Below, in pieces: positions 1-33,172 of a stretch of DNA of 33,172 bases. Made by a program: the position numbers and the translations under genes. Each line of letters starts with the position of its first letter. Within the stretch, counting starts at the first letter, position 1. Under the pieces are notes generated by a model. It did no database searches and was not told where the DNA came from. It worked only from the letters and a program-made list of their open reading frames with translations. This stretch comes from Acidobacteriota bacterium (GTDB lineage Bacteria > Acidobacteriota > Terriglobia > Acidiferrales > UBA7541): the NCBI GenBank assembly GCA_003223255.1, contig QHYJ01000203.1, positions 1 to 33,172 of the forward strand, in the 5' to 3' direction.

Positions 1-1
1 C

Positions 2-121
2 AAAGCCGAAAAGCGTGCCCAAAAGAAAGAGGCTAGACGCGCCGCAAAAGAAGCCAACACCGCAGTGTCGGCCGATCTTACCGCCTCCACCGAACCCCAG
101 CCTCAACCGCGGGAAGACTAG
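2..121 (+). CDS. 3' end of an unidentified gene (Lys/Ala/Glu-rich tail)
   Basis: An open frame enters from the left edge and ends at a TAG at 119-121. The visible 39 residues are rich in Lys, Ala, Glu and Arg at first (KAEKRAQKKEARRAAKE) and then turn into a Pro/Gln/Thr-rich, probably disordered end. No domain can be recognised and the start is outside the window. An 11-bp inverted repeat lies about 75 bases downstream and could be its terminator. Low-complexity composition alone could keep a frame open, so this is only moderately sure. Confidence 0.5.
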   Translation, partial: KAEKRAQKKEARRAAKEANTAVSADLTASTEPQPQPRED

Positions 122-146
122 AGGCGCAACGACAGGAAAAAGCGTC

Positions 147-719
147 TCATCGATGGGCAGTAGTTGAACTGGTACCACGCTGGTCAAGTCGCTGTATCGA
201 AAGCGCGCAAACACACCTTGCTCTGCGCGCTTTCGGCTTTCCCACCCCCTGCACTTCGGCGATTCGTGTCGTGCGCGAACGACAAGTCCAGCGCTGCCGA
301 TTTAAAGACTGATAGTGCACCTCATGATCGGTGTCGAAGACGACCGTTATGATTTCCTTCTTCAGAAGTCGTAGATAAATCTGGAAATCGTTGCCGTGAT
401 GGCTTATGAGCTTTGAGGCAATCACCTCAGGCACGTAGATATTCTTGTGGTTGGCGTAGTCCTGAACGAATCTCAACGTGTGTTCGACATTGGTTCCGGG
501 AATGAAGGCAGCACCGATCCAGTCACGGATCAAACCGTTCGGCACTTCGACAGGCGCACGGCCTGTCCAGAATTGTGCGACGACCTTTCCTTCCTGGAGC
601 TGATGAGTTCTCTCGGCATCTAGGTCAGACCACAAGAATGCTCTCCACGGCAACGCGGCTAGCGAACCGTCCAGCCGTTGCCGCAAAGCGCCCGTAAAAA
701 TTATTCCAGTTGGATTGCA
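147..719 (-). pseudogene. Remnant of a conserved secreted-protein family
   Basis: The minus-strand frame contains a segment (VPNGLIRDWIGAAFIPGTN, then NHKNIYVPEVIASKLISHHG, then YLRLLKKEIITVVFDTDHE and RSRTTRIAEV) that I recognise as the core of a conserved hypothetical secreted protein common in Acidobacteria. The family normally begins with a signal peptide and continues for roughly 60-80 residues after the TRIAEV motif. Here an in-frame TGA at 720-722 cuts off the N-terminus with no signal peptide. After TRIAEV the frame runs into unrelated Arg-rich sequence that contains the inverted repeat at 198-235. It is therefore truncated at both ends. The family match is from memory of its sequence pattern, not from a search. 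Confidence 0.55.
198..235 (+). terminator. Inverted repeat, possible terminator
   Basis: CGAAAGCGCGC (198-208) and GCGCGCTTTCG (225-235) are perfect 11-bp complements around a 16-base loop, followed by the weak T-tract GCTTT. It lies downstream of the plus-strand gene ending at 121 and inside the broken end of the minus-strand pseudogene. The poor T-run makes the terminator role uncertain. Confidence 0.35.
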
Positions 720-799
720 TCAGCGAATTCGCGCTTCAACTGATTCGTCGCCCGTGGAGCTACACTCAGTCGCTATCCAGGCTTCGCATTCAGCCCAGA

Positions 800-1737
800 T
801 TAATCGATCTTGCAAAAAGCGCTCTCGCGCTGAAATGTCTCAAGTCCCAGCAACTCAATCTCAGGAGTCAGATAGCCTTCCCGGCAGGTTTCTTCGCGCA
901 GCAGGTCGGTGCTTAGGTACTTCTTGTTGTCGTCAGGAAAGACGGTCACTACGATCGCATCTGAACCAAGCTCTTGCCGCACCTTCACCGCAGCCAAAAA
1001 ATTGCATCCGGAAGACACGCCCGCCGCGAGGCCAAGATTTGCCGCCAGTTTCTGTGCCATCAGGATCGCATCACCGTCCCCAGCCTGTGGAAAACGTCGG
1101 AGATTCCGCTGGCTCCACGGGATGCAAACGAATGCCTGGATTCTTGGCGCGAAGGAATCGGCCCACTCCCATCACCGTTCTGCCCGTGCCCACATCCGCC
1201 ACAAAAGCATCCGGCCGCAAACCCGCCGATTCGAGTTGCGCGTAAATCTCCGGCCCCGTACCTGTTTCATGCGCTTCCACATTGGCATCATTGGAAACTG
1301 CCGCGGCAGAAAAAGCCGGGATGACCCGCAGCATATTCTTCCGACATGCGAATGCAGCCAAGGAATCCGCCCTGCTCCTTGCTTACCGCCACGATTCTGG
1401 CGAATCATTGCACTCATGGCTCATCCAATCGGGCATGAAGATCAGAACGCGATAGCCCAGCGCCGAACCCAGCGCGGCAAACGAAATTCCCGTGTTGCCG
1501 TTCGTGGCTTCCGCAGTCGTATCTCCCGGCTGAATCTTTGCTTCTTCGTAAGCCTTGCGAAGAATGCAGAGCGCCAACCGGTCTTTGATGCTGCCGGTCA
1601 TGTTCAATTGTTCGGACTTGGCGTAAACGCGGTGCTCGCGCCCGTGACAGCGAAAATGTATGCCCAATCAAAGGAGCGTTACCAGTCAGCCGCCGCAGCG
1701 CACGGAATTTTTGTGCCAGATAATCCCTGGTTCGCAA
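800..1737 (-). pseudogene. Cysteine synthase-type PLP enzyme, broken by several frameshifts
   Basis: Pieces of one protein lie in order on the minus strand in different frames. Near 1722 is the N-terminus (YLAQKFRALRRLTGNAPL). In another frame (about 1667-1385) comes [20 protein letters not shown] with the PLP-binding Lys, then [20 protein letters not shown] and the MPDWMS motif. A third stretch (about 1361-1071) holds [20 protein letters not shown] and [22 protein letters not shown] fourth (1060-800) holds the C-terminus with [18 protein letters not shown] and [20 protein letters not shown]. Together they cover almost the whole CysK/CBS-like fold (about 310 residues), so the gene was once complete. 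At least three or four frame changes separate the pieces, and TSGNTG has become TNGNTG and GVGTGGT has become DVGTGRT. It cannot make an intact enzyme unless the sequence is wrong. Confidence 0.85.
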
Positions 1738-1812
1738 CTCTTGTATTGATCTGCCCGCCAGCACCCTATGCGGGCGCACTAGAGCCCCCACACGCGCTTG
1801 AGCCTCTGCATC

Positions 1813-2469
1813 CTATTCAAACTGCTTTCGGAACTGGGCAAATTGCTCTTTCAGATCTGCCACTTCGTTCTTGAGTGCCGCAATCTCTTCTTCCAGCTTC
1901 CTCACCCTGTCGCCGTCCGCGGATCCGTCCGCAGCATGCACCTGCGCGCCTGGCTCCGGCACAGTCAACACCACATCCCCCGACAAAAGATGAGCGTAGC
2001 GCGTTTCTTTCGTTCCGGGCTGCCGGGGAAGCGCCTTCACCAGCGGTGGCTCCCGCTTCATCAGGTGCTGCAAGCTTGATTGCACGGCGTTGAGATCATC
2101 GAACGAATGCATGCGTTCCGAGCGGCTGCGCAGTTCGCCAGGCGTTTGCGGGCCGCGCAGCAGCAACAGGCACAGGATGGCCATCTCGTGACGGTAGAAG
2201 TTATAGGCTTCCTGCAGACGGTGTTCGTACTTGGTCACCCGGCTGTCTGCGGGGCTAACCGACCTGATCAGCGACTGGCCTTCCAAGGAGAGCAGCGCCC
2301 GGCGCACCGCGGCCTCGTCCAGGTTCGTCACCGGGTCGCGGTTCGACTTCTGGTTGCAGGCATTGATCAGTGCGTTCAGAGAAAGCGGATAGTATTCCGG
2401 CGTGGTGGCTTCTTTCTCAATGAGCGATCCCAATACCCGGCATTCCACTTCACTCAGGACAAGGTTCAC
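1813..2469 (-). CDS. YceH/UPF0502 (DUF480) family protein
   Basis: A 218-residue cytoplasmic protein. The start MNLVLSEVECRVLGSLIEKEATTPEYYPLS and the following segment NQKSNRDPVTNLDE are typical of the YceH (DUF480) family, which folds as two winged-helix domains (about residues 1-85 and 95-170). Its biochemical role is unknown; the fold suggests DNA or protein binding. The last 30 or so residues (RKLEEEIAALKNEVADLKEQ) form a heptad-like coiled coil, common in this family. Length agrees with the usual 200-220. It lies 56 bases after the YceI-type gene on the same strand and could be cotranscribed with it. Confidence 0.9.
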   Translation of the reverse strand: MNLVLSEVECRVLGSLIEKEATTPEYYPLSLNALINACNQKSNRDPVTNLDEAAVRRALLSLEGQSLIRSVSPADSRVTKYEHRLQEAYNFYRHEMAILCLLLLRGPQTPGELRSRSERMHSFDDLNAVQSSLQHLMKREPPLVKALPRQPGTKETRYAHLLSGDVVLTVPEPGAQVHAADGSADGDRVRKLEEEIAALKNEVADLKEQFAQFRKQFE

Positions 2470-2525
2470 GGGCAGAAATCATACAACAGTGGCGAGGTGA
2501 GTAGGGGGTGAGACCGGCTGTTCCT

Positions 2526-3218
2526 TCAAGTATTACTTGAAGTGCCTTGGTAATCTACTGAATGGACAAAGCTTGCGTCTCTAACACGAAAACTGTGCCC
2601 CGCTGGTGATCGAGGTCTCCAGTCAAGTCCCTGCGTCTGCAGACGCCGCGTTCGCTTGCACCAGGTGCTGGGATTTTTCAGGCCCCACTCGATGAATGGA
2701 ATACTGAACGTCGCTGTGCTGCTCCAGTGATCGCCGGAGAGATCCGCTTGCACCGGCACGGTTAGCTCGTGTTCGCTGCCATGCAGCAGGAAAATTCCGC
2801 GCACTTGGAGCGTCGAGTCTCCTTGTGCTTGGAGTTTTCCCGTAATGCTGTCCAGCCGAAAAATGATTTCGCCAAATCTTGCGCTCTCGAGGACTTCTTT
2901 ATGCATTTTCCGGTCGCGCCCGTCGTTGCCGCTTTTTCCACTCGTGGCATCGACAACGATTTCGCCCCTGGCCCTCCCGGTTGCGGGATCAAGCTCGAAA
3001 CTGCCGCTCTTCAGAGCAAAAGTTCCATGCACGGTGTGCAGCGTGCTCCCGAGCGTCCAATGCACGCTGCTTTGTGCCGGGTCGACCGCGAATACCAGCA
3101 GATTGGCAGTTGCTTGCGGCGCAGCATGCTGCGGCAGTGCAATCGGCACAGGCAACGCCACAAGCAGAACCGCAGATAAATGAAAAACTGGTCTCAGCCG
3201 TTCTCGGAACGGTCGCAC
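2526..3218 (-). CDS. YceI-type secreted lipid-binding-like protein
   Basis: A secreted protein of about 230 residues. The frame is open upstream, but the GTG at 3218 is preceded by AAGGAAGGA at a good distance and is followed directly by a signal peptide (hydrophobic FHLSAVLLVALPVPIALP). The mature part has YceI hallmarks: FAVDPAQSSVHWTLGSTLHTVHGTF near the N-terminus, a conserved KSGNDGRDRKMHKEVLES block, then FSIPFIEWGLKNPS. YceI proteins form a beta-barrel that binds isoprenoid-like lipids and are usually periplasmic. After NPST the sequence no longer resembles the family: it is Arg-rich and runs on about 40 residues. The last strand of the barrel may be lost by a frameshift near 2650. It starts 52 bases after the oxidoreductase on the same strand. 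Confidence 0.85.
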   Translation of the reverse strand: MRPFRERLRPVFHLSAVLLVALPVPIALPQHAAPQATANLLVFAVDPAQSSVHWTLGSTLHTVHGTFALKSGSFELDPATGRARGEIVVDATSGKSGNDGRDRKMHKEVLESARFGEIIFRLDSITGKLQAQGDSTLQVRGIFLLHGSEHELTVPVQADLSGDHWSSTATFSIPFIEWGLKNPSTWCKRTRRLQTQGLDWRPRSPAGHSFRVRDASFVHSVDYQGTSSNT

Positions 3219-3270
3219 AGTTCGTCCTTCCTTACGATCTAGCGGTAAATTGAGTCTTACGCGGCAATCA

Positions 3271-4377
3271 TTATGCTGTAATGAGCCGCCACCCCAAGCG
3301 CGCGCTCGTCTCCGCCAGGAACGCCGGGGAAGTTTCGTTGACGTGCGCCGCCAGCAGGCGTGCAAACAAATCTTCGTCACTTGCGAAGGCTCGCAGAACG
3401 CGTCTCCGCAAAGGGGTGAAGCGATCGAGCAGCAGAAGAAGTCGCGCCATCATATGAGGTCGCCTCGCCAACCAGCAGTGGGCCGCCTGGTATTTCCTGA
3501 GCTCTCCGGTCTTCAGCGCCTCCGCGAGCGCCAAGGCCTGGCGAAAACTGAGCCCCAGTCCTTCGCCCGTAATGGCGTCCACGCTCCCGGAAGCATCTCC
3601 CACGAGTGCGACGTTTCCGCGGCACACGCGATTAAACTTGCAGGTTGCCGTCACGGCGCCTTGCTGCACGCTGCTTAGCTCTGCATTTCTTAGACGGCTC
3701 GCAAGAGTGGGAAATTCCCGAAGCGCTTCGTCAAAGCGTAACGACGGATCGCGCGAGATGACCACTACGCACGTTTCTTCCTTTGCGAGCGGCGTCAGGT
3801 ACGCCTGGATGTTTCGCCCCCAATGAACTTCCACGCAATCGGACAACAGCTTCGCTCGATAGTGTCGCCTCTGCGCAAATCGCAGTTGGCGTCGCACACC
3901 TGCGTCCAGACCGCTCCAGCGCCGCACGCGCGAGTGCACTCCGTCGGCGCCGACAACCCACCTGGTTTGAATCGCACGGCCTCCCACGACCGCGCCATCG
4001 GGGACTATGCTTGTTACTGGCGAGTTCCACAACAACTGGACGCCGCACTGTTCTGCGCGGGCGACCATTTTCTCGTGCAGGATAGTTCGGCGCACGCCGA
4101 TCCCGCTCTCCGCAGTGAATCCTGCTTCTGCGAAAGTCGCACCATCGATGAAGCGAATGCGGCGGAAGATTTGTCCGTCACTGTGGTCAATGCTGACATC
4201 CAGTTCGCCGAGTGCTGCGAGCGTGCCGGGAAGAAGGCCTTCGCCGCAGGCTTTGTCGATCGGCGGTTTCGCGCCGTCAGCAACAGTAACGGGAAGTCCC
4301 TTCTTTCGAGCGGCAATGGCCGCCGCCAACCCCGCCGGTCCGCCCCCGACGACCAGCACACCCGCGGCGCGCTGCAT
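3271..4377 (-). CDS. FAD-dependent oxidoreductase, geranylgeranyl reductase-like
   Basis: A 368-residue flavoprotein of the p-hydroxybenzoate hydroxylase/geranylgeranyl reductase superfamily. The N-terminal dinucleotide-binding loop is VLVVGGGPAGLAAAIAARKKG. CGEGLLPG follows near residue 44, GADGVHSRVRR lies mid-protein, and the second FAD motif VALVGDASGSVDAITGEGLGLS is near residue 275. Such enzymes reduce or hydroxylate prenyl chains, quinones or polyketides. The substrate cannot be told from sequence, and no polyketide or prenyl gene is next to it. ATG at 4377 has GGGAGGG upstream. It heads a minus-strand run with the YceI- and YceH-type genes, divergent from the ilv leader, so its promoter must share the AT-rich 4530-4580 region. 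Confidence 0.88.
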   Translation of the reverse strand: MQRAAGVLVVGGGPAGLAAAIAARKKGLPVTVADGAKPPIDKACGEGLLPGTLAALGELDVSIDHSDGQIFRRIRFIDGATFAEAGFTAESGIGVRRTILHEKMVARAEQCGVQLLWNSPVTSIVPDGAVVGGRAIQTRWVVGADGVHSRVRRWSGLDAGVRRQLRFAQRRHYRAKLLSDCVEVHWGRNIQAYLTPLAKEETCVVVISRDPSLRFDEALREFPTLASRLRNAELSSVQQGAVTATCKFNRVCRGNVALVGDASGSVDAITGEGLGLSFRQALALAEALKTGELRKYQAAHCWLARRPHMMARLLLLLDRFTPLRRRVLRAFASDEDLFARLLAAHVNETSPAFLAETSARLGWRLITA

Positions 4378-4573
4378 GGAAACCCTCCCAGTTAATGGAG
4401 ACCCGGTTCAGAGCCTTCTCCTTTAGATGTGCAGATCTGCCCAAAGATGCCCTGGAGCCCTGAAAAATTTGACAGTTTCCTGACATTGGCGCTGTGGCGG
4501 TGCGACGCTTCACCCAGAGACATCCTACATAATTTGTGCTTATTTGATTTAGCATAACTATTAATTTGACTCA

Positions 4574-4601
4574 TTGACTTCCCTGCCGGCATCCTGATAG
4601 T
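4574..4601 (+). promoter_or_regulatory. Putative promoter of the ilv operon
   Basis: TTGACT at 4574-4579 (5 of 6 to the -35 consensus) and GATAGT at 4596-4601 (4 of 6 to the -10) are 16 bases apart. A second TTGACT lies 8 bases upstream at 4566-4571. The predicted start of transcription would be about 4608, only a few bases before the ATG of the leader ORF at 4614, so that ORF may be translated from an almost leaderless end. The site is inferred from motif match and position. Confidence 0.5.
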
Positions 4602-4613
4602 CTTCATGACGAT

Positions 4614-4733
4614 ATGCCGGGCATCGCCTTCACCAACACGCTGGGCGGCCACCTGGTTCTGCAGGCGGGCCGAGTACCTCTCGTGTTTGTAGAAATTGGC
4701 TTGGTCCTCGTAGGAGGACCCACCAGCGGATGA
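4614..4733 (+). CDS. ilv operon leader peptide (attenuator)
   Basis: A 39-codon ORF upstream of ilvD. Residues 21-33 read VPLVFVEIGLVLV, that is 9 Ile/Leu/Val codons in 13 (4674-4712). Five more Ile/Leu/Val codons lie earlier. The codons are mixed: GTA, GTG, GTC, CTC, TTG, ATT. Ribosomes would stall here when charged branched-chain tRNAs are scarce. The stop TGA (4731-4733) lies inside the antiterminator arm, exactly where a terminating ribosome would mask it. There is no good Shine-Dalgarno sequence. The predicted transcription start is 5-8 bases upstream, which suggests leaderless initiation. The role as leader peptide is inferred from composition and from the RNA structures that follow. 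Confidence 0.75.
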   Translation: MPGIAFTNTLGGHLVLQAGRVPLVFVEIGLVLVGGPTSG

Positions 4734-4778
4734 TGGCGGCGTAAGCCAAAGCGAACCACAAGAATTCGGCCATCATCC
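4703..4778 (+). promoter_or_regulatory. Pause hairpin and antiterminator of the ilv attenuator
   Basis: GGTCCTC (4703-4709) pairs with GAGGACC (4714-4720) across the loop GTAG, forming a 7-bp hairpin inside the last Leu/Val codons; this suits a polymerase pause hairpin. Next, GGATGATGGC (4728-4737), which spans the leader stop codon, is a perfect 10-base complement of GCCATCATCC (4769-4778), the left arm of the terminator. The two pairings exclude each other. A ribosome stalled on the Val/Leu codons leaves 4728-4737 free and allows readthrough. A ribosome at the stop codon covers it, so the terminator forms. Confidence 0.75.
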
Positions 4779-4805
4779 AGACCAGGATGATGGCCGTAGT
4801 TTTTT
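4767..4805 (+). terminator. Intrinsic terminator (attenuator) upstream of ilvD
   Basis: CGGCCATCATCC (4767-4778) and GGATGATGGCCG (4785-4796) form a perfect 12-bp stem with the 6-base loop AGACCA, followed by TAG and then six Ts (4800-4805). No complete plus-strand gene other than the 39-codon leader lies upstream, and ilvD starts 54 bases later. A premature terminator controlling the operon is therefore the natural reading. Confidence 0.9.
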
Positions 4806-4859
4806 GAGTAGCGCGCCCCGGGAATTGTCTGCTAGTCGGACGAGCGGAGGGATGATCAA

Positions 4860-6590
4860 GTGACGAACGCATTGCCGAAGCCACGAAGCCATGCACTCAT
4901 TGATGGAGCAAATCGCGCCGGGGCACGCGCGATGCTGCGCGCCTGCGGCCTGAAAGATGACGATTTCCAGAAGCCGCTGATCGGCGTCGCCAACACCTGG
5001 ATCGAAATTGGCCCCTGCAACTATCACCTGCGCGAACTGGCGGAACACGTCAAGGAAGGCATCCGCTCCGCAGGCGGCACGCCGCTTGAATTTAACACCG
5101 TGTCCATCTCCGACGGCATCACCATGGGTACCGAGGGCATGCGCGCGTCGCTGGTCAGCCGCGAAGTCATTACGGATTCGATTGAACTGGTCACGCGCGG
5201 CAATTTGTTTGATGCGCTCGTGGTTCTTGTCGGCTGCGACAAAACCATTCCCGCCGGAGTTATGTCGCTAGCGCGGTTGAATATTCCCGGACTTGTTTTG
5301 TACGGTGGCTCAATCGCGCCTGGCACGTTCGAAGGGCACGCCGTCACGATTCAGGATGTTTACGAAGCGATTGGCGCACATGCGCGTGGCAGCATGAGCG
5401 ATGCGCAACTCAAGATGCTGGAAACCTCCGCTTGCCCAGGAGCCGGCGCTTGCGGAGGACAATTCACCGCCAACACCATGGCGCTGGTCTGCGAGTTCCT
5501 GGGAATTGCTCCGATGGGACTCTCCAGCGTACCCGCTACCGATTCTGCAAAAGCCGCGGCAGGCCGTCGCGCGGGCGAATTGGTGATGGATCTGCTTCGC
5601 AAGAACGTGACGCCTTCGAAGATCATCACGAAATTCGCCATTGAGAACGCCATCGCCGGCGTGGCCGCCACCGGCGGTTCCACGAATTCTGTGTTGCATT
5701 TGCTGGCCATCGCCAACGAAGCGAAGATTCCGCTCTCCATCGACGACTTTGACCGCATCAGCTCGCGCGTGCCGATTCTTGCCGACCTGAAACCAGGAGG
5801 ACGGTTTGTTGCCACCGATCTGTACACAGCAGGTGGAACCGCGCTCATCGCAAAACGCATGTTAGAGGGCGGATTCCTGCGCGGCGAATGCCTCACGGTT
5901 TCCGGGCGCACGCTCGGGGAAGAAGCTAATGCCGCGAAGGAAACACCAAAGCAGGAAGTGGTCCGGAAACTTAACGCGCCGCTCAAACCGACGGGCGGGC
6001 TGGTCATTCTGAAGGGGAATCTCGCGCCGGAAGGCTGCGTGATCAAAGTCGCCGGACACAATCTGCAGAATTTCAGCGGCCCGGCGCGGGTATTTGACAG
6101 CGAAGAAGCGGCTTTCGCCGCCGTCGAAAAAGGTGCAATCAGAGCAGGCGATGTGGTCGTCATTCGTTACGAGGGTCCAAAGGGCGGACCCGGCATGCGC
6201 GAGATGCTTGCGGTCACTGCCGCGCTGGTTGGCGAGGGATTGGGCGATTCTGTTGCTCTCCTCACGGACGGCCGCTTTTCCGGCGCAACGCACGGCTTAA
6301 TGGCGGGACATGTTGCGCCGGAAGCGGCGAACGGCGGCCCGATTGCCGCCATCACTGACGGAGACCTAATCACTTTTGATATTCCCAAACGTCAGTTGAA
6401 CGTCGGGCTCAGCGCCTCGGAGATTCAGAAGCGCTTGGCTTCCTGGAAGCCACCGACGCCGCGGTTTGTAATCGGCGTCATGGCCAAGTATGCGTTGCTG
6501 GTCTCTTCGCCATCGCTTGGCGCGGTCACCACGCCGCCTGCTTCTTTCACGGCATCGCCTCAGCCTTTTCAAAGTGTGAGGTCCGTATGA
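4860..6590 (+). CDS. ilvD: Dihydroxy-acid dehydratase
   Basis: A 576-residue cytoplasmic Fe-S dehydratase of the IlvD/Edd family. It converts 2,3-dihydroxy-isovalerate and -methylvalerate into the 2-keto acids, the third step of valine and isoleucine synthesis. Likely cluster ligands are Cys53 (IGPCNYHL), Cys126 ([11 protein letters not shown]) and Cys192/198 in [18 protein letters not shown]. The GGSTN motif of the family follows. Length is normal (550-620). Start is GTG with GGAGGG 8 bases upstream; an ATG at 4852 ends after three codons and is not the start. It is the first structural gene after the attenuator. Its TGA overlaps the ilvB start (ATGA), so the two are translationally coupled. 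Confidence 0.97.
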
Positions 6591-8299
6591 AGCTAACCGG
6601 TGCGGAAATTCTTTGCGAAGCGCTCACGCGTCTCGGAGTGCGCGAAATTTTTGGCTATCCCGGTGGCGCCATTCTTCCGGTGTACGACGCGCTCGGCAAA
6701 TCGAAATTGCGTCACGTGCTGGTGCGCCACGAGCAAGGCGCTACGCACATGGCGGACGGCTACGCGCGCGCCAGCGGCGGTATCGGCGTGGCCATGGCCA
6801 CTTCCGGTCCTGGCGCAACTAACATGGTGACGGGCATTGCCACGGCTATGCTGGATTCTTCGCCGGTGGTCTGTATCACCGGCCAAGTGAGCAGCAAGGT
6901 TCTGGGCTCGGACGCGTTTCAGGAAGTCGACATCACTGGCATTACCATGCCGATCACCAAGCACAACGTTGTGGTGACTCGGGCGGAAGACGTTGCGCGC
7001 ACCATTCGCGAAGCATTTGTTATCGCGAAAAGCGGACGTCCCGGTCCCGTGCTTGTGGACATTACGAAAGACGCACAACAGGCCTCCACAGAATTTGCGT
7101 GGGACGCCTGCGTGCCAAAGTTGCCGCCCAAGCGCCTCCGCAACAATCACGACCAGGCCGAGTTCGACCGCGCCGTGGAATTGCTTAACACCGCCAAGCG
7201 CCCCGTAGTTCTCGCGGGCCATGGAATTATGGTTTCCGGAGCGATATGCGCCTTCGAACAATTCATTCGCGCAGGCAACTATCCCGTCGCAATGACCCTG
7301 CTTGGCATTGGCTGCTTCCCTGCTAAGGATCCGCTCAACCTCGGCATGATGGGCATGCACGGCGAAGCCTGGGTGAACAATGCTATTCAGGAAGCGGATT
7401 TGCTCATCGCCGTGGGTATGCGGTTCGATGATCGCGTCACCGGCGATTTGCGTACCTACGCGAAGAACGCGCGCAAAATACACATTGAAATTGACCGCGC
7501 GGAAATCAACAAGAACGTAAAAGTGGACGTGGCACTTGTCGGTGATGCGCGCGCAGTGCTCGAAAATCTTACGCCGCATATCGAAACGCGAGATCACAGT
7601 GCGTGGATTCGGCACATTAATGAATTGAAGGGCGACTCCGCCGTGCGCGACATCCAGAGCTTGCCGGACACAGGCCATCTCTATGCCGCGCACGTGATTA
7701 ACGACCTCTGGAAGGAAACGCGCGGCGAAGCCATCGTGGTTACCGACGTGGGCCAGCACCAAATGTGGGAAGCGCAGTATTACCATCACAACCGCCCACG
7801 AACACTCATCACTTCGGGCGGGCTCGGCACCATGGGCTTCGCGCTCCCCGCCGGCATCGGTGCAAAGTTCGCAAAACCCGATTCCGAAGTTTGGGTGGTG
7901 GTCGGCGACGGCGGATTCCAGATGACCATGAGCGAACTTGCCACCATTGTCCAAGAAAAACTCAACGTGAAGATCGCGATTATCAACAACGGCTATCTCG
8001 GCATGGTGCGGCAATGGCAGGAATTTTTTTACGACAAGCGCTACGTGGCCACGCCTCTAGTCGCGCCAGATTTTGTGACACTGGCCAATGCCTTCGGCAT
8101 CCGCTCCGAGTGCATCACGACGCGGGCGGAAGTAACTCCCGGGATTCGCGCCGCGCGAGAAGCAAACGAAACAGTTCTGATCGATTTTCGCGTCGAGCAG
8201 GAAGATTCCGTGTACCCGATGGTCCCCGCGGGCGCGTCGCTGCATGACATGATTCGCCGCCCGCACAATCCACTGGTGGAAACCGCCTCGGACGCGTGA
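6587..8299 (+). CDS. ilvB: Acetolactate synthase, large (catalytic) subunit
   Basis: A 570-residue ThDP enzyme that condenses pyruvate with pyruvate or 2-ketobutyrate, the first common step of branched-chain amino acid synthesis. Visible features are the catalytic Glu49 in [16 protein letters not shown], the PGATN segment, the FAD-binding middle domain ([13 protein letters not shown]) and the ThDP/Mg motif [16 protein letters not shown] ending in [12 protein letters not shown]. These are specific to biosynthetic AHAS rather than to other ThDP decarboxylases. Length is normal. It overlaps ilvD by ATGA and is followed after 18 bases by the regulatory subunit gene. Confidence 0.97.
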
Positions 8300-8317
8300 G
8301 GAAGGAAAGAGGAAAGT

Positions 8318-8860
8318 ATGCAAACGCTTGTTGCCTACGTCGAAAATAAACCCGGCGTCCTGAATCGCGTTGCCTCGCTCGCGCGGCGTCTGGCCATCAA
8401 CATTGATTCGCTCACCGTCGGGCCGACGGAAAATGAGGAAATAGCGCGCATGACCATCGTGGCGCATACGGACGAACGCGGCGCGCACCGCCTGGAGGCG
8501 AGCCTCGAGAAACTGGTGGACGTGCTGCTGGCAGAAAATATCTCCACCCGCGCGCTGCTCGAACGCGACTTGGCGTTAATCAAAGTGGCGGCCGACCAGC
8601 AGAACCGGCCTCACTTGATGGAACTGATCAAGGTTTTTCGCGCGCGTGTGGTGGACGTGGCTCCCGAATCACTGATTATTGAGGTCTCCGGAACCGTGGA
8701 CAAAATCGACGGGTTGCTCGAAGTGCTTCGGCCGTTCGGCGTGCTGGAGATGGCCAGAACCGGACGTATTGCCATGACGCGCGGCGGCGATTTGCTGCAG
8801 CCGCCTTTGGCGGATGGTGAGAGGACCGCGCTTGAAACCGCGGGCTCGAGCGCAAAGTAA
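8318..8860 (+). CDS. ilvN: Acetolactate synthase, small (regulatory) subunit
   Basis: A 180-residue protein with an N-terminal ACT domain (TLVAYVENKPGVLNRVASL, residues 3-75) of the IlvN/IlvH type and the usual C-terminal domain (residues 85-165, KVFRARVVDVAPESLIIEVSG). It activates the large subunit and carries valine feedback inhibition. Length is slightly longer than the 160-175 typical, because of a loose Ala/Gly/Ser-rich tail. A strong purine-rich ribosome site (AGAGGAAAG) precedes the ATG. The symbol ilvN is used in preference to ilvH by convention for an ilvB partner; sequence alone does not separate them. Confidence 0.95.
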   Translation: MQTLVAYVENKPGVLNRVASLARRLAINIDSLTVGPTENEEIARMTIVAHTDERGAHRLEASLEKLVDVLLAENISTRALLERDLALIKVAADQQNRPHLMELIKVFRARVVDVAPESLIIEVSGTVDKIDGLLEVLRPFGVLEMARTGRIAMTRGGDLLQPPLADGERTALETAGSSAK

Positions 8861-9018
8861 TACTTCGCTGAACCACAGATCAAGCAGTAGATTCCCCGCG
8901 CCCTGGCTGCAGCAGGCAAGCAAAAACCGGCGCTCGGAATGACGGGGTTCAGGATTCCCTAGCTCGGACGCAAGCACAGGCGTCTTAAGACATTCTGCGC
9001 ACTGGCAGCACACATTTC

Positions 9019-9033
9019 GGCCGTACGACGGCC
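9019..9033 (+). promoter_or_regulatory. Small hairpin before the ilvC ribosome site
   Basis: GGCCGT and ACGGCC flank a 3-base loop ACG, forming a 6-bp stem just upstream of the GAGAGGA ribosome site. The rest of the 8861-9047 gap holds only short imperfect stems and no ORF of note. The hairpin could be an mRNA processing or stability element, or chance. Confidence 0.3.
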
Positions 9034-9047
9034 AATGAGAGGACACC

Positions 9048-10085
9048 ATGGCGAATCTCTACTACGATGACTCCGCGGATCTTGCACTGATTCAAGCGAA
9101 AAAAGTAGCCATCATCGGGTACGGTTCGCAGGGTCATGCACATTCACTCAACCTGCGCGACAGCGGTGTCTCGGTCCGCGTTGGCCTGCCGGAAACCAGC
9201 ACTTCACGCACCAAAGCGGAAAAAGAAGGGCTCACCGTCAACACGCCCCCGCAAGCTGCCGCCTGGGCCGACGTCATCATGATGCTTGCCCCGGACACAA
9301 AGCAGCCGAAGCTTTATCGCGACGCAATCGAGCCAAATCTCAAGCCGGGCAAGACGCTGATGTTCGCACACGGCTTCAACATTCGCTTTGGAGCCATCAA
9401 GCCGGCGAAGACTGTGGATGTTTCGATGATTGCCCCGAAAGCTCCGGGGCATCGTGTGCGCGAAGTCTTCACCGAGGGCGGCGGCACGCCTGCACTGCTT
9501 GCAGTGGAACAAGATGCCAGCGGAAGCGCCAAGGCGCTGGCACTTTCCTACGCGAAAGGACTGGGCTGCACACGCGCGGGTGTCTTGGAAACGACATTCA
9601 CCGAAGAAACCGAGACGGACCTTTTTGGCGAGCAGGCCGTGCTTTGCGGCGGCGTCAGCGAATTGATCAAAGCCGGTTTCGAAACGCTGGTCGCAGCAGG
9701 CTATCAGCCGGAAGTTGCCTATTTCGAATGCCTGCACGAGATGAAATTGATAGTCGACCTGATCTACCGCGGCGGGCTCAGCTACATGCGTTACTCGGTC
9801 AGCGACACTGCCGAGCAAGGAGATTATGCCTCGGGACCGCGCATTGTCACGAAGCAAACGCGCGAGGAAATGAAAAAAATCCTGACGGAAATTCGCGACG
9901 GCAGCTTCGCCAAGAAGTGGATCGAGGAAAATGAAAAGGGCTGCCCGAACTTTTTGGCCAAGCGCCGGAGCGAGCAGCAGCACCCCGTCGAGCAACTGGG
10001 GCCCAAGTTGCGCGCCATGATGCCCTTCCTTCAACCGGTGATTGCGCCGGGGCTGGAAGTTAAGGCTGCCGCCACGAAAAAATAA
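9048..10085 (+). CDS. ilvC: Ketol-acid reductoisomerase (NADP+)
   Basis: A 345-residue class I enzyme that isomerises and reduces acetolactate or acetohydroxybutyrate, the second step of the pathway. The Rossmann loop is [21 protein letters not shown] (residues 15-35). The HGFNI segment and the metal-binding block [17 protein letters not shown] lie mid-protein, and the knotted C-terminal domain carries [16 protein letters not shown] and [12 protein letters not shown]. Start ATG has GAGAGGA upstream. It is separated from ilvN by 187 bases without a gene but lies on the same strand and completes the D-B-N-C set. A short hairpin (9019-9033) sits just before its ribosome site. Confidence 0.97.
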
Positions 10086-10133
10086 TTGTCCGAACCATTC
10101 ACGCGAAAATTCGCTGTCCCCCCGAGCAATTGG

Positions 10134-10160
10134 TTGACACGCGGTAGGGGTTTAGGCAAT
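10134..10160 (+). promoter_or_regulatory. Putative promoter of the RpiR-type regulator
   Basis: TTGACA (10134-10139) is a perfect -35 box. The best -10 is a poor GGCAAT (10155-10160), 15 bases away. Transcription would start near 10167-10169, right at the GTG/ATG start of the regulator, and no Shine-Dalgarno sequence is visible there. A leaderless mRNA is possible. Only the -35 is convincing. Confidence 0.35.
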
Positions 10161-10168
10161 CCTCTCGC

Positions 10169-11041
10169 GTGATGAAACGCAAGAGTAGCCCCTCTACATC
10201 GGCTTCAATACACCTTGGCGAGCGCATCGAGCAGCTCAGCGTCAAACGGCAGGAAGTCATCCGGCCGATCCTCGAGCATCCGCGTGAATACGTGTTACTC
10301 AGCGTGCGCGCGATGGCCAAGCGGTTGCGCACTGATCCGGCGACGATCGTTCGAATCGTTCGCGGCCTGGGCTTCGGCAGCTATCGCGAATTTCAGCGGC
10401 ATCTACACGAGCTTTCCCTCGCCTTCGCCACTTCCTTGGATACTATGCAGTCCGGAGGCCACGACCCCAGCGTGCCGGCACACGTCGTCGAATCGCTAGA
10501 ACAGGATTTGAAGAATCTTCATGGGCTCAAGAACAGTCTGGATGCCCAGCGCCTGGTGGCCCTGGCGAAACGCTTTCACGAAGCGCGGCGAATCGTTGTC
10601 CTTGCCGCCGACTTGGCAACCCATCTTGCGGGTTATCTGGAATATCAAATCAGCTTGCTGGGGCTGCCGATTTTTGCGGCCACCTCCGCAGGCAGGATTC
10701 TGCATCTCGTGCGCTCCGTGAATCGGCAGGACCTGGTGATTGCCATTAGTTTTCGGCGCGGGCTACGCCAAACCATTGAAGGCGCACAGCAAGCTCGCGC
10801 GAATGGCGCGTATTGCGTGGGCATCGCAGACACTTATCTTTCGCCGCTGGCGCGCGAGTGCAACGAGATTTTCCTTGCCTCCGTCGAGACCACTTCGTTC
10901 GGTGCCTCCTATGTTGCGCCAGTCGCGCTGCTCAATTCCCTGCTCGCCGCTGTCGGCCAATACCATCGCTCGCAAACCCTCGCGATCGTGAAAGAAATTG
11001 CCGAGGAACAGCGTAAGGGATTTCGCTGGTACAATCCGTGA
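10169..11041 (+). CDS. MurR/RpiR family transcriptional regulator
   Basis: A 290-residue DNA-binding protein. Residues 15-85 form the RpiR-type helix-turn-helix (RPILEHPREYVLLSVRAMAKRLRTDPATIVRIVRGLGFGSYREFQ). Residues about 115-250 form a SIS sugar-phosphate-binding domain (RRIVVLAADLATHLAGYLEYQ; LVIAISFRRGLRQTIEGAQQARANGAYCVGI). Members sense phosphosugars, for example MurNAc-6-phosphate for MurR. It starts with GTG ATG in tandem; either codon may serve. It lies between the ilv operon and two peptidoglycan-peptide enzymes on the same strand, which fits a role in cell-wall recycling, but the ligand is not shown by sequence. Confidence 0.9.
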   Translation: MMKRKSSPSTSASIHLGERIEQLSVKRQEVIRPILEHPREYVLLSVRAMAKRLRTDPATIVRIVRGLGFGSYREFQRHLHELSLAFATSLDTMQSGGHDPSVPAHVVESLEQDLKNLHGLKNSLDAQRLVALAKRFHEARRIVVLAADLATHLAGYLEYQISLLGLPIFAATSAGRILHLVRSVNRQDLVIAISFRRGLRQTIEGAQQARANGAYCVGIADTYLSPLARECNEIFLASVETTSFGASYVAPVALLNSLLAAVGQYHRSQTLAIVKEIAEEQRKGFRWYNP

Positions 11042-11121
11042 GTTCGTCTAGTTTGCAGCCGCGTGTTCTGTCGTGAAACGGGGACGCGCTGCGTAATTTT
11101 CAGTAAACCAGGAGTGGATAC

Positions 11122-12180
11122 GTGGTGAAAGCTGAACCGCGACCGTTGAAAAACGTCTCTGTTCTAGCGCTGGCGATCCTCGTCCCGCTCGCAGGCGTTG
11201 CACGAGGGCAAGCGACAAGTTCTATCCTCCCCGGCCCCAAGCCCGCGGATGCTCCTAAGGAATGGAAGGCTTGGATTGGTGATTACCGTGACGGGGTCAA
11301 GGAGCACACAATTTTTGAAAGGGGACAACGCCTCTGGCTCTACGAAAAGGGAAAAGGGGAGTGGCCGCTCCAGAAAGTCGGAGAGTATGAATTCGTTGTG
11401 GAAGGCGATGGCAAGAGCCCACTCATCGGATTCGTAAAGGATGGTTCAGAGTTCGTTCTTAATGATGTCAAGTTTGGTCGGCAAAGCTATGGTGTAGACG
11501 CAAATCGCATTGCGCGCATACGCCCTGTAAAACCCATCGGAGAATTAAGGTTATCGGCACTCACTGCGAAGCCGCCGCCCGAAAAGGGAAAATTCCGCAA
11601 ACCTGATCTACTGGAGTTGGCTTCCCTCGATCCGGGCATTCACCTGGACATTCGCTATGCGACGTCGAACGATTTCCTTGGCACTCCGGTTTATTCGCAG
11701 GCACGCGCCTTCCTGCAGCGACCCGCGGCGGAAGCACTTCTGCGCGTACAGCAAAAACTGAAACCACTGGGTTATGGCTTGTTGATCCACGACGCCTACA
11801 GGCCTTGGTATGTGACAAAGATTTTTTGGGACGCTACGCCGCCCGAAGGGAAAATCTTCGTGGCCGATCCCTCACAGGGCTCGCGGCATAATCGTGGGTG
11901 CGCCGTTGATCTTACGCTTTACGACCTACCGAGCGGAAGCCCCATCGAAATGCCCGGCGCTTACGATGAAATGTCGCGGCGTTCTTATCCCGACTATCCG
12001 GGTGGCACTTCGCTCCAGCGCTGGCACCGCGACTTGCTGCGCCGCGCGATGGAATCCGAGGACTTTACCGTTTACGAAGCGGAGTGGTGGCACTTCGATT
12101 ACAAGGAGTGGAAGGAATACCCGATCCTGAATGTTCCTTTCGAGAACCTGGGTTTGGATGTGGGAGCCGCAACACATTAA
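11122..12180 (+). CDS. D-Ala-D-Ala dipeptidase, VanX/DdpX type (peptidase M15D), secreted
   Basis: A 352-residue protein with a signal peptide (hydrophobic VSVLALAILVPLAGVA ending near ARGQA), an N-terminal region of about 110 residues that I do not recognise, and a C-terminal M15D peptidase. Zinc ligands are His256 and Asp263 in SRHNRGCAVDLTL and His324 in EAEWWHFDY, with catalytic Glu321. The substrate-binding HDAYRPW is at about 225. VanX-type enzymes cut D-Ala-D-Ala. With an export signal it more likely acts on dipeptides or wall peptides outside the cytoplasm than in vancomycin resistance. Start is GTG (a second GTG follows) with GGAG upstream. The next gene also acts on D-amino-acid peptides. 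Confidence 0.9.
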   Translation: MVKAEPRPLKNVSVLALAILVPLAGVARGQATSSILPGPKPADAPKEWKAWIGDYRDGVKEHTIFERGQRLWLYEKGKGEWPLQKVGEYEFVVEGDGKSPLIGFVKDGSEFVLNDVKFGRQSYGVDANRIARIRPVKPIGELRLSALTAKPPPEKGKFRKPDLLELASLDPGIHLDIRYATSNDFLGTPVYSQARAFLQRPAAEALLRVQQKLKPLGYGLLIHDAYRPWYVTKIFWDATPPEGKIFVADPSQGSRHNRGCAVDLTLYDLPSGSPIEMPGAYDEMSRRSYPDYPGGTSLQRWHRDLLRRAMESEDFTVYEAEWWHFDYKEWKEYPILNVPFENLGLDVGAATH

Positions 12181-12272
12181 GCAGCAATGCTTTACAACGG
12201 CGTGCGTGACATAACTGGGACGCGCCGGCCTGCAGGCAGAGCCAAAGCGCGACCCTACAGGTGGAGGACTCT

Positions 12273-15200
12273 TTGAACGACAAAACGCGCAGGACACAGC
12301 GCACTTTCGCGCTGTCTCTCTTGTTCTTTTTCACGCTGCAAGCTGGCCCGGTCTGGGCTCAATCCGAGAACTCACTGGCGCAACGCATCCAGAAGGTCAT
12401 CAGCCGACCCGAGTTTGCGCACGCCAACTTCGGCATCGAGTTTCATTCCCTCGACACCGGGAAAGTCGTCTATTCGCTGAACGGAGACAAGCTTTTTGTG
12501 CCCGCTTCCACGACGAAGACGCTCACCGAGGGCACGGTCCTCGCGAAGCTTGGCGCAGACTACCTCTTCCATACGCGCGTCTATCACGCTGGGGCGATCG
12601 ACAAGCACGGCACGCTCAAGGGCGACTTGATTCTGGTCGCTAGCGGCGACCCGAATCTCTCCAATCGCATCCAGCCGGACGGCACACTCGCTTTCGTCGA
12701 TGAAGATCACTCTTACGGTGGCCCGGCGCTGCCCGGCGATCCTCTGGCAGTCATTAAGGAGCTTGCAAAAGACGTCGCGGCCAAGGGGATTCACAGAATT
12801 CAGGGCCGCGTGCTGATAGACACGAGTCTTTCCCCCGATGGGCCGCGCGAAGGCGGCACGAACGTGGTGATGTCCTCCATCATGATCAACGACAACGTGA
12901 TCGATCTCCTCCTAGCGCCCGGCGCAAAAGAGGGCGATCCTATTTCGCTTAAAACTTCGCCGCAAACTTCTTACGTCATATTTGTGAACCGTCTGACCAC
13001 TTCTGCGGCTGGAACCAAGCCTTCGTTCGAATCTCCGGAATTCACAAGCAACGCGGACGGCTCCGTCAGCGTAACGCTTACCGGAAGCCTCCCCATTGGA
13101 TTCAAGCCCCAGCCTGCGGCCATCGCGGTGCCTTCACCAACGAAGTTTGCTGAAACGGTTTTCCGCGAAGCGCTCGTGGGCGCAGGCATCGAGATCAAGC
13201 CCTCGTCGGGTGCTGCGCCTACTGACTTTGTTCTGCTTGCGCGTTTCTATACTGCGGAGAACCAAGTCGCCGAGCACGTCTCTCCGCCACTCTCCGAAGA
13301 AATCAAAGTGACGCTGAAGGTGAGCCAAAATCTGCATGCGGGAATGGGGCCGTATCTTCTCGGCGCGCTGGTGGCAAAAGACACGAAGAATCCCCTCGAC
13401 GCAGGATTCCATGTTGAACACGACTTTTTGCAAGCCGCGAAGCTCGACCTTTCTGGCAGCGGCCAAGGCGACGGCGCTGGCGGCGACTGGGCAGATCTCT
13501 TCAGCCCGGACTTTATGGTGCATTACCTGACGTATTGGACCACGCGGCCCGACTACGAAGTCTTTTTCAAGGCTCTTCCTGTGCTGGGTAAAGACGGCAC
13601 ACTTGTGAAAATTCAAGTGAATGCGCCCGCCGCAGGTCACGTGTTCGCAAAAACCGGGACGTTCGGCTCGGAAGACAAGCTCAACGGCAAGCTGATGCTC
13701 AACGGTAAGGGCCTGGTCGGCTACGTGATCACCAAAGATAACAAGAAGCTGGCCTTTGCGGCCTATGTGAATCACGTCACGCTTCCGCCGGACATGGAAG
13801 CGGCGCAGACCGTCGCGGGCGAGGCCCTCGGCGAGATTGCTGGCGCCGCGTACGACGCCGATCTCAGCGGATCAGCGGGCGCCGAAACGGCTTACGATCT
13901 TCTCATCCGCAATGGCCATATCATCGATGGCACAGGCAATCCGTGGTTTGCGGGCGATGTCGCTGTGAACGGCGGCCGCATCGCAGCCGTCGGTGATCTA
14001 CACGACGCTCACGCCAAACGCGAAATTGATGCACAGGGCCGCATCGTCGCGCCGGGATTCATTGACATGCTCGGGCAATCCGAAGTTTCGCTTCTATTGG
14101 ACAACCGCTCGCTCAGCAAACTCTCTCAGGGAATTACCACAGAAATCACCGGCGAAGGCGGCTCCATCGCTCCGCAAAATGAAAAGACCCTGGCACCCAT
14201 GAAGCCATTCCTGGACCACTACAAGCTCAGTGTCGATTGGACCACCCTCGACGGTTATTTTAGACGCCTTGAAAAGCAAGGCACCCCTCTCAACATCGGG
14301 ACTTATGTTGGCTCGGCGCAGGTCCGCGAAGCCGTGATCGGCGACGACGACCGACCGCCCACGCCGGCCGAACTCGAACAGATGAAAATGCTCGTCGAGC
14401 AAGCAATGAAAGATGGCGCGCTCGGAGTCTCGAGCGCGCTCATTTATCCACCAAATATCTACGCAAAAACCGACGAACTAATCGCGCTCGCGCACGTAGC
14501 TTCGAAATACGGGGGACTTTACGCCACGCACATGCGCAGCGAGGGCGCTTCGGAAATGGCCGCACTTGCTGAAGCCATTCGCATCGGCCGCGAAGCGAAT
14601 CTTCCCGTCGAGGTTTTTCACCTGAAGGTGAGCGGCAAGTCGCGCTGGGGTAGCATGAAGAACGTCGCGGCCGCGATTCAAAATGCCCGCGATTCGGGGC
14701 TTGACATTGCTGCTGATATGTACCCCTATCCAGCAGGAGCCACGGCACTTGCTTCCGCACTTCCGCCCTGGGTCGCGGATGGCGGCGTCCAGAAACTGCT
14801 AGAACGGCTGAAAGATCCTGCGGTCCGCGCGCGCATCAAAAAGGAATTCGCTCGAGATCATCCCGATTGGGAAAATCTCTTCTACGACTGCGGCGGCGGA
14901 AGCGGTGTTCTTATTTCTTCCGTGGAAAAAGCCGAATTGAAACAGTTCGAAGGGAAAACGGTTGAAGATGTCTCCAAAGCATGGAAGAAAACGCCGGAGG
15001 ACACGCTGATGGACTTCGTGCTCGCGGACAGTGCACAAACCGGCGCGATTTATTTCATGGCCAGCGAAGAAGACCTAGGTACTGGCCTCAGCCAGCCCTG
15101 GACGAGCATCGGCTTGGATGCCAATGAAATGTCACTCGACGGTCCGACCTACGAAGCACACGCGCATCCGCGCACTTTTGGTTCTGTGCCGCGCTTTCTC

Positions 15201-15509
15201 GGACACTATGTCCGGGATGGACATCTCCTGCCTCTGGAGGCGGCCATCCGCAAAATCACTTCCCTTCCCGCCCAGCGCGAACATCTCGAAGGCCGCGGCC
15301 TTCTAAAGCCCGGCTATTTCGCGGACGTCACGATCTTCGATCCGGCAACGATCATCGACCATGCCACGTTTGTGAAACCCGATCAGTTGTCGGAAGGCAT
15401 CGACTTCACCATCGTCAACGGCCAAGTCGAATACGACCACGGCAAGCTCACGGGCGCGGCCGCCGGCAAAGTTCTACGGGGCCGCGGCTGGCAGGCGTCA
15501 AACAACTGA
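12273..15509 (+). CDS. Fusion: PBP4-type D-Ala-D-Ala carboxypeptidase (DacB) and D-aminoacylase-like amidohydrolase
   Basis: A 1078-residue secreted two-enzyme protein. I chose the TTG at 12273 because GGTGGAGGA lies just before it; GTG at 12261 has no ribosome site. A signal peptide (FALSLLFFFTLQAG) is followed by a peptidase S13 domain (about 30-520) with catalytic Ser79 and Lys82 (PASTTK), SQN at 351-353 and KTG at 460-462. From residue 542 (DLLIRNGHIIDGTGNPW) to the end is an N-acyl-D-amino-acid deacylase-like domain: APGFID at 593-598, THMRSEG with His753, VFHLKVSG with His783, Asp949. The HxH that normally follows FID is replaced by LGQ (Leu600, Gln602), and the usual NCG is EGG. The first half could release D-Ala and the second act on D-amino-acid products, but the second active site is incomplete by the usual rule. 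Confidence 0.88.
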   Translation: MNDKTRRTQRTFALSLLFFFTLQAGPVWAQSENSLAQRIQKVISRPEFAHANFGIEFHSLDTGKVVYSLNGDKLFVPASTTKTLTEGTVLAKLGADYLFHTRVYHAGAIDKHGTLKGDLILVASGDPNLSNRIQPDGTLAFVDEDHSYGGPALPGDPLAVIKELAKDVAAKGIHRIQGRVLIDTSLSPDGPREGGTNVVMSSIMINDNVIDLLLAPGAKEGDPISLKTSPQTSYVIFVNRLTTSAAGTKPSFESPEFTSNADGSVSVTLTGSLPIGFKPQPAAIAVPSPTKFAETVFREALVGAGIEIKPSSGAAPTDFVLLARFYTAENQVAEHVSPPLSEEIKVTLKVSQNLHAGMGPYLLGALVAKDTKNPLDAGFHVEHDFLQAAKLDLSGSGQGDGAGGDWADLFSPDFMVHYLTYWTTRPDYEVFFKALPVLGKDGTLVKIQVNAPAAGHVFAKTGTFGSEDKLNGKLMLNGKGLVGYVITKDNKKLAFAAYVNHVTLPPDMEAAQTVAGEALGEIAGAAYDADLSGSAGAETAYDLLIRNGHIIDGTGNPWFAGDVAVNGGRIAAVGDLHDAHAKREIDAQGRIVAPGFIDMLGQSEVSLLLDNRSLSKLSQGITTEITGEGGSIAPQNEKTLAPMKPFLDHYKLSVDWTTLDGYFRRLEKQGTPLNIGTYVGSAQVREAVIGDDDRPPTPAELEQMKMLVEQAMKDGALGVSSALIYPPNIYAKTDELIALAHVASKYGGLYATHMRSEGASEMAALAEAIRIGREANLPVEVFHLKVSGKSRWGSMKNVAAAIQNARDSGLDIAADMYPYPAGATALASALPPWVADGGVQKLLERLKDPAVRARIKKEFARDHPDWENLFYDCGGGSGVLISSVEKAELKQFEGKTVEDVSKAWKKTPEDTLMDFVLADSAQTGAIYFMASEEDLGTGLSQPWTSIGLDANEMSLDGPTYEAHAHPRTFGSVPRFLGHYVRDGHLLPLEAAIRKITSLPAQREHLEGRGLLKPGYFADVTIFDPATIIDHATFVKPDQLSEGIDFTIVNGQVEYDHGKLTGAAAGKVLRGRGWQASNN

Positions 15510-15524
15510 AAATTCCATCGTTAC

Positions 15525-15911
15525 TTAGCTTAAGGCTGTTTTCCCAAGATCCGCCACGCGCCGCTCGTAAGTCATTTCTACGAACCCGTGTTTCCCGTAG
15601 TAGCGCAACACGATTTTGTGGCCCGGTTCAATTTTCGCGCGCGTTTTCATCAGAGCATCAGAGAGTTCGACCCACTGGCCGTTCACAAGATAATTGCCTT
15701 CCCAGCCGCGCAATTCAAAGTGCCCGTCGTTTTTCAGAATGAGCGGCGCGGCGTTACAGGTGGTCACTTTGCCTTTGATCTTCGCTTGCGTACACTGGTA
15801 GCGGCCGGAAACGTCGGTGGTTTGCGCGGGACTTGCCGGAGTCAGAGCGAGCAGCAAGGCAGCGAGCGGCAAAAAACGCAAGAGGATTCGAGCGACGCGA
15901 ACGCGCCCCAT
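15525..15911 (-). CDS. Small secreted protein of unknown function
   Basis: A 128-residue protein with a signal peptide (ILLRFLPLAALLLALTPASPAQ) and a mature domain of about 95 residues that begins DVSGRYQCTQAKIKGK and contains two cysteines (Cys in YQC and TTC), possibly a disulfide. The frame is open upstream, but the ATG at 15911 has a GGAG site and places the signal peptide at the N-terminus. The mature part reads like a small beta domain (FELRGWEGNYLVNGQWVEL; KIVLRYYGKHGFVEMTYERR). I do not recognise the family. It converges with the DacB fusion, 15 bases apart. Confidence 0.7.
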   Translation of the reverse strand: MGRVRVARILLRFLPLAALLLALTPASPAQTTDVSGRYQCTQAKIKGKVTTCNAAPLILKNDGHFELRGWEGNYLVNGQWVELSDALMKTRAKIEPGHKIVLRYYGKHGFVEMTYERRVADLGKTALS

Positions 15912-16084
15912 CGGGAAACTCCACGTCCAGGTCGCTTGGCTGCGGACCGCGGACCCTGGTCGGAAGGACAGGTGCAATTCTGCCGCCAAGGCCCCCAACG
16001 CTAAGTCTTTTATGTGTAATGAGTTAGGTAGCCGAATGTTAGGGCCAGCTAAGCCGGAGGGTACCTGTTTTCCTCTCGGAAGCT

Positions 16085-16124
16085 CACGGTGGGAACTCTT
16101 TTGCGCACGGCTCAGCTCACCGTG
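16085..16124. other. Inverted repeat in the 15912-16157 gap
   Basis: CACGGTG (16085-16091) and CACCGTG (16118-16124) are perfect 7-bp complements with a 26-base loop. The repeat lies beyond the stop of the minus-strand gamma-glutamyltransferase and could help end that transcript, but there is no T-run. Nothing else is seen in this gap. Confidence 0.2.
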
Positions 16125-16157
16125 GAACGCTGGCCACGCTGCAGCTGGACATCCTTC

Positions 16158-17837
16158 TTAGGGTAACTCTGCCACCGCCTGGCCATCCTTGCGCGGATCA
16201 GAGGCCCCATAGTTCACGCCGGTGACAAAGTCGCGCATGACCGCTTGTCCTCCGCCTACGTCGCTTGAAAACATCCCTTTCAGTTGAATCTTGTGTCCTT
16301 TTGCCGCTAGTTCGTCGCGCACTTTTTGCGGAATGCGGTTTTCCATCATCACGTCGCATCCGCCAAAGGTATGTTTGCTGAATCGCGGCGCTTCCAAAGC
16401 TGCTTGAATGTTCATCTTGAAATCCACGAGATCGGCAATGAACTGGGCGTGCGCTTGGGACTGGTTCCAGCCGCCCATGATCCCAAACGCCACCCGCGTA
16501 TCGCCCTGCTGCGCAAACGCCGGAATAATCGTGTGCAAAGGGCGGTTCCTTCCCGCGAGGGCGTTTGGCGAGGCAGGATCCAGGGAGAACAGCCCCCCGC
16601 GGTCGTGGAGAGCAAATCCCGTTCCCGGAGCCACGATGCCCGATCCGAACAATTCGTAGTTACTCTGAATGAGCGACACCATGTTTCCTTCGCGATCGAC
16701 AACCGTGAGATACGTCGTGTCGTTCCCTGCCGGTGTTTCTCCGGCTGCAGCTTCACAGTTCGCTTGGTCGGAATCGATCTGCTTCGCTCGCTGGGCAGCC
16801 CAGTCTTTCGAAAGCAGCGTGGGCACCGGCAATTTGTGCTTTCGCGGATCGCCGATGTATTTCAGCAAATCCGCGTAGGCTAATTTCTTTGCTTCGATCA
16901 CGGCATGCAACGCGTTGGTCGAGGCGAATCCCCAATCCTTCTGCCCGAGTGGGAACGTTTCCATGATGTTCAGCATTTCCAGGGCAGCCAGACCCTGCAC
17001 GTTGGGCGGCAGCTCGTAAACAGTCCAATCGCGATAGGTCGTCGAGATGGGCTCGACGAATTCGCTGGAAAACTCGGCGAGATCGGCAGCCACCATGGGC
17101 CCGCCGTGCCGCTTCATTGCGTTTAAGATTTTTGCTGCAATCTCTCCTTTGTAGAACGCGTCCCGGCCATGCTCTGCAACCTGCTCTAGCGACCAGGCCA
17201 GATCCGCATTGCGAAATACTTCTCCCACTTTCGGCGGCCGGTCATTTGGTAAATAGGTTTTTGTCGCGGTGTCGTCTGTTCGCAAGTAATCCGCGGAGCC
17301 CGCCCAGTAGGCGGCAGTCCATTCCGGCACAGGAAATCCATCCTGTGCCGCTCGAATGGCCGCCGCCAAATCATCCGCCAGCTTCTTGCGTCCAAATTTG
17401 TCTGCCAGCTTCTGCCATCCGTCCACGGCGCCCGGCACAGTGATGGCATTCACACCCTGCTGCGGCATGCTGCGAATTCCCTGCTTCTGCAAATACTCGA
17501 TCGTCAGTCCTTTCGGCGCCCAGCCACTGGCATTCAAGCCATACAGCTTGTTGGCCTTAGCGTCATACACGATCGCAAACAAATCTCCGCCCATGCCGTT
17601 CATCATAGGCTCCACCACGCCCATCATGGCGTTCGTGGCGATGGCCGCATCTACCGCATTGCCACCCTGTTCGAGGATGCGAACACCGGCCTCAGCGGCG
17701 AGCGGCGATTCCGCCGCAACAATGCCATTGCGCGAAATCACCATCGATCGCGTCTGGCTGCGGTCTTGCCCGTAGCTATGTTCGGCCCACATAACTCCGG
17801 CCACACAGAGGAATATCCATCCGCAAAAAAGTCGCAC
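16158..17837 (-). CDS. Gamma-glutamyltransferase (Ntn hydrolase)
   Basis: A 559-residue secreted proenzyme that cleaves and transfers gamma-glutamyl groups, for example from glutathione. The GTG at 17837 has AAGGAAGGA 7 bases upstream and is followed directly by a signal peptide (LFCGWIFLCVAGVMWAE); the ATG at 17867 lacks a ribosome site. The N-terminal block VAAESPLAAEAGVRILEQGGNAVDAAIATN is typical. The self-cleavage and catalytic threonine is Thr374 in GNDTTYLTVVDREGN. Downstream are NYELFGSGIVAPGTGF and, later, MGGWNQSQAHAQ. Length is normal for the family. It follows the Vps10/BNR gene by 46 bases on the same strand, so they are probably cotranscribed. Confidence 0.95.
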   Translation of the reverse strand: MRLFCGWIFLCVAGVMWAEHSYGQDRSQTRSMVISRNGIVAAESPLAAEAGVRILEQGGNAVDAAIATNAMMGVVEPMMNGMGGDLFAIVYDAKANKLYGLNASGWAPKGLTIEYLQKQGIRSMPQQGVNAITVPGAVDGWQKLADKFGRKKLADDLAAAIRAAQDGFPVPEWTAAYWAGSADYLRTDDTATKTYLPNDRPPKVGEVFRNADLAWSLEQVAEHGRDAFYKGEIAAKILNAMKRHGGPMVAADLAEFSSEFVEPISTTYRDWTVYELPPNVQGLAALEMLNIMETFPLGQKDWGFASTNALHAVIEAKKLAYADLLKYIGDPRKHKLPVPTLLSKDWAAQRAKQIDSDQANCEAAAGETPAGNDTTYLTVVDREGNMVSLIQSNYELFGSGIVAPGTGFALHDRGGLFSLDPASPNALAGRNRPLHTIIPAFAQQGDTRVAFGIMGGWNQSQAHAQFIADLVDFKMNIQAALEAPRFSKHTFGGCDVMMENRIPQKVRDELAAKGHKIQLKGMFSSDVGGGQAVMRDFVTGVNYGASDPRKDGQAVAELP

Positions 17838-17883
17838 GGCGTTGTCCTTCCTGGTTTCTCTCACCATCGTGAAAAAGCATCCC

Positions 17884-20800
17884 TTACGGCATCGTGAGGA
17901 TGATATTCGGAATGTTCTTCTCGCGCAGCATGGCATTAAAGGCGGCCACATCCTTGGCGAGGATCTGCTGGTACTCCTGCTGGAATTGATCGCCCTGCTT
18001 TTTGAGTTCTTCTCCCACAGCTACTTGCTGTGTCGTTGGCGGAAAATCGGAGCTGCCCGCTTGTTCCGCAAGGTAGCCGATCTTTTGCGCCAGCAGAGGG
18101 GGCCAACGAACGTCGTCCTGGCCTCTTCCGGTCAACTTGAGCTGCAGGACTTTGCCTTCTACATTGGTCAGCTTTTCTGCCAAATCGTCAGCGGCCTTCC
18201 GAATCGCCTTGCCCGTCTCATCGGTTCCCAGTTCCTTCGCGAGGTTGGCAAGCTGCGCGCGAATCGACTCGATTTGATTGACGCTCGAGGCCAAGGCATT
18301 CATTTCATCGCGCAAGCCGGTTAGGAATTGCATCTGTGTCTGGATGTCGCCTTCTGTCCCGCCCGAATGCGGGTCCTTCAGCACGTTGAGCTTCTGGCTG
18401 AACTTTCCTTCGCCGACGGCTAGCGTCACTGTGTACGTCCCCGGAGGCGCAAGCAGCGTTATGCGATCCGCCCCCGGCGCAGGCCGCCAGCCTTCTGGTC
18501 CGACTTTGACATCAGGGGCATACAGGGGACTGGTTCTTAGTTTGATTTCCGTACCAGGCTCGAACCGCAGGTTCCACCAAATACGGTTGATCCCGGGCTT
18601 CGCCTCGCAAGGTGGACCGCCCTCGCCGCCTTGGCCGCCACCGCCGCCTGGACCGGCAGGTCCCGCAGGCCTTTGTCCGCCTTCTTCTCTTGGCGCACGG
18701 CATTCGATTTCACGCACTGTTTTTCCGCTTGCATCGCCGATCGTCAACCGCACGCGGTCCTTTTCGCCTAATTTCGACTTCAAGTAAAAATTAATGGGCG
18801 CTCCGTAAGGGGGATTGTGGCCCGCAGTGGGGTCATAGGAAACCGCCACGGGCTGCGCAACGTTTCTGAACCGGTAGACATCGCGCGGAGCAAATAAGTG
18901 TGCGTTGGAAGCGAGGATTTCCGGCGTTATCTGCTGGAGCGGAGTGATGTCGTCCAAGATCCAAAACCCGCGCCCATACGTCGCGAGCGCCAGATCGTGA
19001 AAGCGCTCCTGGACGGCGATCCAATACACAGGAGCATGCGGGAGACCGCTTTGTAGCGGTTCCCAGTTCTTGCCATCGTCGAACGAGATGTACAGGCCAT
19101 TCTCCGTCCCGAGATAGAGTTGGCCCTTGCGCACGGGATCTTCGCGAATGCAATGCGCATAGCTCAACATACTGTGCGGAATCCCGTTGGCGATAGCCGT
19201 CCACGTTTTGCCGTAATCGGTGGTCTTATAGGCAAACGGATCGCGATTGTTCATCTGATGAAAGTCCACCGTGAGATAGGCAGTTCCTGCATCATAGCGA
19301 GAAGCCTCGATGTTGCTCACCGTTCCCCAATCCGGAAGATTGGGAATGTTCTTTGTCACGTTAGTCCAGTTTTTCCCGCCATCGCGCGTGATTTGCACGT
19401 ATCCGTCGTTGGTTCCCGCCCAAATCACACCGGCTTCCTTCGCTGATTCCGCGATCGCAAAAACGGTGCCGGCATATTCGACGCCGATGTTGTCCGGGGT
19501 GAGCCCGCCGGAGATTCCCATCCGGCTCTTGTCGTTGCGCGTCAGGTCGGGGCTGATGATTTGCCAACTATTGCCGCCGTCCGTGGTGACGTGCACGAAC
19601 TGGCTGCCGACGTAAACTTTGTTGTGGTCGTGCGGAGAAATGGTCACAGGAAATTCCCAGTTAAAGCGGTATTTCACTTCCCCGGCGCTGGCACCGGAGA
19701 CGTCCTCCGGCCACACCTCCACTTCCCTTGCCTGATGATTTCTTTCGTCGAAGCGCGCCACGGAGCCACCAACGCTGCCTGAACCCGTTCCGGTCGACCA
19801 GATGATGTTGTTGTCGACAGGATCCGGCGTCGCGAAGCCACTTTCGCTGCCCGCAACGGGGTGCCAAACGCTCCGCGAAATTTGTGCTCCGCCAAAGCCA
19901 CCGAACTGCAAGCTGTTGCTCGGTCCGCGGAACGAAGGACCATCCTGTCGGTTTCCATAAACGAAATAGGGAATCTGGTCGTCCAGCGTCACGTGATAAA
20001 TCTGCGCGATGGGCAACTGAATGCGGTCCCAGGAATGCCCACGATTTACGGAAATACTTACGCCGCCGTCATTCACCACGGCCATGCGGTCGCCGTTGGT
20101 GGGGTCGATCCACATCTCGTGATTGTCACCGCCAGGAGCTGAGGGCATATTTGTCAGAGTATGGCCACCGTCGAGCGTCCGCGAAAAAGCCGAGGTGAAG
20201 AAATAAACCTCGTTCTCGTTATCCGGGGAGATTTCCTCGCGCGTGTAATAATGGGTCCGTCCGCGGATTTGCCGATCTGAATTGATGAGTTGCCAGTTTT
20301 CTCCGCCGTCATCCGAGCGCCACAATTGGCCGCTTTGCGTGGGCTTGCCGTCCATCGGCACGCCATCGCCAGTTTCGATCAGCGCGTAGACTCGATTCGA
20401 GTCCTTTTGCGCCACGCGCACCGCAATTCTGCCCACGGGCGTGTGTGGCAAGCCGTGACCCTCTAGCTGTTTCCACGTCGCGCCGGCATCGGTGGACTTG
20501 AACAGTCCGCTTCCCTGCCCGCCGCTCTTTCTCCCGTAGGTATGAATCTCGATTTGCCACATTCCCGCGAACAAAATCCGCGAATTGTTGGGATCCATGC
20601 CCATATCGGAGCAGCCCGTGTTTTCATCCACAAATAAAACTCTCTCCCAATTCTTTCCGCTGTCGGTGGTGCGAAAGACGCCCCGTTCAGGCTGTGGACC
20701 GTACGCGTGCCCCAGCGCGCACGCCAGCACAACGTCAGGATTGTGCGGATCAATGATCACGTTGCCGATTCGCCCTGTTTTTTCCAGACCCATCAACTTC

Positions 20801-21210
20801 CAGGTCTTTCCGGCATCCAACGACTTGTAGATCCCGTTGCCGACGGAAATATGGCTTCGGATAAACGACTCGCCCGTACCCGCCCATACGATATTCGGGT
20901 CGCTCGCGGCTACAGCCAGCGAGCCAATGGAAGAAACGGGCTGGTCGTCAAAGAGGGGATCCCAGTGGATGCCGCCATCGGTCGACTTGAAAATTCCTCC
21001 GGATGCCACGCCTACATAGTAGATATTGGGATTTCCGGGAATCCCCGCCACCGCAGTCGCGCGATTTCCTACTGGCCCGATGTACCGGAACTTCATTTGG
21101 TTGTAAATGTCAGGACTGATCTGCGGCGGTTGCTGCGCGCGGGCTAATCCCCCAGCGCAGAAGATTGCCAATGCACCCAAGAAAAGACCAGAGCACACTC
21201 GCTTCGTCAT
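17884..21210 (-). CDS. Large secreted Vps10/sortilin-like BNR-repeat protein
   Basis: A 1108-residue exported protein. After a signal peptide (LFLGALAIFCAGGLARAQ) it has a beta-propeller with many Asp-box (S/T-x-D-x-G-x-x-W) repeats: KSTDGGIHW, KSLDAGKTW, RTTDSGKNW, KSTDAGATW, VTTDGGNSW, ITRDGGKNW and KTTDYGKTW. This matches the sortilin/Vps10-like 'glycosyl hydrolase BNR' family abundant in Acidobacteria and Bacteroidetes. No sialidase catalytic set is visible, so the glycosidase label is not supported; binding or processing of peptides or glycans is a guess. A Gly/Pro-rich linker near residue 850 (GPAGPGGGGGQGGEGG) separates the propeller from a C-terminal part with coiled-coil-like helices. 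ATG has GTGAGG upstream. It is the first gene of a pair with the gamma-glutamyltransferase. Confidence 0.9.
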   Translation of the reverse strand: MTKRVCSGLFLGALAIFCAGGLARAQQPPQISPDIYNQMKFRYIGPVGNRATAVAGIPGNPNIYYVGVASGGIFKSTDGGIHWDPLFDDQPVSSIGSLAVAASDPNIVWAGTGESFIRSHISVGNGIYKSLDAGKTWKLMGLEKTGRIGNVIIDPHNPDVVLACALGHAYGPQPERGVFRTTDSGKNWERVLFVDENTGCSDMGMDPNNSRILFAGMWQIEIHTYGRKSGGQGSGLFKSTDAGATWKQLEGHGLPHTPVGRIAVRVAQKDSNRVYALIETGDGVPMDGKPTQSGQLWRSDDGGENWQLINSDRQIRGRTHYYTREEISPDNENEVYFFTSAFSRTLDGGHTLTNMPSAPGGDNHEMWIDPTNGDRMAVVNDGGVSISVNRGHSWDRIQLPIAQIYHVTLDDQIPYFVYGNRQDGPSFRGPSNSLQFGGFGGAQISRSVWHPVAGSESGFATPDPVDNNIIWSTGTGSGSVGGSVARFDERNHQAREVEVWPEDVSGASAGEVKYRFNWEFPVTISPHDHNKVYVGSQFVHVTTDGGNSWQIISPDLTRNDKSRMGISGGLTPDNIGVEYAGTVFAIAESAKEAGVIWAGTNDGYVQITRDGGKNWTNVTKNIPNLPDWGTVSNIEASRYDAGTAYLTVDFHQMNNRDPFAYKTTDYGKTWTAIANGIPHSMLSYAHCIREDPVRKGQLYLGTENGLYISFDDGKNWEPLQSGLPHAPVYWIAVQERFHDLALATYGRGFWILDDITPLQQITPEILASNAHLFAPRDVYRFRNVAQPVAVSYDPTAGHNPPYGAPINFYLKSKLGEKDRVRLTIGDASGKTVREIECRAPREEGGQRPAGPAGPGGGGGQGGEGGPPCEAKPGINRIWWNLRFEPGTEIKLRTSPLYAPDVKVGPEGWRPAPGADRITLLAPPGTYTVTLAVGEGKFSQKLNVLKDPHSGGTEGDIQTQMQFLTGLRDEMNALASSVNQIESIRAQLANLAKELGTDETGKAIRKAADDLAEKLTNVEGKVLQLKLTGRGQDDVRWPPLLAQKIGYLAEQAGSSDFPPTTQQVAVGEELKKQGDQFQQEYQQILAKDVAAFNAMLREKNIPNIILTMP

Positions 21211-21555
21211 GGCGAAACCTCACACGCTCAATGTTTGCCTGGAATTGCGCGGATGATACTTGCTGCGCCGCGGCAGGTCAATAGTTACGAAGAAACCGCA
21301 TCGCTTCGAGCGTTCCAGACGCCATGAGCCTTGTTCGAACGCCAAGTCCAATTCTGCAAGCGCCAGCGCCTCCGCAGAGAAAACCATAAGCTCGCCTAAT
21401 TATTGTTTCTGGGAGGATCTGCTTGCTAAGCGGAGGGCGGAGGGCCTGGTGATTGGCATTTCTGCGGGAACGCCCTAGAATTCAAGGCACGGCCGCTGTG
21501 TTCCTGAAATTGGGTCTTCCGGCCGCGTGTCGCTTCACTCGCGGAGGCTCTGCCG
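21211..21555. other. Divergent intergenic region without a recognised gene
   Basis: This 345-base gap separates the minus-strand BNR gene from glgB. It must hold promoters for both. I see no convincing -35/-10 pair, no hairpin followed by Ts and no likely small gene. The 72-codon plus-strand frame at 21260 is Ser/Arg-rich and has no ribosome site. The ribosome site of glgB (GGAGG, 21543-21547) is at its right end. Confidence 0.5.
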
Positions 21556-23844
21556 TTGCCCGAACATCACGCCGCTGCCTCGCACTCAAAACCGGTCGCT
21601 CACCGCGATCCGCGTCTCCGTTCGCAGATCGAAGCGGTTTTGACCGGGCGTCATTCCGATTCTTTTAGCTTTCTTGGGCCCCATCCCGTGGATGGCGGCT
21701 GGGCCGTGCGCTTTTTCATCCCCTGGGCAGAAGAGGCACGCATCTCGTTGCAACCGTCCTCACCAGAAAACGCCCCCCCTGACCCCGCCAAAGTCCTCGA
21801 AGCCGTTAAATTACATCCCGAAGGTTTTTTCGAAGCCATCCTGCCGGCGGACCAAACCGGTCCACCCGCTCCAGTGAGCTACAAAATTCAGGGCCGCACG
21901 CATTACGGCGAATTCTTTGAGACTTATGACGCCTATGCTTTTCCCTGGGTGCTTACCGAGTTTGATTTGTATCTCATGGGCGAAGGCCGTCACTACGATA
22001 CTTACCAAAAACTCGGTGCGCATCTCATCACGCTGGAGGGCATTCGCGGCGTTCACTTCGCCGTTTGGGCGCCTAGTGCGCGTCGCGTCAGTGTCGTTGG
22101 CGATTTCAATCGCTGGGACGGCCGTGTCCATCCCATGCGCGCGCGCGGCTCGTCGGGAATCTGGGAGATTTTCGTTCCGGAACTGACCGAAGGCGCGATC
22201 TACAAGTTCGAACTCATCGGTCCTGACGACAACATGCTTCCCCTCAAAGCCGATCCCTACGCCTTCCGCTCCGAATTACGTCCCAACACGGGCTCGGTCG
22301 TCGCCAATCTTGATACCTATTGCTGGAACGATGCCGACTGGCTCTCGCAACGCTCCGGCAAGAATTGGTTCCAGTCCCCTGTTTCCATTTACGAAGTCCA
22401 TCTCGGTTCGTGGCGACGTGTTCCCGAAGAGAACAATCGTTGGCTGAACTACCGCGAACTCGCCGATTGGCTCCTACCTTATGTCAAGGAACTTGGCTAC
22501 ACGCACATCGAGCTGCTTCCTGTCATGGAGCATCCTTACGATGGCTCCTGGGGCTACCAAACTCTGGGCTATTTCGCCGCCACCAGCCGCTATGGCGCTC
22601 CCACGGAATTCATGGAATTCGTCGACCGCTGTCACCAAGCCGGCATCGGCGTCATCCTCGACTGGACTCCCGCGCACTTTCCGCGCGATGCTCACGGCCT
22701 GGCGCAATTCGACGGTAGCTACCTCTACGAACACGCCGACCCCCGCCAGGGCGCGCATCCCGACTGGGGCACGCTGGTTTACAACTACGGCCGCAACGAA
22801 GTGCAAAACTATTTGATTTCGAATGCGCTCTTCTGGCTCGACAAGTACCACATCGACGGCCTCCGCGTGGACGCTGTCGCTTCCATGCTCTATCTCGATT
22901 ATTCCCGTAAAGAGGGCGAGTGGATTCCGAATCAATACGGGGGCCGCGAAAATCTCCAAGCCATTGAATTTCTGAAGCACATGAACGAGGTTGCCCACGG
23001 CAAATTCCCCGGAATTCTCACCATCGCCGAAGAATCTACCGCTTGGCCCGCCGTCTCTCGCCCTACCTATCTCGGCGGGCTCGGCTTCAGCTTCAAATGG
23101 AACATGGGCTGGATGAGTGACACCCTAAGTTATTTTTCCCGCGATCCCGTCCATCGCAAATACGAGCACAACAAAATCACCTTCTCGATGCTCTACGCCT
23201 TCACCGAGAATTTCGTTCTTCCCTTCTCGCATGACGAAGTCGTCCACGGTAAAAACTCGCTGCTTCACAAAATGCCCGGAGACCTGTGGCAGCAGTTCGC
23301 CAACCTCCGCCTGCTCTACGGCTATCACTACGCGCACCCGGGCAAGAAACTTCTCTTCATGGGCCAGGAATTTGCGCAGCGCCACGAATGGAGCGAAGCG
23401 CGCAGTCTCGACTGGGATTTGCTGCAGTGGGATTCACATCGCGGCGTTCAGCGGCTGATCAGCGATCTGAATCGCGTCTACACTTCCGAACCCGCGCTCC
23501 ATCAGATCGACTTCGAGTGGCACGGTTTCGAATGGATCGATGCCAACGATGCCGACAACAGCGTCCTCAGCTTCATTCGCCGTGGCAAAAACACCGAGCA
23601 TTTAATCGTTGTCGTGCTCAACGCCACTCCCGTCGTCCGCGAGGGCTATCGTCTCGGCGTCCCTCAGCCCGGCTATTACCGCGAACTCCTCAACACGGAC
23701 GCTTCGATTTACGGCGGCTCGAACGTTGGCAACGCTGGCGGTCAGCAAGCCTCCGACCAACCCGCGCAAGGCCATTTCCACTCCCTCGTTCTCACTCTCC
23801 CGCCCCTCGCCGCGATTTTTTTGAAGTGGGCACCGAATTCCTGA
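21556..23844 (+). CDS. glgB: 1,4-alpha-glucan (glycogen) branching enzyme, GH13
   Basis: A 762-residue enzyme that makes alpha-1,6 branches in glycogen. Two N-terminal CBM48/early-set domains (about 25-120 and 145-245, with GVHFAVWAPSARRVSVVGDFNRWDG) precede the GH13 barrel. The barrel has the GlgB signature SIYEVHLGSW, nucleophile Asp439 (GLRVDAVASMLY), acid/base Glu492 (TIAEEST) and Asp560 (FSHDEVVHGK); their spacing agrees with E. coli GlgB. Length is at the upper end for the family. Start is TTG with GGAGG 8 bases upstream; there is no better ATG nearby. The loop ILDWTPAHFPRDAHGL has Thr where most relatives have Val. A small membrane-protein gene follows after 21 bases. Confidence 0.97.
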   Translation: MPEHHAAASHSKPVAHRDPRLRSQIEAVLTGRHSDSFSFLGPHPVDGGWAVRFFIPWAEEARISLQPSSPENAPPDPAKVLEAVKLHPEGFFEAILPADQTGPPAPVSYKIQGRTHYGEFFETYDAYAFPWVLTEFDLYLMGEGRHYDTYQKLGAHLITLEGIRGVHFAVWAPSARRVSVVGDFNRWDGRVHPMRARGSSGIWEIFVPELTEGAIYKFELIGPDDNMLPLKADPYAFRSELRPNTGSVVANLDTYCWNDADWLSQRSGKNWFQSPVSIYEVHLGSWRRVPEENNRWLNYRELADWLLPYVKELGYTHIELLPVMEHPYDGSWGYQTLGYFAATSRYGAPTEFMEFVDRCHQAGIGVILDWTPAHFPRDAHGLAQFDGSYLYEHADPRQGAHPDWGTLVYNYGRNEVQNYLISNALFWLDKYHIDGLRVDAVASMLYLDYSRKEGEWIPNQYGGRENLQAIEFLKHMNEVAHGKFPGILTIAEESTAWPAVSRPTYLGGLGFSFKWNMGWMSDTLSYFSRDPVHRKYEHNKITFSMLYAFTENFVLPFSHDEVVHGKNSLLHKMPGDLWQQFANLRLLYGYHYAHPGKKLLFMGQEFAQRHEWSEARSLDWDLLQWDSHRGVQRLISDLNRVYTSEPALHQIDFEWHGFEWIDANDADNSVLSFIRRGKNTEHLIVVVLNATPVVREGYRLGVPQPGYYRELLNTDASIYGGSNVGNAGGQQASDQPAQGHFHSLVLTLPPLAAIFLKWAPNS

Positions 23845-23865
23845 CGAGTGAGGTTTAACCAGAAT

Positions 23866-24333
23866 ATGGCCGATCTCACCGAAAACGCCGCAGAAATCCC
23901 ACGGCCCAGCGCGCCGGCTCGTGGGCCGCGAATGTTCATGATCAACATCTCGTTCATCAACTGGTCCGGTATGGTTTTTGCCATTCTGCAAAGCGCCTGC
24001 ACTGCGGTCATCGCTATCAGCGGCATTCGCGTAGCCCTTGGCCTAAGTGCTCTCGCCGCCGCCGCCGGCATCCACGCACCCGCGCGCGGCTTCCATCAAG
24101 ACGCCATCCGCCTTCCCATGATGGTTCTCGCCTTCCTCGGCGCCGTCATCAATCTTTATGTCATTGGAAAAGTGCGGCACTTACGAAACAAACCTGCGGC
24201 GCAATTGCGTCAGCAGCCGGTCACAAAGAAAAGGCTCAATTCCAAGCGCTTCCAAATCGCCCTCGCGGTCCTCACCTTGCTGCTGCTCGCCGCCGAATGG
24301 ATCACTCATCCCATGATCCACCGTGTCCCTTGA
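23866..24333 (+). CDS. Small membrane protein of unknown function
   Basis: A protein of about 155 residues with a short polar N-terminus (ADLTENAAEIPRPSAPARGP) and about four hydrophobic segments: INWSGMVFAILQSACTAVIA, a following Ala/Leu-rich stretch (RVALGLSALAAAAGI), IRLPMMVLAFLGAVINLYVIG and IALAVLTLLLLAAEWITH. Basic residues sit between segments three and four (KVRHLRNK, TKKRLNSKR). A GTG at 23848 is an alternative start six codons earlier; ATG is preferred because GAGG lies 12 bases before it. The family is not recognised. It closely follows glgB and may share its transcript. Confidence 0.7.
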   Translation: MADLTENAAEIPRPSAPARGPRMFMINISFINWSGMVFAILQSACTAVIAISGIRVALGLSALAAAAGIHAPARGFHQDAIRLPMMVLAFLGAVINLYVIGKVRHLRNKPAAQLRQQPVTKKRLNSKRFQIALAVLTLLLLAAEWITHPMIHRVP

Positions 24334-24369
24334 CGGGGCTCTACCTTACCTTATCCTTCCTCATTTTTT

Positions 24370-24618
24370 CTACACATCTGGCTCCGGCCCAATTTCTTTG
24401 GCTAGCCGTTCATGCAACCGTTTGCTGTAGCCCACGGGCAGTTCAAACGTCCGGTCGTCCGCCGTCAGGATTAGAATATTTCTCGTTGAATCCAAAATTG
24501 CCGCGCAGATTTCGCAGTGTTCCAGGTGCCGCTCGATATCTTCGCGCAGTTGGGCGTCGATACTCCCGTCGATATATTCGGAAATGTATTCCCACACGTG
24601 TTTGCAATCGAGCTTCAT
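24370..24618 (-). CDS. Zinc-finger (ZAS) anti-sigma factor, short
   Basis: An 82-residue protein with the anti-sigma zinc-binding pattern HxxxCxxC: His31, Cys35, Cys38 in RHLEHCEICAAI, and Cys5 near the start. It has no transmembrane segment, so it is the soluble kind. ZAS proteins hold an ECF sigma factor inactive until a signal releases it. It lies directly downstream of a sigma gene. Its ATG would overlap the sigma gene stop as ATGA if the sigma frame were read past an internal TAA. GGAGG precedes the ATG. Confidence 0.88.
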   Translation of the reverse strand: MKLDCKHVWEYISEYIDGSIDAQLREDIERHLEHCEICAAILDSTRNILILTADDRTFELPVGYSKRLHERLAKEIGPEPDV

Positions 24619-24683
24619 AGCGCCCTCCGAAAGAATCCCTTGCGCGCGGGTGCGGCGCTCTTCAGAAAAGGGGCCAGTTGCTT

Positions 24684-25238
24684 TTACAGCAGGATTCGTG
24701 CGCGGTGCAGGCGTACTTTTACGACTCCTGGCGTCAGTCCCAGAGCTTCCGCCGTTTCCTCGGTGTTGAGTTCTTCCAAATCTCTCAGTGTGAAGACTTG
24801 CCGGTAATTGTCGGGAAGGCTGGCGACGGCCTTCCGCAGGGCATCGCGCAGTTCCTGGCGTTCCAGCGCTTCCAGCGGAACTCCGCGCCAGTCTGTCAAT
24901 GACGCGGGAGTGTAATCCCCTTCTTTCTCTTCTGCTTCTTCTTCAAGCGAATTCTCTAAAGCCTTGGCTTTTCGCAGACGTTTCTTTCCTTCGTTGATGG
25001 CGATCGTCGTCAACCAAGTGCTGAACTTGGCCTCAGAGCGAAACGATCCCAGATGCCGGTAAGCGTTGATCACCGCTTCTTGAGCGCCGTCTTCCGCGTC
25101 TGCTTCATTCTTCACGATCGACAATACGGTCAAATACACCATTCGCTCGTACGGCCGGATCAGCTCGTGAAACAACTCTTTTTCTCCGCCCACAATCCGA
25201 GCGATCAGCTCCGCTTCCCTTGCCGCCGCCGTTTGCAT
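24684..25238 (-). CDS. ECF (RpoE-like) sigma-70 factor, C-terminus cut by an in-frame stop
   Basis: A 184-residue sigma factor. Region 2 (residues 20-95) shows PYERMVYLTVLSIVKNEADAEDGAQEA and FSTWLTTIAINEGKKRLRK. Region 4 (130-184) shows LPDNYRQVFTLRDLEELNTEETAEALG and the recognition helix VVKVRLHRARILL. Right after LHRARILL is a TAA (24684-24686). The same frame then continues for 22 sense codons that look like the normal end of such sigma factors (KQLAPFLKSAAPARKG), and ends in TGA at 24615-24617, overlapping the anti-sigma ATG. The original gene therefore probably spanned 24615-25238. The recognition helix survives, so the short form may still work. Possible causes are a nonsense mutation, a sequence error or readthrough. 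A GGAAAC (reverse of 25280-25285) upstream could be an ECF-type -35, but this is weak. Confidence 0.9.
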   Translation of the reverse strand: MQTAAAREAELIARIVGGEKELFHELIRPYERMVYLTVLSIVKNEADAEDGAQEAVINAYRHLGSFRSEAKFSTWLTTIAINEGKKRLRKAKALENSLEEEAEEKEGDYTPASLTDWRGVPLEALERQELRDALRKAVASLPDNYRQVFTLRDLEELNTEETAEALGLTPGVVKVRLHRARILL

Positions 25239-25580
25239 GGTCGTTTGCGCTCGCGACTACCTTTCAGGGGCTGCTACTCGTTTCCGTGTCTGATACTGCT
25301 TTAAGTCCGCACTTGGCGGCAAGGTGCAAATCTTAGGTTCTTGCTTCCTTGGGCTTCACGTATTCCTTGACGTCCGACATTTTGTCTTGCTTCCTCTTGT
25401 CGCTTGGCTGTCCCCTACCCTTGTACGAGTCCACGCCTGCTCAAAGGTTACGGCATTCTCCCGAATTCGGGTCGCCCGTCCGATGGCGGGTTCTGGCGTT
25501 TACTCTTCGGGAGGAGGCCCCTTTCTGCCCTGCTGCCCCGCCGCCGGAAATCGATATGCTGGAATTCCAGGGAGACGTCG
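25239..25580. other. Divergent intergenic region between the sigma and PilZ genes
   Basis: A 342-base gap. The PilZ frame is open to 25404, but that N-terminal part is Arg/Pro/Ser-rich, unlike the rest, and lacks a ribosome site. I see no RNA gene and no terminator. A GGAAAC on the minus strand (25280-25285) could belong to a self-regulated sigma promoter; no matching -10 is clear. Confidence 0.4.
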
Positions 25581-26435
25581 ATGCCCGGAAACTTTGACTC
25601 TTGGGTCACGCTCACAGACCGCCAGGAAACCTACGAGCAGATCCACCAACAAACCTGGGATTTCAAGTGCCGGGAGCACGGCGCACAACGAGGCACGCCC
25701 AAAGAAGTCATCGGAGTCGCTCCTCTGGACGAAAAACCGCCTTCCACACAAAAATCCGCTTTGACGTTTGGCAACGCCATATCCACTGAGGCAACCAAGA
25801 AAACTCCTCGTTCCAGCGAGCGCATGGCTCTTCGCATTCCCATCGTGGTCTACGGTTTCACCAAGGAGCGCGGGGCGTTTCACGAAGAAACGGAAACCCA
25901 AATTGTCAATGCCAGCGGCGCCCTGGTGATGCTCAAGACCAAGCTGGCCATTGGTGATTCCGTGTTCTTGATGCAAAAAGGCAACGGCCTCGAGCAGGAA
26001 GTCCGCGTCGTCTATCTGGACCCCTACTCGGACCGTGAAACCAAAGTCGGGCTGGCCTTCAAATATCCCATCACGGATTTTTGGCGCCGGTCGCGCAAAC
26101 AGCAACGCATTCCCAAAACGCTGCGCGTGGTAGTCAGAGGGACAGATTCCCGGGGCCATCCCTTCAAGCAGACCAGCTACACCATCGACCTCAGCCAGGA
26201 TGGCGCGCGCCTCGATGGAATTGGTTTTCTTACTTCTCCGGGACAAACGATCGAAGTGCGCCGGCTCTGGCGTAAGAAGAAGTTTCGCGTGATCTGGATC
26301 GGCCACGTCGGAACCGGCGAAGCCAATCAAGTAGGCGTGTTTGGCCTGCAAAACGAGAAAGACATCTGGCGCATGGAGCTCCCCGAGGGTGAGCCCGACA
26401 AAAAACCAGGCAAGGGCAAGCCTCCGAATAAGTGA
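25581..26435 (+). CDS. Tandem PilZ-domain protein
   Basis: A 284-residue cytoplasmic protein. Residues 1-75 are polar and unassigned. Two PilZ-like domains follow. The first (about 80-170) has SERMALRIPIVVYG and a degenerate VNASGALVML. The second (about 178-265) keeps both c-di-GMP motifs: RKQQR (RxxxR) and DLSQDG (DxSxxG). By analogy the second domain should bind cyclic di-GMP. The C-terminus is Lys/Pro-rich and flexible (DKKPGKGKPPNK). The ATG at 25581 is chosen because GGGAG lies before it; the frame is open further up. It diverges from the sigma factor gene. Confidence 0.82.
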   Translation: MPGNFDSWVTLTDRQETYEQIHQQTWDFKCREHGAQRGTPKEVIGVAPLDEKPPSTQKSALTFGNAISTEATKKTPRSSERMALRIPIVVYGFTKERGAFHEETETQIVNASGALVMLKTKLAIGDSVFLMQKGNGLEQEVRVVYLDPYSDRETKVGLAFKYPITDFWRRSRKQQRIPKTLRVVVRGTDSRGHPFKQTSYTIDLSQDGARLDGIGFLTSPGQTIEVRRLWRKKKFRVIWIGHVGTGEANQVGVFGLQNEKDIWRMELPEGEPDKKPGKGKPPNK

Positions 26436-26592
26436 GTTTGCCGTTTATAATCCTCGATTCTTAGTTTTTCCCTCTTGGTCGTTCTCATTCTCATTCATCA
26501 GCTCCCTGACCCTTGGAATTCGTTGCCGCTCTTCCATTTCGGTTATCGAGTTTCAACTCTCGGTTTTGCGTTTCGTGTTTCGATTTTCGCGC

Positions 26593-27435
26593 TCAGCCGC
26601 CCTTGGGTTCCTGCCGGTACCCACCTCGGCCCGCCGCCATCTTTCTGTTCATGGCTCTAAGCACCCAAGGCATGAACCGCTCCAGAAAGACCAACGCCTT
26701 GCCATGCCCGGTAATAATGGCTTCGCGCTTTCCTCGCGCAATCGCGCTGAGAATCTGCCGCGCCGCTTTCTCGGTTGGCATCACCAACCACCCTGGAATG
26801 GAATCGTTGGCGTCTTCGTGGAATTTCCCCTGGTTGTCCACGCGGCGGATGTCACTGGCCACAAAACCGGGACTAATCAGCGTCACCTTCACTCCGGAGA
26901 GCCGCAGTTCTGGTGTAATCGAATTCGCCAGCGCGCGCACCGCAAACTTGCTCATGGCGTACGGCGATGCTCCCGCCGACGCTGTCCAACCCGAAACGCT
27001 TCCCACCATGGCGATGTTGCCTTTGTTCTTTTCGATCTCCGGAAGCGCCGCGTAAATCGTTCGCAGCACGCCAAAAACATTGGTCTCGAATTGGCGCCGG
27101 TAATCCTCGATGGAAAGTTTCTTCAACGGACTGACCACACCAAATCCGGCGTTGGCAATCACCACGTCCAACTTACCCCAGTGGCTCACCGTTTCGGCAA
27201 CAGACTTTCGCAAATCCCCGTCCTGCGTAACATCGCAGTGCACCACTAAAGGCTCCGGGTTTCCGATCTCCGCAATCTTTTGGGCCAAACCTTCCAGCCG
27301 TTCCTTACGCCGCGCGACCAGCGTCAGCTTCGCTCCCACTTGGCCCAATTGCCACGCCAACTCCTCGCCAATCCCGGACGAGGCTCCGGTAATAAGCACG
27401 GTTTTGTCCCGAAAGAACAATTGCGTCTTGTTCAT
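26593..27435 (-). CDS. Short-chain dehydrogenase/reductase (classical SDR)
   Basis: A 280-residue NAD(P)-dependent oxidoreductase. The cofactor loop is TGASSGIG (residues 16-23). An Arg-rich segment (VARRKERL) after the second strand favours NADPH. NAG is present in VVIANAGFGVV, and the catalytic Ser-Tyr-Lys set is in GSVSGWTASAGASPYAMSKFA. The C-terminus (FLERFMPWVLRAMNRKM) is hydrophobic and basic, as in SDRs that sit on membranes, so lipid or sterol-type substrates are possible; the substrate is not shown. It converges with the PilZ gene across a 157-base gap that holds no clear terminator. Upstream on its strand lies the hairpin of repeat copy 1. Confidence 0.92.
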   Translation of the reverse strand: MNKTQLFFRDKTVLITGASSGIGEELAWQLGQVGAKLTLVARRKERLEGLAQKIAEIGNPEPLVVHCDVTQDGDLRKSVAETVSHWGKLDVVIANAGFGVVSPLKKLSIEDYRRQFETNVFGVLRTIYAALPEIEKNKGNIAMVGSVSGWTASAGASPYAMSKFAVRALANSITPELRLSGVKVTLISPGFVASDIRRVDNQGKFHEDANDSIPGWLVMPTEKAARQILSAIARGKREAIITGHGKALVFLERFMPWVLRAMNRKMAAGRGGYRQEPKGG

Positions 27436-27571
27436 GCCGTTATCTTACGACAGGAAATGTCCTCTCTAGGGGCGTCGAGCTTAACGAGGACTTGTTTTTG
27501 GCAGCACAGGCTCGCCGCCGCGAAATCGGGCTTTAGAAAAAATTTCTTGCAGGCGGGTGAAAAGAAAGATT
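27436..27571. other. Upstream region of the SDR gene, no gene seen
   Basis: This stretch lies between the SDR start and repeat copy 1. On the minus strand it follows the strong hairpin of the repeat, so any SDR promoter should lie here. I see no clear consensus boxes and no coding frame of note. Confidence 0.4.
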
Positions 27572-27717
27572 TGAGGGCGCAACGGCCTTGCGACCGCTGC
27601 GCCCTCTTTCGATTGTGCCGTTAAGTCTCTTAGGCTTCCCGGCTCAATCTGGGCGGGAGATTAAACCTGGCTTTCTTCCTTGGCAAGAGAAATCTGAAAA
27701 TTCAACTGTGGAAAGCT
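27572..27717 (-). repeat. 146-bp direct repeat, copy 1; putative minus-strand structured RNA
   Basis: It is the same length as, and differs at only 8 positions from, the copy at 29133-29278 (about 95% identity, counted by eye, no gaps). Four of the eight changes cluster at 27655-27660. The minus strand begins AGCTTTCCACAGTTG and ends in a strong hairpin (27573-27606). No protein frame is kept in both copies: the minus frame open in copy 2 has a TAA here. Conservation without a shared frame, plus a wobble-paired hairpin, suggests an RNA or a DNA element rather than coding. It lies between the divergent SDR and PLP-enzyme genes. Confidence 0.8.
27573..27606 (-). terminator. GNRA-capped hairpin at the end of repeat copy 1
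   Basis: On the minus strand GAGGGCGCAGCGGTC pairs with GGCCGTTGCGCCCTC over all 15 positions (two G-U wobbles), closing the tetraloop GCAA. AAATCTTTCTTTTC follows, a broken T-tract. On the plus strand the two wobbles become A-C mismatches, so the minus strand is the one that folds. Confidence 0.65.
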
Positions 27718-27846
27718 AACGGCCTACGAAAGACACTGCCATGGTCGGCGGCACGGCCGTGCGGAGACCAAATTCGCACGATTAAGAGTTTTGGAGCAGT
27801 CGTCGAATGAGGGATGACCGTCTTTTGCGCTAATATCGAAGCGGCG

Positions 27847-29061
27847 ATGGCAACGCAGAAATCCATGCTGAACGAGTTTCCCTGGGATGAGGGCTACCGC
27901 GTGTCGGGCGTCGAAGACGCCCTTACACCTGCGCTGGTGGTATATCCAGAAAGGATTGCCTCCAACATTGCGCGCACGTTGGATCTGTTGGGCGGGGATG
28001 CGAATCGCTGGCGCGTGCACATCAAGACCGCGAAACTGGATTACACGTTGCGCATGCTCCTGGAGCGTGGAGTCCGCACTTTCAAGTGCGCAACGACGCT
28101 TGAGCTGCTAGTTGCGTGCCGCACCGGCGCGAGAGATGTGCTGTTCGCTTACCCAGCCGTGGGCGCGAATGCGCGTCGCGTGCGTGAAATTGCAAACGAG
28201 TTTCCCGCTGTGAGCATTTCCGTTTTGGCCGAAAACGAAGCGCAAGTACGGCAATGGAGAGAAAGTACGATCGGCATCTTCCTCGATATTAATCCGGGCA
28301 TGAATCGCACGGGAATCGAGCAAAGCCACAAGGACGAAGTTCTTCAGCTCGTGCGGACGGTCAGAGAAGCCGGGCTGGAGTTCCGCGGCTTGCACTACTA
28401 CGACGGGCAGTATGGCGGGCTGGAACAGCGCGAGAGAACCGCGGCTGCGCATGCGGGCTATGACCGCTTGGTGGAGGTCGCCCAGGAGATCGAGGGCAGT
28501 GGCGTGAGCGTGCCGGAGCTGATCACCGCAGGCACGCCGACGCTGCCTTGTTCGCTAGGGTATCAGGGCTTTCAGCGAAAGAAATTCGTTCATCGCGTGT
28601 CGCCGGGGACGGTTGTCTATAACGACGCTACGAGCCTCGCGCAGCTACCAGCCGGTTATGGCTTGCAACCGGCAGTACTGGTCTTAACAAGACTAGTGAG
28701 CCGGCCACGCGCAGGCCTGGCCACTTGCGATGCCGGACACAAGGCTGTCTCCGCGGATGCGGGCGTTCCCACGTGCGTAGTCCTCGGGCACGCAGAACTC
28801 ACGCCCCTCTCCCCCAGCGAAGAGCACCTGCCCATGGCGGTTGTAGGGGGAGGCACCGGACCACAGGTCGGCGACGTGCTTTATCTGCTTCCGCGCCACG
28901 TTTGTCCCACCGTGAACAACTTTGATTGCGCGCTGTTAGTAGGCAACGGCAAGATCGAATCGGTGGAGAGAGTGAGCGCCCGCGGTCGGGAGGAACCGCT
29001 GCCGCAAACACGGCCCACGACACCTTCCCTTGCGCGTCGCGCTGTTCCCGAGAAAGTGTGA
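27847..29061 (+). CDS. D-threonine aldolase/D-serine dehydratase-like PLP enzyme (alanine racemase N-fold)
   Basis: A 404-residue PLP enzyme of the metal-activated fold-type III group. The PLP lysine is Lys60 in RVHIKTAKLDYTLRMLLERG. DINPGMNRTGI and the HYYDGQYG segment lie in the barrel. ITAGTPTLPC is the phosphate-binding region. The C-terminal metal site HxC is His351/Cys353 in PRHVCPTVNNFD, with the usual SEEH before it. Known members split beta-hydroxy-D-amino acids or dehydrate D-serine; the exact substrate is open. The frame is open to an ATG at 27814, but TAATAT (27831-27836) looks like a -10 box whose start of transcription would be close to the ATG at 27847, suggesting a leaderless start. 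The Ala/Arg/Pro tail is poorly conserved. The gene is bracketed by two 146-bp direct repeats. Confidence 0.85.
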   Translation: MATQKSMLNEFPWDEGYRVSGVEDALTPALVVYPERIASNIARTLDLLGGDANRWRVHIKTAKLDYTLRMLLERGVRTFKCATTLELLVACRTGARDVLFAYPAVGANARRVREIANEFPAVSISVLAENEAQVRQWRESTIGIFLDINPGMNRTGIEQSHKDEVLQLVRTVREAGLEFRGLHYYDGQYGGLEQRERTAAAHAGYDRLVEVAQEIEGSGVSVPELITAGTPTLPCSLGYQGFQRKKFVHRVSPGTVVYNDATSLAQLPAGYGLQPAVLVLTRLVSRPRAGLATCDAGHKAVSADAGVPTCVVLGHAELTPLSPSEEHLPMAVVGGGTGPQVGDVLYLLPRHVCPTVNNFDCALLVGNGKIESVERVSARGREEPLPQTRPTTPSLARRAVPEKV

Positions 29062-29132
29062 AGGATTCCACGCGGCCGCAGGAAAGGGGGAACGGCAGCC
29101 GCCGATTCCAGGAAAAATGAGCCCAAAAAGAT

Positions 29133-29278
29133 TGAGGGCGCAACGGCCTTGCGACCGCTGCGCCCTCTTTCAATTGTGCCGTTAAGTCTTTTAGGCTTCC
29201 CGGCTCAATCTGGGCGTGACCATAAACCTGGCGTTTTTCCTTGGCAAGAGAAATCTGAAAATTCAACTGTGGAAAGCT
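29133..29278 (-). repeat. 146-bp direct repeat, copy 2; putative minus-strand structured RNA
   Basis: This is the second copy of the element at 27572-27717, in the same orientation, 1561 bases downstream and just past the PLP-enzyme gene. Similarity stops sharply at both ends. Outside the hairpin, the minus strand can also form GCCG...CGGC around AAG...CTT (within 29177-29204). On this copy the hairpin could also end the plus-strand PLP-enzyme transcript. Confidence 0.8.
29134..29167 (-). terminator. GNRA-capped hairpin terminator in repeat copy 2
   Basis: It has the same 15-bp stem and GCAA loop as copy 1. On the minus strand it is followed by AATCTTTTT, a good intrinsic-terminator tail. 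On the plus strand the outer 9 bp remain paired and CTTTC follows, so weaker termination of the PLP-enzyme transcript is also possible. Confidence 0.7.
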
Positions 29279-29377
29279 GTGCAAAAAGGCCAGGACGAAA
29301 ATCGAATTCGAAAAGCGAAAATGGCAAGGGTGTCCTTAGCCAGCCAAGCGCAAAGGGAGTCGTCCCCAGGAACGCGA

Positions 29378-29478
29378 CTCTCGGTGCGACTAGCTCATCC
29401 GAGCGGGACCCGGCAAACCGCAAGGGAAGTTTTTCATGGAAACATTTCTGGGGGTTGCCTCGTACCTCTAACCGAGAG
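29378..29478 (+). promoter_or_regulatory. Possible structured 5' leader of the 29548 gene
   Basis: CTCTCGGT (29378-29385) and ACCGAGAG (29471-29478) form a perfect 8-bp closing stem. Inside it are GCTC/GAGC with loop ATCC (29393-29404) and GGCAAACC (29412-29419) pairing with GGTTGCC (29453-29459) around one bulged A. This nesting lies 70 bases before the start of the gene at 29548. It does not match any riboswitch consensus that I know. Together with repeat copy 2 it accounts for most of the 29062-29547 gap. Confidence 0.35.
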
Positions 29479-29547
29479 CCGGGGGTGAAAAGGATGGGTT
29501 CACAGCCGCGCGTCACCTGTTAGAAACACCGGCCAGGAGGCTAGCCT

Positions 29548-30189
29548 ATGTCCTACACGAATCGCGGGTTCATCACCGTTACCGTGCTTCTAACCGCAGC
29601 CGCTCCGCTGCTTGCGCCTGTGGGATTGCGGGCGCAAGCCCCATCGACACCAGCAAAGGCTGCACAATCAACGAGTTCCGCACCAGCAGAAAAGGGCGAG
29701 CGCTGGTTGCACGTGCGCGCGAACTGCACGGACGGCAAGGGGGGGACGGTTCGCGTAAACGTGCCGCTCGAAATGGCGGAAAAGGTGCTCCCCGCGGTTA
29801 ATCATGACCGGCTGCACAACGGCAAGGTCCGAATTGATTCCTCGGACGTCAACGACGTGGACCTGTTCGCCTTGATGGACGCTATCCGCACGGCCAAGGA
29901 CGGCGAATACGTTACCGTGCAGAGCAAGGAAAACGATGTGCGCGTGGCCAAGGAAGGCAATCACCTCATCGTCCACGTACTGGACAAGGGCGGGTCGAAG
30001 AAGTCCCAGGTCGAAGTGAAAGTGCCGATGAAAGTGATCGAGGCATTGCTCTCCGCGGGCAAGGATGAATTGGACTTGGTGGCCGCCCTTCATGCGCTGG
30101 GCGCGCAAGGTGATACGGAGCTGGTTTCCGTGAAGGATAGCGAAAACACGGTAAAGGTCTGGCTGGATTCCAAGAGCGTCGCAGAGTAA
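29548..30189 (+). CDS. Secreted protein with two related domains, unknown function
   Basis: A 213-residue exported protein: signal peptide (VTVLLTAAAPLLAPVGLRAQ), a Thr/Ser/Ala/Pro linker (residues 31-48), then two alpha/beta units. The first (about 52-128) reads LHVRANCTDGKGGTVRVNVPLEMAEKV...EYVTVQSKENDVRVAKEG. The second (about 130-210) reads VEVKVPMKVIEALLSAGKDELD...LVSVKDSENTVKVWLDSK. Each unit has a V-V-VP strand, a helix and a strand pair ending in V(S/T)V+ followed by V+V. The same pattern is in the next gene. AGGAGG precedes the ATG. I do not recognise a named family with certainty. Confidence 0.8.
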   Translation: MSYTNRGFITVTVLLTAAAPLLAPVGLRAQAPSTPAKAAQSTSSAPAEKGERWLHVRANCTDGKGGTVRVNVPLEMAEKVLPAVNHDRLHNGKVRIDSSDVNDVDLFALMDAIRTAKDGEYVTVQSKENDVRVAKEGNHLIVHVLDKGGSKKSQVEVKVPMKVIEALLSAGKDELDLVAALHALGAQGDTELVSVKDSENTVKVWLDSKSVAE

Positions 30190-30225
30190 AAGCTCATAAG
30201 GGCGCTGGAACACCCAGGAGGCGAC

Positions 30226-30663
30226 ATGATGCTGCTGGCGAAGGCTGCTCTCGGGATAGGTGGAACGCTTGTGCTGGCGGGCGCATACACGTTTCGCGAA
30301 GGCGTGATTCGCGTGGACGTGGACGAATCCCGCGCGGGCGGTTCTCACATTCACATGTGGGTGCCCGCGGCAGTAGTGCCGATGACCATGCATTTCGTGC
30401 CGAAACACCACCTCAAGGATGCGGCGGAGCAAGCAAGAGAGTTTCTGCCTGTAGTACACGCATTGTTCAAAGAATTGAAGAAATTTCCGGAAACGGACTT
30501 TGTGGAAGTGAAAGATGACAACGAGCACGTGCAAATTCGCACGCGCGCCGGGAAATTGCAAATCGACGTGGATTCGCCCGACGAAAACGTGCATCTGCTG
30601 GTGCCCCTAAGCACGCTGGATGACGTGGTGGATGAACTCGAAGCAAGTGCACCCGGAGTCTGA
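30226..30663 (+). CDS. Small protein related to the upstream secreted protein
   Basis: A 145-residue protein. The N-terminal segment MMLLAKAALGIGGTLVLAGAYTF is a signal peptide or membrane anchor. The rest resembles the domain of the preceding gene: IHMWVPAAVVP, a helix with DAAEQAREFLPVVHALFKEL, then DFVEVKDDNEHVQIRTRAGKL and a final VHLLVPLSTLDDVVDELE. The shared VEVKD-V-I pattern suggests a paralogous domain. AGGAGG lies before the first ATG. The gene begins 36 bases after its neighbour, so they form an operon. Function unknown. Confidence 0.78.
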   Translation: MMLLAKAALGIGGTLVLAGAYTFREGVIRVDVDESRAGGSHIHMWVPAAVVPMTMHFVPKHHLKDAAEQAREFLPVVHALFKELKKFPETDFVEVKDDNEHVQIRTRAGKLQIDVDSPDENVHLLVPLSTLDDVVDELEASAPGV

Positions 30664-30704
30664 GAAGAATCCTCAAGAATCAATCTTCGCAGGCAATAGG
30701 AAAC

Positions 30705-31496
30705 TCACGCAGGGCCGCCAGCTTCTTTTATCGCTGCTTGGTAATACGCCTCTTCGAGGACCGCTTCTTTCTTCCACTGCGCGCGTTCCAAAATCCCGCG
30801 GCAATTTTCGATCATTTTCGGATGACCGCATAAGTACGCGGTGGTCTCGTTGGGCCGCAGTCGCCATGCCTCGGTGTATTTTCGCAAAAGGTCCTCCACC
30901 CGCCCTGTCTCGCCGCTCCAGTGCGGCTCGTCCCAGGGCCGGCTTACTGTGGGGACATACGTGAACCAAGGCGCTTCGGAACCGTAGCGCTCGAGCTCCT
31001 CGCGATAACCGAATTCAAAAGAGCGACTGGCACCCTGAAGGCAAAAGAACCTGTGTTTCCCGGGCATCGGACTCGTCCCGCTGTTCCAATCGCGGTAAAC
31101 CGTGCGCACGTAGCTTACAAATGGGGCGACACCGGTGACCGTAGAAAGGAGCAGGTGGTTTGTGCGGCCGCTGCGCAGATCAATCAGAAAGCGGCCCTTG
31201 GCGACTTTGCGGCAAAGGAGCGCGCCGCCCGATTTTAACTGAAAAAGACTTGGCGTCAAGCCACCCTTGGGAACCAGTTCGACAAAAAATTCGAGCGCCT
31301 CTTCGTAAGGAGACGAGGCCATAGAGTAGGGACGCTCGGTTCGAACGCCGCCTTGCTCAAGTCCAAGCGTGGCATACTGTCCGGCTCGATATTCGAAAGG
31401 TCCGCCGGGATCGATGCGTAGAATGCACAAATCCCGAGAAACATCCCGGCGATCAAGAACGCGTGCCTGATAGTATTTGTCCGGAGAGCGAGTCAT
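30705..31496 (-). CDS. Ferredoxin-NADP reductase-type flavoprotein
   Basis: A 263-residue FAD/NAD(P) oxidoreductase of the FNR/Fpr family, which moves electrons between NADPH and ferredoxin or flavodoxin. The FAD-binding RxYS motif is Arg55-Ser58 in ERPYSMASSP. The NADP-binding motif is STVTGVAPFVSYVRT (about 119-133), where most relatives have GTGxxP. The C-terminal nucleotide loop is YLCGHPKMIENCRGIL. Length agrees with bacterial Fpr (about 250-265). The ATG at 31496 has no clear Shine-Dalgarno sequence. It lies 49 bases after the permease gene on the same strand. No ferredoxin gene is next to it. Confidence 0.9.
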   Translation of the reverse strand: MTRSPDKYYQARVLDRRDVSRDLCILRIDPGGPFEYRAGQYATLGLEQGGVRTERPYSMASSPYEEALEFFVELVPKGGLTPSLFQLKSGGALLCRKVAKGRFLIDLRSGRTNHLLLSTVTGVAPFVSYVRTVYRDWNSGTSPMPGKHRFFCLQGASRSFEFGYREELERYGSEAPWFTYVPTVSRPWDEPHWSGETGRVEDLLRKYTEAWRLRPNETTAYLCGHPKMIENCRGILERAQWKKEAVLEEAYYQAAIKEAGGPA

Positions 31497-31545
31497 CTGC
31501 GGGAGCTTCTATGGGGCAGCCAACTTTTGCCGCCGAAGTGAAACG

Positions 31546-32664
31546 CTATTCGTACGCCAACGCGACGACTGGATCGTAGGTCGCGGCGCGGAAAGCAGGA
31601 TACAGTGCGCCCGCCGCGGCCCCGATCAACGCAAGCGCAATCGCAGAGAAAATCCAGGGCGTGGTAATGAGGACCGGCAGGTCGGGCTTGGTCTGCTTCA
31701 AGATGACTTGGGTTAAAAAGCTAAGTCCAATTCCAAGGCCAGTCCCGAAAAGAGCAAGGATGAACGTCTCCGTGAGGAGCATACGAACAATGTCAAAACG
31801 GGAAAAACCCAAAGCTTTCAGAATGCCAATTTCACGCGTGCGCTCCATAACCATGGTGTGCATATTGAGCAGAACGACGATAAAGCTGATGACGATGCCA
31901 AGCGCCACCATCGTGCGGGTGAACGGGCGTAGCTGCGGCAAATTGGAAGAATTCATGAGCGAGACGTATTCCGCAAGAGAACGAATGCTGTACTGGGGCA
32001 ACAATTTCGCGAGTTGCGCGCGCGCTGCATCTGTATCTCCTCTGCTACGCACATAGAACATGGAGACGCGCTTCTCCGCCCCGGCAATTTGCTGCGCCGT
32101 GCGAATGGGAATGAAAAAGCGCGCACCTTTGCCGTGGGCCACGATGCCGCACACGGTGAACTCATGGTTCAACAAAGTGATGTGGCTGCCGACCTTTAGT
32201 TGACGGGTTTGCGCAATGATGTCGTCGGCAATCACTTCGTCAGGCCCTTGGAAGGGCCGGCCATCGCGAAACAAAAAGCCCTTGCTGAGCGCGTTGAAGC
32301 GCTGGTAATCAATCCCGTAAACCATAACTAAGCTCTTTGGTTCTGTGAGGATAACCGTAGGCGCCACTTCGTCCACACTGCTCACGCTGGCAATTTGATC
32401 CCCAAGCGACTCCGGCATGACGGCGCTCGAGAAAGCAAAAAAGATCGAAGAGTTCGGCGGCTGCACCAAAATGTCCGCGCCCACGCCTTCCACGCGTTTT
32501 CCCCATTCGGAAATGACTCCGGAAGTGAGACCCACAACCATCAAAACCAGAATCACTTGGATAGCGATGGCAATGACGCTCAGAAAGCTCCGCAGCGGAC
32601 GCGCCGTGATGCTGCCCCAGAACATTTGGACCAGTGAAAAAGGTCCTTCGTAAGTTTCGTCCAT
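31546..32664 (-). CDS. MacB/FtsX-type ABC transporter permease
   Basis: A 372-residue inner-membrane protein. The N-terminal anchor (RSFLSVIAIAIQVILVLMVVGLTSG) is followed by an extracytoplasmic MacB-PCD domain (about 55-240) and a C-terminal FtsX bundle with three segments (MVALGIVISFIVVLLNM; LLTETFILALFGTGLGIGLSF; IFSAIALALIGAAAGALYPA). MERTREIGILKALGFSRFDI is the usual coupling region between TM2 and TM3. This fold takes part in mechanotransmission or export of lipids, peptides or toxins. The partner ATPase is not in the window: the gene upstream on the same strand is a different family, and downstream is the flavoprotein. The ATPase must be elsewhere. Confidence 0.9.
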   Translation of the reverse strand: MDETYEGPFSLVQMFWGSITARPLRSFLSVIAIAIQVILVLMVVGLTSGVISEWGKRVEGVGADILVQPPNSSIFFAFSSAVMPESLGDQIASVSSVDEVAPTVILTEPKSLVMVYGIDYQRFNALSKGFLFRDGRPFQGPDEVIADDIIAQTRQLKVGSHITLLNHEFTVCGIVAHGKGARFFIPIRTAQQIAGAEKRVSMFYVRSRGDTDAARAQLAKLLPQYSIRSLAEYVSLMNSSNLPQLRPFTRTMVALGIVISFIVVLLNMHTMVMERTREIGILKALGFSRFDIVRMLLTETFILALFGTGLGIGLSFLTQVILKQTKPDLPVLITTPWIFSAIALALIGAAAGALYPAFRAATYDPVVALAYE

Positions 32665-32786
32665 GAACGAAAAACCAAAGATCTACTCTAACACTCTGAT
32701 TTTGCAGGGGTCAAAGCACGAGAGGCACGTCGCGAAGCAAGCAGCGTGCCGAAAACCAGAAAGAACGTTTAGGAATTGTAAAGTTT

Positions 32787-32817
32787 TCAACACAAGTGTT
32801 GATAAGGTTGTGGAAAT
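32787..32817. other. Palindrome with DnaA-box-like words in the 32665-32946 gap
   Basis: TCAACAC AA GTGTTGA (32787-32802) is a 7+7 palindrome. Its right half merges into TTATCAACA on the minus strand (32797-32805, 8 of 9 to the DnaA box), followed by ATTTCCACA on the minus strand (32809-32817, 7 of 9). It could be an operator for the permease gene or a DnaA site. No coding frame in this gap is convincing. Confidence 0.3.
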
Positions 32818-32946
32818 CAAGCCTACGGCATGCCATAACTTCCCACAGTTCAACATCCTTGCGCGCATTGCACTATTACTGTGCAACTTCGACTTTTCCG
32901 CTCCTTCACCTATAACGAAGAGGAAATCTCGCCACAAAATGCCCAT

Positions 32947-33171
32947 TCAGTACCACTTTGGGGGACGTTCGAGGTGGATTTTGACCGTTTGTTTCGGATC
33001 GCTGATGTCAAACCAGCGCCCGTAGCTCTTCCACCCCTCGGCGACTACCTGAATGAGCACGCGCCCTAAAGGCGCGTCAGGAACATGGGCAACGCCTTCG
33101 CAATTTGTCTTCACAATCAATTCCATGGGTTTGTGTTTCTTGATCTTATGCTCTTCAATGTATTTGAAATA
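32947..33171 (-). CDS. 3' end of a carboxypeptidase-regulatory-like domain protein
   Basis: A minus-strand frame comes in from the right edge and ends in TGA at 32947-32949; 74 residues are visible. The sequence KTNCEGVAHVPDAPLGRVLI, then QVVAEGWKSYGRWFDISD and the ending KIHLERPPKWY is the strand pattern of a carboxypeptidase regulatory-like (Ig-type beta-sandwich) domain. I know this ending from secreted acidobacterial proteins. Its start is outside the window. It precedes the permease gene on the same strand with a gap of 282 bases. Confidence 0.75.
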   Translation of the reverse strand, partial: YFKYIEEHKIKKHKPMELIVKTNCEGVAHVPDAPLGRVLIQVVAEGWKSYGRWFDISDPKQTVKIHLERPPKWY

Positions 33172-33172
33172 G

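Follow-up and report, generated by a model that had tools for sequence, protein, structure and literature searches.

A predicted family of free-standing small RNA genes in soil acidobacteria, occurring in short and apparently multi-arm forms

CsrA is the best-known protein titrated by RNAs. The RNAs of the CsrB family (CsrB, CsrC and RsmX, RsmY, RsmZ) are encoded by free-standing genes and occur in several copies or repeat their motifs within one RNA, according to the part of PMC4211561 that deals with them. The same part of this source covers sibling small RNAs such as Qrr, which are encoded by small genes that are often present as several scattered, similar copies per genome. GOLLD, ROOL and OLE, by contrast in size, are large and highly structured RNAs, described without an assigned function in PMC12286853. 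A literature search limited to titles and the first lines of abstracts, and covering few papers from subscription journals, returned no description of an acidobacterial RNA of the kind reported here.

This locus lies in a stretch of 33,172 nucleotides (referred to here as the window), which corresponds to positions 1 to 33,172 of contig QHYJ01000203.1 from an acidobacterial genome (GCA_003223255.1). The initial annotation had pointed out two copies of equal length that differ at 8 of 146 positions, and a repeat search and a count of bases agree with it: the pair spans 27571-27717 and 29132-29278 (147 nt each, 95% identical, spacing 1561), with 8 differences in 146 bases. Judged by its sequence, each repeat is predicted to be a complete, free-standing small RNA gene on the minus strand, with its own sigma-70-type promoter and its own intrinsic terminator.

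In copy 1, the predicted small RNA occupies 27563..27651 on the minus strand. Its start, near 27651, has been placed from the spacing to the -10 element and from a CAGATTG sequence conserved in relatives, and its end falls at about 27563-27560. The RNA opens with the 5' hairpin A, or handle, which runs from GATTGAGCCG to CGGCACAATC (27611..27649, minus strand) and was delimited from the RNAalifold consensus of 28 copies and from pair counts. Hairpin B (27573..27606, minus strand), a predicted intrinsic terminator of 15 bp with a GCAA loop, comes next and precedes a T-rich tract at 27560-27569. The promoter consists of the -35 element TTGCCA (27681..27686, minus strand), which reads TTGCCA or TTGACG in most relatives, and, 17 bp from it, the -10 element TAATCT (27658..27663, minus strand), which is replaced in relatives by TACTCT, TATCTT or similar sequences. 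A single box, TTTCCACA (27707..27714, minus strand), remains upstream; alignments with relatives identify it as the third of a series in which boxes 1 and 2 have been lost.

Copy 2, also on the minus strand, repeats this arrangement: the predicted RNA at 29125..29212 (start near 29212, end near 29125), hairpin A at 29172..29210 (again from the RNAalifold consensus and pair counts), the 15-bp hairpin B with its GCAA loop as predicted intrinsic terminator at 29134..29167, a T tract at 29125-29131, the -35 element TTGCCA at 29242..29247 and the -10 element TATGGT at 29219..29224, 17 bp away. Two boxes, TTTTTGCACA and TTTCCACA, stand 10 bp apart upstream (29268..29287, minus strand), one fewer than in most relatives. 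The unit is about 88 nt long and is formed by a 5' handle hairpin and a GCAA-capped terminator. The gene between the copies (27814..29061, plus strand) encodes a protein with alanine-racemase N-terminal and D-serine dehydratase domains (Pfam PF14031 and PF01168), and a short-chain dehydrogenase (PF00106) is encoded at 26593..27435 on the minus strand.

Six of the eight differences between the copies lie within or adjoining the -10 element and the promoter spacer (27656-27675). The other two, at 27611 and 27629, are inside the RNA; the former turns a G-C pair into a G-U pair, and the latter is a loop position. The sharp ends noted earlier for the repeat are present, but the one at 27717/29278 falls within the array of upstream boxes of the promoter, and its sharpness is due to the array having been cut back in both window copies. 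Accordingly, alignments show a longer repeat unit in the relatives than in the window.

Among 31 aligned copies, 28 share one order of elements: up to three TNCACA boxes, a -35 element, about 17 bp, a -10 element, CAGATTG, hairpin A, hairpin B and a T tract. The alignment (A1) was built on these 28, leaving out three multi-unit forms (L039-L041) whose promoters lie further upstream. The promoter architecture is nearly invariant across 41 aligned loci, and most relatives hold three TNCACA boxes spaced by 10 bp, with exceptions of 11 bp (L003) and 9 bp (L091). The -35 and -10 elements are assigned to the sigma-70 type by their likeness to its consensus sequences. A coding unit was considered and rejected, given that a closed frame of at least 8 codons, counting ATG and GTG starts, appears in only 1 of 34 short RNAs.

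The minus strand had been described as ending in a 15-bp stem with a GCAA loop followed by T-rich sequence, and this holds at both copies. The two G-U pairs of the stem, from which the minus strand had been proposed as the RNA strand, have also been found, and the asymmetry is general: of 34 distinct short relatives, 32 have a better fold on the sense strand than on the antisense strand. Hairpins A and B were predicted by RNAalifold with no structure supplied. The resulting A+B structure has 95.5% of 754 cells paired and exceeds its slid versions. It contains five two-sided pair changes (four in hairpin B and one in hairpin A), a number reached by 4 of 500 shuffles, and its covariation score of 0.137 was reached by 3 of 500; the measure based on further pair types was not significant for this structure (81 of 500 shuffles).

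The strongest evidence for a functional gene comes from four loci that are common to 3-6 genomes and were matched through their neighbouring genes. At these loci, mean pairwise identity is 0.83-0.89 in the RNA and 0.68-0.80 in the 88-nt promoter, while the flanks, at 0.47-0.61, are near their shuffled controls (0.49-0.51), with single flank pairs of up to 0.75. Because promoter and RNA are conserved and the flanks are not, the unit probably behaves as a functional gene.

No match to Rfam 15 was obtained in the window at gathering score, the best sub-threshold hit at copy 1 having 20.4 bits where the cut-off is 55. When 20 loci with relatives were scanned, the single match was to Acido-Lenti-1, outside the RNA (RF01687, 45.3 bits, L091:1712-1757, on the other strand and downstream of a long RNA). 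Identity with an Rfam family was hence rejected, as no covariance model matches the RNA at gathering score. The proposal of an unnamed small structured RNA made in the initial annotation is consequently supported by the placement of promoter and terminator, the lack of an Rfam match, the covariation and the conservation confined to the unit.

A search of the host and of related genomes with the 146-bp unit, as had been suggested, finds it in both. BLASTN detects five copies in the window's genome, with E values from 1.1e-84 for the query to 1.6e-7 for the weakest, which excludes a chance pair; these five loci correspond to the two or more highly similar RNA genes per genome by which sibling small RNAs are recognised. 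With the same program, 12 of 60 other genomes match, all of them of the window's genus. An RNA model (R1) matches 29 of 61 relatives, all congeners (29 of 36). In a sample of the class, R1 matches 25 of 250 genomes, namely 18 congeners, six members of the family and one marginal case. A match of R1 in G123 (E 8.8e-4) was set aside, since inspection by eye of L092 showed a terminator behind an apparent coding gene.

A second model (R2), which joins promoter and hairpin A, matches 40 of the 89 genomes in the window's taxonomic family, made up of 30 among the 36 congeners and 10 among the 53 remaining genomes. The match in one of these 10 (G077, E 2.1e-4) is weak: the boxes are there, but no recognisable RNA, and the contig breaks off shortly afterwards. 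Six of the 36 congeners have no R2 match, so that the RNA is not detected genus-wide, and G235, with an R1 match near a contig end and none to R2, stands outside the tally of 40. In the class sample, R2 matches 34 of 299 genomes, all within the window's taxonomic family; in a sample of the phylum, none of the 395 genomes besides the window's own appears among the matches listed. Searches over more than 40 genomes used stricter filters, by which weak matches are lost. The conserved RNA stretch is also found in 12 stretches of the Acidobacteria gp2 genomes AA88, AA89, AA90, AA92, AA93 and AA95.

Relatives also encode a long RNA of 160-535 nt, which shares its promoter, 5' end and terminator with the short form. 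On the basis of these common parts, of the length classes, of a locus that both forms occupy and of a tree (all described below), long and short forms are considered one family. RNA lengths follow approximately 88 + k x 75 nt, with k from 0 to 6 and none seen with k = 3. The 62 distinct RNAs collected fall into classes of 83-89 (34 RNAs), 160-165 (3), 234-236 (5), 385-392 (7), 440-462 (7), 483 (1) and 511-535 nt (5), which gives 34, 3, 5, 0, 7, 7 and 5 RNAs for k = 0 to 6 plus the one at 483; the top two arm classes (440-462 and 511-535) are broader. This census was made by pattern; G004, G238 and G258 also have long RNAs, which the pattern missed and which were seen by eye.

Folding of the long RNAs predicts that the 5' end pairs with the stretch before the terminator, forming the handle, and that the extra units are arms. 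Judged by mean pair probabilities, 26 of the 30 long RNAs prefer this end-to-end handle and the other four a local hairpin, a further RNA (L073) being nearly even. A structure common to 22 arms, taken from ten RNAs that belong to one group, has 93.3% of its cells paired and seven two-sided pair changes (reached by 3 of 500 shuffles), with a covariation score that none of the 500 shuffles reached and a weak result for further pair types (49 of 500), figures to be read with the fact that the structure was derived from the alignment on which it was tested and that the arms, split by pattern with some missed, were those 22 that were aligned. When RNAalifold was run on the 4-arm group, paralogous arms paired with each other and no clean star was obtained. 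Seen by eye, the arm tips resemble UAAC, UCAC or GCAA; tetraloops of the UMAC and GNRA types have a common fold. The arm stems repeat a motif, CCG-NN-AAG opposite CUU-NN-CGG, which is variable, and some arms of L172 pair straight through. From these models, each larger relative seems to be assembled from similar arms, always in whole numbers, and the window RNA is predicted to be the zero-arm form of the long RNA.

By our reading of the 40 genomes with R2 matches, 10 hold only short forms, 27 only long forms, two are mixed (G027 and G033) and one is unassigned (G077). The 30 congeners comprise 19 with long forms only, nine with short forms only and two with both, and the 10 genomes of other genera eight with long forms, one with a short form (G285) and the unassigned one. 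Short and long forms are not strict alternatives, because G027 has both; G033 encodes one short RNA and three 1-arm RNAs. The short form is present in 3-5 copies per genome in seven of the 10 short-form genomes, with a single copy only in G016, G022 and G285, and the long form as one intact gene per genome. The short form of G285 (L128), a 71% complete genome of another genus, groups with the RNAs of the window's genus, which may reflect either transfer or contamination. Decayed copies of promoter or RNA (L241, L242, L243 and L245) occur in genomes with an intact long or 1-arm form; the long-form genomes with a decayed copy are G011, G017 and G270.

The long form is likely the ancestral state, as far as sequence comparison can tell. 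In G011 and G017, the long RNA adjoins the same genes as window copy 2 (clusters c3, c9, c10 and c13; 29548-32664 in the window), and short copies occupy further loci common to several genomes. In a tree of 62 rows and 171 columns, the label short requires two changes against 20.7 in shuffles, and long forms lie on the root side, in a topology with many weak forks, with an outgroup that no single branch separates from the rest and with a long branch that places four long RNAs among the short forms. As gene conversion would give, some copies of one genome cluster together in this tree. Recombination between RNA copies is also suggested by a cluster c26 gene that is elsewhere in other genomes and sits between two RNA copies in G032 (L155 and L158 are the loci of G025 and G032 where it has this position, with different surroundings).

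A search for the exact triple TNCACA array gives 32 occurrences, spread over 17 of 22 congeners, and none in 14 other genomes, against two occurrences of a reversed control. Of these arrays, 27 are found at an RNA gene (one of them the decayed copy at G017:C14), three (two overlapping) before an orphan gene and two elsewhere; the latter, L208 (G000:C376:4236) and L205 (G006:C99:55968), may be due to chance or mark further targets. The orphan gene encodes a protein, 80-89 aa long and basic at its start, that is present in 14 of 46 genomes, all of the window's genus (L219-L234), and has no sequence match in Pfam, NCBIfam, PHROGs or PDB. The window's genome has its copy at C146:2820-3062 (L230), and in G014 and G023 the gene is on the same contig as the RNA, 3-5 kb away. 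There were 16 matches to this protein, of which 13 were inspected for boxes and seven aligned; at least one TNCACA lies within 150 nt upstream in 12 of the 13, the control being 0.094 per 150 nt. A regulator binding these in-phase boxes might control transcription of the RNA. Tandem repeats about one helical turn apart suit PhoB/OmpR-type regulators. TNCACA is also the core of the DnaA box TTWTNCACA, as given in PMC5835720, and TTTTGCACA fits this box.

Regarding function, the explanation we prefer, to which a probability of about 0.5 is assigned, is that of a family of RNA genes that act in trans and bind a protein, with the dose set through copies or arms and the window RNA as the zero-arm form. 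The RNA would bind, and so titrate or scaffold, a protein recognising the repeated stem motif, and the number of binding sites, or dose, would be set by gene copies in the short form and by arms in the long form. Action in trans is likely because the genes adjoining the RNA loci are unrelated: the 20 neighbour proteins scanned are enzymes, transporters and proteins with no assigned role. Titration of CsrA was rejected, since CsrA (PF02599) is found in 0 of 23 congeners and in 2 of 37 genomes overall, the control being positive in 3 of 14 known genomes. Hfq (PF17209) at E<1e-20 likewise has no match in any of the 23 congeners, whereas 13 of 14 other genomes of the order and class have one (E<=2.1e-22), and a divergent Hfq-like match appears in 21 of the 23 (E 6.7e-7 to 4.8e-4), five of them over the Pfam cut-off. 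With neither CsrA nor a strong Hfq in these congeners, the RNA may depend on other proteins, and protein binding is therefore favoured over pairing by sibling RNAs, although both the protein-binding function with its dose logic and sibling pairing are things that we infer. A bolder version, which we regard as rather doubtful, would make the number of binding sites digital, given by k arms, alike in fold and about 75 nt each, on one star-shaped RNA or else by a set of zero-arm genes, two states between which lineages change, with the orphan protein of 80-89 aa as candidate partner and a shared regulator that is perhaps DnaA.

Sibling small RNAs, near-identical and redundantly pairing their A-rich loop with mRNAs as Qrr do, are the main competitor, possible but clearly less probable than protein binding. 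Four to five scattered similar copies per genome are the Qrr pattern of several vibrios in the part of PMC4211561 cited above, short forms conserve the first stem and some of the loop, and the grouping of some copies by genome in the tree is also in keeping with siblings. However, the loop becomes a multi-arm junction of varying sequence in the predicted long form, so that no single pairing seed is seen to be conserved across the family. The lack of a strong Hfq match in 23 congeners makes a classical Hfq-dependent RNA unlikely, even with divergent matches in 21 of them; it argues against that class and not against pairing itself. A mobile or parasitic repeat of the MITE or REP kind, with an incidental promoter and terminator, is improbable. 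It would account for several copies per genome, the decayed copies, the changing surroundings of the c26 gene in G025 and G032 and the similar short copy in another genus (G285), but up to six genomes keep the copies at the same loci, where conservation is confined to promoter and RNA, there is no inverted repeat of at least 20 nt in 26000-31000, no transposase family is represented among the 20 neighbour proteins scanned, and homology between copies is enough to explain recombination. The option of a mobile RNA element raised at the outset is weakened by these shared loci and by the lack of an inverted repeat of that length in this interval. The phage and plasmid collections gave no match either, and a phage or plasmid repeat was rejected on this ground.

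The two explanations that look to the immediate surroundings fare worse still. A cis-acting leader or attenuator of the downstream gene could be imagined at copy 1, which ends in a terminator about 130 nt upstream of the short-chain dehydrogenase gene (26593-27435) on the same strand, but the gene downstream of copy 2 (27814-29061, plus strand) is oriented towards it, and the neighbouring genes differ between loci where the RNA sequence is kept; such a role is very improbable. That the repeats are a functionless by-product of local gene duplication has a negligible probability. Although the two window copies, spaced by 1561 bp, have a single gene between them, further copies are found elsewhere in the genome, R2 matches 29 further congeners, and promoter and RNA are conserved next to flanks at control identity. 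A unit restricted to a local duplication and lacking compensatory changes, the outcome that would have spoken against the initial proposal, is at odds with the copies of other genomes and with the covarying pairs.

This predicted RNA family of soil acidobacteria, undescribed so far, has a promoter and an RNA that are conserved and stems that covary, and it is an addition to a phylum in which, within the scope of the literature search, little RNA work was found. Unusually, the RNAs of related species differ in length by multiples of a unit of about 75 nt, of which they contain 0 to 6, and fewer units tend to accompany more gene copies, which offers a natural experiment on the number of binding sites versus the number of genes as the dose setter of a regulatory RNA. 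Compared with the described families, Acido-1 and Acido-Lenti-1, named initially for comparison, match the RNA neither at gathering score nor in an E<=10 scan of copy 1, the likeness to Acido-Lenti-1 being that it is also present in the window's taxonomic family (at L091). The new family resembles CsrB, CsrC and RsmX-Y-Z in its free-standing genes and in the alternative of several copies or of motifs repeated within one RNA. It differs from them in a host genus with no CsrA match (0 of 23 congeners), in a repeated motif that, by eye, is NGAAG in a stem, with GGA in some units only, and in units that seem to be closed by an end-to-end handle and to come in whole numbers. With Qrr and other siblings it has in common the small RNA genes in several scattered, similar copies; in contrast, one long multi-unit RNA replaces the copies in relatives, and the 23 congeners have no strong Hfq match. 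Its long form recalls GOLLD, ROOL and OLE in being sizeable, highly structured and with no function assigned, from which it is set apart by the lack of an Rfam match, a length of 160-535 nt, a variable number of units and a zero-unit form that is a small RNA.
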